Position numbers and translations under genes: made by a program. Below are positions 1-64,000 of a stretch of DNA of 64,000 nucleotides, piece after piece; positions within the stretch are counted from its first letter, which is position 1; each line of letters starts with the position of its first letter. Origin of the DNA: Flavobacteriaceae bacterium CG2_30_34_30 (GTDB taxonomy: Bacteria; Bacteroidota; Bacteroidia; Flavobacteriales; Flavobacteriaceae); NCBI GenBank assembly GCA_001873105.1, contig MNYN01000067.1, positions 1-64,000 of the forward strand, read 5' to 3'. The notes under the pieces are model-generated. The model was not told the origin of the DNA. It ran no database searches and worked only from the letters and a program-made list of their open reading frames with translations.

Positions 1-264
1 CTTAAAGCGTTTAGGACTTCACAATGGTGTGCTTGCTCATCTAGCCTAATAGCCTCTTATCTGATTCCTGTTCGTCAGTACCGAGTTTTGTAGTTTCGCT
101 TCCTTCAGTCCTAACCTCACGGTTAGCAACCCCCGTATCAAGTACGGGGCAGGCTTTGCGACTTACTAATGGTTCAAGGCGTTATCCCTGCCCATAAGGG
201 ACTTGCACCCTCTAAATTAATTATTTACCTTTCGGCAAATAAAAGAGGCCCATGCTGGGCACAC
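1..264 (-). mobile_element. Group II intron, 5' portion (domain I), truncated by the window edge; the intron-encoded protein would lie to the left
   Basis: Reverse complement begins GTGTGCCCAGCATGGGCC, matching the group II intron 5' end (GUGYGCCCAGCAUGGGC). It continues with GAGGGTGCAAGTCCC and CTGAAGGAAGCGAAACTACAAAACTCGGTACTGACGAACAGGAATCAGATAAGAGGC, which are recognisable domain I motifs. The exact 5' nucleotide is ambiguous because of a GT repeat. Confidence 0.85.
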
Positions 265-460
265 ACACAGTATATAAGCTATGGCTTGGACTATCCTTAC
301 TTGGAAAATCTGCCGATTTCCCAAAGCCAGTTTTTATCTGGAGAGGTTCGTGCCGAGACACACCACAGCTCATATACATAAACGTTGTGAGCTATTGCAG
401 ACTGAGGGAGACATTGTCAGGAATTTTTAGTTTGGTAATAAAACAATAACAGGATAAAAT

Positions 461-922
461 ATGAAACCTCTTTATTTGCAATTTATAATGATTTTAAGTG
501 CATTGTCGATGTTTACTGGAAATGCACAAATTCAAATCAGAAAAAATACCTCTTGTACGGAAAATGTCCTAATCAGATTTGATAAAACGGACGGAGATTA
601 CAACACCATTGAACTGCCTCAGAGTATAAAAAATAATTGTAATTGGGTCAATCTTAAACTTTCCGAAAACCTCAAAGATTCTATTGAAGAAATATCTCTC
701 GACAGGACACTTTTTGAAATAAAAGATGATTCGTACTATAATATATTTTACAAATACAATAAACATAAACAAGGTGTAAAGTTATTTGTAAAATTGCTTA
801 ATGATAAAGGTTGTTTAGAGATTTTGTTGGATAGTCATTATAATCTAGCAGTATTGAGCAGACCAAATAATCAATGGGAATTAGAATATTCAGGTTATTA
901 TGAAATAAACTGGAAAGAATAA
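461..922 (+). CDS. Small secreted protein of unknown function
   Basis: 153 aa ORF with N-terminal signal peptide (MKPLYLQFIMILSALSMFTGNAQ); no recognised family. Confidence 0.6.
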   Translation: MKPLYLQFIMILSALSMFTGNAQIQIRKNTSCTENVLIRFDKTDGDYNTIELPQSIKNNCNWVNLKLSENLKDSIEEISLDRTLFEIKDDSYYNIFYKYNKHKQGVKLFVKLLNDKGCLEILLDSHYNLAVLSRPNNQWELEYSGYYEINWKE

Positions 923-959
923 TGTGGGACTAATATTTTCAAAACTTTTTGCAGTGCAC

Positions 960-1078
960 AAACAACAACTCACAACACCAGTAACCGTTGCACAAGCCTT
1001 TAAATTTTTTACATCATTTTTCTATACAACAAAAAACGGAAGATTTCAAAAACTTTGCTTTACGTTGTGTTGTTGTTT
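960..1078. repeat. Imperfect inverted repeat (attC-like candidate): AAACAACAACtcACAAC ... GTTGTGTTGTTGTTT
   Basis: Arm 960-976 pairs with 1064-1078 with a 2-nt bulge. ACGTTGTG at 1062-1069 is also present at 382-389 on the other side of the 461-922 ORF. Confidence 0.5.
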
Positions 1079-1272
1079 AAACTTTAATTTATTCCAAAAA
1101 AAGATACTAGTAAATTACATGGATTATTTTAATGGCTTATTATAGCAGAGGGGTTAATTATATATGAAAGGTGGAGCTAGTTTGTTGCATCTAGGGATTG
1201 AAAAATTCTGAAGATTTGAGATTGATAAAACGGCTTTTTAACCAGTTACTGACAATTTTCAATAATTAAATT

Positions 1273-2127
1273 CTACAACAAACTCTTTACTGCTGGAAGT
1301 ACATTTACTGTTCTGTTTGTAATATCATAACAATCACCTGCAGAAAGTACATGGGTAATTAGGTTAGTCATTGTTAATGGCGTTCCTTCTTTTAAAATTG
1401 CTATGTTATTATGAGTAAGTTTTCCGGGATCAAAAACGATAACCATGCCGGAGCCAATAACAGAGCAAGAATTACCTTCTTTGATTATTAAACCGGTATC
1501 TTCTGCAAGACCAATACCTAGGCGGTTTGGGAATCTGGCTACAGCTTCACTAATTCTTCCAAAACGGCCTCTTTGTATAAAATGGGTGTCTATGATTAAC
1601 TCTGAAATTAAATGTAACCCTTTACGCATACTAATACTTCCTTTTATAAAGGATTCCTTGCTACTGCCTCCTGAAATCATTTCAGCCGACATACACATCG
1701 CTCCGGCACTGGTTCCGGCAATTACAAATACTTCGTTTTGATACCGTTTTAATAAAAGTTTATGAAAAGCGGTATTTCTAATATTTGATGTAATTTTAGA
1801 TTGGTTTCCACCCGAAAACATAACACAATCGGCTTCTTGTAACAATTGTAAAGTACTTTCTTGGTTTGCGTGTTCTTTGGAACTTATAAAAACAGGTTCC
1901 ACATTTTTACAACCTAATTTTTCAAAAGCATCTAGATAATTTTGACCCACTTCTTTAGGAATACTTGACGCCGTTGTAACCACTAAAATTCGTGCGCTTG
2001 GCCCACCACTTTCAGAAACAACATGCGATAAAATACCTTCGCTAACAAAATCTAATCGGAAACGTTCTGCAACATGAAATCCTTTGTCTTCATTTCCACC
2101 TATAGGAATAAGAGTTCCTTTTATCAT
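1273..2127 (-). CDS. cphB: Cyanophycinase (peptidase S51 family)
   Basis: 284 aa; IPIGGNEDKG start, FSGGNQSKI, and GTSAGAMCMS nucleophile motif; divergent from cphA. Confidence 0.92.
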   Translation of the reverse strand: MIKGTLIPIGGNEDKGFHVAERFRLDFVSEGILSHVVSESGGPSARILVVTTASSIPKEVGQNYLDAFEKLGCKNVEPVFISSKEHANQESTLQLLQEADCVMFSGGNQSKITSNIRNTAFHKLLLKRYQNEVFVIAGTSAGAMCMSAEMISGGSSKESFIKGSISMRKGLHLISELIIDTHFIQRGRFGRISEAVARFPNRLGIGLAEDTGLIIKEGNSCSVIGSGMVIVFDPGKLTHNNIAILKEGTPLTMTNLITHVLSAGDCYDITNRTVNVLPAVKSLL

Positions 2128-2244
2128 AAAAAAATAAAAAAATTATTTGCAAAAATAGTCTATATTTAGTCTGTTTCAAAGCATAGGCTTGTATAAAAAG
2201 TTAAAAATATTAAATGTTGCAAACCTTAAACACCTATTAATAAT

Positions 2245-4884
2245 ATGAGAATAAGAGAATTAAATGCAATGCGAGGGCCAAATTATTGGTCAGTCAGACG
2301 CCATAAACTAATTGTAATGGTGCTTGATTTAGAAGAAATGGAACAACGCCCATCCAATAAAATTAAAGGTTTTAGCGAAAGGTTAAAAACCATGTTCCCT
2401 ACCATGTTTGAACATCGATGTTCTGAAGGAACTCCTGGCGGTTTTTTTAAGCGCGTGGATGAGGGTACTTGGATGGGACATGTTATTGAGCATATAGCAC
2501 TAGAAATTCAGTCGTTAGCGGGTATGGATGTTGGTTTTGGAAGAACTCGTGGTTATGGTGAAGACGGCGTTTATAATGTGGTGTTTGCCTATATGGAAGA
2601 AAAAGTGGGCCGTTATGCGGCAAAAGCTGCTTTACGTATTTGTGAAGCCCTCATTTCTGGAGATTCCTATGATTTAGAAGCAGATATACAAGAAATGCGC
2701 GAAATAAGAGAAGCAGAGCGTTTAGGACCAAGCACTGGTTCTATAGTAGAGGAAGCAGCAAGCAGGGGAATTCCTTGGATTCGCCTTAATAAATATTCGC
2801 TTTGCCAATTGGGTTATGGCGCCAATCAAAAGAAAATACAAGCCACAGTAACCAGTCAAACCAGTAGCATAGGAGTAGAATTGGCTTGTGATAAAGAGGA
2901 TACAAAGTTTCTTTTAGAACAGGCAGAAGTATTGGTTCCAAGAGGGGAAATTATCCGCACCGAAAGTGGCCTAAAAGAAGCGGTTTCTTATGTAGGCTAT
3001 CCATTAGTTACTAAACCTGTTGACGGCAATCATGGCAGAGGTATTACCGTTGATATAAACTCTTGGGAAGAAGCATTAGAAGGTTTTCAAGCGGCAAAAG
3101 TAGTTTCTAATTCCGTTATTGTTGAAAAATTTATTACCGGTGAAGATTACCGACTTTTGGTAATTAACCACAGATTAGTAGCGGCTGCAAAACGAACTCC
3201 TGCACATGTTATTGGTGATGGAAAATCTACATTACAAGAACTTATTGATAAAGTAAATAGCGATCCAAGACGTGGTTACGGGCATGAAAATGTATTAACC
3301 CAAATCACAGTGAATGATTTAACCAAAAGTATTATTGCCTCTTACGGATATACACTAAATACCATTGCAAAAGAAGGCGAACAAGTAATCTTAAAGGACA
3401 CCGCTAATTTAAGTACAGGAGGAACTTCAGAAGATGTTACAGATATTGTGCATCCTGCAAATGTTTTTATGGCCGAACGTATTTCAAAAATTATTGATTT
3501 AGATATTTGTGGAATTGATGTAATGACCAGCGATATTAGCCAACCTCTTGAAGAAACAGGAGGTGCTGTATTAGAGGTAAATGCAGGTCCTGGATTTAGA
3601 ATGCATTTAGCACCAACCCAAGGGCTGCCAAGAAACGTAGCAGCTGATGTGGTAGATATGTTATTTCCACCGGGAGCTTCTTGTAAAATTCCAATAGTAG
3701 CCGTTACGGGTACAAATGGCAAAACCACCACCACAAGGTTAATTGCTCATATGGCTAAAATGAAAGGGTTTAAAGTGGGTTATACAACCAGTGATGGGGT
3801 TTATATTCAAAATAGAATGTTAATGAAAGGTGATTGTACCGGCCCTTCAAGCGCTGAATTTGTACTAAAAGATCCAACCGTAAATTTTGCCGTTTTAGAA
3901 TGTGCCCGTGGCGGTTTGTTAAGAGCCGGATTAGGATTTCACAAATGCGATTTTGGTATCGTTACCAATGTTGCCTCAGATCATTTGGGGTTAAAAGGAA
4001 TTCATACTATAGAACAATTGGCAAAAGTAAAAGGAGTTATTCCTGAAACCGTACATAAAGATGGTTACGCCATATTAAATGCCGATGATGAATTGGTATA
4101 TGCAATGAGGAAAACTGTGGACTGTAATGTGGCACTTTTTTCCATCGACGAAAACAATCCGCATATTAAATCAATGGCAAAAGTGGGAGGAATCTCTGCT
4201 ATTTATGAAAATGGTTTTATCACCATCTGCAGAGGCGAATGGAAAATGAGAGTGATTAAAGCCATCAACGTGCCACTTACCTTTGGAGGTAAAGCAATTT
4301 TTATGATTAAAAACGTTCTTCCTGCGGTGCTTGCCGGTTATTTAAATGGATTTAGCATTGAAGACATTAAAGTCTCCTTGGAAACATTTATTCCCTCACC
4401 CGGACAAACGCCTGGAAGATTAAATCTCTTTACTTTTGAAAACTTTCAGGTACTTCTTGATTATGCACACAATCCTGCGGGACTTCGTGCTTTACAAGAT
4501 TTGACCGATAGATTAGATGCCACCTATAAAGTGGGAATTATTGCAGGGGTGGGCGATAGGCGCGAAGAAGATACTCAGGAATTGGGAAGTATCGCCGCAG
4601 AAATGTTTGATGAAATCATTATACGTCAAGACAAAAATTTAAGAGGCAAAACGGAAAATGAAATTATTAAAATGTTGGATGAGGGTATTAAAAAAGCGGG
4701 ATTAAATAAAAAAACCAGCATTATTCCTTCTGAAAAAGAAGCCATTACTTATGCCATAAAAAATGCTAAAAAAGGCTCTTTAATTGTTATTTGTAGTGAT
4801 GTTATTCCGGAGGCTTTAAATTTGGTTTCCAAGTTTAAAGAAGAGGAAGCAAATCGCTTGTTTAATTTCTCAACCGGCGAGTGA
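2245..4884 (+). CDS. cphA: Cyanophycin synthetase
   Basis: 879 aa; N-terminal ATP-grasp region and Mur-ligase domain (VTGTNGKTTTTRLIAHM). Confidence 0.95.
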   Translation: MRIRELNAMRGPNYWSVRRHKLIVMVLDLEEMEQRPSNKIKGFSERLKTMFPTMFEHRCSEGTPGGFFKRVDEGTWMGHVIEHIALEIQSLAGMDVGFGRTRGYGEDGVYNVVFAYMEEKVGRYAAKAALRICEALISGDSYDLEADIQEMREIREAERLGPSTGSIVEEAASRGIPWIRLNKYSLCQLGYGANQKKIQATVTSQTSSIGVELACDKEDTKFLLEQAEVLVPRGEIIRTESGLKEAVSYVGYPLVTKPVDGNHGRGITVDINSWEEALEGFQAAKVVSNSVIVEKFITGEDYRLLVINHRLVAAAKRTPAHVIGDGKSTLQELIDKVNSDPRRGYGHENVLTQITVNDLTKSIIASYGYTLNTIAKEGEQVILKDTANLSTGGTSEDVTDIVHPANVFMAERISKIIDLDICGIDVMTSDISQPLEETGGAVLEVNAGPGFRMHLAPTQGLPRNVAADVVDMLFPPGASCKIPIVAVTGTNGKTTTTRLIAHMAKMKGFKVGYTTSDGVYIQNRMLMKGDCTGPSSAEFVLKDPTVNFAVLECARGGLLRAGLGFHKCDFGIVTNVASDHLGLKGIHTIEQLAKVKGVIPETVHKDGYAILNADDELVYAMRKTVDCNVALFSIDENNPHIKSMAKVGGISAIYENGFITICRGEWKMRVIKAINVPLTFGGKAIFMIKNVLPAVLAGYLNGFSIEDIKVSLETFIPSPGQTPGRLNLFTFENFQVLLDYAHNPAGLRALQDLTDRLDATYKVGIIAGVGDRREEDTQELGSIAAEMFDEIIIRQDKNLRGKTENEIIKMLDEGIKKAGLNKKTSIIPSEKEAITYAIKNAKKGSLIVICSDVIPEALNLVSKFKEEEANRLFNFSTGE

Positions 4885-4921
4885 GTAACTAGGCATGTAC
4901 CTTTTTCAGTTAATAACAATA

Positions 4922-4958
4922 AAAACCTATTAAGCCCCTTGCTTAATAGGTTTTTTTT
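4922..4958. terminator. Bidirectional intrinsic terminator between convergent cphA and MFS genes
   Basis: AAAACCTATTAAGC-CCCTT-GCTTAATAGGTTTTTTTT. Confidence 0.8.
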
Positions 4959-6246
4959 GTTTCAAAATCCCAAAAAGCAAGATATACCCATAACAAATAA
5001 TAAGCAAAAGCAATGCCCACTTAAATCCAAATAAGTCAGTTAAATAGCCATAGGCTGGAGGAATTATAGCTCCGCCAACGATTGCCATACACAACAATCC
5101 CGAAGCTTGTGGTTTTAAATCTCCTAAACCTTCTAAGGTAAGAGTGAAAATGGTGGGAAACATTATAGAGTTAAATAATCCAACTGCTAATATAGAAAAC
5201 ATGGCAACTACTCCAAAGGTGCTCATGGAAATAAACAACATGGCCATCGCTATAAATGCAAAAATTGCTAGTACGCCTGAAGGGTTATAAACTCGGGTTA
5301 GATAAGCTCCTATAAACCTTCCCACCATTGCGCCACTCCAATACAGCACAACAAAGGCACCAACTATGCCCTTCGGGTCTTTTCCTTCCAGCGGACTGTT
5401 TAAAATGTGTTGTGCTACATAATGTAACGATTTGTTATCTAATATGACCGAAGCCATATTCATGTCCAGAAAATAATTTACTAAATAACTCCCTATAGCT
5501 ACTTCAGCACCTACATAAAGAAATATTCCTAAAACGCCCAACAATACGTTCTTGTTTTTCAGCAACTTGCCATAACCGTCTTTAGGAGCTTTTTCTAAGA
5601 TTTTTGGGAGTTTTATAAATACAAAAAACAAGGCAAGTATGGCTATTGCAAAAGCAAGAAATAGAAATGGTTTTTGTACCGCAGCTGCTTCCGTAATTAA
5701 ATAAGAGCTTTGTTCCTTTTCACTTAAAAGTAAAATTTCTTGAGAAGATTTTATACTGTCACTCAATAAAAACATTGCCCCAACAATAGGTGCAATAGCA
5801 GTACCCAATGAATTAAACGCTTGTGAAAGATTTAGCCGGCTGGATGCCCCTGGTTCACTTCCCAAAACAGATACATAAGGGTTTGCAGCAACTTGCAGAA
5901 TAGTCATACCGGCAGCTAGTGTAAAATAGCCCAACAGAAACACACTAAACAAACGCTCGGAAGCTGCCGGATAAAAAAGCAAGCAGCCTAGTGCCATGGT
6001 TCCTAACCCTAAAACAACTCCTTTTTGATACCCAATGCGGGAAAGCAAAAATCCCGCTGGCACTGAAAAAACAAAATAGGCTATAAAAAATGCAAACTGT
6101 ACTAATCCGGCTTCAAAATAAGAAAGTTCAAAAACCTCCCGCAATCGAGGTATCAAACTGTCAACCAAAACGGTAATAAAACCCCAAAGAAAAAAAAGAA
6201 TCGTTATAATGGCAAAAGCCGAACGGTAGTTGGTTTTATGTGACAT
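4930..6246 (-). CDS. Sugar MFS transporter (FucP/GluP-like)
   Basis: 438 aa; 12-TM-like, FFLWGFITVLVDSLIPRLRE, LQVAANPYVSVLG motifs. Confidence 0.9.
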   Translation of the reverse strand: MSHKTNYRSAFAIITILFFLWGFITVLVDSLIPRLREVFELSYFEAGLVQFAFFIAYFVFSVPAGFLLSRIGYQKGVVLGLGTMALGCLLFYPAASERLFSVFLLGYFTLAAGMTILQVAANPYVSVLGSEPGASSRLNLSQAFNSLGTAIAPIVGAMFLLSDSIKSSQEILLLSEKEQSSYLITEAAAVQKPFLFLAFAIAILALFFVFIKLPKILEKAPKDGYGKLLKNKNVLLGVLGIFLYVGAEVAIGSYLVNYFLDMNMASVILDNKSLHYVAQHILNSPLEGKDPKGIVGAFVVLYWSGAMVGRFIGAYLTRVYNPSGVLAIFAFIAMAMLFISMSTFGVVAMFSILAVGLFNSIMFPTIFTLTLEGLGDLKPQASGLLCMAIVGGAIIPPAYGYLTDLFGFKWALLLLIICYGYILLFGILKQKKPIKQGA

Positions 6247-6250
6247 AGTG

Positions 6251-7255
6251 TTATGATTTCATATAATATTCTGGAATGTGTTTTTTGTTTTCCTCATTTT
6301 GATAAACTGTATAAACAAAGCCTTTTTGAATGCTATAAGCTCCGGTTTGGCCTTGTTTATTTACAGCGATATAGCCCACTTGAAAATCTTTTATACGCTC
6401 GCCGCTCTTTTTTACGATGCGGTTTATAGCTTCTTCACAAGCTTCTTGGGGACTTTTGCCTTGTCGCATCAATTCGACAATCAAAAAGCTTCCCACGGTT
6501 TTTAATACTTCTTCACCCAGTCCAGTTGCTGTAGCAGCGCCCACTTCATTATCTACAAATAATCCGGAGCCTATTATAGGCGAATCCCCAACACGCCCAG
6601 CCATTTTGTATGCAAGACCACTGGTAGTACATCCGCCTGAGATGTTGCCTTTTTGATCTATTGCCAGCATCCCGATGGTATCGTGATTTTCAATGTTGAT
6701 AATGGGTTGGTATTGTGAAGTAATTTTCCATGCTTCCCAGGCCTTTTTTGAGTTTTCGGTGAGAAGATTTACTTTTTCAAAGCCAATTTCTAAGGCAAAT
6801 TGTTCTGCACCTTTACCTGCAAGTAAAACATGAGGGGTTTCTTCCATCACCTTTCGTGCTACTGAAATGGGGTGTAAAATATTTTGAAGATAAACCACAG
6901 CCCCATAATCTCCTTCTGGGTTCATAATACAGGCATCCAGTGTTACATTACCGTCTCTGTCAGGCAATCCACCAATTCCAACCGATTGACCGTCGGCATT
7001 GGCCTCTTCAACCATACAGCCTTGTTCGATGGCATCCAGCGAACTGCCACCTTTTTGCATCACCTCCCAAGCTTTTGCGGTAGCTTCTTTTACATCCCAG
7101 GTAGCGATGACCAAAGGGAAACTTCCCGAAATTGTCAATTTTTCAGTATTGGTCTTTTTTTCCTCAGATGTTTTTGCACAAGCTAGTGCTGCCATACCGG
7201 CAGAAATTCCTATTCCGGTGATGGCTGTGTTTTGAATGAATTTTCTTCTGTTCAT
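6251..7255 (-). CDS. N4-(beta-N-acetylglucosaminyl)-L-asparaginase (glycosylasparaginase, Ntn hydrolase)
   Basis: 334 aa; Tat-like MNRRKFIQNTAITG leader; HDTIGMLAID with autocatalytic Thr; GRVGDSPIIGSGLFVDNEVGAATATGLGEE. Confidence 0.93.
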   Translation of the reverse strand: MNRRKFIQNTAITGIGISAGMAALACAKTSEEKKTNTEKLTISGSFPLVIATWDVKEATAKAWEVMQKGGSSLDAIEQGCMVEEANADGQSVGIGGLPDRDGNVTLDACIMNPEGDYGAVVYLQNILHPISVARKVMEETPHVLLAGKGAEQFALEIGFEKVNLLTENSKKAWEAWKITSQYQPIINIENHDTIGMLAIDQKGNISGGCTTSGLAYKMAGRVGDSPIIGSGLFVDNEVGAATATGLGEEVLKTVGSFLIVELMRQGKSPQEACEEAINRIVKKSGERIKDFQVGYIAVNKQGQTGAYSIQKGFVYTVYQNEENKKHIPEYYMKS

Positions 7256-7262
7256 AATTAAT

Positions 7263-10211
7263 TTATTTCAATTCGATTTCATCTACAAACAGCCAAGCTT
7301 TACCACCAAATGGTGCACCTAGATGCCACTTGGGTAAATCGCCAAAGTTTTTAGCTAGTACTTTTATATATTGAATGGGTTTGCCTCTCAAGTCAAAAGT
7401 GAATGTTTTTATGGTGGTTTGCTCGCTAGACATGCCTGCGTTGATACTTTGTGTTTCAATTAAATGAAAATTTACGCCATTTTCTGAAACATATACAGTC
7501 ACATCAGTAGGATAAAAAATCCAGCTGCGTTGGTCCTGCAAAAAGTTGATGCTTATCTTACTTAAAGGTTTTTTGCTGCCTCGGTTTAGGGTGGCTTCTA
7601 GGTTTGTATCCTGATAGCCTTGCCAAGTTCCGGTTCTAAAATCCAAAGTACCATAGATACCGTCTATCAGCCCATTATTACCGCCACCATTGTACTGATT
7701 GGCATATTGGTTAGCTAAAGTGATGGATAAATTGGGGTCTATTTTGTAAAACCGTGTGTTCACCTCAGTACTGCGTTTTTTATCTTTTTCAGCATAGACT
7801 GTTAAAAGTGTTGGTTCTGAAATTACAAATGGCTCCGTATATACTTTCGCTTCAGCGTCATTTAAACGGTAGAAAATTTGAGCATTTGGGTCGGCATTTT
7901 TCAATACTACTGAAGTTTTACTTTTGAAGGCTATTTCCCCTTCAGCAATAAACGGCACAGGAACGATGAGGTGTTCTGTGATTTCGTTTTTGGGAACGTG
8001 TGCCTCTTTGCTACCCCATTCGGTGGGTTTTTCAGTCATAAAAAATTCTAAGGTGCCGCCGTTTACAATATCTTGATGGTTAATGTATGAATAGGGATAG
8101 TTTTTTCCGTTGAGAGCAACTTTTTCAATATAAATATGAGTATTAGAAAGTTGGTGTGCAACAATGGTAAAGGTCTTACCGTTTTCTAGATTGATGCTAG
8201 CTTTGTCAAACAAAGGCGTTCCAATAATGTACTGATTGCTTCCGGGAGTAACCGGATAAAATCCTAAGGAGCTGAAGATATACCAAGCGCTCATTTGCCC
8301 GCAATCTTCATTGCCAGAAATACCACTGGGGGCATTAAAATATTGCTCGGTGAGGATTTGATGTACTTTTTCCTGAGTTTTGTGTGGTTTATTCACAAAA
8401 TTATAAAGGTAAGCCATATGGTGACTGGGCTCGTTGCCGTGGGCATATTGACCTATAAGTCCGGTAATGTCCACTTGATGCCTACCAGATGTTTTATTTT
8501 CAGCAGTAAACAATTCATCTAAAAATTGTTCCAACTCGGTCTTGCCTCCCAGCAAATTGATTAGTCCGCTCACGTCTTGTGGCACGTAAAAACTGTATTG
8601 CCAGGCGTTGGCTTCGGTGTAGTTAAAGTTTACTTCATAAGGATCAAATGGCGCAAACCACGTATTTCTGAAACGACCACGCATAAAACGGGTTTCGGGG
8701 TCAAATACGTTTTTATAGTATTGTGCACGTTCAGTAAAAAGTTTGTAATCTTCAACTTTGTTTAAGTCTTTCGCCATTTGTGCGATGCACCAATCGTCAT
8801 AAGCATATTCCAAAGTTTTTGAAACCGATTCACTTTCAGCTTCTACCGAAATAAAACCTAGTTTTTTGAAATCAGTTAATCCCAGTTTATCTTGCATTGC
8901 ACTGTGTTTCATAGCTGTAAAAGCCTTTTCAACATCATAATCACGCAGGCCCTTTTGGTAGGCATCGGTAATAACAGGAATGGCGTGGTAGCCAATCATA
9001 CAGCCGGTGTAGTTGCCTGCTAAATCCCAAATGGGTAACATGCCGCCTTCATCGTATTTAGCCAAAAATGTCTTAATAAAATCGTTGGAGCGTTCCTGCT
9101 CGATGATGGTATATAGCGGATGCGCCGCGCGGTAGGTATCCCATAGCGAAAACACAGTGTAATAATCAAAATTGGTGTTGTGTATTTCTAAATCCATTCC
9201 GCGGTAACGCCCGTCAACATCGGTGTACAGGTTAGGTGCAATCATCGCGTGGTACATCGCGGTGTAGAAAATGGTTTTGTAGTCGGTTTTTTCGGATTCT
9301 ATTACTATTTTTTTGAGTTGTTGCTCCCAAATGGCTTCAGCTTCAGCTTGGAGGCTTTTAAAGGATTTGTCGCCTATTTCGGTAAGCAAGTTATTTTTGG
9401 CACCGTTTTCGTCCACCGCACTAATACCAATTTTTACCAATAGTGGCTCATTGTTTGGGTTATCAAATTCAATGGCTGCTTTTCGGCCTTTAAACTTATT
9501 CTTTTTTGAAGATTGTGTATTTTCAAAAGCATATGTAATGTTTTTTATAGGGTGTGAAAATTGCATAAAGTAAAATAAACGTTGGTCTTCTGCCCAAGCT
9601 TTAGAATGGCGATAACCACTAATAGAAAAATCATTTACTTTTTGAATTTTGTGGTCTAATAAGTGATCACGGTGTTCTAAATCAAGGATAAGAAATTGGT
9701 TTTCATTGGAGGGAAATTGATAGCGATGCATTCCACTTCGTTTAGAAACACTAAGTTCCGCTTTAACGTTTATGGAATCGAGAAGTACAGAATAATAACC
9801 GGGGGAAGCCGTTTCGTTGTCGTGCGAAAAAGATTTTCGGTAGCCTTTTTTACCATTAAAGCCGTTGTTAAAAATCACCTCGTTGGCAGGCATCAGCAGC
9901 ACATCGCCATAGTCAGAAATGCCGGTGCCGCTGAGGTGTGTGTGTGAAAACCCATAAATATACCTGTCACTGTAATGGTAGCCGCTACAGCCTTCCCAAC
10001 TGCCATCTACGCGGGTATCTGGGCTGAGTTGCATCATACCAAAAGGTAAAGTTGCCCCGGGAAATGTGTGTCCTGTGCCACCGGTGCCGATAAAGGGATT
10101 GACGTAAGAAACAAGTGAAGTATCTTTTTTTGCGTTAGAAATTTCGTCCTGTTTATCGCAACTAATTAATAAAACAAAAAAAATAAAAAGGAAGAATTTA
10201 TATGGATGCAT
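7263..10211 (-). CDS. GH92 family alpha-mannosidase, lipoprotein, with C-terminal F5/8-type-C-like module
   Basis: 982 aa; lipobox LLISC; VNPFIGTGGTGHTFPGATLPFGMMQLSPDT; HLSGTGISDYGD; SGNEDCGQMSAWYIFSSLGFYPVTPG. Confidence 0.95.
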   Translation of the reverse strand: MHPYKFFLFIFFVLLISCDKQDEISNAKKDTSLVSYVNPFIGTGGTGHTFPGATLPFGMMQLSPDTRVDGSWEGCSGYHYSDRYIYGFSHTHLSGTGISDYGDVLLMPANEVIFNNGFNGKKGYRKSFSHDNETASPGYYSVLLDSINVKAELSVSKRSGMHRYQFPSNENQFLILDLEHRDHLLDHKIQKVNDFSISGYRHSKAWAEDQRLFYFMQFSHPIKNITYAFENTQSSKKNKFKGRKAAIEFDNPNNEPLLVKIGISAVDENGAKNNLLTEIGDKSFKSLQAEAEAIWEQQLKKIVIESEKTDYKTIFYTAMYHAMIAPNLYTDVDGRYRGMDLEIHNTNFDYYTVFSLWDTYRAAHPLYTIIEQERSNDFIKTFLAKYDEGGMLPIWDLAGNYTGCMIGYHAIPVITDAYQKGLRDYDVEKAFTAMKHSAMQDKLGLTDFKKLGFISVEAESESVSKTLEYAYDDWCIAQMAKDLNKVEDYKLFTERAQYYKNVFDPETRFMRGRFRNTWFAPFDPYEVNFNYTEANAWQYSFYVPQDVSGLINLLGGKTELEQFLDELFTAENKTSGRHQVDITGLIGQYAHGNEPSHHMAYLYNFVNKPHKTQEKVHQILTEQYFNAPSGISGNEDCGQMSAWYIFSSLGFYPVTPGSNQYIIGTPLFDKASINLENGKTFTIVAHQLSNTHIYIEKVALNGKNYPYSYINHQDIVNGGTLEFFMTEKPTEWGSKEAHVPKNEITEHLIVPVPFIAEGEIAFKSKTSVVLKNADPNAQIFYRLNDAEAKVYTEPFVISEPTLLTVYAEKDKKRSTEVNTRFYKIDPNLSITLANQYANQYNGGGNNGLIDGIYGTLDFRTGTWQGYQDTNLEATLNRGSKKPLSKISINFLQDQRSWIFYPTDVTVYVSENGVNFHLIETQSINAGMSSEQTTIKTFTFDLRGKPIQYIKVLAKNFGDLPKWHLGAPFGGKAWLFVDEIELK

Positions 10212-10252
10212 TACAAATGGATTAGTACTTTTAGCCTACCAATATACTAAAA

Positions 10253-12547
10253 ATGCAATTCAAGTTTTTATTTTTATTACCACTTGTTTTTCTGTTAAGC
10301 TGCCAAAGCCAAAAGTCAATACAGACTAATTCTGTAATTATTCCACAACCTAACTTTCAACAGATTAATGACGGTTATTTTGTATTGTCCTCTACCACAC
10401 AACTAGTTGCCGATGAAACATTTGATAGTTCGGTGACTTTCTTAAAGCAATTTGTGGAACAAGGAAGTGCTATTCGCTTTCGTAAAAGTGAATCCAATTC
10501 TAAAATAATTTTTCAATTTGATGAAACTCTTGTAACAAAAGAAGGATATAAATTAGATATTTCTAAAAATCAAATTACCATCTTAGCCAAAACCGATGCA
10601 GGTGCCTTTTATGCAGTGCAATCCCTTCGGCAACTGTTACCTGAAGGATTAGAAAACAAAAGTTTCGAAGACAATAAAATCTATCTAAAAGCACTACACA
10701 TTGAGGATGCACCTCAATTTGCCTACCGAGGAATGCATCTGGATGTTGGGCGTCATTTCTTTCCGGTGGAATTCATCAAGAAATATATCGATAGGTTGGC
10801 ATTGCTAAAAATGAACACGTTTCATTGGCACCTTACCGAAGACCAAGGTTGGCGCATCGAGATTAAAAAATATCCCAAATTACAAGAGATTGCTGCCTGG
10901 AGGGACGAAACCTTATTAGGGCACTACAACGATATGCCACACCAATTTGACAGCAAAAGATACGGTGGATTTTATACCCAAGAGGAAGTTAAAGATATTG
11001 TAGCCTATGCTACGGCAAGACATATTACCGTAATTCCGGAAATAGAAATGCCCGGACATTCACAAGCGGCCATTGCTGCTTATCCGCACTTGGGTTGCAC
11101 GGGCGAAAATCCCGGAGTAGCCAAACTTTGGGGTGTTTTTGAGGATATTTATTGTCCCAAAGAAGAAACGTTCGCTTTTCTGGAGGATGTGCTAGATGAA
11201 GTTTTAAAACTTTTCCCAAGTGAATATATTCATATTGGTGGCGATGAAGCACCCAAAACCCAATGGAAAAACTGCGACTCGTGTCAAGCAATTATGAAAA
11301 AAGAAGGTTTAAAGGACGAGCACGAGTTGCAAAGCTATTTCATTACCCGAATGGAGCGCTACCTCAATAGCAAAGGCCGGCAAATCATAGGTTGGGACGA
11401 AATTTTGGAAGGTGGTCTGGCACCTAATGCTACAGTAATGTCTTGGCGTGGCGAGGAAGGAGGTGTTGCCGCAGCAAAACAAGGACACAAGGTAATTATG
11501 ACACCCACATCACATTGCTATTTTGATTATTACCAAAGCGATAATGACAGCGAGCCGCTTGCCATTGGCGGATTGTTGCCTTTGGAAAAGGTATATCATT
11601 TTAATCCCATTCCTGAGGGTTTGACCGCCACAGAAGCCCAATTTGTGATGGGCGCGCAAGGCAATGTTTGGACGGAATATATGCAGAACGAAAAACAAAT
11701 GGAATATATGGCATTTCCAAGAGCTGTGGCACTAAGCGAGGTGTTGTGGACTTCAGAAGGAAATAAAAATTACAGTGATTTTGTAAAACGATTGGAGCAT
11801 TTTCACAAGCGAATGGGCGCGCTCGACATCCATTTTGCCAATCATCTCTATGAAATCAAAGGCGAATTGTTACGTGTTAAGAATGGCAGTTTTTATCAAC
11901 TTCAACCCGGAGTTAGTGGTAAAAAAGTTTACTTTACCACCGATGGTAGCGAACCCACATCAGAATCTGATAAATACAATAATCCCATATCTATTAACAA
12001 AAATATTCATTTGAAAGCAGCAGTTTTTGACGAAAATGGAGATAGATTAAGTGCTGTTTTTGAAGAAACAATTAAATTGCACAAAGCTGTTGGCGAAAAA
12101 ATCCATCTAAGTGTTGCGCCAAGCAAAGTGTATAGTGGTAGCGGTGCAGAAGGCTTAATCAATGGCATACAAGGCAGTGATAAACGCTATGGCGATAAGG
12201 AATGGCTTGGGTTTTGGGGGGATGACCTGGAAATCATTATTGATTTGGGAATTATTCAGGAAGTCAAGAGTATCAGCACTCGTTTTTTTGATGCTCCCGG
12301 ACAATGGATTTACGCGCCTGCAAAAGTCACCATTTATTTATTGGACGACTATAAAAAGATTCTACATTCGGAAGATGTTGGTTTAACCGATGACGGAAAG
12401 AATATAAAAAATGCTGAGGTTGGATTTAATGGTATAAAAGCGAAATACCTTCAACTACAAATAAAAAATTACGGCACTATTCTCGAAGGTGCGCAAGGTG
12501 CCGGAAATAAAGCCTGGTTGTTTGTTGATGAGATTTTTGTGGAGTAA
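10253..12547 (+). CDS. GH20 beta-N-acetylhexosaminidase, lipoprotein, with C-terminal F5/8-type-C-like module
   Basis: 764 aa; lipobox LLSC; GMHLDVGRHFFPVEFIKKYID; HIGGDEAPK catalytic motif; VMSWRGEEGG. Confidence 0.95.
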   Translation: MQFKFLFLLPLVFLLSCQSQKSIQTNSVIIPQPNFQQINDGYFVLSSTTQLVADETFDSSVTFLKQFVEQGSAIRFRKSESNSKIIFQFDETLVTKEGYKLDISKNQITILAKTDAGAFYAVQSLRQLLPEGLENKSFEDNKIYLKALHIEDAPQFAYRGMHLDVGRHFFPVEFIKKYIDRLALLKMNTFHWHLTEDQGWRIEIKKYPKLQEIAAWRDETLLGHYNDMPHQFDSKRYGGFYTQEEVKDIVAYATARHITVIPEIEMPGHSQAAIAAYPHLGCTGENPGVAKLWGVFEDIYCPKEETFAFLEDVLDEVLKLFPSEYIHIGGDEAPKTQWKNCDSCQAIMKKEGLKDEHELQSYFITRMERYLNSKGRQIIGWDEILEGGLAPNATVMSWRGEEGGVAAAKQGHKVIMTPTSHCYFDYYQSDNDSEPLAIGGLLPLEKVYHFNPIPEGLTATEAQFVMGAQGNVWTEYMQNEKQMEYMAFPRAVALSEVLWTSEGNKNYSDFVKRLEHFHKRMGALDIHFANHLYEIKGELLRVKNGSFYQLQPGVSGKKVYFTTDGSEPTSESDKYNNPISINKNIHLKAAVFDENGDRLSAVFEETIKLHKAVGEKIHLSVAPSKVYSGSGAEGLINGIQGSDKRYGDKEWLGFWGDDLEIIIDLGIIQEVKSISTRFFDAPGQWIYAPAKVTIYLLDDYKKILHSEDVGLTDDGKNIKNAEVGFNGIKAKYLQLQIKNYGTILEGAQGAGNKAWLFVDEIFVE

Positions 12548-12595
12548 ATACAATTTTTTAGGAATCAAATCCAAAAAAAGTGAAATATTATAACG

Positions 12596-13327
12596 ATGAT
12601 ACTAGAAATTTGTGCAGCAACTATTCAGTCAGTAATCCATGCTGAAAAAGCTGGCGCACAACGCATCGAGTTGTGCTGCGAGCTTGCGGTTGGGGGCATT
12701 ACACCTTCATTTGGAATGATACAGGAGGTTTTAAAAAAAGTGTCTATTCCGGTATTTGTGTTAATAAGACCTCGAAGCGGAGATTTTACTTACACCGGCA
12801 ACGAATTTGAAATAATGAAAGCCGACATCTTGCAATGCAAAAAAATGCGATGTGCAGGCATTGTTTCAGGAATTTTAAATGACGATAACACGATTGATGT
12901 TAGAAGAACTAAAGAGTTGGTAGCACTTAGTAAACCCTTACTATTTACTTTTCATCGGGCATTTGATTGGGTGCCAAACCCAACAGAAGCTATAGAAACA
13001 TTCATTAAAATGGGTGTTGACCGGGTTTTGACTTCAGGACAAACAACAACTGCTGAACAAGGCATAGAGGTTTTGATACAATTAAAAAAACAAGCTAATG
13101 GTCGCATGCAAATAGTACCCGGCGGTGGGATTAATGAAAACAATGTGAAGCTTTTTAAAGATTTTGGTTTTGAAGAGGTACACGCATCTGCTTCAGTTTT
13201 AGCTAAGGAAACACAGATACCAATTGTTTCAATAAATAATGCAAAGTTTTTTGAGGAAAATAAAGTGTATGAATCAAGTATTGAAATTATTTGTAAAATT
13301 TTAAAAAATGCTAAGAGCGAGGTATAA
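12596..13327 (+). CDS. cutC: CutC family protein (copper homeostasis annotation; TIM barrel)
   Basis: 243 aa; MILEICAATIQSVIHAEKAGAQRIELC, RPRSGDFTYT, FHRAFDW, VPGGGINENN. Confidence 0.92.
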   Translation: MILEICAATIQSVIHAEKAGAQRIELCCELAVGGITPSFGMIQEVLKKVSIPVFVLIRPRSGDFTYTGNEFEIMKADILQCKKMRCAGIVSGILNDDNTIDVRRTKELVALSKPLLFTFHRAFDWVPNPTEAIETFIKMGVDRVLTSGQTTTAEQGIEVLIQLKKQANGRMQIVPGGGINENNVKLFKDFGFEEVHASASVLAKETQIPIVSINNAKFFEENKVYESSIEIICKILKNAKSEV

Positions 13328-15827
13328 AATATTTATTATAGTTGTTTTATTGTTTTCAGGTTGTGATAGACAGCCTAAGCAAGCGGTTTCAAAACAACCA
13401 GAACAAGCGGTTTCCAGACAATCACTTCATTTCGGTTGGCAATTCAAAAATACCAACGATTCTATTTGGCACCCTGCTTCCGTACCTGGCACAGTGCATA
13501 CCGATTTGTATGAAAATAAGTTAATTCCGCACCCATTTGTGGGCGATAAGGAGTTGCAATTGCAATGGATTTCAGAAACCAGATGGGAATATCAAACTAA
13601 TTTTTCAGTAGATGAAAAAACACTTCAAAAAAGAAATCACCTATTAAATTTTGAAGGATTAGATACCTATGCAGCTGTGTTTTTAAACGATAGCTTGATT
13701 CTAAAAACCCATAATGCCTTCCGGAAATGGAATGCAGATGTGAAATCGCTTTTAAAAGAAGAAAACATCTTAAAAATAATTTTTGAACCTACCCACATTT
13801 TTGAAAAAACCGAAAAAGTAAAACTCGGTTATGAATTACCCGAAGGCAATCGTGTTTTTTCGCGTAAAGCACAATTTCAATACGGCTGGGATTGGAGTCC
13901 GAAGTTCATCACATCAGGAATTTGGCGCGATATAACTTTGGAAAGTTGGGACAAAGCACGATTAGGAAATACGTATATCAAACAAATTTCATTAACAGAT
14001 ACATTGGCACATCTGGAAGCAGAAATAGAATTAAACATCACTGAGAAAATGGAATTAGTTGTAGACGTTTTGGTTTCAGATAAACTAGTAGCCTCAGAAG
14101 AAATAGAACTAACCCCAGGCGAGCATTTGGTTAAAATTCCTTTTGAAATTACAAATCCTAAACGCTGGTGGCCACACAATCTGGGTAAGCCACACTTGTA
14201 TGACATGGAAGTGCAACTGAAGCATAAAAATGTTCTTATAGACGCTTTTAAACTAAAAAAAGGTCTGCGCACTATCGAGCATATCACCCAAAAAGATGCT
14301 GATGGCGAGTCGTTTTATTTTAAAATAAATGGCGTACCGGCATTTATGAAAGGTGCCAATTACATTCCACAAAATAGTTTTCAGAATTGGGTAAACGAAG
14401 CGCACTATGAGCAATTGCTCAATGATGTCGTGGCTGCTAATATGAATATGTTGCGCATTTGGGGTGGCGGCATTTATGAAAATGATATTTTTTATCAGAA
14501 ATGCGATGCAAAGGGAATTCTGGTATGGCAGGATTTTATGTTTGCCTGCGCGATGTATCCGGGCGATGACGATTTTTTAAACAACGTGCAGCAAGAAGCT
14601 ATTGACAATGTAAAACGACTGCGCAATTTCAGCAGCATAGCGCTATGGTGTGGCAATAACGAAAACAGCGAAGGCTGGCACCGTTGGGGTTGGCAGGATG
14701 CTAGAGGTGAAGCCGAAAAGGAAGAAATTTGGGACAATTATTTAAAAGTTTTTGACAGCATTTTACCTAAAACCGTAGCGCAGCTTACCGATGTTGCCTA
14801 CTGGGAAACCTCCCCAAAATTTGGTCGAGGCGACGCGCGTTACAAAACTGAAGGCGATGCCCACGACTGGTGGATTTGGCACGACAAGAAACCATTTGAA
14901 GACCTCGAAAAAAATGTGCCTCGATTTATGAGTGAGTTTGGCTTTCAGGGGTTTCCAAGTTTTGAAGCCATCCGGTTTATTAATGGTAGGGATAGCGTGG
15001 ATCTTATTTCCCCAGAATTTAAAACCCACCAAAAGCACAAAGTTGGTTTTGAAACAATCAAAGAATATATGGAGCGTGATTTTCCTGTGCCTGATAAAGC
15101 TGAAGATTATGTGTATATGAGTCAGTTGCTACAAGCTTATGGTATTGGCAAGGGTATTGAAGCACACCGGCGAGCGAGACCTTACACTATGGGAAGTTTA
15201 TATTGGCAGTTAAATGACTGCTGGCCGGCAGTAAGTTGGTCGAGCATAGATTTTTTTGGCAACTGGAAGGCGCTGCATTATCAAGCCAAGCGTAGTTTTG
15301 AAAATCTACTTATTTCATCAGAAATTGTTAATGATACACTTCAGGTTTATATTGTTAATGACTATTTAAAAGAATATAAGGATAGTTTAAAAATTGAAGT
15401 TTTAGATTTTAACGGATTGAAACTACAAGAATATTCTAAAAGTGTCCGGGTTCAGCCCAATAGCAGTGCAGTGTATTTACAAATTCCTGTAAAAGGATAT
15501 GCTATAGTAGCCAATAGAATTGTTTTTGTGGCTACCTTTCAAGATAAACAATCACTATTTTATATGATGAAGCCAAAAGACCTAGCTTTAGAAAAAGTGG
15601 CTATACATAAGTCCATAAGGGAAGTAACCAAAGGATTTGAAATAGACCTTACTTCAGAGGCTTTGCAAAAAAACATATTTTTATACTCCAATCAAAAGGG
15701 GCATTTTAGTGATAACTTTTTTGATTTATTGCCGGGTGCGCATAAAAAAATACTATTTAAAACGAATAAAAAAAATAATTTTGAGTTTCAAACAGTTACA
15801 TTAAATGAATTGATTCCTGTTCAATGA
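13308..15827 (+). CDS. GH2 beta-mannosidase, lipoprotein
   Basis: 839 aa; lipobox LFSGC; FEGLDTYAAVFLND, NMLRIWGGGIYE, WCGNNENSEGW, MSEFGFQGFPS; overlaps the cutC 3' end by 20 nt. Confidence 0.93.
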   Translation: MLRARYKIFIIVVLLFSGCDRQPKQAVSKQPEQAVSRQSLHFGWQFKNTNDSIWHPASVPGTVHTDLYENKLIPHPFVGDKELQLQWISETRWEYQTNFSVDEKTLQKRNHLLNFEGLDTYAAVFLNDSLILKTHNAFRKWNADVKSLLKEENILKIIFEPTHIFEKTEKVKLGYELPEGNRVFSRKAQFQYGWDWSPKFITSGIWRDITLESWDKARLGNTYIKQISLTDTLAHLEAEIELNITEKMELVVDVLVSDKLVASEEIELTPGEHLVKIPFEITNPKRWWPHNLGKPHLYDMEVQLKHKNVLIDAFKLKKGLRTIEHITQKDADGESFYFKINGVPAFMKGANYIPQNSFQNWVNEAHYEQLLNDVVAANMNMLRIWGGGIYENDIFYQKCDAKGILVWQDFMFACAMYPGDDDFLNNVQQEAIDNVKRLRNFSSIALWCGNNENSEGWHRWGWQDARGEAEKEEIWDNYLKVFDSILPKTVAQLTDVAYWETSPKFGRGDARYKTEGDAHDWWIWHDKKPFEDLEKNVPRFMSEFGFQGFPSFEAIRFINGRDSVDLISPEFKTHQKHKVGFETIKEYMERDFPVPDKAEDYVYMSQLLQAYGIGKGIEAHRRARPYTMGSLYWQLNDCWPAVSWSSIDFFGNWKALHYQAKRSFENLLISSEIVNDTLQVYIVNDYLKEYKDSLKIEVLDFNGLKLQEYSKSVRVQPNSSAVYLQIPVKGYAIVANRIVFVATFQDKQSLFYMMKPKDLALEKVAIHKSIREVTKGFEIDLTSEALQKNIFLYSNQKGHFSDNFFDLLPGAHKKILFKTNKKNNFEFQTVTLNELIPVQ

Positions 15828-15835
15828 AATTATTA

Positions 15836-15997
15836 TTAAATAAAAATCAAGATTTTTTCCCATAGAAAATCAAGCCTTTACCTATGCTATTAAAAATGAT
15901 AAATGGCTTTTTAATAGTAATTTGTAATGAAGTTTTTCCAAAAGCATTCAACTTTATGTTGAAGTTTAAAGAGTTGGAAGCTAAAAGCTTGTATTAA
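15836..15997 (+). pseudogene. Degenerate C-terminal remnant of a second cyanophycin synthetase gene
   Basis: With two small frameshifts it reads LNKNQDFFP/ENQAFTYAIKNDK/GFLIVICNEVFPKAFNFMLKFKELEAKSLY*. This aligns without gaps other than the frameshift sites to the intact CphA C-terminus LNKKTSIIPSEKEAITYAIKNAKKGSLIVICSDVIPEALNLVSKFKEEEANRLF (4702-4863). Confidence 0.88.
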
Positions 15998-16070
15998 TTT
16001 ATAACACGAGTTTAACAAATTTCTAAGGATATAACATGTTGTAAAGACTTATTTTTGTTGCCTAATACAT

Positions 16071-17306
16071 GTGTTTATGCTTCGTTGGAGTCTTTTTATA
16101 ATACTTTATATTCTTATTGATTTATACGCTTTTCAGGCTTTAAAAAATGTAACTAAGAGCAAATGGATTTATGCTATTTATATTTTAGCCTCTTTGGTAG
16201 TACTATTTAATGTGATGTATCAAATCTCCACCTATGACAGCTCAAGATTTATGGATGCCGGAAGGGCGTATGCTTTCGGATTTTTTATTACTATTTTTAT
16301 CCCAAAACTTATATTAATTTCTTTTGTATTTGGAGAGGATGTTTTTCGGTTTTTTATTGCGTTTTATGGTAAGTTTTTCGCAAGTTCTGGGGAATTTCAT
16401 CTTCCATCTAGACGAAAATTTGTAAGCATTTTAGCTCTTACGGTAGCAGCAATTCCATTTACTTCGCTGCTTTTTGGTATGTATAAAGGAAAGTACAACT
16501 ACAAAGTATGGAGCTATAAGTTAGAGTTTGACGATTTGCCCGAATCTTTTGATGGTTTTCAAATTACTCATATTAGTGATATTCACAGTGGCAGTTTTGA
16601 TGATAAAATTAAAGTGCAATACGGCATTGATTTGATAAATGAACAAAAAAGCGACATCATTTTATTTACAGGAGATTTAGTGAATAATCTTGCAGACGAA
16701 ATGATCCCTTGGAAAGAAGCTTTTTCAAAATTACAAGCCAAAGAAGGTGTTTATTCGGTTTTAGGCAACCACGATTATGGTGAATATGTAAATTGGAATA
16801 ACCAAGATGAAAAACAATCAAATTTTGAAGCAGTAAAAAATGTTCAAAAGGAAATGGGTTGGCATTTATTGCTTAACGAATCGCATTTTCTTAAACTCAA
16901 TGATGAAAAAATAGCATTGATAGGCGTTGAAAACTGGGGAGAAGGCGGTTTTAAAAAAGCAGGCAATTTAGATAAAGCAGTTTCAACGGTTTCTGAAGAT
17001 ACTTTTAAAATACTAATGAGTCACGACCCATCACACTGGAAGTCTAAAGTAAAGGACGATTTGCGTAAATTTCATTTAACACTTAGCGGACACACGCACG
17101 GGATGCAGTTTGGGATTGAAATTCCGGGGTGGTTTAAATGGAGTCCCATAAAATATCGCTATGAGCATTGGGCCGGAATTTATGAAGAAAGTGGTAAATA
17201 TATTAATGTAAATCGAGGTTTTGGTTTTTTAGGTTATCCCGGACGTGTTGGTATTTGGCCGGAAATTTCTGTAATTACTTTAAAGCGCAAAACGCCAATA
17301 GTTTAA
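16071..17306 (+). CDS. Membrane-anchored metallophosphoesterase
   Basis: 411 aa; N-terminal TM helices, THISDIHSGSFD, LFTGDLVNN, GNHDYGEY, SGHTHGMQ. Confidence 0.92.
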   Translation: MFMLRWSLFIILYILIDLYAFQALKNVTKSKWIYAIYILASLVVLFNVMYQISTYDSSRFMDAGRAYAFGFFITIFIPKLILISFVFGEDVFRFFIAFYGKFFASSGEFHLPSRRKFVSILALTVAAIPFTSLLFGMYKGKYNYKVWSYKLEFDDLPESFDGFQITHISDIHSGSFDDKIKVQYGIDLINEQKSDIILFTGDLVNNLADEMIPWKEAFSKLQAKEGVYSVLGNHDYGEYVNWNNQDEKQSNFEAVKNVQKEMGWHLLLNESHFLKLNDEKIALIGVENWGEGGFKKAGNLDKAVSTVSEDTFKILMSHDPSHWKSKVKDDLRKFHLTLSGHTHGMQFGIEIPGWFKWSPIKYRYEHWAGIYEESGKYINVNRGFGFLGYPGRVGIWPEISVITLKRKTPIV

Positions 17307-17539
17307 TAATTCTAATTCTTTTAGGGTTTCATTCGTAAATAAACTGTTTTTAAATATTGGTTTAGATTTATTTTTTATGAAATGTTAATATTCAATTAGT
17401 TGTAACAATTAAATTGAAATTAATTAGGTTTTTAAGTTATTTATTTGAAACATTTACACTCCCAAAGTATCATAAAAATTTACGCCTTAGTAATGTTGAA
17501 TTTCAATAAATCCAATTGTAAATTTAATAAAACTAAAAA

Positions 17540-19015
17540 ATGGTTATCCCCAAACTTTTCTTTAGAAATGGCTTCTTGCTATTTCTATTTTCAAATCTAT
17601 TTATTTTAACGGTTTACGCTCAAGTAGGTATAGGAAACACAAATCCAAATGCATCGGCTATGCTAGACATCACTTCCGATACCCAAGGAATGCTAGCGCC
17701 AAGAATGACAACCGCACAAAGAACTGCAATTGTAACCCCGGCAAACAGCCTTTGGGTGTATGATACAACACTTAGTTCATATTATTTTTATGATGCACTA
17801 ACTACAAGCTGGTTAAAAGTCAATTCTTCTAAGGAAACCAGAACTAATTTTAAACTCATAAAATCTGCGTCTGACCTTGCTCCAGAATTGACAGCCGGGG
17901 GAGGCACTGCTTATTTACTCGATGAAAATACCTTATATGAAATTAATGGAATGATTGTTTTAACTGTTCCAATTAATCTTAATAATGCGTATGTTGCAGG
18001 ATTAGATGCCGCAGAAGATATTTTAGTATCCGGAGTAGGGAAAACTCTTTTTCAGGGAAATGAAGGAGGCAGCATCCGTAACGTTACCATCACTGGAGGA
18101 GGTACTGTTTTTAATATTACAGGGTCACCTACAGGCTCTATGCTTGTTCAAAATACTATTATTGCCAATATGGCAAGTGTGGGAACAATTTCAGGATTAG
18201 GACTTTACTTTTCTAATATTGTACAATATGTTGGGAATACAAATGGAATTACCTATACTAATATCAGCAATTTATTATTAAGCAACCAAGGCTGGTTTGC
18301 CGGAAATGCAGGAACCTATGAAAAGTTTACAGGCACCTTTACTATCATTGAAAAACAAAGTGGATTAACCATTGTGGATAGCCCTTCTATAGGTATTGAT
18401 GTAAGTTCTAACCCAACAGTTGAACAAGGCTTTATTTCAGGAACCTCTTTTTCAGGAACAGGCGATTATGTAAAAGGATATACTACCGGCTCCTATACAG
18501 GATTTAATTTTACAAATGACTGGACAGTAAATTGTCCGGGTTTACCCAAAGAATCTGATGGGGAAGCTTCAGCAAATATTTATTATACAGGAAATATAAC
18601 CACTGGTTTTGTGCAAACAGTGATTAACAATAATGCTTTTAATTTAACAGGAAACTCAGGTTCAAATGCTACGGCAGCCGTTAATTTATTTAGGACTTCT
18701 TCACCACAAAGTAATAGGATAACCTATGATGGGCATAAAACAAGAACGTTTCAAATTAACGCCTCTCTTTCGGTTAGGGAAAGTACTTCTGTTGGAAATT
18801 TTTATGCATTTCTCATTGTAAAAAATGGAAGTGTCGTTTTAACAGAAACTAATTCTGTGATGCGTGTTAATAATACAAGTGATGTCAACAGCTTAGCAAT
18901 ATCAGGCACAGTGGAGTTAAACCCAGGCGATTATATTGAAATATGGGGGCAACGATTAGCAGGTTCAGGAACAACAACAATAGTAGTTTTTTCATTGAAC
19001 TTGAACATCAAATAA
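17540..19015 (+). CDS. Secreted/surface protein with Bacteroidota N-terminal module (QVGIGNTNPNASAMLDITS...)
   Basis: 491 aa; signal peptide followed by VGIGxxxPxxSAxLDI...GxLxPRMTTAQR; Thr/Gly/Ser-rich remainder. Confidence 0.65.
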   Translation: MVIPKLFFRNGFLLFLFSNLFILTVYAQVGIGNTNPNASAMLDITSDTQGMLAPRMTTAQRTAIVTPANSLWVYDTTLSSYYFYDALTTSWLKVNSSKETRTNFKLIKSASDLAPELTAGGGTAYLLDENTLYEINGMIVLTVPINLNNAYVAGLDAAEDILVSGVGKTLFQGNEGGSIRNVTITGGGTVFNITGSPTGSMLVQNTIIANMASVGTISGLGLYFSNIVQYVGNTNGITYTNISNLLLSNQGWFAGNAGTYEKFTGTFTIIEKQSGLTIVDSPSIGIDVSSNPTVEQGFISGTSFSGTGDYVKGYTTGSYTGFNFTNDWTVNCPGLPKESDGEASANIYYTGNITTGFVQTVINNNAFNLTGNSGSNATAAVNLFRTSSPQSNRITYDGHKTRTFQINASLSVRESTSVGNFYAFLIVKNGSVVLTETNSVMRVNNTSDVNSLAISGTVELNPGDYIEIWGQRLAGSGTTTIVVFSLNLNIK

Positions 19016-19075
19016 AGCTGGAAATCTTATCTACTTAATTTTTTCCCAAAAAACACCACATTTCACCATAAATAC

Positions 19076-19083
19076 TATATTTG
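19076..19083 (+). promoter_or_regulatory. Putative -7 element TATATTTG upstream of the thioredoxin-like gene
   Basis: Matches Bacteroidota TAnnTTTG; no clear -33 TTG. Confidence 0.4.
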
Positions 19084-19104
19084 TAGTACTAAATAGCTGA
19101 ACTT

Positions 19105-19401
19105 ATGTCTAAATTTGGTGAATTAATTGGGGCTCCAGTGCCTGTATTGTTAGATTTTTATACAGACTGGAATGAGCAATCTACAGCAATGCATCCTGTT
19201 TTACGGGATGTTGCAGCTGCTTTAGGCGATAAAGCCAAAGTGATAAAAATTGATGTAGAAAAAAACAAAGATCTTGCAGAAGCTCTTCGTGTAAAAGGGT
19301 TGCCCACTTTAATGATTTATAAAGACGGCGAAATGAAATGGCGCCAAAGTGGAGAGCAAGATGCCAACACCCTTATTGGTTTGGTAAACGAGTATGTTTA
19401 A
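19105..19401 (+). CDS. Thioredoxin family protein lacking the canonical CxxC
   Basis: 98 aa; VLLDFYTDWNEQSTAMHPVLRDVAAAL...KVIKIDVEKN...LRVKGLPTLMIYKDGEMKWRQSGE; the active-site position reads WNEQS. Confidence 0.85.
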   Translation: MSKFGELIGAPVPVLLDFYTDWNEQSTAMHPVLRDVAAALGDKAKVIKIDVEKNKDLAEALRVKGLPTLMIYKDGEMKWRQSGEQDANTLIGLVNEYV

Positions 19402-20099
19402 GGTATTGCTTTAAAAACATAGCCCATATTGGAGTAGTGTGTTAATATTTTAGGCAGAGCATATCGAAGGTTCATTTCTGCTTTTTTGCTGTCGTGAAAA
19501 ATAATAATGCTTCCTTTTCTTGTGTTTTTTAAAACATTTTCCAAACATTTTTCTTTTGAAATGGATGAATCAAAATCAGCACTCAACACATCCCACATAA
19601 CAATTTGAAACCCCTTTTTTTGAAGTTTTTTTGCTTTTTTTGACGATAATTTTCCATAAGGAGGGCGGAAAAGGAATTGGTTTATTTGAGGTTTTTTTTC
19701 ATTTTTTATGGATGAATTTTCTCTTTCTACTTTATTTCCCCCTAAAATTTTAATTCTTTCATTAATAACTTCCTGTGCTTTCAGGACATTTTCTAAATAG
19801 CTATCTGAAGAAGTTAAATTTGCGTTTAGGTGATTTTGAGTATGATTGCCAATAGCGTGTCCTTCCTTATAAATTTGGTTAAAAATACCCGGATTTTCTT
19901 CTATGTTTTTTCCGATACAAAAAAAAGTTGCTTTTGCTTGGTGTTTTTTTAATTGTTCTAAAACCCACGGAGTAACCTCAGGAATTGGACCATCATCAAA
20001 AGTGAGGTATATAATTTTTTGTTTGGAAGAAAATGCCCAAAGCCTTTTTTTAAAAAGAAGTTTAAAGATTTTGGGCGTTTTTACCAAATAGGCTTTCAC
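19398..20099 (-). CDS. Polysaccharide deacetylase family protein (NodB homology)
   Basis: 233 aa; IIYLTFDDGPIPEVTPWVL, GNHTQNH, FRPPYGKL. Confidence 0.92.
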   Translation of the reverse strand: MKAYLVKTPKIFKLLFKKRLWAFSSKQKIIYLTFDDGPIPEVTPWVLEQLKKHQAKATFFCIGKNIEENPGIFNQIYKEGHAIGNHTQNHLNANLTSSDSYLENVLKAQEVINERIKILGGNKVERENSSIKNEKKPQINQFLFRPPYGKLSSKKAKKLQKKGFQIVMWDVLSADFDSSISKEKCLENVLKNTRKGSIIIFHDSKKAEMNLRYALPKILTHYSNMGYVFKAIP

Positions 20100-20102
20100 T
20101 AG

Positions 20103-23100
20103 TTATTCTATTTTAGCTTGTTCTAAAGAATCCATCAAGCGAAGAAACGTTTCTTCGTTCATAGTGTCTGATGTGTCATTAATTGAATCTCTTGCTTTTT
20201 CTAAAGTTTCTTCTTCAGCCGGAAAAAAGTGATTGAATAATTTTAAATGCCTGTTAAAATCGTCTGCTCTTGATTTTAAAATAGAATCGTTTTTGCTATA
20301 AAGTAAATTGCCTAAAAGACTTCTGTAACGTTCTATGTCCATGTAAATAGTTTCAATATATTCGCTTTGGAGGGCGTAGCTTAATCCACTGTAATAAATT
20401 AATCGTTCTTGATATTTTTTTGCAACTTTATCGTATAATTCAACAGCTTTTTCTTCCTTACCTACTTCAAAATAACCGCTTACATAAGGTTCTAAAAGGG
20501 TGTAATATTCATAGTACTCTACCGGCATGTTTTTCATAGCAAGGTCTAAAATTTGTTCTGCTTTTGTTAATTTTTCTTCTAAAATCAACTTTTCTGCTAG
20601 TCTAGCAAGGTTGCTTCGGTAGCTGATACTGTTTTTTCTAGTTTCAGGATCGTGATAAATGTCTGGGCTTCCGGAGTTTCCCCAATCCCATTTCATAACA
20701 ATTTCAAACATTTTTTCGCTGTCAATTCTACCCATATCAAAAGGATTTCTTTTGTCTATATTGGTTTTTATAGGTACTAATTTATAAACTAGTCCATCTA
20801 ATTGTAAATATTCTTTCATCCATAAATAGTCATCATCACCAAAACTTCCTGCGGAAAAATAAATAGGTCGTTCCCAATTATTATTATTAATAATGTCTAA
20901 CATCATAAAACGATTTCTTAGCAGGCCGTCGGCTTTTATTTCAATGTCAATATAGGGAACGATAAGGTCAGCATCTTTAGGGTTTACAATACCGTTTCTT
21001 AAAACGGCATCTTTATCTACTGGAATTCTTATTTTTTTAGAAGGAAAGGTGTAAATAAATTGACCATTTTGCAATTCTAAAGTCGTTCTAGGGTCTTCTG
21101 TTGCAATCCAGTTTATCCATCTTTCTAAAGAAATAGTATCGTCAACTTCTACATAAGGATGCTTCATAATTTGTTGTCGTTTGCTTCCTCTGTATTGATT
21201 GGGAGTAAAGCTTAACGGAATGGGGTCACTTTCAAAAGCTTTTTTCCGCATATCGTTTATATACCAGTCTGTGTTGAATAGACTCGTGTTAATTACTCGA
21301 ATATCGGTGCGATATTTTTCTACATTTTGAGCATACCAAAGTGCAAAAGTGTCATTGTCGCCAATAGTAAAAACAATACCGTTTTTATCCATAGAATCTA
21401 GATATTTTTTTGCCATTGCTCTGGCGGTGTAACGGTCAGATCTGTCGTGATCATCCCAGTTTTGAGAAGCCAAAAGTATAGGTGCGGCAAGAAGACCAAC
21501 TACAAGAACAAGTGGAATAGCGATTTTAGGCTGGAGGTGCTTTTTAATCATTTCATACAAAGCATAAATTCCAAAGCCAATCCAAATGGCAAATACATAA
21601 AAGGAACCAACTAGAGCATAATCACGCTCTCTAGGTTCAAAAGGTCGTTCGTTGAGATATACTTTTAAGGCAATTCCAGTAAATAGAAAAAATACCGTGA
21701 GTACCCAAAAACTACTTTTGTCTTTGTTGTAATGGAAAACGATGCCTAAGATTCCTAAAATTAATGGTAAAAAATAATAGGTGTTTCTGCCTTTATTGTT
21801 TAAAACATCGCTTGGCAGGTTTTCTTGAGAGCCCAATCGAGCTTCATCTACAAATTTAATTCCGCTGATCCAATTACCACTAAAGTTGTCGTTTTTACCT
21901 TGAATGTCATCTTGTTTTCCTGTAAAATTCCACATAAAGTAACGCCAGTACATATATCCAAATTGGTATTGAAACATATAACGCATATTTTGGAGGAAGG
22001 AGGGTTTTTCAATATCTAAATACTCTCCAAAACGGGTTAAAAAGCCGTGGTAGTCTTCACTGTCAATTTCACCTTGTTGGAATTTATTTTTAAAAACAGA
22101 AACTTCATTGACTAGCTTTTCTTGATCGAGGTATTCTCTTTTAATTTTAAATTCTATTCCTTCGGTGAGTGCGATATAGTTGGCTGCGTGTTCAGCACTC
22201 CACATTCTGGGAAGAAACGTTTTATGGGAATCGTCATAATTAGGAATGGCGCTTTTATAATTATTAACAATCACATATTTTTTTGTTTCTAGATCTCTTT
22301 CATAGTTTATTTTTTCATCTCTATAGGAATTATTTTTGTCAATTCCTGCGTACATTTCCGTAAACTGTGGACCATAAAGTAAAGGGTTTTCACCGTACTG
22401 TTCCCGGTTGTAATATGCAAGTAATTCTTGTGCGTCACTTGGTTTGTTTTCATTAATAACTGTACCTGCATTTGCTCGAATAGGCAGCATAATCCAGTTG
22501 GAAAAGCCTATAAAGATAAAAAGAATACAAAGTACAAGAGTGTTTAGTTTTACATAGTTTTTGTTTCGCGTATAGCGCAATAAAAAATAAAAAGCGGCTA
22601 TAATGAGTAATGCAGCAATAATAGTTCCTGAATTAAAAGGAAGTCCGATGGAATTGACAAAAAACAATTCAGAAGCTGAGAAAAAACGCATGCTCATAGG
22701 AAGCAGGAATAGAAAAATAAATAAGAGTGCGCCAACCACCACAAAATTTGCAATTATAAAATTTTTGATGGTTACTTTTTCATAGTTTTTAAAGAAATAT
22801 AAAAATCCAATTGCAGGGATGGTAAGTAAACTCATAAAGTGAACTCCAAAGGACAATCCAATTACAAAAGCAATTAAAATCACCCAGCGGTTTCCTCTTG
22901 GGGTATGCATGTCATGTTCCCAACGCAACCCCAAATAAAATAGAATTGCCATAAGGCAAGAAGCCATAGCATACACTTCAGCTTCTAAAGCACTAAACCA
23001 AAAGCTATCGGTATAAGTAAATGCTAAGGAACCTACGGCGGCACTTCCTAAAATTAAAATAGCTTTGTTTGCCTTTATGTCTTCGTTTTTAGAAAGAATA

Positions 23101-23426
23101 TTCTGAAGTAGGATAGTGATAGTCCAAAACAAAAATAAAATGGTAAATGCGCTGGCAAAGACGGACATTAAATTTACTGTCAAAGCAATATTTTCAGCTC
23201 CTGAGGCAAAAATAGAAAAAAATGCCCCCAATATTTGATATAATGGGGCTCCCGGGGGGTGTCCTACTTCCAGATTAGAGGCTGTAGTAATGTATTCGCC
23301 TGCGTCCCAAAAACTAGCAGTAGGTTCTACGGTTAGCCAGTAGGTGGTTAGTGCTATGATAAAGACTACCCAACCTAAAATAACATTCCATTTTTTAAAG
23401 TTAAAATCAACCATATCGTTTTTCAT
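20103..23426 (-). CDS. DUF2723 (TMEM260-like) multi-pass membrane protein, putative protein O-glycosyltransferase
   Basis: 1107 aa; TVEPTASFWDAGEYITTASNLEVGHPPGAPLYQILGAFFS. Confidence 0.9.
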   Translation of the reverse strand: MKNDMVDFNFKKWNVILGWVVFIIALTTYWLTVEPTASFWDAGEYITTASNLEVGHPPGAPLYQILGAFFSIFASGAENIALTVNLMSVFASAFTILFLFWTITILLQNILSKNEDIKANKAILILGSAAVGSLAFTYTDSFWFSALEAEVYAMASCLMAILFYLGLRWEHDMHTPRGNRWVILIAFVIGLSFGVHFMSLLTIPAIGFLYFFKNYEKVTIKNFIIANFVVVGALLFIFLFLLPMSMRFFSASELFFVNSIGLPFNSGTIIAALLIIAAFYFLLRYTRNKNYVKLNTLVLCILFIFIGFSNWIMLPIRANAGTVINENKPSDAQELLAYYNREQYGENPLLYGPQFTEMYAGIDKNNSYRDEKINYERDLETKKYVIVNNYKSAIPNYDDSHKTFLPRMWSAEHAANYIALTEGIEFKIKREYLDQEKLVNEVSVFKNKFQQGEIDSEDYHGFLTRFGEYLDIEKPSFLQNMRYMFQYQFGYMYWRYFMWNFTGKQDDIQGKNDNFSGNWISGIKFVDEARLGSQENLPSDVLNNKGRNTYYFLPLILGILGIVFHYNKDKSSFWVLTVFFLFTGIALKVYLNERPFEPRERDYALVGSFYVFAIWIGFGIYALYEMIKKHLQPKIAIPLVLVVGLLAAPILLASQNWDDHDRSDRYTARAMAKKYLDSMDKNGIVFTIGDNDTFALWYAQNVEKYRTDIRVINTSLFNTDWYINDMRKKAFESDPIPLSFTPNQYRGSKRQQIMKHPYVEVDDTISLERWINWIATEDPRTTLELQNGQFIYTFPSKKIRIPVDKDAVLRNGIVNPKDADLIVPYIDIEIKADGLLRNRFMMLDIINNNNWERPIYFSAGSFGDDDYLWMKEYLQLDGLVYKLVPIKTNIDKRNPFDMGRIDSEKMFEIVMKWDWGNSGSPDIYHDPETRKNSISYRSNLARLAEKLILEEKLTKAEQILDLAMKNMPVEYYEYYTLLEPYVSGYFEVGKEEKAVELYDKVAKKYQERLIYYSGLSYALQSEYIETIYMDIERYRSLLGNLLYSKNDSILKSRADDFNRHLKLFNHFFPAEEETLEKARDSINDTSDTMNEETFLRLMDSLEQAKIE

Positions 23427-23526
23427 TTAAAGGGCGAATTTAAGGATAATAATTCTAATCTTTTTTACGATTTATAAACACAGTTTTTAGATTTTTATTT
23501 TTTAATGGCTTTTTTTAATAAATAGT

Positions 23527-23556
23527 TTGTTTAAGAAAAAGTTTGTATTAAATTTG
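23527..23556 (+). promoter_or_regulatory. Putative promoter TTG-N19-TAAATTTG upstream of tRNA-Gln
   Basis: Bacteroidota -33/-7 elements with appropriate spacing. Confidence 0.6.
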
Positions 23557-23572
23557 CAACCGCTAAAAGCAT

Positions 23573-23645
23573 TGGCTCATGGTGTAACTGGCAACACGTC
23601 TGGTTTTGGTCCAGAAGAGTCTAGGTTCGAGCCCTAGTGAGCCAA
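23573..23645 (+). tRNA. tRNA-Gln (anticodon TTG)
   Basis: TGGCTCA/TGAGCCA acceptor stem; CTGGTTTTGGTCCAG anticodon arm with TTG; CTAGGTTCGAGCCCTAG T-arm. Confidence 0.95.
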
Positions 23646-23650
23646 CTTTA

Positions 23651-23687
23651 ATAAACCGATCTGTAAATCACAGATCGGTTTTTTGTT
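23651..23687 (+). terminator. Intrinsic terminator after tRNA-Gln
   Basis: AAACCGATCTGTaaatCACAGATCGGTTTTTTG. Confidence 0.8.
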
Positions 23688-23745
23688 TATTATAGTTTTA
23701 GGGCGAGAAATTTATCCCGATGGAATCGATAGCGAAACATGGGGA

Positions 23746-23763
23746 AGCCCTAGTGAGCCAACT
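23746..23763. repeat. Direct repeat of the tRNA-Gln 3' end (agccctagtgagccaact)
   Basis: 18-bp exact copy of 23630-23647. Confidence 0.9.
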
Positions 23764-23799
23764 AGTTTTTATGAAAATTAGAGAGGAAGGACAAAGGAA

Positions 23800-23840
23800 T
23801 AAAAAAACCTCTCAGGATGTTAAGAAGAGAGGTTTTTGTT
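23800..23840. terminator. Intrinsic terminator downstream of the universal stress protein gene
   Basis: AAAAAAACCTCTcaggatgttaagaAGAGAGGTTTTTG. Confidence 0.7.
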
Positions 23841-23844
23841 TGGC

Positions 23845-24693
23845 TTAAATTTTAAAAGTAATTACCGGCCTTTTTGAATGATTTACCAAATCTTCGCTTA
23901 TGCTACCATTAAAAAAGTGTGACAGACCTTTTCTTCCATGAGTAGCCATTCCAATAAGGTCGGCATCGATAAATTGTGCAAAGTTTAATATGCCTTTTTC
24001 TACAGAAGTATCGTTATAAATATTTAAGGAATAATTTTCTAATTCTATTCCTTTTATAAATTTATTCATAACACCATGAGCCTCAGCAGAAGTTAAAAAA
24101 TTGGAAGCCGTATTCACAAACAAAAGGTGAATTTTTGCGCCCATTTTGTTGGCAAAAATAATAGCTTCCTTAAAGGGAACTTTAGCTTCATTAGAGAAAT
24201 CGGTTGCAAAAACGAAATTTTTTACAACAAACTTTTTGTGTTCATCTTTAATCACTAGAACAGGAATGTTTGAAGACCGCACTACTTTTTCAGTATTACT
24301 TCCTATAAACATTTCTTTAAATCCACTAGCGCCGTGAGAGCCCATCACCACTAAATCTACTTTATGTTTGGCAGCAGCATCCATAATACCATCAAAAGCC
24401 TCCTGAAATAGTACGGTTTCATAAACAACAATTCCTTTTAAATAATCAGCACTCAAAACCTCTTCAAAACGTTTTCGAGCTAATTTCATGAAATAGAGAG
24501 ATTCTGGAAGGTCACCGCCTGAATTTGAAGGGTCAACCAAATTTAATGGTAATTCAAGCATATGCAATAAATAAATTTCACTTTTATGTTTTTTTGCAAG
24601 TTGAGCGGCTACTTTTAAGGCGTTTTCAGCTTGTAGCGAAAAATCAGTTGGAACAAGAATTTTTTTCATAGGGTTTATTTTGTTAAAGTCCAA
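23845..24693 (-). CDS. Universal stress protein, two tandem USP domains
   Basis: 282 aa; MKKILVPTDFSLQAENAL..., VVMGSHGASGFKEMFIGSNTEKVVRSSNIPVLVIK, second half MATHGRKGLSHFFNGS. Confidence 0.93.
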   Translation of the reverse strand: MDFNKINPMKKILVPTDFSLQAENALKVAAQLAKKHKSEIYLLHMLELPLNLVDPSNSGGDLPESLYFMKLARKRFEEVLSADYLKGIVVYETVLFQEAFDGIMDAAAKHKVDLVVMGSHGASGFKEMFIGSNTEKVVRSSNIPVLVIKDEHKKFVVKNFVFATDFSNEAKVPFKEAIIFANKMGAKIHLLFVNTASNFLTSAEAHGVMNKFIKGIELENYSLNIYNDTSVEKGILNFAQFIDADLIGMATHGRKGLSHFFNGSISEDLVNHSKRPVITFKI

Positions 24694-24740
24694 AAATAAT
24701 AGTTAAATTACAAAAAAAGATCCATTTACATCCTTTTTTT

Positions 24741-24765
24741 TTGTGAGAAATAATTACTATATTTG
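24741..24765 (+). promoter_or_regulatory. Putative promoter of rimP-nusA-infB (TTG ... TATATTTG)
   Basis: TATATTTG at 24758-24765, TTG around 24741. Confidence 0.6.
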
Positions 24766-24789
24766 CCGCGTTGAAAAAGGATTATATGC

Positions 24790-24815
24790 GAGGGGACAAA
24801 AAGTCCCCTCTTTTT
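24790..24815 (+). terminator. Intrinsic terminator-like hairpin in the rimP-nusA-infB leader
   Basis: GAGGGGAC-AAAAA-GTCCCCTC followed by TTTTT; lies between the putative promoter and the rimP start. Confidence 0.8.
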
Positions 24816-24825
24816 ATACTTAAAA

Positions 24826-25293
24826 ATGCTGAAAGAAAAGATAACAGATCTGCTTGAGGAAGCCTTATCCAAAAATCAATCATTGTTTCTTATTAATTTT
24901 GATATGGATGAAAACAACAATGTAAAAATAATTTTGGATGGCGATACAGGCGTAACCCTTCATGACTGTATTGCAGTAAGCAGGGCAATTGAGCACAATA
25001 TAGATAGAGATGAATATGATTTTGCTCTAGAAGTGGCGTCAGCCGGAGCTACATCTCCATTAATTTTACCTAGACAATACTTAAAAAATATTGGAAGAAC
25101 ACTTGAAGTAAAGCAAAAAGAGGGCGGCACTTTAGAAGGTATTCTTAGTGAAGTTACAGAGGAAGAAATTAAAATTACCTGGGAGGCAAGAGAACCAAAA
25201 CCAGTAGGAAAAGGTAAAATTACAGTACAAAGAAACGCAGTAATCCCCTTTTCAAATATCAAACAATCAAAAGTAAAAATAATATTTAATTAA
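24826..25293 (+). CDS. rimP: Ribosome maturation factor RimP
   Basis: 155 aa; upstream of nusA; DEYDFALEVASAGATSPLILPRQYLKNIGR. Confidence 0.93.
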   Translation: MLKEKITDLLEEALSKNQSLFLINFDMDENNNVKIILDGDTGVTLHDCIAVSRAIEHNIDRDEYDFALEVASAGATSPLILPRQYLKNIGRTLEVKQKEGGTLEGILSEVTEEEIKITWEAREPKPVGKGKITVQRNAVIPFSNIKQSKVKIIFN

Positions 25294-25301
25294 TTACAGA
25301 T

Positions 25302-26540
25302 ATGGAAAATATCGCACTGATTGAGTCTTTTTCAGAATTTAAAGATGATAAATTTATTGATAGAGTTACCCTAATGGCTATTCTTGAAGATGTTTTTAGA
25401 AGTACTTTGAAAAAGAAATATGGGGAAGATGATAACTTTGATATCATTATTAATCCCGATAAAGGGGATTTAGAAATTTGGAGAAACCGAGTTGTTGTTG
25501 CCGATGGAGAAGTAGAAAACTCAAATCAAGAAATATCACTTACCGAAGCAAGAAAAATTGAACCCGATTTTGAAATAGGTGAAGATGTTTCTGAAGAAGT
25601 TAAACTTATTGATTTAGGCAGAAGATCTATTTTAGCACTTCGCCAAAACTTGATTTCTAAAATACACGAGCACGACAATACCAATATCTACAAACACTTT
25701 AAAGATCTTGAAGGTGAAATTTATTCTGCAGAGGTTCATCACATTCGTCATAGAGCCATCATTTTACTAGATGATGAAGGAAATGAAATAATCCTCCCAA
25801 AAGAAAAACAAATACCATCTGACTTTTTTAGAAAAGGAGATAATGTAAAAGGCATTATTGAAAGTGTGGAATTAAAAGGCAATAAGCCTACCATCCTAAT
25901 GTCTAGAACTAGTAATAAGTTTTTAGAAAAACTTTTTGAACAAGAAATTCCAGAAGTTTTTGACGGTTTAATTACTGTTAAAAATGTAGTAAGAATTCCA
26001 GGCGAAAAAGCAAAGGTAGCCGTAGATTCCTATGATGATAGAATAGATCCTGTAGGAGCCTGTGTGGGAATGAAAGGTTCTAGAATACACGGAATTGTAA
26101 GAGAACTGGGAAATGAAAATATAGATGTAATAAACTACACAAACAATACCAATTTATACATTTCAAGAGCGCTAAGCCCAGCAAAAATAACTTCCATAAC
26201 TATTAATGAAGAAACAAAACATGCCGAAGTAACCTTGAAACTGGAAGAAGTTTCGAAAGCTATTGGGCGCGGTGGCCATAATATTCGACTTGCCGGGCAA
26301 CTTACAGGTTATGAAATTGATGTTATTAGAGAAGGTGTAGAACAGGAAGAAGATGTGGAGTTAAGTGAATTTTCAGATGTAATTGAAGGATGGGTAATTG
26401 AAGAATTTGCCAAAATAGGTTTAGATACTGCAAAAAGAATTTTAGAGCACAATATAGACGATTTGGTTAAACGAACCGATCTAGAAGAAGAAACAATAAG
26501 AGATGTAATAAACATTTTAAAAGAAGAATTTGAAGAATAG
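25302..26540 (+). CDS. nusA: Transcription termination/antitermination protein NusA
   Basis: 412 aa; DRIDPVGACVGMKGSRIHGIVRELGNENIDVI; KH domain IGRGGHNIRLA. Confidence 0.97.
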   Translation: MENIALIESFSEFKDDKFIDRVTLMAILEDVFRSTLKKKYGEDDNFDIIINPDKGDLEIWRNRVVVADGEVENSNQEISLTEARKIEPDFEIGEDVSEEVKLIDLGRRSILALRQNLISKIHEHDNTNIYKHFKDLEGEIYSAEVHHIRHRAIILLDDEGNEIILPKEKQIPSDFFRKGDNVKGIIESVELKGNKPTILMSRTSNKFLEKLFEQEIPEVFDGLITVKNVVRIPGEKAKVAVDSYDDRIDPVGACVGMKGSRIHGIVRELGNENIDVINYTNNTNLYISRALSPAKITSITINEETKHAEVTLKLEEVSKAIGRGGHNIRLAGQLTGYEIDVIREGVEQEEDVELSEFSDVIEGWVIEEFAKIGLDTAKRILEHNIDDLVKRTDLEEETIRDVINILKEEFEE

Positions 26541-26588
26541 TAATGATTCTAATTTCTTTATCTTTTAAAAAAAACAGTGAAGCACTTT

Positions 26589-29387
26589 ATGGCTGAAGCA
26601 AATACAATGAGATTAAACAAGGTGTTACGCGAATTTAATATTTCGTTAGACCGTGTCGTGGATTTTTTAAAAACCAAAGGTCACGAAATTGATGCGCGCC
26701 CTACCACAAAAATTTCCAATGAAGTTTATCAGATTTTATTTGATGAATTTCAAACCGATAAAACAAAGAAAGTAGCTTCCAAAGAAGTTGGCGAAGAAAA
26801 GCGAAAAGAAAAAGAAGAGCTTAGAGTTGCCCGTGAAAAAGAAATTGAAGAAAAGCAAAAAGTTGTACAGGCTCGAGAAAGGGAAGTTATAAAAGCAAAA
26901 TCTAAAGTTGAAGCTCCTAAAACTGTTGGGAAAATTGATTTACACCCTAAAAAAAGTATTTCTGTAAAAGAGGAAGAAAAATCTCCCAAACCAGAAATGC
27001 CAAAATCAATGGCGGAAAAAAAACCTAAAGAGTTTAAAGAAGTTAAAGAAATTAGTAAAGAAGAAAATATAGTTGTAGAATCAAAAAAGGAAACAATTCC
27101 AGAGCCTCTTACTGAAAACTCAAAAGTAAAAGAGGAAGCTCCTAAAAAAGTGGAAAGCAAAATCTCTGAAAAGGAAGAAGTGGTGAATGACACACCACAA
27201 CATCTTGAAACACAATACAAAAAATTAGGGGGCCCAAACTTTACAGGAAAAACCATTGACCTTGACCAATTTAAAAAAGCCAAGAAAAAACCAATAGAAA
27301 AACCAAAACCTAAATCGGTTTCTGACACTAGTAAAGACAACAAAGGCAAACGGAGAAGAATAAGCAAAGAAGTACCCTCTAGAGGAGTTGCATCCCCACA
27401 AAATGGAGGAAGTAATATTGCCGCAAGAGGCAAAACAACGGCTAACAAAAGAGGTAGAAGCATAACTCATAAAGAAGAGCCAACAGAAGAGGATGTTCAA
27501 AAACAAATAAAAGAAACTTTAGAAAAATTACAAGGCAAATCTTCTAAAGGTAAAGCTGCAAAATACAGAAGAGACAAAAGAGATACCCATCGACAAAAAT
27601 CGGAAAGCGATATAGCACAACAAGAAGCGCAAAGTAAAACCATTCAGGTAACTGAATTTGTTACAGTTAGTGAAATGGCAACCCTCATGGATGTGCCAGT
27701 TATTAAAGTTATTTCAGCCTGTATGTCTTTAGGAATGATGGTAACTATGAATCAACGTTTAGACGCAGAAACACTTACTATTGTTGCAGATGAGTTTGGT
27801 TTTGAATTAAAATTTGTGTCCGGAGACTCAGAGGATACAACAGTTATTGAAAAAGATGCTCCCGAAGACCTGTTGCCAAGAGCTCCAATTGTTACCGTAA
27901 TGGGTCACGTTGATCACGGAAAAACTTCCCTTTTAGATTATATCAGAAAAGAAAATGTAATTGCAGGCGAATCAGGAGGAATTACCCAACATATTGGTGC
28001 ATATAGTGTTCAACTTGAAAATGGTCAAAAAATAACCTTTTTAGATACACCCGGTCATGAAGCGTTTACAGCAATGCGTGCAAGAGGGGCAAAAGTAACC
28101 GACCTTGCTATTATAGTAGTAGCAGCTGATGATGATGTAATGCCACAAACAAAAGAAGCAATATCTCATGCCCAAGCCGCAGGAGTGCCTATTGTTTTTG
28201 CCATAAATAAAATTGACAGACCCGAGGCAAACCCAGAAAAAATAAAAGAAAAACTTGCGGGTATGAACCTTTTAGTAGAAGATTGGGGAGGAAAAATACA
28301 ATCACACGATATTTCTGCTAAAACTGGACAAGGAGTAAATGAACTTTTAGAAAAAGTGTTGCTTGAAGCAGAACTATTAGAATTAACTGCAAATCCAAAT
28401 AAACCTGCTGTTGGAACCGTTGTAGAAGCTTTTCTAGACAAAGGGCGCGGGTATGTTTCTACAATTTTAGTACAAGGAGGAACCTTAAAAGTTGGCGATT
28501 TTGTTCTCGCAGGTCAGCATAGCGGAAAAGTAAGAGCTATGCAGGATGAAAGAGGTAAAATTGTAAAATTAGCTAGTCCTTCCACTCCTGTTTCTATTTT
28601 AGGATTAGACGGAGCACCACAGGCGGGCGATAAATTTGCTGTATTTGAAGACGAAAGAGAGGCAAAAGCTATAGCCACAAAACGCACACAACTACAACGC
28701 GAACAATCAGTTAGAACGCAAAGGCATATTACCCTAGATGAAATAGGAAGACGTATAGCTCTAGGAGATTTCCAAGAATTAAATATTATTCTTAAAGCCG
28801 ATGTTGATGGTTCAGTAGAAGCAATTTCTGATTCCTTCCAAAAACTTTCCACTCCCGAAATACAAATAAATATTATTCACAAGGCTGTAGGGCCTATTAC
28901 AGAAAGTGACGTATTATTAGCATCAGCCTCTGACGCTATTATTATCGGATTCAATGTCCGTCCTATGGGTAATGCCAGACAAATTGCAGATAAAGAAGAG
29001 ATAGATATTCGATTATATTCCATTATATACGATGCTATTAATGATTTAAAAGATGCAATGGAAGGCATGCTTTCACCAGAAATGAAAGAAGAAATAACCG
29101 GTACGGCAGAAGTTAGAGAAACATTCAAAATATCCAAAATTGGTGTCATCGCTGGATGTATGGTAACCAATGGTAAAATTATTAAAAATGCAGGAATACG
29201 TTTGATTCGTGAAGGTGTTGTCATCCATACCGGAACGCTATCTTCCTTGAAACGATTTAAAGATGATGTAAAAGAAGTTTCCAAAGGGTATGATTGTGGA
29301 ATTCAAGTAAACAACTACAATGATTTAGTAGAAGGCGATATTATTGAAGGTTTTCAAGAAGTGGAAGTAAAGAAAAAGTTGAAATAG
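26589..29387 (+). CDS. infB: Translation initiation factor IF-2
   Basis: [50 protein letters not shown]. The track starts at GTG 26577; ATG 26589 ([19 protein letters not shown]) is more plausible. Confidence 0.97.
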
Positions 29388-29404
29388 TATAAGCCCCTAA
29401 ATTT

Positions 29405-29452
29405 AAAATAAAGAATGCCACTCTTAGTAAAAGGGGCATTCTTTATTTTAAA
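29405..29452. terminator. Intrinsic terminator between infB and the convergent SPOR gene
   Basis: AAAATAAAGAATGCC...GGCATTCTTTATTTT. Confidence 0.8.
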
Positions 29453-29463
29453 CATATAAAATC

Positions 29464-29859
29464 CTAATTTTTTCTTTCCGGTTTAAAAACAAAAGCGTTG
29501 GGAAATTGCGTTTGAATTTCTAAAAGTGCTCTGTCAGCCTCTAGCCTAGTGATAAAATTGCCAACCCAGACTTTATAATTTGGAGTTTCATATATAATTG
29601 TAGAAGGCCAGCTGCTAAAGTTTCTTCTGTAATTTTTAATAACGCCATTAGCACCAGTTAATTCACCATAATATAACTGAATAGTATGTCCTTCTGTAAT
29701 TTTATTTTCTTTATTCATCTTGCTCTTTAAAGCAAGAAGCTCTGTAATTTTTTTATCTTCAAATATGGTTACCTTTCCTTGTTGCGCATTTGTAATATAA
29801 ATATTAAAAAGTAAAAAGGGAAAAATGAAAAATAATGGATAAATTGATTTTTGAATCAT
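29464..29859 (-). CDS. SPOR-domain-like secreted protein
   Basis: 131 aa; signal peptide; YKVWVGNFITRLEADRALLEIQTQFPNAFV. Confidence 0.8.
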   Translation of the reverse strand: MIQKSIYPLFFIFPFLLFNIYITNAQQGKVTIFEDKKITELLALKSKMNKENKITEGHTIQLYYGELTGANGVIKNYRRNFSSWPSTIIYETPNYKVWVGNFITRLEADRALLEIQTQFPNAFVFKPERKN

Positions 29860-30008
29860 GATTTCTTATTTATGGCCAAAATTAAAACTATAATAACTAA
29901 TAAAAACATAAAATTATTATTTAGAATCAGTATAAATTAAGTGTTAACATTCTGTTAGTATTTATAAAATGGACTTAAAATATTACTTTTGTCCAGTTAT
30001 TTTTGGGG

Positions 30009-30064
30009 ATGAGTATCTAACTCATTTTTTATGAGTACATAACAAAAAATAACACTCATTTTTT
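30009..30064 (+). promoter_or_regulatory. Tandem terminator-like hairpins in the ACIII operon leader
   Basis: ATGAGT-atcta-ACTCATTTTTT followed by ATGAGT-N17-ACTCATTTTTT; putative -7 TACTTTTG at 29984-29991. Confidence 0.5.
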
Positions 30065-30200
30065 CAAGTTATTACACATAAAAAATATGAAATGCCTAAA
30101 AATAAAAATTATAATACTGAGAAAATTTTAATAACGGCATTCCACCTACCTGCAAATAAAAAAACAGGTCTGATTTAAAAAAACAAATAAAAGAAAGCAG

Positions 30201-31529
30201 ATGAAAAAGGTGAAATACCCAAAACTATTGTTCAGAATTCCTTCCTTTTTACTATTAGCTATTTTGCTAATTTCGCCATCTTTATTAATTGCGCAAGAGG
30301 TTGCAGTTACTCCACCGGTAGAAGTTGCCGCTCCTGTAGGGGGTGATCCTGTGGTAGGTAAACAATTGTTTAATAGCAATTGTGCTGCTTGTCACCAGCT
30401 AGATAAGAAAGCTATTGGTCCTGCTTTAAGAGGTGTTACAGGAAAGTACGACACAGAATGGCTTCACAGTTGGATAAAAAACAGCCCAGCTATGGTTGCC
30501 TCGGGCGATACGCGTGCAGTTGCTGTATATGAATTATACAATAAGGCAGTAATGACACCTTTTCCTCAACTATCAGATGCTGATATTGATAATATACTAG
30601 CCTATACAAGTCAGCCTAAAGCAGAACCTGTTGTTGCCGACACTGCAGCAAGTCCAACAGCGGGACAATCAGTGGGTGGTATATCTAATGAATTAATCTT
30701 AGGAATACTCGCCTTAGTGATGTTAATGCTTGCGGTAATGTTGTTTCTAGTAAATAACGTACTTAAGAGGATTGCCGAAGCCAATGGCGTTATTTATGCT
30801 CAAAAAGAAAGCGAGAAAAGAACTCCTATTTGGAAAGTTTTCCTTCAAAATCAATTTTTAGTGCTTGTTTCGGTAGTATTTTTACTTTTGGCAAGTGCTT
30901 ATTTTGTTTATGGGTTCTTTATGCAAGTAGGAATAGACCAAGGGTATATGCCTGTTCAACCTATACATTTTTCACACAAAATTCACGCAGGGGATAACCA
31001 AATAGATTGTAATTTTTGTCACTCTTCTGCTAGAAAAAGTAAAACTTCAGGAATACCATCTCTTAATGTTTGTATGAATTGCCACGTGAATATTAATGAA
31101 TACCTTGGTGAAGTAGATCTTGAAAAAGGATATACCAAAGAATTTTACGACGCAGAAATTAATAAGCTTTACGATGCAATAGGTTGGGATCCAAATGAAC
31201 GTGTTTATTCTGGTGAAGAAAAACCAGTGAAATGGGTGCGAATTCACAATTTGCCTGATTTAGCATATTTTAACCACTCGCAACATGTTACTGTTGCTGG
31301 AGTTGCCTGTCAAACCTGTCATGGACCTGTTCAGGAAATGGAAATAGCATATCAGTTTGCTCCTTTGACCATGGGTTGGTGTATTACCTGCCACAGACAA
31401 ACTAATGTGGATATGCAGAATAATGCATATTATGAAAAAATTCATGAAGAACTTTCTAAAAAATATGGAGTTCAACAACTAACTGCTGCGGAAATGGGAG
31501 GTCTAGAATGTGGGAAGTGCCATTATTAG
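30201..31529 (+). CDS. actA: ACIII subunit ActA with N-terminal monoheme cytochrome c domain (six CxxCH in total)
   Basis: 442 aa; CAACH, CNFCH, CMNCH, CQTCH, CITCH, CGKCH; first gene of the ACIII operon. Confidence 0.92.
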   Translation: MKKVKYPKLLFRIPSFLLLAILLISPSLLIAQEVAVTPPVEVAAPVGGDPVVGKQLFNSNCAACHQLDKKAIGPALRGVTGKYDTEWLHSWIKNSPAMVASGDTRAVAVYELYNKAVMTPFPQLSDADIDNILAYTSQPKAEPVVADTAASPTAGQSVGGISNELILGILALVMLMLAVMLFLVNNVLKRIAEANGVIYAQKESEKRTPIWKVFLQNQFLVLVSVVFLLLASAYFVYGFFMQVGIDQGYMPVQPIHFSHKIHAGDNQIDCNFCHSSARKSKTSGIPSLNVCMNCHVNINEYLGEVDLEKGYTKEFYDAEINKLYDAIGWDPNERVYSGEEKPVKWVRIHNLPDLAYFNHSQHVTVAGVACQTCHGPVQEMEIAYQFAPLTMGWCITCHRQTNVDMQNNAYYEKIHEELSKKYGVQQLTAAEMGGLECGKCHY

Positions 31530-31646
31530 AGCGTGATAGCTGTTTGTTAAAAATAATTTTAACTTCCAGCAAAGAATAAATAAATATAAGAAAAATGGTT
31601 TTGTTAATCTTATAAAGTTTTCAACACCAATAACAAATAACTAACA

Positions 31647-34600
31647 TTGAATATGGCATCAAGCAAGAAATACTGGAAAAGTGTTGAAGAACTAAATGAA
31701 GATAGTTCTATTGTTAAGGCGCTAAAACAAAATGAATTTGTAGAACCAATTCCTACAGATGAATTTCTAGGGAATAAAGAAAATTTAGCAGCGTCTTCAA
31801 CATCGCGCCGCGATTTCCTTAAATATGTTGGTTTTACTACTGCAGCTGCAACCTTTGCCGCCTGTGAAGGGCCAGTTATTAAATCGATACCCTATGTTAT
31901 TCAACCAGATGAAATTGTTCCCGGAATAGCAAATTATTATGCAACAACTCTTGCTGATGGATTTGATTTTGCTTCGGTATTAGTAAAAACAAGAGAAGGA
32001 AGACCAATTAAAATTGAAAACAACACACTTTCAGGGGTAAAAGGAGGGGCTAATGCTAGAGTACAGGCATCTGTACTTTCTCTATACGACGGTTATCGAT
32101 TAAAAACACCTAGAGCAAATCAAGTAGATACTTCTTGGGACGAATTTGATAGTCAAGTGGCTTCAAAACTTCAACAACTAGACGCGAGCGGAAAAGAAGT
32201 AGTGCTATTAACGCAAACTTTTGCCAGTCCTTCTACTGCTAAATTAATCAAGGAATTCACTTCAAAATACACCAATTTGCGTCACGTTATTTACGATACA
32301 GTTTCTTCATCAGAAGCTTTAGATGCATTTCAAAATAAATACGGAATGCGTGGTCTAGCAGATTACGATTTCTCTAAAGCAGAAATTATTGTTTCTGTAG
32401 GCGCTGATTTTCTTGGCGATTGGCAAGGTGGTGGGTATGATGCAGGTTATGCAAAAAGTCGAATTCCTAAAAATGGCAAAATGTCTCTTCATATTCAATT
32501 TGAATCTAATATGACTCTTTCCGGAGCTAATGCTGATAAACGAGTTCCTTTAACTGTTACACAACAAAAAGAAGTGCTTAAAGCACTTGCAGGTGAGGGT
32601 TCTAGTAATCTGCCTGAAAATATCAAAGAAGCAGTTGCCAATGCGAAATCTCAGCTACAAAAAGCTGGTAATAAAGCGGTAGTTGTATCGGGTTTAATGG
32701 ATGTAGATGCGCAAGCAATGGTGCTCAATATAAACGAAAGTTTTGGAAGTGAAATAATGGATACAACAAAACCTAGACTTATAAGACAAGGCAATACTGC
32801 CGAAGTTTTATCGGTAATGAATGGTGTAATATCCGGTTCTGTTTCCGGCTTGATTACTGTAGGGGTTGATCCTATTTATTCTTTTCCTAATGCGCAAGAA
32901 TTTGCGGAAGCCTATCAAAGATTAGAACTTACGGTTGCTTTTTCCATGCGTGAGGATGCTACAGCATCTGTTGCGCAATTTGTTGCAGCAACCCCTCATT
33001 ATTTAGAATCCTGGGGAGATACACAAATTAAAAAAGGCAGTTTTTCACTTTCACAACCCACCATAAGGCCTTTATTTAATACCAGACAATTTCAAGATAC
33101 CCTTTTGTCCTGGGCAGGAAGTGATAAAAATTATTACGATTACATAAAAGATACATGGGCAACCATTTTAAATGGAGCTTCTTGGAATCAAGCCCTACAC
33201 GATGGCTTTTTTGATAGCGATGTAGAAATCGAAATAGAAGGAGCGACTTTGTCCGGAGCATTGGAAAGTAGCACTTCCAATGGAGCTTATGCTACAAATA
33301 CTCAAAATCAAGAAGGAAGTTTTGAGCTTGTACTTTATACTAAAACCAATATGGGTGCAGGTCAACAGGCTAATAACCCTTGGTTGCAAGAAATGCCAGA
33401 TCCGATAACCAGAATTTCATGGGATAATTACTTGACCATTTCCGCATCAGACGCAAAACAATTAGGCTTAGAAAATGTACATGTTGCTAATGGAGGCTTA
33501 AACGGAAGTTATGTAAACATTCTATCCGGTGATACAACTTTAAACAACGTTCCTGTAGTTATTCAACCCGGACAGGCAAGAGGAACAGTAGGTCTTGCTT
33601 TAGGCTTTGGAAAAACACACAACATTCAAAAAGAAATGCAAGTTGGTGTAAATGCCTTTGCATTGTATAACAGTTTTAAAGAGGTACAATTTGTAACTCT
33701 TGAAAAAGCAAGTGGTATGCATGAATTTGCTAGTGTGCAGCTTCATAATACCATGATGGGCAGAGATATTATCAGAGAAACTACCCTTGAAATATTTAAT
33801 ACCAAAGACAAACATGATTGGAATCCTGTTCCTTCGGTTTCCCTTAACCACGTAGAAACTCCAGTTACATCACCAGATGTAGATTTGTGGGAATCTTTTG
33901 ATAGAACTATTGGACACCATTTCAATCTTAGCATCGACTTAAATGCTTGTACCGGATGTGGTGCTTGTGTTATAGCTTGTCACGCTGAAAATAACGTACC
34001 TGTTGTTGGTAAAACCGAAGTGAGAAGAAGTAGAGATATGCACTGGTTGCGTATTGATAGATACTATTCCTCTGGAGAATCACTCACCGCTGATGAAACT
34101 AAAAAAGACGCCATTTCCGGTCTTGGTCAAACCTTATCTCAGTTTGGCGAATTAGAATCTCCTGCTGAAAATCCACAAGTTGCATTTCAGCCGGTCATGT
34201 GCCAGCATTGTAATCACGCACCTTGTGAAACAGTTTGTCCTGTTGCTGCTACATCGCATAGCCGTCAAGGGCAAAACCACATGGCGTATAACCGTTGTGT
34301 TGGAACAAGATATTGTGCAAATAACTGTCCTTATAAAGTAAGACGATTCAATTGGTTTCTATACAACCAAAACGACGAATTTGATTATCACATGAATAAC
34401 GATTTGGGCAGAATGGTATTAAATCCGGATGTTACAGTTCGTTCACGTGGGGTGATGGAAAAATGTTCTTTGTGTATTCAAAAAACCCAAAAAACTATAC
34501 TTGACGCTAAACGCGATGGAAGGTTAGTAAAAGATGGGGAGTTTCAAACTGCCTGCTCTGCTGCTTGTGATAAAGGTGCAATGGTTTTTGGTGATATTAA

Positions 34601-34724
34601 TGATAAAGAAGCTATAATTGTTGAAAAAACCAAAGATAATAGAATGTATCACCTATTAGCAGAAGTAGGAACCAAGCCAAACGTGTTGTACCAAGTTAAG
34701 GTTAGAAACACACAAGACACTTAA
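31647..34724 (+). CDS. actB: ACIII subunit ActB (Tat signal, molybdopterin-oxidoreductase-like plus 4Fe-4S ferredoxin domain)
   Basis: 1025 aa; TSRRDFLKYVGFTTAAATFAAC; CTGCGACVIACHAENNVP; CQHCNHAPCETVCPVAAT. Confidence 0.95.
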   Translation: MNMASSKKYWKSVEELNEDSSIVKALKQNEFVEPIPTDEFLGNKENLAASSTSRRDFLKYVGFTTAAATFAACEGPVIKSIPYVIQPDEIVPGIANYYATTLADGFDFASVLVKTREGRPIKIENNTLSGVKGGANARVQASVLSLYDGYRLKTPRANQVDTSWDEFDSQVASKLQQLDASGKEVVLLTQTFASPSTAKLIKEFTSKYTNLRHVIYDTVSSSEALDAFQNKYGMRGLADYDFSKAEIIVSVGADFLGDWQGGGYDAGYAKSRIPKNGKMSLHIQFESNMTLSGANADKRVPLTVTQQKEVLKALAGEGSSNLPENIKEAVANAKSQLQKAGNKAVVVSGLMDVDAQAMVLNINESFGSEIMDTTKPRLIRQGNTAEVLSVMNGVISGSVSGLITVGVDPIYSFPNAQEFAEAYQRLELTVAFSMREDATASVAQFVAATPHYLESWGDTQIKKGSFSLSQPTIRPLFNTRQFQDTLLSWAGSDKNYYDYIKDTWATILNGASWNQALHDGFFDSDVEIEIEGATLSGALESSTSNGAYATNTQNQEGSFELVLYTKTNMGAGQQANNPWLQEMPDPITRISWDNYLTISASDAKQLGLENVHVANGGLNGSYVNILSGDTTLNNVPVVIQPGQARGTVGLALGFGKTHNIQKEMQVGVNAFALYNSFKEVQFVTLEKASGMHEFASVQLHNTMMGRDIIRETTLEIFNTKDKHDWNPVPSVSLNHVETPVTSPDVDLWESFDRTIGHHFNLSIDLNACTGCGACVIACHAENNVPVVGKTEVRRSRDMHWLRIDRYYSSGESLTADETKKDAISGLGQTLSQFGELESPAENPQVAFQPVMCQHCNHAPCETVCPVAATSHSRQGQNHMAYNRCVGTRYCANNCPYKVRRFNWFLYNQNDEFDYHMNNDLGRMVLNPDVTVRSRGVMEKCSLCIQKTQKTILDAKRDGRLVKDGEFQTACSAACDKGAMVFGDINDKEAIIVEKTKDNRMYHLLAEVGTKPNVLYQVKVRNTQDT

Positions 34725-34920
34725 TTTCAGAGGTTGATTATTTCAATTAAATGGGGTGTTAGTTACAAATATGTAATAGTTGATTTGTTTCAAAATAATA
34801 ATAATAATAATAAATAGAATAACAACAATTTAAGATTTTAACGAAAATAGAAATACTTTTACTTTTTAAAAAAAAGTATCTCTAAAATCTAAAATCTAAC
34901 AACTAAAATCTAATATATAA

Positions 34921-36408
34921 ATGTCTCATTACGAAGCACCTATAAGAAGACCCTTAGTCCTAGGAGAAAAATCTTATCACGATGTTACTGTGGACGTTGC
35001 TAGACCTGTAGAAGGGAGAGCAAATAAATCCTGGTGGATCGTTTTTTCAATAGCCCTTGTTGCTTTCCTTTGGGGAGTTGGTTGTATCATCTACACAATT
35101 TCTACCGGAATTGGTGTTTGGGGTCTCAATAAAACTGTAGGTTGGGCCTGGGATATTACAAACTTTGTTTGGTGGGTAGGTATTGGTCACGCAGGAACAC
35201 TTATTTCAGCAGTACTTTTATTATTTCGACAAAAATGGAGAATGGCAATCAACCGATCCGCAGAGGCGATGACTATATTTTCTGTTATGCAGGCAGGGTT
35301 ATTTCCATTAATACACATGGGACGTCCTTGGCTAGCCTACTGGGTGGTACCTATACCAAATCAATTTGGTTCTCTTTGGGTAAATTTTAATTCGCCTTTA
35401 CTTTGGGACGTTTTTGCAATATCTACCTATCTATCGGTTTCATTAGTCTTTTGGTGGACAGGATTACTTCCTGATTTTGCGATGATACGCGATAGAGCAG
35501 TTACTCCCTTCACCAAAAGAATATACAGTATTGTATCCTTTGGATGGAGTGGAAGAGCAAAAGATTGGCAACGTTTTGAAGAAGTATCTTTAGTATTGGC
35601 TGGTTTAGCAACTCCTTTGGTGCTTTCTGTGCATACCATAGTATCTTTTGACTTTGCTACCTCTGTAATACCCGGATGGCATACAACTATATTTCCTCCT
35701 TACTTTGTTGCCGGAGCTGTATTTTCCGGTTTCGCAATGGTAAACACGCTTCTCATTATTATGAGAAAAGTCTCTAATTTAGAAAATTATATTACCCTTC
35801 AACATATAGAATTGATGAACATTGTAATTATGATTACAGGTTCTATCGTTGGGGTTGCCTATATAACAGAGTTGTTTATCGCCTGGTATTCAGGAGTTGA
35901 ATATGAACAATATGCTTTTTTAAACAGAGCTACTGGTCCTTACTGGTGGGCATATTGGTCTATGATGATTTGTAATGTGTTTTCACCACAATTTATGTGG
36001 TTTAAAAAACTACGAACAAGTATTATGTTCTCCTTCTTTATTTCCATAGTTGTAAACATTGGCATGTGGTTTGAGCGATTTGTAATTATTGTAACTTCAT
36101 TGCATAGAGATTATTTACCATCTTCCTGGACGATGTTTTCTCCAACATTTGTAGATATTGGAATTTTTATTGGTACTATAGGATTCTTCTTTGTCTTGTT
36201 TTTATTATATTCCAGAAGCTTTCCGGTTATAGCACAAGCAGAAGTAAAATCCATTTTAAAAACCTCTGGCGAAACCTATAAGCAATTAAGAGCAACCCAT
36301 GGAGATCACGTAGATCATTCCATTGTAATTACCGGAAAAACTCCATTAAAAAATCATAAGGATATTGAGGACGATGAGGATAACGAAACTAATACTAAAA
36401 ACAAATAG
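34921..36408 (+). CDS. actC: ACIII subunit ActC (NrfD-like membrane protein)
   Basis: 495 aa; NrfD/PsrC-like, TNFVWWVGIGHAGTLISAVLLLFRQKWR. Confidence 0.95.
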   Translation: MSHYEAPIRRPLVLGEKSYHDVTVDVARPVEGRANKSWWIVFSIALVAFLWGVGCIIYTISTGIGVWGLNKTVGWAWDITNFVWWVGIGHAGTLISAVLLLFRQKWRMAINRSAEAMTIFSVMQAGLFPLIHMGRPWLAYWVVPIPNQFGSLWVNFNSPLLWDVFAISTYLSVSLVFWWTGLLPDFAMIRDRAVTPFTKRIYSIVSFGWSGRAKDWQRFEEVSLVLAGLATPLVLSVHTIVSFDFATSVIPGWHTTIFPPYFVAGAVFSGFAMVNTLLIIMRKVSNLENYITLQHIELMNIVIMITGSIVGVAYITELFIAWYSGVEYEQYAFLNRATGPYWWAYWSMMICNVFSPQFMWFKKLRTSIMFSFFISIVVNIGMWFERFVIIVTSLHRDYLPSSWTMFSPTFVDIGIFIGTIGFFFVLFLLYSRSFPVIAQAEVKSILKTSGETYKQLRATHGDHVDHSIVITGKTPLKNHKDIEDDEDNETNTKNK

Positions 36409-36410
36409 CC

Positions 36411-36941
36411 ATGGCATCTAAAGTTATTCACGCTATTTATAATGACGACGACATTCTTATTGAAGCCGTAAAAGATGTACGTAATGCGCATTATAATATT
36501 GGAGAAATTTATACTCCTTTTCCTGTACACGGTCTAGAAAAAGCTATGGGATTAGCGCCAACACGTATAGCCATTACCGCATTTATGTATGGAATTGTTG
36601 GATTGGCAGTATCTATTGTAATGATGAATTACATTATGATTTCTGACTGGCCAATGGATATAGGAGGAAAACCAAGTTTTAGTTATATGCAAAACATGCC
36701 TGCTTTTGTGCCAATTATGTTTGAGTTGACCGTCTTTTTTGCAGCGCATTTAATGGTTATAACCTTCTATTTAAGAAGCAAACTTTGGCCATTTAAAAAA
36801 GCTGAAAATCCAGATTTGCGAACCACTGACGATCACTTCTTGATGGAAGTGGAAGTTGCAAATCACGATGTAGAAAAACTTACTAAGTTTTTATATGATA
36901 CCGGTGCTTCAGAAATTAATTTAATCGAAAAGGAAGACTAA
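36411..36941 (+). CDS. actD: ACIII subunit ActD (DUF3341)
   Basis: 176 aa; YTPFPVHGLEKAMGL. Confidence 0.93.
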   Translation: MASKVIHAIYNDDDILIEAVKDVRNAHYNIGEIYTPFPVHGLEKAMGLAPTRIAITAFMYGIVGLAVSIVMMNYIMISDWPMDIGGKPSFSYMQNMPAFVPIMFELTVFFAAHLMVITFYLRSKLWPFKKAENPDLRTTDDHFLMEVEVANHDVEKLTKFLYDTGASEINLIEKED

Positions 36942-36946
36942 AGACA

Positions 36947-37606
36947 ATGAAAAGTATAGTTAATATAGTTGTAATACTTATAGTAACCTTAAGTTTGGTT
37001 TCTTGCTCTAATAGTAGCAGGCCAAATTACCAATTCATGCCAAATATGTACAAATCTGTTGCTTATGAAGCCTATGGTGAGTATGATGTGTTTCAAAATG
37101 GGCAATCAGCTAAAATACCGGTTGAAGGAACCATCCCCAGAGGTTGGGCTCCTTATGAATATGAAAATTCTATAGAGGGAATGGCAAAAGCCAGAACGGA
37201 ACTTAAGAATCCACTACCTGTAACACAAGAAAATTTAGCAGCTGGCACACAATTATTTACTTTTTATTGTGCCGTTTGTCATGGGGATAAGGGAGACGGT
37301 AAAGGAATTTTAGCTACTAGAGAAAAATTTTTAGGAGTTCCAAGTTACGCAGATCCGGGAAGAAATATAACAGAAGGAAGTATTTACCACGTACAAATGT
37401 ATGGTCTTAATGCAATGGGATCTTACGCATCACAAACCAATGAATTAGAACGTTGGCAAATATCCTTGCATGTGGAAAACCTAATGGCAGATTTAAAGGG
37501 TACACCAAAAAAATTACCTCTTAATGAAACCACTCAAGAATTGAATACCAATACCGAGGCTTTAAATGCACCAGTAGAAGTATCAGTAAAAGATTCAGTA
37601 AACTAA
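36947..37606 (+). CDS. actE: ACIII subunit ActE (monoheme cytochrome c lipoprotein)
   Basis: 219 aa; lipobox SLVSC; CAVCHGDKGDGKG. Confidence 0.93.
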   Translation: MKSIVNIVVILIVTLSLVSCSNSSRPNYQFMPNMYKSVAYEAYGEYDVFQNGQSAKIPVEGTIPRGWAPYEYENSIEGMAKARTELKNPLPVTQENLAAGTQLFTFYCAVCHGDKGDGKGILATREKFLGVPSYADPGRNITEGSIYHVQMYGLNAMGSYASQTNELERWQISLHVENLMADLKGTPKKLPLNETTQELNTNTEALNAPVEVSVKDSVN

Positions 37607-37633
37607 TTTTAGATTAAAGACATAGTTAAAGAT

Positions 37634-38947
37634 ATGTATACGCTACCTAATAAATTAAAACTGTTTGCTTTCATTTTCATGGTCCTTGGTGCCATCGGAA
37701 TGATTATAGGCTTTATGAACGCTCCTAGTTCAAAAGAAGAGGTTAAAGAAAAGTTAGCAAATCACAACTCGCACGAAATAGTTAGTCCAAATGATAGCAA
37801 TTCAGAAGTTGCAGCACATGAAGAGGATGCGCATTATGAACACATAATGCATCAAATGCAAAACAGACCTTGGTCTGCACTATATGTTTCTGCTTTTTTC
37901 TTCTTTATGATTGCCCTAGGTGCTTTGGCTTTTTATGCCATTCAATATGCTGCTCAGGCAGGATGGTCTCCTGTACTTTTTAGAGTAATGGAGGGAATTA
38001 CAGGGTATTTATTACCAGGTTCCTTGATAATGTTTTTATTATTAGTATTGTCTGCATTCCACGTAAATCACATATTTCATTGGATGAACGCGGAACTTTT
38101 TGATCCTTCCAGTGACAAATATGATGCGTTAATAGCTGGGAAAAGCACTTGGTTAAATGAAACCACTTTTTTAATAAGAGCAGCCATTTACCTTACCGGA
38201 TGGAACGTATACAGATATTTTTCTAGAAAATATTCTTTAAAATTAGATGAAACTAATGATGCACATTGGTTTAAAAAGAACTTTAAGCTATCGGCAGGAT
38301 TTTTAGTTTTCTTTATCGTTACAGAATCTATGATGTCTTGGGACTGGATTATGGGTTTTGACCCACATTGGTTTAGCACTTTGTTTGGATGGTATGTATT
38401 TTCAGGAATGATTGTTTGCGCCATCACCGTAATAGCCATGGTAACAGTTTATTTAAAATCGCAAGGATATTTAGAGTATGTAAACGATAGCCATATTCAC
38501 GATTTAGCAAAATATATGTTTGGCTTTAGTATTTTCTGGACCTATCTTTGGTTTTCACAATTTATGTTGATTTGGTATGCAAACATTCCTGAAGAGGTAA
38601 CTTATTTTGTTACAAGAATTGAGGATTATAACTTACCATTCTTTGGTATGGTAGCCATGAATTTCGTTTTCCCTATTCTTCTATTAATGAATAGCGATTT
38701 TAAAAGGGTAAATTGGTTTGTTATTTTATCAGGAATTGTAATTTTAGCGGGCCATTATATGGATATTTTTGTAATGGTTATGCCGGCAACAGTTGGGAAA
38801 TCCTGGTTTATTGGAATTCCTGAAATTGGCGCTTTGCTTTTCTTCTTTGGATTGTTTGTTTATGTGGTCTTTTCAACATTGACAAAAGCGCCATTAATAG
38901 CAAAAGGAAGCCCTTTTATTGAAGAAAGCAAACATTTTCATTATTAA
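37634..38947 (+). CDS. actF: ACIII subunit ActF (quinol:cytochrome c oxidoreductase membrane subunit)
   Basis: 437 aa; multi-TM; operon position. Confidence 0.92.
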   Translation: MYTLPNKLKLFAFIFMVLGAIGMIIGFMNAPSSKEEVKEKLANHNSHEIVSPNDSNSEVAAHEEDAHYEHIMHQMQNRPWSALYVSAFFFFMIALGALAFYAIQYAAQAGWSPVLFRVMEGITGYLLPGSLIMFLLLVLSAFHVNHIFHWMNAELFDPSSDKYDALIAGKSTWLNETTFLIRAAIYLTGWNVYRYFSRKYSLKLDETNDAHWFKKNFKLSAGFLVFFIVTESMMSWDWIMGFDPHWFSTLFGWYVFSGMIVCAITVIAMVTVYLKSQGYLEYVNDSHIHDLAKYMFGFSIFWTYLWFSQFMLIWYANIPEEVTYFVTRIEDYNLPFFGMVAMNFVFPILLLMNSDFKRVNWFVILSGIVILAGHYMDIFVMVMPATVGKSWFIGIPEIGALLFFFGLFVYVVFSTLTKAPLIAKGSPFIEESKHFHY

Positions 38948-38975
38948 TTAAGAACAGTAAATTACACCAATAAAG

Positions 38976-40037
38976 ATGACTGTATTTTTAGTTTTAACAG
39001 TACTATTTCTTTTTGCCATAACCATTTGGCAAATGAAAAAGATTTTTAATTTATCGAGGTTAAAACCTCAAGATAATTCTCAAATAGCAACTGAAAATGA
39101 TAATAACAATCAAGGGAAATTGATGTTAGGGTTTTTAGTATTTTTCTATATTTTTCTTATCGTTGGTTTTTGGAATTGGACTAGCGTCTTATTGCCGGAA
39201 TCCGGTTCTGAACACGGAAAAGACATCGATCAATTGATGCTTATTTCCATGATATTGATTTTTACAGTTTTAATTATCACCCACTTTTTATTGCTTTATT
39301 TTGCCTTTAAATACCGAGGAATTAAAAACCGAAAAGCAATTTTCTTTGCAGATAATGACCAACTAGAATTTGTTTGGACCATTATTCCCGTTATTGTTTT
39401 ATCAGGCCTAATTATTTATGGTTTATTTACTTGGACAGATATTATGAATATTCATGAAGACGATGACCCCATAATTGTCGAGTTATATGCTAAACAATTT
39501 ATTTGGGAGGCTCGTTATTCTGGACAGGATAATACCCTAGGGCAAGCAAATGTTCGTTTTATTGAAGGGGTGAATACCATGGGTGTGGATGTTTCCGATG
39601 CCTATGCTGCAGATGACGTTCCTGCTAGAGAGTTACACCTTCCAGTGGGAAGAAAAGTTTTATTTAAAATGCGTTCTCAAGATGTTTTACACTCTGCATA
39701 CATGCCTCATTTTAGAGCACAAATGAATGTTGTTCCCGGTATGATTACGCAATTTGCTTTAACACCGGATATTACCACTGCAGATGCGCGACAAAGTGAT
39801 GAGATAATAAAAAAAGTTGCTAACATTAATAAATTAAGAGAAGAAAAAAGCAAAGGTCTTGTTGCAAAAGGATTTGAAGCTTTAGACCCCTATGAATTTG
39901 ATTATTTGTTGTTATGCAACAAAATATGTGGCGCTTCTCATTACAATATGCAAATGAAAATAATTGTAGAAACCCAAGAAGAATTTGACGCTTGGATTGC
40001 TGAACAAAAAACACTTTCTCAAACACTGAATCCATAA
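38976..40037 (+). CDS. coxB: Cytochrome c oxidase subunit II
   Basis: 353 aa; CuA motif LLCNKICGASHYNM; QFIWEARYSG. Confidence 0.95.
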   Translation: MTVFLVLTVLFLFAITIWQMKKIFNLSRLKPQDNSQIATENDNNNQGKLMLGFLVFFYIFLIVGFWNWTSVLLPESGSEHGKDIDQLMLISMILIFTVLIITHFLLLYFAFKYRGIKNRKAIFFADNDQLEFVWTIIPVIVLSGLIIYGLFTWTDIMNIHEDDDPIIVELYAKQFIWEARYSGQDNTLGQANVRFIEGVNTMGVDVSDAYAADDVPARELHLPVGRKVLFKMRSQDVLHSAYMPHFRAQMNVVPGMITQFALTPDITTADARQSDEIIKKVANINKLREEKSKGLVAKGFEALDPYEFDYLLLCNKICGASHYNMQMKIIVETQEEFDAWIAEQKTLSQTLNP

Positions 40038-40061
40038 GATTAATAGATAAGAATAAAAGAC

Positions 40062-41888
40062 ATGTCAACAGAAGCAAACGTTCACGCAGTAGATCATCAT
40101 GACGATCACGGGCATCATCACCACAAGCAGACTTTTATAGATAAATACATTTTTAGTACCGATCATAAAATGATTTCTAAACAATACCTTATTACAGGTC
40201 TGTTTATGGGAATAATAGGTATTGCAATGTCTTTATTATTTCGAATGCAATTAGCTTGGCCAGATACCCATTTTACCATCTATGAAATATTTTTAGGAAA
40301 ATGGGGCGCAGACGGCGTTATGGATCCAAATGTATATTTAGCATTAGTTACTATTCATGGAACGATTATGGTGTTTTTTGTACTAACTGCCGGACTTAGC
40401 GGAACATTTAGTAATCTTCTAATACCACTTCAAATAGGTGCTCGCGATATGGCATCTGGGTTTTTAAATATGATTTCCTATTGGATGTTTTTTCTTTCCA
40501 GCATCATTATGTTATTGTCACTTTTTGTGGAAGCAGGACCTGCTAATGCCGGTTGGACGATTTACCCACCATTAAGTGCGCTTCCACAAGCTATTCCCGG
40601 CTCAGGAGCAGGAATGACATTATGGCTAACCTCTATGGCTATTTTTATAGCTTCTTCATTACTAGGTTCTCTTAATTACATTGTTACCGTAATAAATTTA
40701 AGAACTAAAGGGATGTCTATGACTCGCTTGCCACTTACTATTTGGGCTTTCTTTTTAACAGCAATTATCGGTGTAGTTTCTTTCCCGGTATTACTTTCTG
40801 CCGCTTTGATGTTGATTATGGATAGAAGTTTTGGAACCTCCTTTTTCCTTTCCGATATTTACATTGCCGGAGAAGTACTCCATAACCAAGGTGGCTCTCC
40901 TGTTTTATTTGAACATTTATTTTGGTTTTTAGGACACCCTGAAGTGTATATTGTAATATTACCAGCTTTAGGAATAACTTCCGAAATTATTGCAACAAAC
41001 TCCCGAAAACCCATCTTTGGCTATCGTGCGATGATAGCGTCCATTTTAGCTATTGCATTTTTATCTACTATTGTATGGGCGCACCATATGTTTGTATCTG
41101 GGATGAATCCGTTTTTGGGTTCAGTATTTACATTTACAACGCTTTTAATAGCCATACCCTCTGCGGTTAAGGCTTTCAACTATATAACGACACTCTGGAA
41201 AGGAAATTTACAATTTAATCCCGCCATGTTATTTTCTATAGGTTTAGTATCTACCTTTATTTCAGGTGGATTAACAGGAATAATTTTAGGAGATAGTGCT
41301 TTAGATATCAATGTGCATGACACCTATTTTGTAGTAGCCCACTTTCACCTTGTAATGGGTATTTCTGCACTTTATGGCTTTTTTGCAGGTATTTACCATT
41401 GGTTTCCTAAAATGTTTGGTAAAATGATGAACAAAAACCTTGGATATATCCACTTTTGGGTAACTGTAATAGGCGCCTACGGAATTTTCTTCCCTATGCA
41501 CTTTATTGGTATGGCAGGATTACCTAGACGATATTACACCAATACTGCTTTCCCATATTTTGATGATTTAGCAAATATAAATGTAGTGATAACCATTTTT
41601 GCAATTATTACTGCTGCTGCTCAATTGGTGTTCTTATATAATTTTATTTCTTCTATATTTTATGGAAAAAGACCCACAAAAAATCCTTGGAGATCAAATA
41701 CTTTAGAGTGGACAACCGAGATAAAACATATTCACGGAAACTGGGATGGCGATATACCCCACGTTTACCGTTGGTCCTATGACTATAGTAAATTGAACAA
41801 AGACGAAACAGATTATGTGCTTGCCGGTCAAGATTTTATTCCTCAAAATATTCCTATTCAAGAAAATGAGGAAGAAATGAATCACTAA
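40062..41888 (+). CDS. coxA: Cytochrome c oxidase subunit I
   Basis: 608 aa; FWFLGHPEVYIVILPALGI, VWAHHMFVSGMNP, HDTYFVVAHFHLVMG. Confidence 0.97.
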   Translation: MSTEANVHAVDHHDDHGHHHHKQTFIDKYIFSTDHKMISKQYLITGLFMGIIGIAMSLLFRMQLAWPDTHFTIYEIFLGKWGADGVMDPNVYLALVTIHGTIMVFFVLTAGLSGTFSNLLIPLQIGARDMASGFLNMISYWMFFLSSIIMLLSLFVEAGPANAGWTIYPPLSALPQAIPGSGAGMTLWLTSMAIFIASSLLGSLNYIVTVINLRTKGMSMTRLPLTIWAFFLTAIIGVVSFPVLLSAALMLIMDRSFGTSFFLSDIYIAGEVLHNQGGSPVLFEHLFWFLGHPEVYIVILPALGITSEIIATNSRKPIFGYRAMIASILAIAFLSTIVWAHHMFVSGMNPFLGSVFTFTTLLIAIPSAVKAFNYITTLWKGNLQFNPAMLFSIGLVSTFISGGLTGIILGDSALDINVHDTYFVVAHFHLVMGISALYGFFAGIYHWFPKMFGKMMNKNLGYIHFWVTVIGAYGIFFPMHFIGMAGLPRRYYTNTAFPYFDDLANINVVITIFAIITAAAQLVFLYNFISSIFYGKRPTKNPWRSNTLEWTTEIKHIHGNWDGDIPHVYRWSYDYSKLNKDETDYVLAGQDFIPQNIPIQENEEEMNH

Positions 41889-41907
41889 TATATGTATTAC
41901 ACTTTAA

Positions 41908-41941
41908 GAAAACCTTTCCCCTTAATGGAAAGGTTTTTTTT
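41908..41941 (+). terminator. Intrinsic terminator after actA-coxA
   Basis: AGAAAACCTTTCCccttaatGGAAAGGTTTTTTTT. Confidence 0.8.
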
Positions 41942-42085
41942 GTTTTCACCATGTTATTGAAACATATCTTTAAGTTTAAGGTATGATTAAATCTCCATTT
42001 CTGGCTTTTTGTTCGTTGGAAAGTGAAGATTTTCAAACTATATTTGAATAAGAAAAAAATGTATTCATTTTTATTGATTAGCACT

Positions 42086-42115
42086 AGCCACGTTTGGGGA
42101 AGCGTGGCTTTTTTG
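42086..42115 (+). terminator. Second terminator-like hairpin in the coxA-ruvB intergenic region
   Basis: AGCCACGtttggggaagCGTGGCTTTTTT. Confidence 0.7.
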
Positions 42116-42249
42116 TTGCTATTTATCTCAAAATTGCCTCAACTAGGGGCATAAAACAAAACGTATATTATTTTTCGACAACTATTAGTACCAAATCACT
42201 TTTGCTAAATCTGTAGTAAAATAGTTGCTATTATAGTATATTTGTTCTT

Positions 42250-43272
42250 ATGAACGAAAACTTAAATCCAACTAACGAACATCTTTCCTCCCACGAATTA
42301 GAAGTGGAAAAAAAACTTCGGCCGCTTACTTTTGTTGATTTTACCGGGCAAGATCAGGTTTTAGAAAATCTTAAAATATTCGTTCAAGCAGCAAATCTTA
42401 GGGGAGAAGCACTAGACCATACTCTGTTTCATGGACCACCGGGGTTGGGTAAAACCACTTTGGCTTACATACTTGCTAATGAATTACAAGTTGGCATAAA
42501 AGTTACTTCAGGACCCGTTTTAGACAAACCAGGAGATTTAGCTGGGCTTTTGACTAATTTAGAGGAGCGCGATGTTTTATTTATCGATGAAATCCATCGC
42601 TTAAGTCCTGTTGTTGAAGAATATTTATATTCTGCAATGGAAGACTATAAAATTGATATCATGATTGAATCTGGACCAAATGCGCGCACAGTTCAAATAA
42701 ATTTAAACCCTTTCACTTTAATAGGTGCAACAACCCGTTCAGGCTTATTAACAGCTCCCATGCGCGCAAGGTTTGGCATTGCCTCGAGATTACAATACTA
42801 TAATACCGACCTACTAACCACCATAGTACAACGAAGTGCAGACATATTAAAAGTAAAAATAGGTATGGAAGCCGCAATAGAAATAGCCGGTAGAAGCAGA
42901 GGAACACCGCGAATTGCAAATGCTTTATTACGAAGGGTACGGGATTTTGCTCAAATAAAAGGCAATGGAAAAATTGATATAAAAATCGCAAAATATGCAC
43001 TAGAAGCTCTAAATGTAGATGCTTTTGGACTAGATGAAATGGACAATAAAATATTGACAACCATCATTGAAAAATTTAAGGGCGGCCCGGTAGGAATTAC
43101 AACCTTAGCAACCGCAGTAAGCGAAAGTGCTGAAACTATTGAAGAAGTGTATGAACCATTTTTAATCCAACAGGGTTTTATAATGCGAACACCTAGAGGA
43201 AGAGAAGTAACCGAAGCGGCATATAAACATCTTGGCAAAATAAAAGGACCAACACAAGGAGGATTATTTTAG
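42250..43272 (+). CDS. ruvB: Holliday junction branch migration ATPase RuvB
   Basis: 340 aa; [44 protein letters not shown]. Confidence 0.97.
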
Positions 43273-43338
43273 TCTTTATTTAACCCTTCCCGAAAGAGAG
43301 GGCATGAAAGTTACTATTTCTTTTACGGTATTTTTAAA

Positions 43339-44262
43339 ATGACATTAAAATCAACAAACACCCAACGCATTAAAACCGAAGCCAAACGCCTCGGTTTTTT
43401 GTCTTGCGGGATAAGCAAAGCACAATTTTTAGAAAAAGAAGCACCTCGATTAGAAAACTGGCTAAGGCATAATATGCAAGGCGAGATGCAGTATATGGAA
43501 AATCATTTTGACAAACGACTCGACCCAACTAAATTAGTAGATGATGCAAAAAGTGTCGTTTCATTACTGCTGAATTATTTTCCTTCAGAAGTGCAAATAG
43601 AAAACACCTATAATATATCAAAATATGCATATGGCACTGATTATCATTTTGTAATAAAAGATAAATTAAAACAACTTTTGCAATATATAAGTGAAGAAAT
43701 TGGAGAAGTAGGTGGACGTGCCTTTGTAGATTCAGCTCCCGTTTTAGATAAAGCTTGGGCAGCAAAAAGTGGCCTTGGATGGATAGGTAAAAACAGTAAT
43801 TTATTAACCCAGCAAGTTGGCTCTTTTTATTTCATTGCAGAAGTAATAATTGATTTAGAGTTAGAATATGATAATCCTGTTACAGATCATTGTGGAACCT
43901 GCTCGGCTTGTATAGATGCGTGTCCAACTCAAGCAATTGTTCAACCCTACATAGTAGATGGCAGCAAATGTATTTCTTACTTTACTATCGAGTTGAAAAA
44001 TGAAATTCCAAATCACGTAAAAGGTCAATTTGAAGATTGGATGTTTGGGTGTGATATTTGTCAAGATGTTTGCCCGTGGAATAAATTTTCTAAAGCGCAC
44101 AACGAACCTCTTTTTCAACCTAATGCACAACTGCTTTCCATGTCCAAAAAAGATTGGGAAGAAATAACGGAAGATGTTTTTTTAAAAATATTTCAGAAAT
44201 CTCCTGTAAAACGCACTAAATATCAAGGGTTGAAGCGAAACGTTAACTTCTTGAAAGATTAA
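43339..44262 (+). CDS. queG: tRNA epoxyqueuosine(34) reductase QueG
   Basis: 307 aa; [27 protein letters not shown]. Confidence 0.95.
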
Positions 44263-44326
44263 CGAATAAATTTCCCATTTTTGCTAGATACTCTTACCTT
44301 TGCTAGTCAGATAAACGACTAAAAAA

Positions 44327-46624
44327 ATGAGTATAGAAAGCAGAAGAAGTGAAGCATTAGAGTATCACGAAAAACCTAGACCAGGAAAAATTCAAGTCGT
44401 ACCCACTAAAAAATATGCAACGCAAAGAGATTTAGCACTTGCCTACTCTCCCGGAGTTGCCGAACCTTGTTTAGAAATAGTTAAGGACGTAAAGAACGTA
44501 TATAAATATACCACAAAAGGAAATCTTGTTGCTGTAATTACTAATGGAACGGCAGTATTAGGACTTGGAAATCTTGGCGCTGAAGCTTCCAAACCAGTAA
44601 TGGAAGGAAAAGGATTACTGTTTAAAATATTTGCAGATATCGATGTTTTTGATATTGAAATAGGCACAGAAGATATTGAATCCTTTATTGCCACAGTAAA
44701 AAACATTGCCCCAACCTTTGGCGGTATTAATTTAGAAGACATAAAAGCTCCTGAAGCATTTGAAATTGAAAGAAGACTTAAAGAAGAGTTAGACATCCCT
44801 GTAATGCATGATGACCAACACGGAACAGCAATTATATCATCAGCGGCATTAATAAATGCTTTAGAAATTGCAAAAAAGAAAATTGAAAAAGTAAAAATTG
44901 TTATCAGTGGCGCAGGTGCTGCAGCTACCTCTTGTACAAAATTATACAAAGAATTTGGAGCAAAAGCTGAAAATATTGTGATGCTGGATAGCAAAGGGGT
45001 TATTAGAAAAGACCGTACAAAACTTACCTCAGAAAAACAAGAATTTGCAACCTCCAGAAATATAAACACCCTTGCGGAAGCAATGAAAAATGCCGATGTT
45101 TTTGTTGGGCTATCTGCGCCAGACATCGTAACACCAGCTATGCTACTATCTATGAACAAAAACCCAATTGTTTTTGCATTAGCAAATCCCACAGCTGAAA
45201 TTGAATATAATTTAGCCCTTAAAACAAGAAAGGATGTAATTATGGCAACCGGAAGGTCAGATTACCCAAACCAAGTAAATAATGTTTTGGGCTTTCCTTA
45301 TATTTTTAGAGGTGCACTTGATGTTCGTGCTACTAAAATTAATGAAGCAATGAAAAAAGCAGCAGTTCTTGCTCTAGCAGCATTAGCAAAAGAACCAGTT
45401 CCTGAACAAGTAAATATAGCCTATAGCGAAACAAAATTAAACTTCGGACCACATTACATCATACCAAAACCTATTGATCCAAGACTTATAGCAACTATTC
45501 CTCCCGCAGTAGCAAGAGCAGCAATGGAAAGCGGTGTAGCAACTAAACCAATAAAAGATTGGCAAAAATATGAAGACGATCTTTATGAACGAATGGGTTC
45601 TGATAATAAGCTAGTTAGACTCCTTATAGGTAGAGCAAAAACAAACCCAAAGCGAATAGTATTTGCAGAAGCAGACCATTTAGACGTATTAAAAGCAGCA
45701 CAAATTGTTTTTGAAGAAGGAATTGGGATTCCAATACTTTTAGGTCGAAAAGAAGTAATTATTGAACTGATGAAAGAAATAGATTTTAATGAAAACATTC
45801 AAATTATCGATTCAAAATCAGATGATCAAAATGAAAAACGTGAAATCTATGCGGAACAATACTGGATGAAACGTAAAAGACATGGAGTAACCCTATATCA
45901 AGCAAAAAAAACGATGAGAGATCGGACTTATTTTGCAGCAATGATGGTGAATCAAGGAGATGCAGATGCATTAATTACAGGCTATTCCAGATCATATCCA
46001 TCAGTGGTTAGACCTATACTTGAGGTAATAGGAAAAATAGATGGAGTAGATAGAGTAGCGGCAACAAATTTAATGATTACAAAAAGAGGTCCTATATTTA
46101 TTTCAGATACTTCCATAAACATAGATCCTACTGCCAAAGAGCTTGCAAAAATTGCACAAATGACGGCATTTACCATGAAAATGTTTGGAATGACTCCTGT
46201 AATGGCAATGATTTCCTATGCTAATTTTGGATCTTCCTCCCATCAAAATGCTAGGAAAGTGGGAGAAGCAGTTTCTCTGCTTCACCGATTGAGCCCCGAT
46301 TTAATTGTGGATGGGGAAGTACAATTAGATTTTGCTTTAAATATCGAAATGCACCAAAAAAACTTCCCTTTTTCTAAATTAGTAGGAAAACGGGTTAATG
46401 CCCTTATTTTTCCAAATTTAGATGCTGCTAACAGCAATTATAAATTATTAAAAGAATTAAACAACGCCGATTCTATTGGACCAATAATGTTAGGCATGAA
46501 AAAACCGGTTCATATCCTACAACTCGGTGCTAGTGTAGAAGAAATTGTTAATATGGCAGCAATAGCTGTTATAGATGCACAACAAAAAGAGAAAATAAAA
46601 ACAAATAAAAAACAGAAAAAATAG
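44327..46624 (+). CDS. maeB: NADP-dependent malic enzyme with C-terminal phosphotransacetylase domain
   Basis: 765 aa; RDLALAYSPGVAEPC, HDDQHGTAII; PTA-like second half. Confidence 0.95.
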   Translation: MSIESRRSEALEYHEKPRPGKIQVVPTKKYATQRDLALAYSPGVAEPCLEIVKDVKNVYKYTTKGNLVAVITNGTAVLGLGNLGAEASKPVMEGKGLLFKIFADIDVFDIEIGTEDIESFIATVKNIAPTFGGINLEDIKAPEAFEIERRLKEELDIPVMHDDQHGTAIISSAALINALEIAKKKIEKVKIVISGAGAAATSCTKLYKEFGAKAENIVMLDSKGVIRKDRTKLTSEKQEFATSRNINTLAEAMKNADVFVGLSAPDIVTPAMLLSMNKNPIVFALANPTAEIEYNLALKTRKDVIMATGRSDYPNQVNNVLGFPYIFRGALDVRATKINEAMKKAAVLALAALAKEPVPEQVNIAYSETKLNFGPHYIIPKPIDPRLIATIPPAVARAAMESGVATKPIKDWQKYEDDLYERMGSDNKLVRLLIGRAKTNPKRIVFAEADHLDVLKAAQIVFEEGIGIPILLGRKEVIIELMKEIDFNENIQIIDSKSDDQNEKREIYAEQYWMKRKRHGVTLYQAKKTMRDRTYFAAMMVNQGDADALITGYSRSYPSVVRPILEVIGKIDGVDRVAATNLMITKRGPIFISDTSINIDPTAKELAKIAQMTAFTMKMFGMTPVMAMISYANFGSSSHQNARKVGEAVSLLHRLSPDLIVDGEVQLDFALNIEMHQKNFPFSKLVGKRVNALIFPNLDAANSNYKLLKELNNADSIGPIMLGMKKPVHILQLGASVEEIVNMAAIAVIDAQQKEKIKTNKKQKK

Positions 46625-46710
46625 CGTAATAAATCATTAAGTTTAGGAGATATTCCATCGCAATGGATAATAAAATTGTTATATTTGGCGTTTTAACTTT
46701 TAGTTAACAC

Positions 46711-47292
46711 ATGATAACACATTTACAAGGAAGATTAGTTGAAAAAACACCCACAAATGTTGTCATCGATTGCAATGGTGTGGGTTATGAAATACACATA
46801 TCTTTACATACATTTTCATTACTTCCCAAAAATGAACATGTAAAATTGTTTACCCATTTATTAATAAAGGAAGATTCGCAAACTCTTTTTGGGTTTTCAG
46901 AAAAGTTTGAACGCGAAATATTTCGTTTATTAATTTCTGTGTCAGGTGTAGGTGCTAGTATTGCTCGCACCATGTTATCCTCCTTAACACCCCATAATAT
47001 TAAGGATGCCATAGCCTCCGAAAATGTTGCTATAATTCAATCTGTAAAAGGAATTGGAACAAAAACTGCCCAACGGGTAATATTGGATTTAAAAGACAAA
47101 ATAATAAAAGTTTATGCACTGGATGATGTTTTGCAAATTTCAAGCAATACGAACAAGGAAGAAGCGTTATCTGCTTTGGAAACATTAGGATTTTTAAGAA
47201 AACATTCAGAAAAAGTCTGCGATACGATTTGTAGAGAAAATCCAGAGGCAACGGTAGAAACAATTATAAAACTAGCTTTAAAAAATTTATAA
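46711..47292 (+). CDS. ruvA: Holliday junction branch migration protein RuvA
   Basis: 193 aa; SVSGVGASIARTMLSS, VKGIGTKTAQRVILDLKDK. Confidence 0.96.
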   Translation: MITHLQGRLVEKTPTNVVIDCNGVGYEIHISLHTFSLLPKNEHVKLFTHLLIKEDSQTLFGFSEKFEREIFRLLISVSGVGASIARTMLSSLTPHNIKDAIASENVAIIQSVKGIGTKTAQRVILDLKDKIIKVYALDDVLQISSNTNKEEALSALETLGFLRKHSEKVCDTICRENPEATVETIIKLALKNL

Positions 47293-47295
47293 AAA

Positions 47296-50200
47296 TTGAG
47301 GACGAAAAATTATTTTTATAGAAATATTCAGGGGATCTATTTATTTTTAATTTTCAGTTTAACTATTTTGAGTTTTTCTTCAAGAGCGCAAGTGCCTAAT
47401 CCAGAAGAAAACCCCGAAATTATTCAGGATTCTACTAAAACAGGACATACCATGGGTCAGATGATACTGCCCAACCCTCCAAGTATTAAAGACCTTTATA
47501 CCTATGACCCTATTACCGATAGGTATATCTATAATCAAGTAATAGGTTCCTTAAACATTTCAAATCCTCTAGTCCTTACCCCTCAGGAATATCAGGATTT
47601 AATAATGAGGGAAGAAATGAAGCGCTATTTTAAAGCTAAGATAGATGCTGTAGATGGAAGGAAGGAAGGTGCTGAAGAAGAACAAAAAAATCTGCTTCCA
47701 AGCTTTTATGTGAATTCCAACTTTTTTGAAACGGTATTTGGCGGCAATGTAATCGAAGTCATTCCGCAAGGATCGGTGGAAATGGATTTAGGACTTTTGT
47801 ACACAAAACAAGATAATCCCTCTTTTTCACCCAGAAATAGATCTAACCTTACTTTCGATTTTAACCAACGCATCAATTTAAGTTTGCTTGGAAAAGTTGG
47901 AGAACGTCTTCAAATTACCGCAAATTATGATACCCAATCCACATTCGATTTTCAAAATCAGATAAAGTTAGAATATACCCCAACCGAAGATGACATCATT
48001 CAAAAAATTGAAGTTGGTAATGTGAGTATGCCATTAAATAGCTCCCTAATTCAAGGTGCGCAAAGTCTTTTTGGAGTAAAAACCATTTTACAATTTGGCA
48101 AGACACGAGTAACCGGAGTTTTTTCAGAGCAAAAATCAGAAACCAGAAGCGTTGTTGCGGAAGGAGGAGGAACCATCAATGAGTTTGATGTGTTTGCCCT
48201 AGAATATGATGAGGACAGGCACTTTTTCTTGGCCCACTATTTTAGAGACAAATATGATCAAGCCCTAGAACAATACCCTTTTATTAATTCCAATGTGCAA
48301 ATTACTAGAGCTGAAGTTTGGGTTACAAACTTATCTAATAATACCGAAGGAGTAAGAAATATTGTAGCGCTTCAAGATATTGGAGAATCAAATCCGGCAA
48401 AAATTGGATTAAACTTTCCACCGGGCGGATTTATAAATAGACCTCCGGGATCTTTTCCTGACAATGGTAATAACGATTTTAATCCCTTTGGTATCGGAGG
48501 CGGCGCCCAATCGGTGCTTAATGAAAATATTAGAAACATTTCTACCGTTCAATCTGGTTTTGGAGGTGTGCAAGTAAGTGAAGGAAAAGATTATGCAACT
48601 CTTGAAAACGCAAGACGGTTGCTGCCTAATGAATATACCATCAATAGTCAACTTGGATATATATCCTTAAATCAAAGGCTTAATAACGACGAAATACTTG
48701 CCGTTGCCTTTCAATATACAATTAATGGCAGGGTATTTCAGGTAGGTGAATTTTCTAACGATGGAGTAGAAGCGACAGGTGAATTTGACCCTTTGAACCA
48801 AACCGGAGGAGAGTCACAAAACCTAGTAGTAAAACTTTTAAAAAGCAATATTGTTAGCGTTAATCAACCAATTTGGGACTTGATGATGAAAAATATATAC
48901 AATCTAGATGCCTTTCAACTAGAAAGAGACAATTTTAGATTGAATATTTTATATACAGACCCATCTCCCTTAAATTTTATTACTGCTGCACAGGCATCTC
49001 CTAATTTTCCTGCAACTCCTCTACCCGAAGATGTGGAACAAACAACACTTTTAAGAGTGTTTAATTTAGATAGGTTAAACTTCAACAACGACCCACAACA
49101 GGATGGGGATGGTTTTTTCGATTTTTATCCCGGAATTACAGTAGATGCTCAAAATGGTCGAGTCATTTTTACCACTGTTGAGCCATTTGGTGAATATCTT
49201 TTTAAAAAGTTAGCTAGTCCAGCCGCTTCTGAAAATTATAATCTTCCTTCAACTTATAATGCTAATCAAAATAAATACGTGTACCGCTCGCTTTACCGTT
49301 CCACAAAAACTGTTGCAGAACAGGAAGATAGCGATAAAAATAAATTCCAATTAAAAGGTAGTTATAAATCAAGTGGTTCTGATGGTATTTCCATAGGCGC
49401 TTTTAATGTACCACAAGGCTCTGTAACTGTAACTGCCGGGGGTCGTGTTTTAGTAGAAGGAGTTGATTATACGGTCAATTATCAATTGGGTAGGGTACAA
49501 ATTTTAGACCAAGCTCTACTAAACTCAAACACACCCATAAGTATAACCACTGAAAATAATGCAGTGTTTGGACAACAAACCAAGCGATTTACCGGTTTAA
49601 ATGTGGAACATCAGTTTAATGAAAATTTTCTGGTAGGGGCAACCTATATTAACCTAAATGAACGCCCATTAACTCAAAAAACTAATTTTTCATCAGAACC
49701 TATTAACAATACTATATTAGGATTAAATGCTAACTATTCCACAAAGGTTCCTTTTCTAACCAGATTAGTAAATAAATTGCCGAATATTGATACCGATGTA
49801 GAATCTAACATTGCTCTTAGAGGGGAGTTTGCTTATTTGCTTCCTGGTTCACCAAAAGTTGCCGATTTTGATGGCAAAACAACGGTTTATGTTGATGATT
49901 TTGAAGGTTCTCAAACCTTATTAGATATTAAAGCACCATTATCTTGGGCATTAGCTAGTACACCTATTGGTTTTGGTGGCGAACTTGAAAATGACAATCT
50001 AGCATACAACTATCAAAGAGCAAGACTTGCTTGGTACACCATAGACCCGGTTTTTTATAGTACACAACGTCCTTCTGGAATTACTGATGACGACTTGTCA
50101 TCCTACGCCACCAGACGGCTTTTTATCAATGAAATTTTCCCCGATACCGATATTGTACAAGGGCAAACACAAGCCTTATTCTCCCTAGACCTTTCCTATT

Positions 50201-53200
50201 TTCCCGGTGAGAGAGGCCCTTATAATTTTAATCCTGAAACAGGAGGAACTAATAATCTTCCTAACCCTGCATCCAGATTTGGAGGGATTACTAGAGCCAT
50301 TTCAACTACAGATTTTGAAAGATCTAATGTAGAATATATCCAATTTTGGGTTTTAGATCCTTTTATTTACGATGAAAACGCAGGAAATAATGGGGGGACA
50401 TTAAGTTTTAACCTAGGAAATATTTCAGAAGATATTCTTAAAACAGGAAGAAAACAATACGAAAATGGTTTACCAAGAGATGGAGGAACAGATGGAACTG
50501 TAGCTACCGCTTATGGGAAAGTACCTACTAATCAATCTTTAATTTACACTTTTGACACCGAGGGTCAGGAAAGAACAAATCAAGATTTAGGACTAAATGG
50601 TGTCAATGATGTGGAAGAAGCAGCTCTTTTTCCATTATTTGGAGGACTTCCCGATCCGGCAGGCGATAATTACACCTATTTTTTACAAGCAGAAGGAAAT
50701 ATAGTGAATCGATACAAAAATTATAACGGTACACAAGGTAACTCACCCGTTGAGGTTACAAATACAAACAGAGGTTCTACAACACTTCCTGATGTGGAAG
50801 ACTATAATCGTGATAATACAATGAACACGGTAAATAGTTATTTTGAATACAACATCAATTTATTCCCAGGAATGAATGTTGAAAACAACCCTTTTATCAC
50901 AGATGTAAGAGAATTAGAAGTGAACACACAAAATAACGATGTTCAAGCTGTAAGATGGGTGCAATTTAAGGTGCCATTAAGCAATCCAACACGTGCTGTA
51001 AATGGTATTTCTGACTTTAGATCTATTCGATTTATGCGAATGTATTTAACCGGTTTTGAACAAGATATTACCTTTCGTTTTGGAACATTAGATTTGGTAA
51101 GAGGCGATTACAGAAGATTCACACAAAGTTTAAATCCCTCCGGAACTTTACCTGCTAACAGCAACACCACATTTGATGTCGAATCTATAAGTATTGAAGA
51201 AAATTCAGGTAGACAACCTATTCCTTATGTGCTCCCTCCAGGAGTGGAACGTGAAGAATTAATTAATAATAATTCGAACATCCGCCAAAATGAACAATCG
51301 CTTGCTTTACGAGTTTGTGAATTAGAACCGGATGACGCAAGAGGGGTGTTTAAAAATTATAACATCGACATGCGTCAATATAAAAATTTAGAATTATTTA
51401 TTCATGCAGAGTCCTTATTAAATCAAATACCTTTAAATAATGGCGATTTAATTGCCTTTATACGATTAGGAAATGACCTTACTCAAAATTTCTACGAAAT
51501 AGAAATACCTTTAAATCCTACTTCTTTTGGTGCCACAAATCCAGAGGAAATTTGGCCGATTGAAAATAGATTAAATCTTCCACTAGACCTATTACAAGAA
51601 GTAAAATCTAGAGTACTTTCCAATCCCGGAGAATTTGATCTTAGCGTTGTTAACTATTTTGAGGAAGCAGAATTAGAAGGAGGAACTTCAGGGCCGGAAA
51701 ACGATATGCGAATAGGTATCAAAGGAAACCCAAGCTTTGGAGCTGTAAGAACCATAATGATTGGTGTTAAAAACGGAATAAATTCCAATGTTTGCGGGGA
51801 AGTTTGGATTAATGAACTCCGCTTATCGGAACTTAAAAATCAAGGAGGTTGGGCAGCCGTTGCAAGTATGGACGCAAACTTTGCCGATTTTGCCACAATA
51901 AGTGCAACCGGAAGAAGAAGCACAGTAGGTTTTGGCTCTATTGAACAAGGTCCAAACGAAAGAAGCCTTGAAGATGCAAAACAATATGATATTGTCACTA
52001 ATTTAAATGTCGGCCAATTACTTCCAAAAAAATGGGGAATACAAATTCCATTTAATTATGCACTTGGTGAGGAGCTGATTACGCCGCTTTATGATCCAGA
52101 ATTTTTAGATATTGAGCTAGATACCAGATTGAATAATACAGAAGACCCTGCGGAAAGAAAACTGATTAAGGACCAATCTGTTGATTACACAAAAAGACAA
52201 AGTATAAACTTTATAGGGCTAAGAAAAGAACGAACAGGGGATAAAAAACCACAACCCTATGACGTGGAAAATTTAACACTTTCTTATTCTTATAACCAAG
52301 TGGATCGACATAGTTTTGAAATTGAAGAAGCACTAGAACAAAATGTTAGAGTTGGGGCAACCTATAATTTTAGCTTTACTCCAAAACCAGTTGAACCATT
52401 TAAAAAGAATGATTCTATTTTTAGAAGTAGTTACTGGCAACTTCTTAAAGATTTTAATTTTAATTATTTGCCTGCAAATATTTCTGCAAGTTCTAATATT
52501 ATCAGGCAATATAATGAACAAAAATTTAGAGAAATTAACCCACTTCCAGGTAACATTGGACTTCCTACCTTGTACCAGCGCAATTTCCTATTTGATTGGC
52601 AATATACCATAAATCATAACCTCACCAAGTCCTTGCGTTTTAACTTCAACTCCTCAAATAATAGAATTGTAAAGAATTTTATAGAAGATAATGGGGTAGT
52701 AAATAATGAAATTGGCGTTTGGGATGGCTTTTTTGATGTTGGTGAACCTAACCAACATTTTCAATCGCTTCAGGTTAATTATGACTTGCCATTCAGTAAA
52801 GTGCCGTTTCTAAAATTCATCAGAGCAACCTATTCCTATACAGGTAATTACCAATGGCAAAAAGGAAGTGAACTTTTTAGAAATTTAGAAGTGGAGTTAG
52901 CCGATGGTACTACTGGAGTTTTTGACCTTGGTAATACCGTTCAAAATTCTAACACACACAGTATCAACTCTACATTAGATATGAATAATTTGTATCGATA
53001 TATCGGTTTAACTAAAAAACGACCTTCATTAAAAACTTCAGGCGGTGGAGCAGATGGTGGCGATGGAGACGCAAGAGGGGGAGATGCAGGTGGTGGTAAA
53101 GGGGATTTAAAAGGAGGTGCAGCCGATTCGAAAACAGACTCAAAAGATGGTGAAGCTGCCGGATTTACAAACAAGGAAGGTGGAGGTGGAGCCGGTGGTG

Positions 53201-54597
53201 GAATATCACCAACAACTCAACCTAGTGGGATGTCATTAAATACTGGAGAAAAAGCATATAATACCTTTATTGGTTTATTAACTTCTGTAAAAAGAATTCA
53301 ATTAAACTACCAAGAAAATAATGGAATTTTCTTGCCAGGATATACGCCATCCGTAGGTTTTGCAGGGAGTTTAAAACCCACAACTGCATTTACTTTTGGT
53401 GGTCAAGGTGAAATTAGAAATCTTGCAGCAAGAAATGGATGGCTTACCCTGTATCCTGAATTTAATGAACAATATACAGAGGTTAAAAACCAACAATTTG
53501 ACTTCCAAACAAATATTGAATTAATACCGGACCTAAAAATCGATTTGAACGGAAACAGAATGTACTCTGAATCCTATGCTGAAAACTATATCATTAACGA
53601 AGGACAATATAGGTCGTTAACCCCTAATACTTTTGGTAATTTTAATATTTCAACTATTTTAATAAAAACGGCATTTAAAGAAAGTGGAGATTTATTTTCA
53701 GAAACCTTTGAAGATTTTAGAGCAAACAGAATAACTGTTGCTAATAGATTAGCACAGGAATTCTATGGCACTACAGATTTTCCGGTAGACGCCGATGGTT
53801 TTCCTGAAGGGTTTGGAAAAACCAATCAAGCAGTATTATTGCCTGCATTTTTATCGGCCTATGAAGGAAGTGACCCTGGAAAAGTTAAAACAGGAATACT
53901 GAGAAACTTCCCATTACCCAATTGGGATCTCCGTTATACAGGTTTAATGAAGATAGATTGGTTTAAGAAAAATTTTAAACGATTCTCCATACAGCACGGA
54001 TATAAAGCCGGTTACACCGTAAATCAGTTTCAAACCAATTTAGATTTTGACACAGAAAATCCTGGGGCGTTAGACCAAGCAGGTAATTTTAAAAACAAAA
54101 TATTACTGGCTAATGTTAATCTAATAGAACAATTTAGCCCACTAGTAAAATTGGACTTCGAAATGCAAAATTCTATAAGAATTTTAACCGAAATAAAAAG
54201 AGACCGAGCGCTTTCATTAAGCTTTGCAAATAATTTAGTAACAGAAATCCAGGGAATGGAATACGTAGTAGGTTTAGGATATCGAATAAAAGATTTACGA
54301 ATAGGGACAAATTTTGGAGGAAATCAACAAGTGATGAAAAGTGATTTGAACTTTAAATTAGACCTTTCCCTCAGAGATAATAAAACCATAATACGGTACT
54401 TGGATATTGAAAACAATCAAATAACAGCAGGACAAACTATTTATGGCATTAATTTTATAGTAGATTATGCTTTAAGTAAAAACCTAACCGCATTATTTTA
54501 TTACGACCATACTTTTTCAGAGTTTGCCATCTCCACGGCATTCCCCCAAACCACCATACGAAGTGGTTTTACATTGCGATATAATTTTGGAAACTAA
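47296..54597 (+). CDS. sprA: Cell surface protein SprA (type IX secretion/gliding translocon), TTG start
   Basis: 2433 aa; SprA repeats VEIGNV..NSSLI.G.QSLFGVKT, FDGKTTVYVDDFEGSQ; synteny ruvA-sprA-gcvH. Confidence 0.96.
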   Translation: MRTKNYFYRNIQGIYLFLIFSLTILSFSSRAQVPNPEENPEIIQDSTKTGHTMGQMILPNPPSIKDLYTYDPITDRYIYNQVIGSLNISNPLVLTPQEYQDLIMREEMKRYFKAKIDAVDGRKEGAEEEQKNLLPSFYVNSNFFETVFGGNVIEVIPQGSVEMDLGLLYTKQDNPSFSPRNRSNLTFDFNQRINLSLLGKVGERLQITANYDTQSTFDFQNQIKLEYTPTEDDIIQKIEVGNVSMPLNSSLIQGAQSLFGVKTILQFGKTRVTGVFSEQKSETRSVVAEGGGTINEFDVFALEYDEDRHFFLAHYFRDKYDQALEQYPFINSNVQITRAEVWVTNLSNNTEGVRNIVALQDIGESNPAKIGLNFPPGGFINRPPGSFPDNGNNDFNPFGIGGGAQSVLNENIRNISTVQSGFGGVQVSEGKDYATLENARRLLPNEYTINSQLGYISLNQRLNNDEILAVAFQYTINGRVFQVGEFSNDGVEATGEFDPLNQTGGESQNLVVKLLKSNIVSVNQPIWDLMMKNIYNLDAFQLERDNFRLNILYTDPSPLNFITAAQASPNFPATPLPEDVEQTTLLRVFNLDRLNFNNDPQQDGDGFFDFYPGITVDAQNGRVIFTTVEPFGEYLFKKLASPAASENYNLPSTYNANQNKYVYRSLYRSTKTVAEQEDSDKNKFQLKGSYKSSGSDGISIGAFNVPQGSVTVTAGGRVLVEGVDYTVNYQLGRVQILDQALLNSNTPISITTENNAVFGQQTKRFTGLNVEHQFNENFLVGATYINLNERPLTQKTNFSSEPINNTILGLNANYSTKVPFLTRLVNKLPNIDTDVESNIALRGEFAYLLPGSPKVADFDGKTTVYVDDFEGSQTLLDIKAPLSWALASTPIGFGGELENDNLAYNYQRARLAWYTIDPVFYSTQRPSGITDDDLSSYATRRLFINEIFPDTDIVQGQTQALFSLDLSYFPGERGPYNFNPETGGTNNLPNPASRFGGITRAISTTDFERSNVEYIQFWVLDPFIYDENAGNNGGTLSFNLGNISEDILKTGRKQYENGLPRDGGTDGTVATAYGKVPTNQSLIYTFDTEGQERTNQDLGLNGVNDVEEAALFPLFGGLPDPAGDNYTYFLQAEGNIVNRYKNYNGTQGNSPVEVTNTNRGSTTLPDVEDYNRDNTMNTVNSYFEYNINLFPGMNVENNPFITDVRELEVNTQNNDVQAVRWVQFKVPLSNPTRAVNGISDFRSIRFMRMYLTGFEQDITFRFGTLDLVRGDYRRFTQSLNPSGTLPANSNTTFDVESISIEENSGRQPIPYVLPPGVEREELINNNSNIRQNEQSLALRVCELEPDDARGVFKNYNIDMRQYKNLELFIHAESLLNQIPLNNGDLIAFIRLGNDLTQNFYEIEIPLNPTSFGATNPEEIWPIENRLNLPLDLLQEVKSRVLSNPGEFDLSVVNYFEEAELEGGTSGPENDMRIGIKGNPSFGAVRTIMIGVKNGINSNVCGEVWINELRLSELKNQGGWAAVASMDANFADFATISATGRRSTVGFGSIEQGPNERSLEDAKQYDIVTNLNVGQLLPKKWGIQIPFNYALGEELITPLYDPEFLDIELDTRLNNTEDPAERKLIKDQSVDYTKRQSINFIGLRKERTGDKKPQPYDVENLTLSYSYNQVDRHSFEIEEALEQNVRVGATYNFSFTPKPVEPFKKNDSIFRSSYWQLLKDFNFNYLPANISASSNIIRQYNEQKFREINPLPGNIGLPTLYQRNFLFDWQYTINHNLTKSLRFNFNSSNNRIVKNFIEDNGVVNNEIGVWDGFFDVGEPNQHFQSLQVNYDLPFSKVPFLKFIRATYSYTGNYQWQKGSELFRNLEVELADGTTGVFDLGNTVQNSNTHSINSTLDMNNLYRYIGLTKKRPSLKTSGGGADGGDGDARGGDAGGGKGDLKGGAADSKTDSKDGEAAGFTNKEGGGGAGGGISPTTQPSGMSLNTGEKAYNTFIGLLTSVKRIQLNYQENNGIFLPGYTPSVGFAGSLKPTTAFTFGGQGEIRNLAARNGWLTLYPEFNEQYTEVKNQQFDFQTNIELIPDLKIDLNGNRMYSESYAENYIINEGQYRSLTPNTFGNFNISTILIKTAFKESGDLFSETFEDFRANRITVANRLAQEFYGTTDFPVDADGFPEGFGKTNQAVLLPAFLSAYEGSDPGKVKTGILRNFPLPNWDLRYTGLMKIDWFKKNFKRFSIQHGYKAGYTVNQFQTNLDFDTENPGALDQAGNFKNKILLANVNLIEQFSPLVKLDFEMQNSIRILTEIKRDRALSLSFANNLVTEIQGMEYVVGLGYRIKDLRIGTNFGGNQQVMKSDLNFKLDLSLRDNKTIIRYLDIENNQITAGQTIYGINFIVDYALSKNLTALFYYDHTFSEFAISTAFPQTTIRSGFTLRYNFGN

Positions 54598-54625
54598 AAA
54601 AACAATTTAATATATTATAAGTATC

Positions 54626-55006
54626 ATGAAAATACCTTCAAATTTAAAGTACACTAAAGACCACGAATGGGTAAAAATTGAAAATGACATCGCTATTGTC
54701 GGGATAACCGACTTTGCTCAACATGAGCTAGGTGACATTGTGTATGTAGAAGTAGAAACGCTAAATGAAACCCTAGATGCAGAAGAAGTTTTTGGCACAG
54801 TAGAAGCAGTAAAAACGGTTTCTGATTTATTTTTGCCGCTTTCCGGTGAAATAATTGAGTTGAATACTCTTTTAGAAGCAGAGCCTGAAAAAGTGAATAC
54901 CGATCCTTATGGAGATGGATGGATGGTTAAGGTTAAATTTTCTGATGCTAGTGAATTAGAAAATTTATTAGATGCAGAAGCATATAAGAAGCTTATTGGT
55001 GCATAA
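54626..55006 (+). CDS. gcvH: Glycine cleavage system H protein
   Basis: 126 aa; [34 protein letters not shown]; lipoyl motif [13 protein letters not shown]. Confidence 0.97.
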
Positions 55007-55385
55007 ACTTTTACTCCCTTTCGCACTTTTATATACCTTTTTTTTGACTTTCGGCTCTTTTATCGAGCCGGAACAATTTCCCAAATTGGGAAGATCAATT
55101 ACAGATAAAGGGATACATTTTATGGGATATGCTATTTTAGTTTTCCTATGGAGTGTGACTGTATATTTCAATAGTAAAAAAAATATATTTATAATGGTGG
55201 TTTTAAAAACCGCATTTTTTGCTCTTGTTTATGGTATAATTATTGAAGTGTTACAGGAGCAATTAACAAGTAACAGAGATGGGGATATTATGGATGGTTT
55301 TGCTAATTTATTGGGAATATTATTTGCTGTAATTTTACTGTATTTTATCCAACCTAAATTAATTAAATTAAAAAATAGAAATTAA
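55001..55385 (+). CDS. VanZ-like family protein
   Basis: Short TM protein; [18 protein letters not shown] ... [28 protein letters not shown]. The track start 54972 overlaps gcvH; a GTG near 55001 is more likely. Confidence 0.85.
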
Positions 55386-55438
55386 CTTTATTTTAAAATA
55401 GATTTTACATATTTTAGCAACTACAAAAAAGGAAAATT

Positions 55439-56158
55439 ATGGAGCCTAAAAAAAATCCAAAAGCAGATTTAAGTCGCAGAAGTGTGCTATTCTTTCAGCT
55501 TGGAATGATTATTATGTTGTTTGTTACTTGGCAAGCTATCGAATGGAAATCATACGATAGGTCGGCTATTGATATTGGTCAACTTAATTTAAACGATGAG
55601 GAAATAGAAGATATTCCATTAACCCAACAGTTAACGCCACCACCACCTCCACCACCTCCACCACCAGCACCCGAAGTAATTGAAGTGGTAGAAGACGAAA
55701 AAGAAATTGAAGAAACAATAATTGAATCTACCGAAAGCAAACAAATTGAAAAAATTGTAAAAATTGAGCATATTGAAGAAGCTGTTGAAGAAATAGCAGA
55801 TGTGCCTTTTGCAGTTATTGAAAATGTTCCAATCTATCCTGGTTGTGAAAATTTAAGAAATAATGACGAAAGAAAGAAATGTATGTCTGAAAAAATTGAC
55901 GCATTTGTGAAGAGGAAGTTTAATTCTGAACTTGCAAACGATTTAGGACTTGATGGAAGACAAAGAATTTCTGTGCAGTTTAAAATTGATAATAAGGGAA
56001 ATGTAGTAGATGTAATGGCAAGAGCACCACATCCAAGATTGGAAGCAGAAGCTAAAAAAGTGATTAGCGAATTACCAACAATGACTCCCGGAAAACAAAG
56101 GGGAAAAGCTGTTGGAGTACTTTATTCACTACCCATCATTTTTCAAGTAGAAAATTAA
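55439..56158 (+). CDS. TonB family energy transducer with poly-Pro linker
   Basis: 239 aa; N-terminal TM, PPPPPPPPPP linker, TonB C-terminal domain. Confidence 0.92.
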   Translation: MEPKKNPKADLSRRSVLFFQLGMIIMLFVTWQAIEWKSYDRSAIDIGQLNLNDEEIEDIPLTQQLTPPPPPPPPPPAPEVIEVVEDEKEIEETIIESTESKQIEKIVKIEHIEEAVEEIADVPFAVIENVPIYPGCENLRNNDERKKCMSEKIDAFVKRKFNSELANDLGLDGRQRISVQFKIDNKGNVVDVMARAPHPRLEAEAKKVISELPTMTPGKQRGKAVGVLYSLPIIFQVEN

Positions 56159-56178
56159 TTAAAATACCTATTTAGTAA

Positions 56179-56215
56179 AAAAGACCATCTGCTTTTGGCG
56201 GATGGTCTTTTTTTG
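56179..56215 (+). terminator. Intrinsic terminator
   Basis: AAAAGACCATCtgcttttggcGGATGGTCTTTTTTT. Confidence 0.8.
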
Positions 56216-56235
56216 GCACTCTTATTGATTTATTT

Positions 56236-57051
56236 GTGGTAGTAACCATTAAATCAATTAAGATGAAAAATTTCAATAAATTGTTAGATATCTTCAAAAA
56301 TAATGAAGGTTCTATGACGAAAAATAAAAAATCGACAAACATCCGTTTTAATTCTACTTTATTTTTTCAAGTTGGTTTAATCGTTAGCATTACTTTGGTG
56401 GCTCTGATTATAAATGCTTCTTATGGTGAATTAGAAAAATCATCTGCTTTGCCGTTTCCAAATACTTTTGAAGAGCCATTTTATCTTAATGATTTTGTAA
56501 TCGTAAAGCCAATAATCCCAGAAATTCCAGCAGAAAAAAAACTAGTTACAAGAAAATTAATTACGGATAAGGTTCTTGTTATTGACAAACCTATTGCAAA
56601 TAAACCAGAAGAGCCAATTTATACAACTCCTGTTGAATTGCCTGTCAATACTCCTGTAGTGAAAGACCCATCTCCAATTGAAGAGGAGCCAACTTCCTAT
56701 TCTATGATAGGAGTGGAGCGTGTTCCTGTTTTTCCAGGCTGTGAATCACTTGATAATAATAAAGAAAGAATAGCATGTTTGTCAAAGGAAATAGGTATTA
56801 TCATTAATAGAAAATTTGATAAGAATCTAGCTTCAGAGTTAGGTTTAGAAGGCGAGCAACGCATCTATATAAGTTTTACCATAAACAAATTAGGAAAAGT
56901 AGCCGATGTGAAAGTGAGAGCACCACATCCAAGATTAGAAAAAGAAGCCTTTAAAGTACTACAATATGTACCTAAAATGATTCCCGGTATGCAAAGCAAT
57001 AAAAATGTAGATGTATTGTTTAGTTTGCCTATCATTTTTAACATTCAGTAA
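56236..57051 (+). CDS. TonB-like protein (second copy, no poly-Pro tract)
   Basis: 271 aa; VFPGCESL..RIACLSKEIGIIINRKF...SFTINKLGKVADVKVRAPHPRLEKEAFKVL; the start may be ATG 56263. Confidence 0.88.
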   Translation: MVVTIKSIKMKNFNKLLDIFKNNEGSMTKNKKSTNIRFNSTLFFQVGLIVSITLVALIINASYGELEKSSALPFPNTFEEPFYLNDFVIVKPIIPEIPAEKKLVTRKLITDKVLVIDKPIANKPEEPIYTTPVELPVNTPVVKDPSPIEEEPTSYSMIGVERVPVFPGCESLDNNKERIACLSKEIGIIINRKFDKNLASELGLEGEQRIYISFTINKLGKVADVKVRAPHPRLEKEAFKVLQYVPKMIPGMQSNKNVDVLFSLPIIFNIQ

Positions 57052-57075
57052 AAGATTTACAAATAGAATTTTTAA

Positions 57076-57111
57076 AACCATTCGCTAACAACGGGTGGTT
57101 TTCTTTTTTTC
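57076..57111 (+). terminator. Terminator-like hairpin
   Basis: AAAACCATTCGctaacaaCGGGTGGTTTTCTTTTTT. Confidence 0.6.
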
Positions 57112-57169
57112 AAGATTATAAATTCACAAAAAAACGTATCTTTCCCCTAAATTATTTAGATTTTAGTTT

Positions 57170-59272
57170 ATGAGAAATCTTTCCCTTTTCATGCTTACGC
57201 AACTTTTTACCATTAGTTTATTTGGGCAGCAGCAAGTGTCTGAATTTGAAAAGTATCCTGTCTTCCCAACCTGTCAAAACGAAAATTTTGGAAATTTAAA
57301 AAATTGTTTTAATACTACCTTACAGACATTTATTTTTGAAAACTTCAAAACACCCAAAATTGTAGATGAGGAAAATTACCAAGGTGAAATCGCTGTTTTT
57401 TTTGAGGTAAACAAAGAAGGAAGTTTTAAACTTCTTTATACAGAAGCCATTTATGCAGATCTAAAAGAAGAAATTCAGCGTGTTTTTGATTTGTTACCTC
57501 AAATAAAACCTGCAACCTATAATTCTAGACCCACTTATGTACAGTTTACCATGCCTATTAAAATTCCATTGCAAAAACCCATTTTTGAAGATAGTAAAGA
57601 CCAAAAACTACTTGCCTCAAACCAATTAAATCCAAAGCAATCAGAAGAATATGATGCCATTAAAAATCTTGGATATACCAATGAAAAGTACACTAGTCAG
57701 ATTAATATTCCATTGTCGCATCAAGAATATGCTCGATTTGATAAGGTCATCAACCAAGTAGGAACCAACACCCATACCGCGCAAAAACCATTTTTGTATC
57801 AAACGGTAAATACTTATCAAAATTTAGAAGAAAGAGATGTACAATTATTCAAAAATAAGACCTCATGGCTTGGTAGAAAATTTTGGAATGAACATATGGT
57901 AGCTTTTAAAGGCGATAATTATTGGTTTACTATAGATCCCGGAGTAGATGTACAAGTAGGGAAAGATTTTGATAGCAAAAAAAATTCTACTTATAACAAT
58001 ACAAGACTTGCTGTAATTCAAGGAGGATTGGGTAAAAAATTAAATTTTCATGCAGTGCTTTATGAAAGTCAAGGAAGGTTTGCAGATTATTTTAACCGAT
58101 ATGCAGAATCTATTGCAGCAGATGGAGGAGGAAATCCTGCTATCATACCGGGAATGGGGATTGCAAAATCTTTTAAATCTGATTCCTATGACTATCCTGT
58201 GGCAACGGGCTATTTGTCCTATAGCCCCAATAAAATGTTTAATATTCAATTTGGCAATGGGAAAAACTTTATTGGGGATGGTTATCGTTCTTTATTGTTA
58301 AGTGACGTTGCAAGTCCACATCCATATTTAAAATTAAGCACCACTTTCTGGAAAATAAAATATACCAATACGTGGATGTCTTTGCGCGATGTTAGACAAG
58401 AAGCTACTATTGATGGCGCATTCACAACAAAATATATGGCAACACACTATTTAAGCTATAACCTATCTAAGCGATTAAACATTGGGCTTTTTGAAAGTGT
58501 TTTATGGGACAATAGTAACAATAGAGGAGTAGATATAAATTATTTAAATCCAATTATTTTTTATCGTGCTATCGAATTTTCTACAGGGCCAAGGTCTGGA
58601 AATGCACTTATTGGGTTGAGTGGAAAATATAAATTTTCAAATCAAATAAATGCCTATGGGCAAATGATTATTGATGAATTTTCAAGTGGTGATATTTTTG
58701 GTGGCAAAAAAAGTTGGAAAAACAAAGTAGGTTTTCAAATAGGAGCTAAATATTATGAACCCTTTGGAGTAAAAAATCTATACCTACAGACAGAATACAA
58801 TAGAGTAAGGCCATATACTTATTCGCATAATACCATTATATTAAATTATGGGCATAATAACCAATCTATGGCTCACCTTTGGGGTGCAAATTTTAGCGAA
58901 TTCATTGCCATTGCTCGTTATGAAAAAGGAAGAGTTTTTGGGAGTGCTAAATTAATATTTGGAAAACGTGGGTTTGATTTTAACGATGACACCGACACGT
59001 TCAACTACGGAGGAAATATATTCAGAGACGAAAGAGACCGTCCTTTTGATTTTGGAAATGAAGTAGCACAAGGCAACAAAACCAGTATCTTTCATGGCGA
59101 ATTTCAAGCAGGATATCTTATGAATCCCTCCACAAATTTAAAGGTATATGCTAGTCTGATTTACAGAGATTTTAACCCACAGGTTAATACTGCAACCGAA
59201 TTTAAAGACACCACCACTTGGCTAAACTTTGGCATTAGAACCGATTTGTTTAACTGGTATTATGATTTTTAG
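57170..59272 (+). CDS. remB: Gliding motility protein RemB-like outer membrane protein
   Basis: 700 aa; signal peptide, TonB-C-like N-terminal region, large beta-strand-rich barrel; synteny with sprA/gcvH. Confidence 0.8.
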   Translation: MRNLSLFMLTQLFTISLFGQQQVSEFEKYPVFPTCQNENFGNLKNCFNTTLQTFIFENFKTPKIVDEENYQGEIAVFFEVNKEGSFKLLYTEAIYADLKEEIQRVFDLLPQIKPATYNSRPTYVQFTMPIKIPLQKPIFEDSKDQKLLASNQLNPKQSEEYDAIKNLGYTNEKYTSQINIPLSHQEYARFDKVINQVGTNTHTAQKPFLYQTVNTYQNLEERDVQLFKNKTSWLGRKFWNEHMVAFKGDNYWFTIDPGVDVQVGKDFDSKKNSTYNNTRLAVIQGGLGKKLNFHAVLYESQGRFADYFNRYAESIAADGGGNPAIIPGMGIAKSFKSDSYDYPVATGYLSYSPNKMFNIQFGNGKNFIGDGYRSLLLSDVASPHPYLKLSTTFWKIKYTNTWMSLRDVRQEATIDGAFTTKYMATHYLSYNLSKRLNIGLFESVLWDNSNNRGVDINYLNPIIFYRAIEFSTGPRSGNALIGLSGKYKFSNQINAYGQMIIDEFSSGDIFGGKKSWKNKVGFQIGAKYYEPFGVKNLYLQTEYNRVRPYTYSHNTIILNYGHNNQSMAHLWGANFSEFIAIARYEKGRVFGSAKLIFGKRGFDFNDDTDTFNYGGNIFRDERDRPFDFGNEVAQGNKTSIFHGEFQAGYLMNPSTNLKVYASLIYRDFNPQVNTATEFKDTTTWLNFGIRTDLFNWYYDF

Positions 59273-59333
59273 AGGGTATAAAAATCAATAAATTTGTTTG
59301 AGGATAAATTGCAAAATAATATCGTCACTTTTA

Positions 59334-59364
59334 TTGTCAAAACAAGCTGCTTGAAGTATCTTTG
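59334..59364 (+). promoter_or_regulatory. Putative promoter TTG-N20-TATCTTTG upstream of ctaB
   Basis: Good match to Bacteroidota -33/-7 elements. Confidence 0.6.
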
Positions 59365-59415
59365 CGCCAATTAAAAATGGAGCATAATTACCATTAGCGC
59401 ATAAAGGCAAACAAA

Positions 59416-60309
59416 TTGGAAATCATTAAATTGCAAACTGCACAAACAAACTTATTCAGAGACTTTGCTGAAATCACTAAAATGCGGCTATCTATTAGCG
59501 TTGTATTTTCTTCTTTAGCAGGATATTTATTAGGTGCCGAAACAATAAATGTGTTTACTTTAATATTATTAGCTTTTGGCGGCTATTTAATGGTTGGAGC
59601 TTCCAATGCATTTAATCAGATTATCGAAAAGGATTTAGATGCCTTGATGCACCGCACAAAAAACCGTCCTATTCCTGCAGGAAGAATGTCAGTAAACACC
59701 GCATTTGTTATTGCCACTATATTCACAGTTTTAGGAATTGGAGTGTTATACAGTATAAATCCAAAAACGGCTATGTTTGGTGCTATCTCCATATTTATGT
59801 ATGTGAGTTTATATACCCCATTAAAAACCAAAACACCCCTTTCAGTTTTTGTAGGAGCTTTTCCCGGTGCAATACCGTTTATGTTAGGATGGGTGGCAGC
59901 TACAGGAAACTTCGGAATAGAAGCTGGAACTTTATTTATGATTCAATTTTTCTGGCAATTTCCGCATTTTTGGGCAATTGGCTGGTTTTTATATACCGAT
60001 TATAAAAGAGGCGGCTTTTTTATGCTTCCCACAGGAAAACAAGATAAAGGCACCGCAATTCAAGTAGTATTATATACCATTTGGACTGTTTTAGTTTCTT
60101 TAATTCCAGCTTTTGGCGTTACAGGAAAATTCTACATTACTCCAATATCTGCAATTATTGTTGGTTTCATTGGTGTTTGGTTTTTATATGCAGCATTTAC
60201 ATTGTATAAATTAAAAACCGAAATTGCAGCAAAAAAATTAATGTTGGTGAGTGTTTCCTACATAACATTGCTTCAAATTATATACGTTTTAGATAAATTT
60301 ATAAGATAA
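59416..60309 (+). CDS. ctaB: Protoheme IX farnesyltransferase
   Basis: 297 aa; NAFNQIIEKDLDALMHRTKNRPIPAGR; TTG start in the track. Confidence 0.95.
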   Translation: MEIIKLQTAQTNLFRDFAEITKMRLSISVVFSSLAGYLLGAETINVFTLILLAFGGYLMVGASNAFNQIIEKDLDALMHRTKNRPIPAGRMSVNTAFVIATIFTVLGIGVLYSINPKTAMFGAISIFMYVSLYTPLKTKTPLSVFVGAFPGAIPFMLGWVAATGNFGIEAGTLFMIQFFWQFPHFWAIGWFLYTDYKRGGFFMLPTGKQDKGTAIQVVLYTIWTVLVSLIPAFGVTGKFYITPISAIIVGFIGVWFLYAAFTLYKLKTEIAAKKLMLVSVSYITLLQIIYVLDKFIR

Positions 60310-60890
60310 TGGCATATACAGACGATACCGAAAAAGTAAAACAAAACAGAGCAAAAAAAATGATGCTCTGGTTTGCCATGATTAGCATGGGGATGAGTTT
60401 TGCGGGACTAACAAGTGCATATATAGTAAGTAAAAGCCGTCCCGACTGGTTGACTGATTTTGAAATACCACATGCATTTTACTTTAGTTTAGTTGTTGTT
60501 TTAATAAGCAGCATATCAATGTATCTAGCAAAAAAGAATGTAAAAAAAGAAAACCAAACCGCCGGAATGGTATTTCTAATATCAACATTCCTTTTAGGGG
60601 TTTTATTTGTAATCTTACAATTTAATGGCTTTTCAGAAATTATTGCAAACGGCTATTTTTTTACCGGAAGTGAGAGTACCATTACAACTTCTTTTATTTA
60701 TCTAGTCGTTCTTATGCATCTTGCACACATAACAGGGGCATTAGTAGCCCTTTTAGTTGTAATTTATAATCATTTTAAACAAAAATATAAAAATGGGCAA
60801 ACCCTTGGTATTGAACTTGCTGAAACCTTTTGGCACTTTGTAGATGTACTTTGGGTGTACTTGTTTTTGTTTTTATATTTCGTTAGATAA
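60309..60890 (+). CDS. Cytochrome c oxidase subunit III
   Basis: 193 aa; HLAHITGALVALLVVIYNHFK ... ETFWHFVDVLWVYLFLFLYF. Confidence 0.92.
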   Translation: MAYTDDTEKVKQNRAKKMMLWFAMISMGMSFAGLTSAYIVSKSRPDWLTDFEIPHAFYFSLVVVLISSISMYLAKKNVKKENQTAGMVFLISTFLLGVLFVILQFNGFSEIIANGYFFTGSESTITTSFIYLVVLMHLAHITGALVALLVVIYNHFKQKYKNGQTLGIELAETFWHFVDVLWVYLFLFLYFVR

Positions 60891-60936
60891 TAAAATTGCT
60901 TATTTTTGACCCTTATTTATAACCAATATAGACTGT

Positions 60937-61917
60937 ATGGAAGCTACTGTTGTTAAAACAGGTACTGAAGGAAAAACCTGGGGTGGTGGAGACCATTCCC
61001 CTTTAAAAGCTAGTTATGGAAAACTGATGATGTGGTTTTTCATCCTTTCGGATGCACTAACTTTCTCAGGATTTCTAGCCGCTTATGGCTTTTCAAGATA
61101 TAAATTTATCGACTCCTGGCCGGTTGCCGATGAAGTTTTTAATCACTTTCCATTTTTACATGGCGTTGATGCGCCTATGTATTATGTGGCATTAATGACC
61201 TTTATTTTAATATTTTCCTCTGTAACCATGGTGTTAGCAGTAAATGCTGGACATCAAATGAAAAAGAATAAAGTAATTTTTTACTTGTTTCTTACGGTAA
61301 TTGGCGGTCTTATTTTCTTGGGTTCACAAGCTTGGGAGTGGAAAAATTTTATTCAAGGTACCTACGGCGCTGTGGAAACAAAATCAGGTAGAATTATCCA
61401 ATTTTTAGATACCGAAGGAAATAGAGTTGCACTCAGCGACATCGCCACAGAATCCACCCAACGTCAAGCCCATGATAGAAGCAGCGGTATATGGTTTTCA
61501 ACTGATGAAACCCTTGCGGCATATACTATTGATGATATAAAACAAGGTTTTGCAACGAAAGAAAATTTACGGATAAGAATACCTAAACTCGATGAAAAAG
61601 GACATCCTATCATTTTAAATAGAGAACAATCTCTACAAACGTTGAGTACAGATGCAATTCGTGTTGTTGAGGGTGCTAATATGTATAGAAATGAATATGG
61701 TACACCTCTTTTTGCTAACTTTTTTTTCTTTATCACTGGGTTTCACGGATTTCATGTTTTTACGGGAGTACTCATTAATACTATTATTTTCTTTAATGTA
61801 ATTCTTGGAACCTATGAGAGAAGAGGGAGTTATGAAATGGTTGAAAAGGTAGGACTTTATTGGCACTTTGTTGATTTAGTTTGGGTATTTGTATTTACAT
61901 TTTTCTATTTGGTTTAA
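60937..61917 (+). CDS. Cytochrome c oxidase subunit III, second paralog with a large insertion
   Basis: 326 aa; FHGFHVFTGVLINTI ... GLYWHFVDLVWVFVFTFFYLV. Confidence 0.92.
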   Translation: MEATVVKTGTEGKTWGGGDHSPLKASYGKLMMWFFILSDALTFSGFLAAYGFSRYKFIDSWPVADEVFNHFPFLHGVDAPMYYVALMTFILIFSSVTMVLAVNAGHQMKKNKVIFYLFLTVIGGLIFLGSQAWEWKNFIQGTYGAVETKSGRIIQFLDTEGNRVALSDIATESTQRQAHDRSSGIWFSTDETLAAYTIDDIKQGFATKENLRIRIPKLDEKGHPIILNREQSLQTLSTDAIRVVEGANMYRNEYGTPLFANFFFFITGFHGFHVFTGVLINTIIFFNVILGTYERRGSYEMVEKVGLYWHFVDLVWVFVFTFFYLV

Positions 61918-61941
61918 AAAATATAATAAGAAAAAATTATT

Positions 61942-62301
61942 ATGGCACACGACGCAGCATCTCACGAAAGTTCCGTTAAAAGAATTTGGTATGTCTTTTT
62001 TTTACTAACTGTATTAACTACAGCTGAAGTAATTTTAGGTATTATTAAGCCTACCTTTTTGGTAGAACATAAATTCCTTGCTTTAAAGTTCCTTAATTGG
62101 ATTTTTATCATACTAACCCTTGTTAAGGCTTACTTCATTACTTGGGCGTTTATGCATATGGAAGGAGAAACCAAGGGTCTAAGAAGAGCTGTAGTTTGGA
62201 CAGCTGTTTTTCTTATCTGTTATTTGATGTTTGTACTTTTAGTAGAAGGTGATTATATACATGAAGTTTACAAAGCAGGTTATGTAAAATATAATTTTTA
62301 A
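61942..62301 (+). CDS. Cytochrome c oxidase subunit IV-like protein
   Basis: 119 aa; three-TM protein; KAYFITWAFMHMEGETKGLRR. Confidence 0.9.
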   Translation: MAHDAASHESSVKRIWYVFFLLTVLTTAEVILGIIKPTFLVEHKFLALKFLNWIFIILTLVKAYFITWAFMHMEGETKGLRRAVVWTAVFLICYLMFVLLVEGDYIHEVYKAGYVKYNF

Positions 62302-62317
62302 TTCTATAAATATCTCA

Positions 62318-62350
62318 TAAAAAGCCCTGCAAATAGCGGGGCTTTTTTTA
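62318..62350 (+). terminator. Intrinsic terminator
   Basis: AAAAAGCCCTGcaaatagCGGGGCTTTTTTTA. Confidence 0.8.
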
Positions 62351-62382
62351 TTTTTGTATCTTGTTAATTTCCCTTAATTCCC

Positions 62383-63027
62383 ATGAAAAAAATACTTATT
62401 TTAGGATTTTTGTTTTTATTTCCCATCACTGCTTATTTATTTTTTTCTTCCGGGGTAAATAATTTTGCTAAATTACCTGTACTTACCGAAAATATTTCCG
62501 AAATATCTGAATTTGAAAGCATAGATGGTGAAAAAATAACTCTAGAAGGAAAAATTACTGCACTTGGTTTTTTTGGATCCGATTTACAATCAAAATATGG
62601 CAATGTGTTTAACCTCACCCATAAAATTTATATTCCTTTTCACGAATTTGATGATCTGCAGTTTGTTACTGTTTTGCAAAGAGGTAATGAAAATTTGGTA
62701 AAAGAGCTGTTGGTAGAGTTAGATAAGATTACCGATACCCGTAAGTGGAAATTTGTGTATGGCTCGCCCGAAGAAATAACCATACTTTTTAACTCTTTAA
62801 AAACCAATATTTTATTAGACGAAAACTTTGGAACATCGCAAGTTTTTATTATTGATAAAGATAAAAATTTAAGAGGAAGAAGTGAAGATGAGGATGGTGA
62901 AGTTTTGTATGGTTTTGACACCTCTTCCATTGCGGAACTTAACAATAAAATGAAAGACGATATTAAGGTGTTATTGGCAGAATATCGATTAGCACTAAAA
63001 AAATACAATACAAAAAGGGAAATATAG
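62383..63027 (+). CDS. SCO/thioredoxin-fold-like membrane-anchored protein lacking the CxxxC copper motif
   Basis: 214 aa; N-terminal TM; ITALGFFGSDLQSKYGNVFNLTHKIY ... FIIDKDKNLRGRSEDEDGEVLYGFDTSSIAELNNKMKDDIKVLLAEY; adjacent to SCO. Confidence 0.65.
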   Translation: MKKILILGFLFLFPITAYLFFSSGVNNFAKLPVLTENISEISEFESIDGEKITLEGKITALGFFGSDLQSKYGNVFNLTHKIYIPFHEFDDLQFVTVLQRGNENLVKELLVELDKITDTRKWKFVYGSPEEITILFNSLKTNILLDENFGTSQVFIIDKDKNLRGRSEDEDGEVLYGFDTSSIAELNNKMKDDIKVLLAEYRLALKKYNTKREI

Positions 63028-63030
63028 ATA

Positions 63031-63651
63031 ATGAAAAATTACTCTTACATTGGAATTTCGTTTGTTATTTTAGTCTTTGGAATATGGGCTGTTCCAAAAA
63101 TTATAGAAACACTAAAAAAACCTGATTTTGCAGTTATAACTAAAGTGCCTGATTTTAGTTTTACCGACCAAAACGGTAAAACCATCACCAATGAAACTTA
63201 CATAGGAAAAGTATATGTCCTTGAATTCTTTTTCACAACTTGCCCGAGTATCTGCCCCATTATGAATCAAAACATGCTCAAGTTGCAAAGTGAATTTTAT
63301 GGTAATCCAAATTTTGGTATTGCATCTATCACCATAGACCCAATGCATGACACTTCTCAAACATTAAAAACATATGCCGAAGAATATGGTATTATTCACC
63401 CTAACTGGCATTTGCTTACTGGAGAAAAAGAAATTATATACAAATTATCCAATGATGGGTTTAAGCTCTACTCTGCGCAAGACGACAAAGCGGAAGGAGG
63501 CTTTGAGCACTCCGGCTTGTTCGCTTTAATAGATAAAGAGGGGAATGTACGTTCCAGAAATGATGAATTTGGAAACCCAAAAATTTATTACAACGGCTTA
63601 GATGATGCCGAAATAAAAATGCTAAAAGAAGACATTAAAAAATTATTATAA
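63031..63651 (+). CDS. SCO1/SenC family copper chaperone
   Basis: 206 aa; VLEFFFTTCPSICPIMNQNM, ITIDPMHDTSQTLKTYAEEYG. Confidence 0.95.
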   Translation: MKNYSYIGISFVILVFGIWAVPKIIETLKKPDFAVITKVPDFSFTDQNGKTITNETYIGKVYVLEFFFTTCPSICPIMNQNMLKLQSEFYGNPNFGIASITIDPMHDTSQTLKTYAEEYGIIHPNWHLLTGEKEIIYKLSNDGFKLYSAQDDKAEGGFEHSGLFALIDKEGNVRSRNDEFGNPKIYYNGLDDAEIKMLKEDIKKLL

Positions 63652-64000
63652 ATGAGGCAGGATAAAAAAAATCAAATTAATAAATACAACATATGGATTA
63701 TTGCCCTTTCTGTATTTATTCCTGTCGCAGTAGCTATTTTGTTTACTGTAAAAATTCCGGGGGTAGAACGCTTAGGGTTTTTGCCGCCAATTTATGCAAG
63801 CATCAATGGACTTACTGCTATTATTCTTGTTACTGCAGTAATTCAGATTAAAAAAGGCAATAGAAAGGCACACGAAATTTTAATGAAATCAGCAATAGGC
63901 CTCTCCGTTTTGTTTTTAGTAATGTATATAGCTTACCACATGACATCAGATTCCACAGCTTTTGGAGGAGAAGGGATTTTAAAAATAATTTATTATTTCA
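63652..64000 (+). CDS. DUF420 family membrane protein, truncated by the window end
   Basis: Open reading from ATG 63652: MRQDKKNQINKYNIWIIALSVFIPVAVAILFTVKIPGVERLGFLPPIYASINGLTAIIL...; not listed in the ORF track because it has no stop. Confidence 0.85.
   Translation, partial: MRQDKKNQINKYNIWIIALSVFIPVAVAILFTVKIPGVERLGFLPPIYASINGLTAIILVTAVIQIKKGNRKAHEILMKSAIGLSVLFLVMYIAYHMTSDSTAFGGEGILKIIYYF

Follow-up and report, generated by a model that had tools for sequence, protein, structure and literature searches.

Organization of the rimP-nusA-infB locus

The window (the whole stretch of DNA analyzed, 64,000 nucleotides) carries rimP, nusA and infB on the + strand (Table 1). The Pfam domains of these genes correspond to RimP, NusA and IF2, in agreement with the preliminary description, which had read them as one operon. 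According to Pfam, the upstream neighbor is a divergent gene encoding a universal stress protein (Usp), and the nearest upstream gene of the + strand encodes a tRNA-Gln followed by its own terminator. Thus, it was correctly noted that no nearby upstream gene on the + strand needs termination by the structure described below. Among relatives too, the gene upstream of the rimP leader is usually divergent. The tRNA-Gln and its terminator (23573-23681) are found at the corresponding site in the genus and in locus L008. A match to a group II intron domain (RF02001, 81 bits) was detected on the - strand at positions 1-126, where it is cut by the window edge.

The layout of the leader is a putative promoter TATATTTG, about 25 nt, a hairpin, an interrupted U-tract and then the first gene of the nusA operon. 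Both the promoter sequence and the 8-bp hairpin with its U-tract were found exactly at the positions first given for them. The stem GAGGGGAC/GTCCCCTC is a perfect 8 bp closed by the loop AAAAA and, together with TTTTT (24811-24815, the first letters of the U-tract TTTTTATA), it spans positions 24790-24815. The stem ends 15 nt and the TTTTT 10 nt before the rimP ATG at 24826; this last distance had been put at 11 nt, a trivial difference. The hairpin folded alone has a dG of approximately -14.8 kcal/mol, and folding of the 93-nt leader gave a z of -3.4, with only 1 of 200 shuffles folding as stably.

The sequence TATATTTG fits TAnnTTTG, the consensus of Bacteroidota promoters (PMC7366714). By itself, TAnnTTTG occurs in the window at chance level (102 found, 105 expected); the weight given to the promoter element comes from its conservation in place, the key letters reaching about 2.0 bits across 61 genera. 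Near the -33 site, a TTG or TTTG was present in only 32 of 61 relatives, and the possible TTG of the window is a weak candidate that we do not retain as a firm feature.

Table 1. Features of the rimP leader and of the genes around it (positions in the window).
Feature	Position	Strand	Basis
tRNA-Gln, nearest upstream + strand gene	23573-23646	+	
Terminator of tRNA-Gln	23653-23681		
Possible TTG of a -33 element (weak)	24741-24743	+	32/61 relatives
Putative promoter TATATTTG, -7 element of the Bacteroidota primary sigma factor (TAnnTTTG)	24758-24765	+	sequence, conservation
Putative start-site region and short unstructured 5' leader, sequence unconserved	24766-24789	+	conservation, folding
Hairpin 5' arm GAGGGGAC	24790-24797	+	conservation in 61 genera; covariation in the class
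Hairpin loop AAAAA	24798-24802	+	sequence and length (3-7 nt) differ among relatives
Hairpin 3' arm GTCCCCTC	24803-24810	+	conservation in 61 genera
U-tract TTTTTATA with conserved distal interruptions	24811-24818	+	47/58 family members
rimP, first gene of the operon	24826-25293	+	PF02576, PF17384
nusA, proposed feedback regulator	25302-26540	+	PF08529, PF13184
infB (IF2)	26577-29387	+	PF11987, PF00009, others

Conservation of the leader and its restriction to rimP

RimP was found in 102 of 120 relatives, and most of the corresponding leaders were read. Conservation within the family was measured on 61 genomes, one per genus, covering most of the Flavobacteriaceae. The stem retains about 1.85 of 2 bits per position (1.90 in the 5' arm, 1.80 in the 3' arm), while the first four T of the tail and the promoter letters T, A, T, T, T and G each reach 1.9-2.0 bits. 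The 20 nt preceding the hairpin hold just 0.38 bits per position and the first 30 nt of rimP 0.91 bits; the element is thus conserved more strongly than the start of the gene downstream. The conservation of the T-tract equals that of the stem, with the tail TTTTTATA present in 47 of 58 family members, an A at position 6 in 49 and an A at position 8 in 50. We considered whether the higher conservation of the 5' arm points to recognition of this arm, and dropped the idea since G-U wobble alone predicts such a bias.

The expectation that the hairpin would be conserved upstream of rimP in Flavobacteriaceae was therefore borne out, and the conservation extends to the whole class Bacteroidia. Our class survey included 178 rimP leaders from 61 families. 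A hairpin and T-tract lie at most 95 nt after a TAnnTTTG in 165 of these leaders (55 families), compared with 1-2% of dinucleotide-shuffled leaders, and GAGGGGAC..GTCCCCT is present in 92 of those leaders from 26 families, sequence counts being inflated by relatedness. Named carriers include Flavobacterium johnsoniae, Capnocytophaga, Pedobacter, Mucilaginibacter, Hymenobacter, Algoriphagus and Bacteroidales; the leader of F. johnsoniae (L224) reads TATATTTG..GAGGGGACTAAGTGTCCCCTCTTTTTATA. The structure is far beyond chance, and it is conservation that decides this point, as one terminator-like hairpin of 8 bp within 64 kb would not settle it.

Some deep families exchange the stem and keep its place and the T-tract (AAGGCTT/AAGCCTT in family f5, TTTGGGGAGC/GCTCCCCAA in family f9). 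Beyond the class (phylum loci L341-L366), many rimP leaders likewise carry a hairpin that resembles a terminator but is built on another stem, such as TCGCCC/GGGCGA in f91 or GAAAGTGGGG/CCCCACTTTT in f92. A reader of the stem letters, if there is one, would thus not be universal.

The motif appears restricted to rimP and unused at other terminators. Of 298 genomes of the order, 85 contain the pattern GAGGGGAC-N2..9-GTCCCCTC, in one copy each and never two, and 1 contains the reversed control pattern. In all 30 loci fetched from this search, RimP lies 13-50 nt downstream of the motif. When public genomes were scanned, the exact motif was retrieved in at least 119 contigs and, among the matches listed, 112 contigs carry RimP directly downstream. 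Three other loci (L169, L215, L220) end just past the rimP start; rimP was checked there by eye and these loci were counted as positive, so that the exact motif precedes rimP in 115 of the 115 Bacteroidota contigs among the matches listed. In the exact matches from other phyla among the matches listed (L167, L211, L231, L249), no RimP was found alongside; lacking an adjacent rimP, these were taken as chance and not as genuine leaders outside Bacteroidota.

As a control, the terminator of the tRNA-Gln, 1.1 kb upstream, was examined in five congeneric genomes. The stem of this terminator varies among them (AAACCGATCTG, AAACCGATTAG, AAGCCGGTCTG, GTCAACTC, AACCGATTGG), and the rimP stem is identical in the same five. 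Naville and Gautheret (PMC2965389) also found no other terminator with a comparably conserved stem.

Evidence for a probable attenuator and the alternatives

Variable loops and covarying stems indicate that the element probably acts as an RNA hairpin rather than as a DNA operator. Among leaders with the exact stem, the loop length ranges from 3 to 7 nt, and G-U wobbles are retained; several genera have GAGGGGAC/GTCCTCTT, for instance. When 95 leaders were aligned, 94.4% of the cells were paired, changes on both sides occurred in 58 cells against 13.2 in shuffles, and the covariation score was 0.339 against 0.182 after shuffling and at most 0.181 for slid partners; this alignment holds only leaders selected for having the hairpin, and kinship inflates the counts. 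No antiterminator is visible, as the leader deprived of its 3' arm does not fold (dG 0). Upstream of the stem lie 20 nt that are unfolded and little conserved, so that neither a riboswitch-like sensor nor an antiterminator could be accommodated there. Searches of Rfam on the leader (24600-25000, E up to 10) and on the whole window returned no relevant family for the leader. A riboswitch or two-state attenuator was therefore rejected, with no conserved upstream sensor, alternative fold or Rfam match. With sensor and antiterminator excluded, what remains is a terminator that would be tuned by a protein bound to the polymerase. The comparison of sequences supports the promoter, the hairpin, the U-tract, their position, the class-wide conservation, the covariation and the lack of an alternative fold as parts of this reading.

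We consider it probable that the element attenuates transcription in the rimP-nusA-infB leader and is subject to feedback control by NusA. As the promoter consensus suggests (PMC7366714), the transcript should start about 5-8 nt past TATATTTG (approximately 24770-24773), and the first RNA structure able to form would be the GAGGGGAC/GTCCCCTC hairpin. After transcribing about 45 nt, RNA polymerase would arrive at the U-tract TTTTTATA, which is short and interrupted and where a fraction of the polymerases would terminate and free a leader RNA of 45-50 nt, the others continuing into rimP, nusA and infB. NusA, the product of the second gene, would boost termination at this weak U-tract, so that a high level of NusA would turn its own operon down and a low level would turn it up. 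For this lineage, we infer the start site, the termination and the control by NusA. Feedback by NusA is the leading model on account of the precedents in B. subtilis, S. agalactiae and E. coli and of the conserved interruptions of the U-tract, since such distal interruptions have been described for NusA-dependent terminators in B. subtilis (PMC8060035). The layout of the leader matches those known or proposed as controlled by NusA in these three species (PMC12288461, PMC4448216, PMC2965389).

The simplest NusA model leaves the near-invariance of the stem unexplained, because generic NusA-stimulated termination needs no fixed stem sequence. Either four G and four C in the stem simply suit these polymerases best when termination has to be tuned, or the letters are read by something. 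Tentatively, we suggest that the class-wide stem GAGGGGAC/GTCCCCTC could be a specific recognition site whose letters, and not just whose stability, are read by a protein, candidates being a domain of the Bacteroidota NusA, RimP or another factor; this joint proposal is rather unlikely. If it were true, the element would be a sequence-specific, protein-gated terminator, with a mechanism unlike ordinary NusA-stimulated termination. The question of a terminator stem conserved letter by letter was raised in 2010, and it is sharpened here, as the loops are free and the stem and the interruptions of the U-tract are nearly fixed.

A related and somewhat less likely explanation keeps the attenuator and assigns the sensing to a factor other than NusA alone, in which case RimP, IF2, NusG or an RNA-binding protein of the lineage would recognize the stem. 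The 1.85 bits per position of the stem exceed what a terminator needs, and the tRNA-Gln terminator drifts within the genus. Naville and Gautheret inferred a protein that recognizes the motif, with NusA as first candidate and RimP as a possible one (PMC2965389). However, no experimental support was found for candidates other than NusA, and several families replace the stem in place (f5, f9), so its letters are not needed in every family. On balance we regard such a sensor as unlikely, and feedback by NusA as the preferred reading.

That the hairpin exerts no feedback, and is a plain terminator against upstream read-through or a 5' hairpin stabilizing the mRNA, appears improbable. Some incoming transcription is conceivable in loci L056, L063 and L170, which have a tRNA-like 3' end close upstream. 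However, the hairpin follows the conserved promoter of the operon itself, so that a plain terminator would block that operon, and the usual divergence of the upstream neighbor led us to reject a terminator of the upstream gene. A stabilizing hairpin would not require a U-tract, yet the tract is conserved.

Control of the translation of rimP, by ribosome access or by an upstream frame, would place the action of the hairpin after transcription, and we hold it to be very improbable. It is true that the stem ends 11-17 nt ahead of the rimP start codon in most of the Flavobacteriaceae, and that an ATG overlaps the first G of the stem in 29 of 57 genera of the family, against 6.9 expected by composition. 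However, the start codon of rimP lies outside the hairpin, neither the length nor the register of the upstream frames is conserved, the excess of ATG is not seen outside the family, and the conserved T-tract points toward termination. A leader peptide was discarded on the same grounds, its frame and length being unconserved and the enrichment of the ATG at the stem base being confined to the family. In the window, a frame of 23 codons (24786-24857) traverses the hairpin and extends past the rimP start in a different frame.

Finally, an operator in the DNA, to which a dimeric repressor of the rimP promoter would bind, is suggested by a near-perfect inverted repeat just past the promoter in a single copy per genome; it is the least credible explanation and was rejected on the variable arm spacing, as a dimer on DNA would need half-sites at a fixed distance and would have no use for wobbled arms such as GAGGGGAC/GTCCTCTT, and as the T-tract is as conserved as the stem.

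Relation to known rimP leaders

The idea of an attenuator is not new in itself, since the rimP-leader has been known since 2010, when it was published for Firmicutes and Gammaproteobacteria with a stem GGGc..gCCC (Naville and Gautheret, PMC2965389). The candidate attenuator of the window resembles the motif described in that study in being a short hairpin with a U-stretch in the 5' UTR of rimP-nusA-infB, in its G-rich 5' arm, C-rich 3' arm and unusual conservation of the stem, and in having no antiterminator or larger sensor and no occurrence elsewhere in the genome. It differs from that motif by the stem GAGGGGAC/GTCCCCTC, compared with GGGc/gCCC, and by its promoter of TAnnTTTG type. The window has GGGGAC/GTCCCC, and some members of the class have GGGGGC/GCCCCC or GGGGC/GCCCC; most stems of the class are close to GGGc..gCCC but with an extra A-U pair. 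The element very probably belongs with the general rimP-leader, the literal GGGc..gCCC being matched only approximately.

The Rfam model RF01770 (rimP, 102 positions) shares with our element the position ahead of rimP. It gave only scattered sub-threshold matches, with none above the cut-off, in the 61 Bacteroidota genomes, no match to the leader of the window at E up to 10 (24600-25000), and a score above the cut-off in just 1 of 14 control genomes. Because RF01770 does not detect the element and its stem differs from the published GGGc..gCCC, we call it a putative lineage variant of the known rimP-leader kind. Bacteroidota are not named in the main text of PMC2965389, whose supplement may list them, and we found no earlier description of such a leader in this lineage.

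The nusA gene of B. subtilis is subject to autoregulation, in which NusA stimulates termination in the leader (Mondal et al. 2016, as reported in PMC12288461). The B. subtilis ylxS(rimP)-nusA operon has an intrinsic terminator in its 5' leader (as described in PMC12288461), as would be the case here. The leader of B. subtilis is about 180 nt long (PMC2965389), in contrast to 45-50 nt to the U-tract here, and dependence on NusA is reported there (PMC12288461), whereas we infer it here. A very short leader also exists in the unrelated lineage of S. agalactiae, where transcription of gbs0413-0418 from one start yields a long RNA and a short one that stops at an intrinsic terminator 31 nt further on (PMC4448216). 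Studies of feedback by NusA have dealt with E. coli and B. subtilis, and a leader terminator nearly unchanged across a class would show that this control is very widespread. The element is a single defined one of 50 nt, also found in F. johnsoniae (L224), a species used in the laboratory.

Two terminators precede rimP in E. coli (PMC6511841), and the one nearer to rimP reads GGGCTTTAGGCCC-T7. The tRNA-like 3' ends seen by eye close upstream of the rimP leader in L056, L063 and L170 recall metY, which precedes rimP in E. coli.
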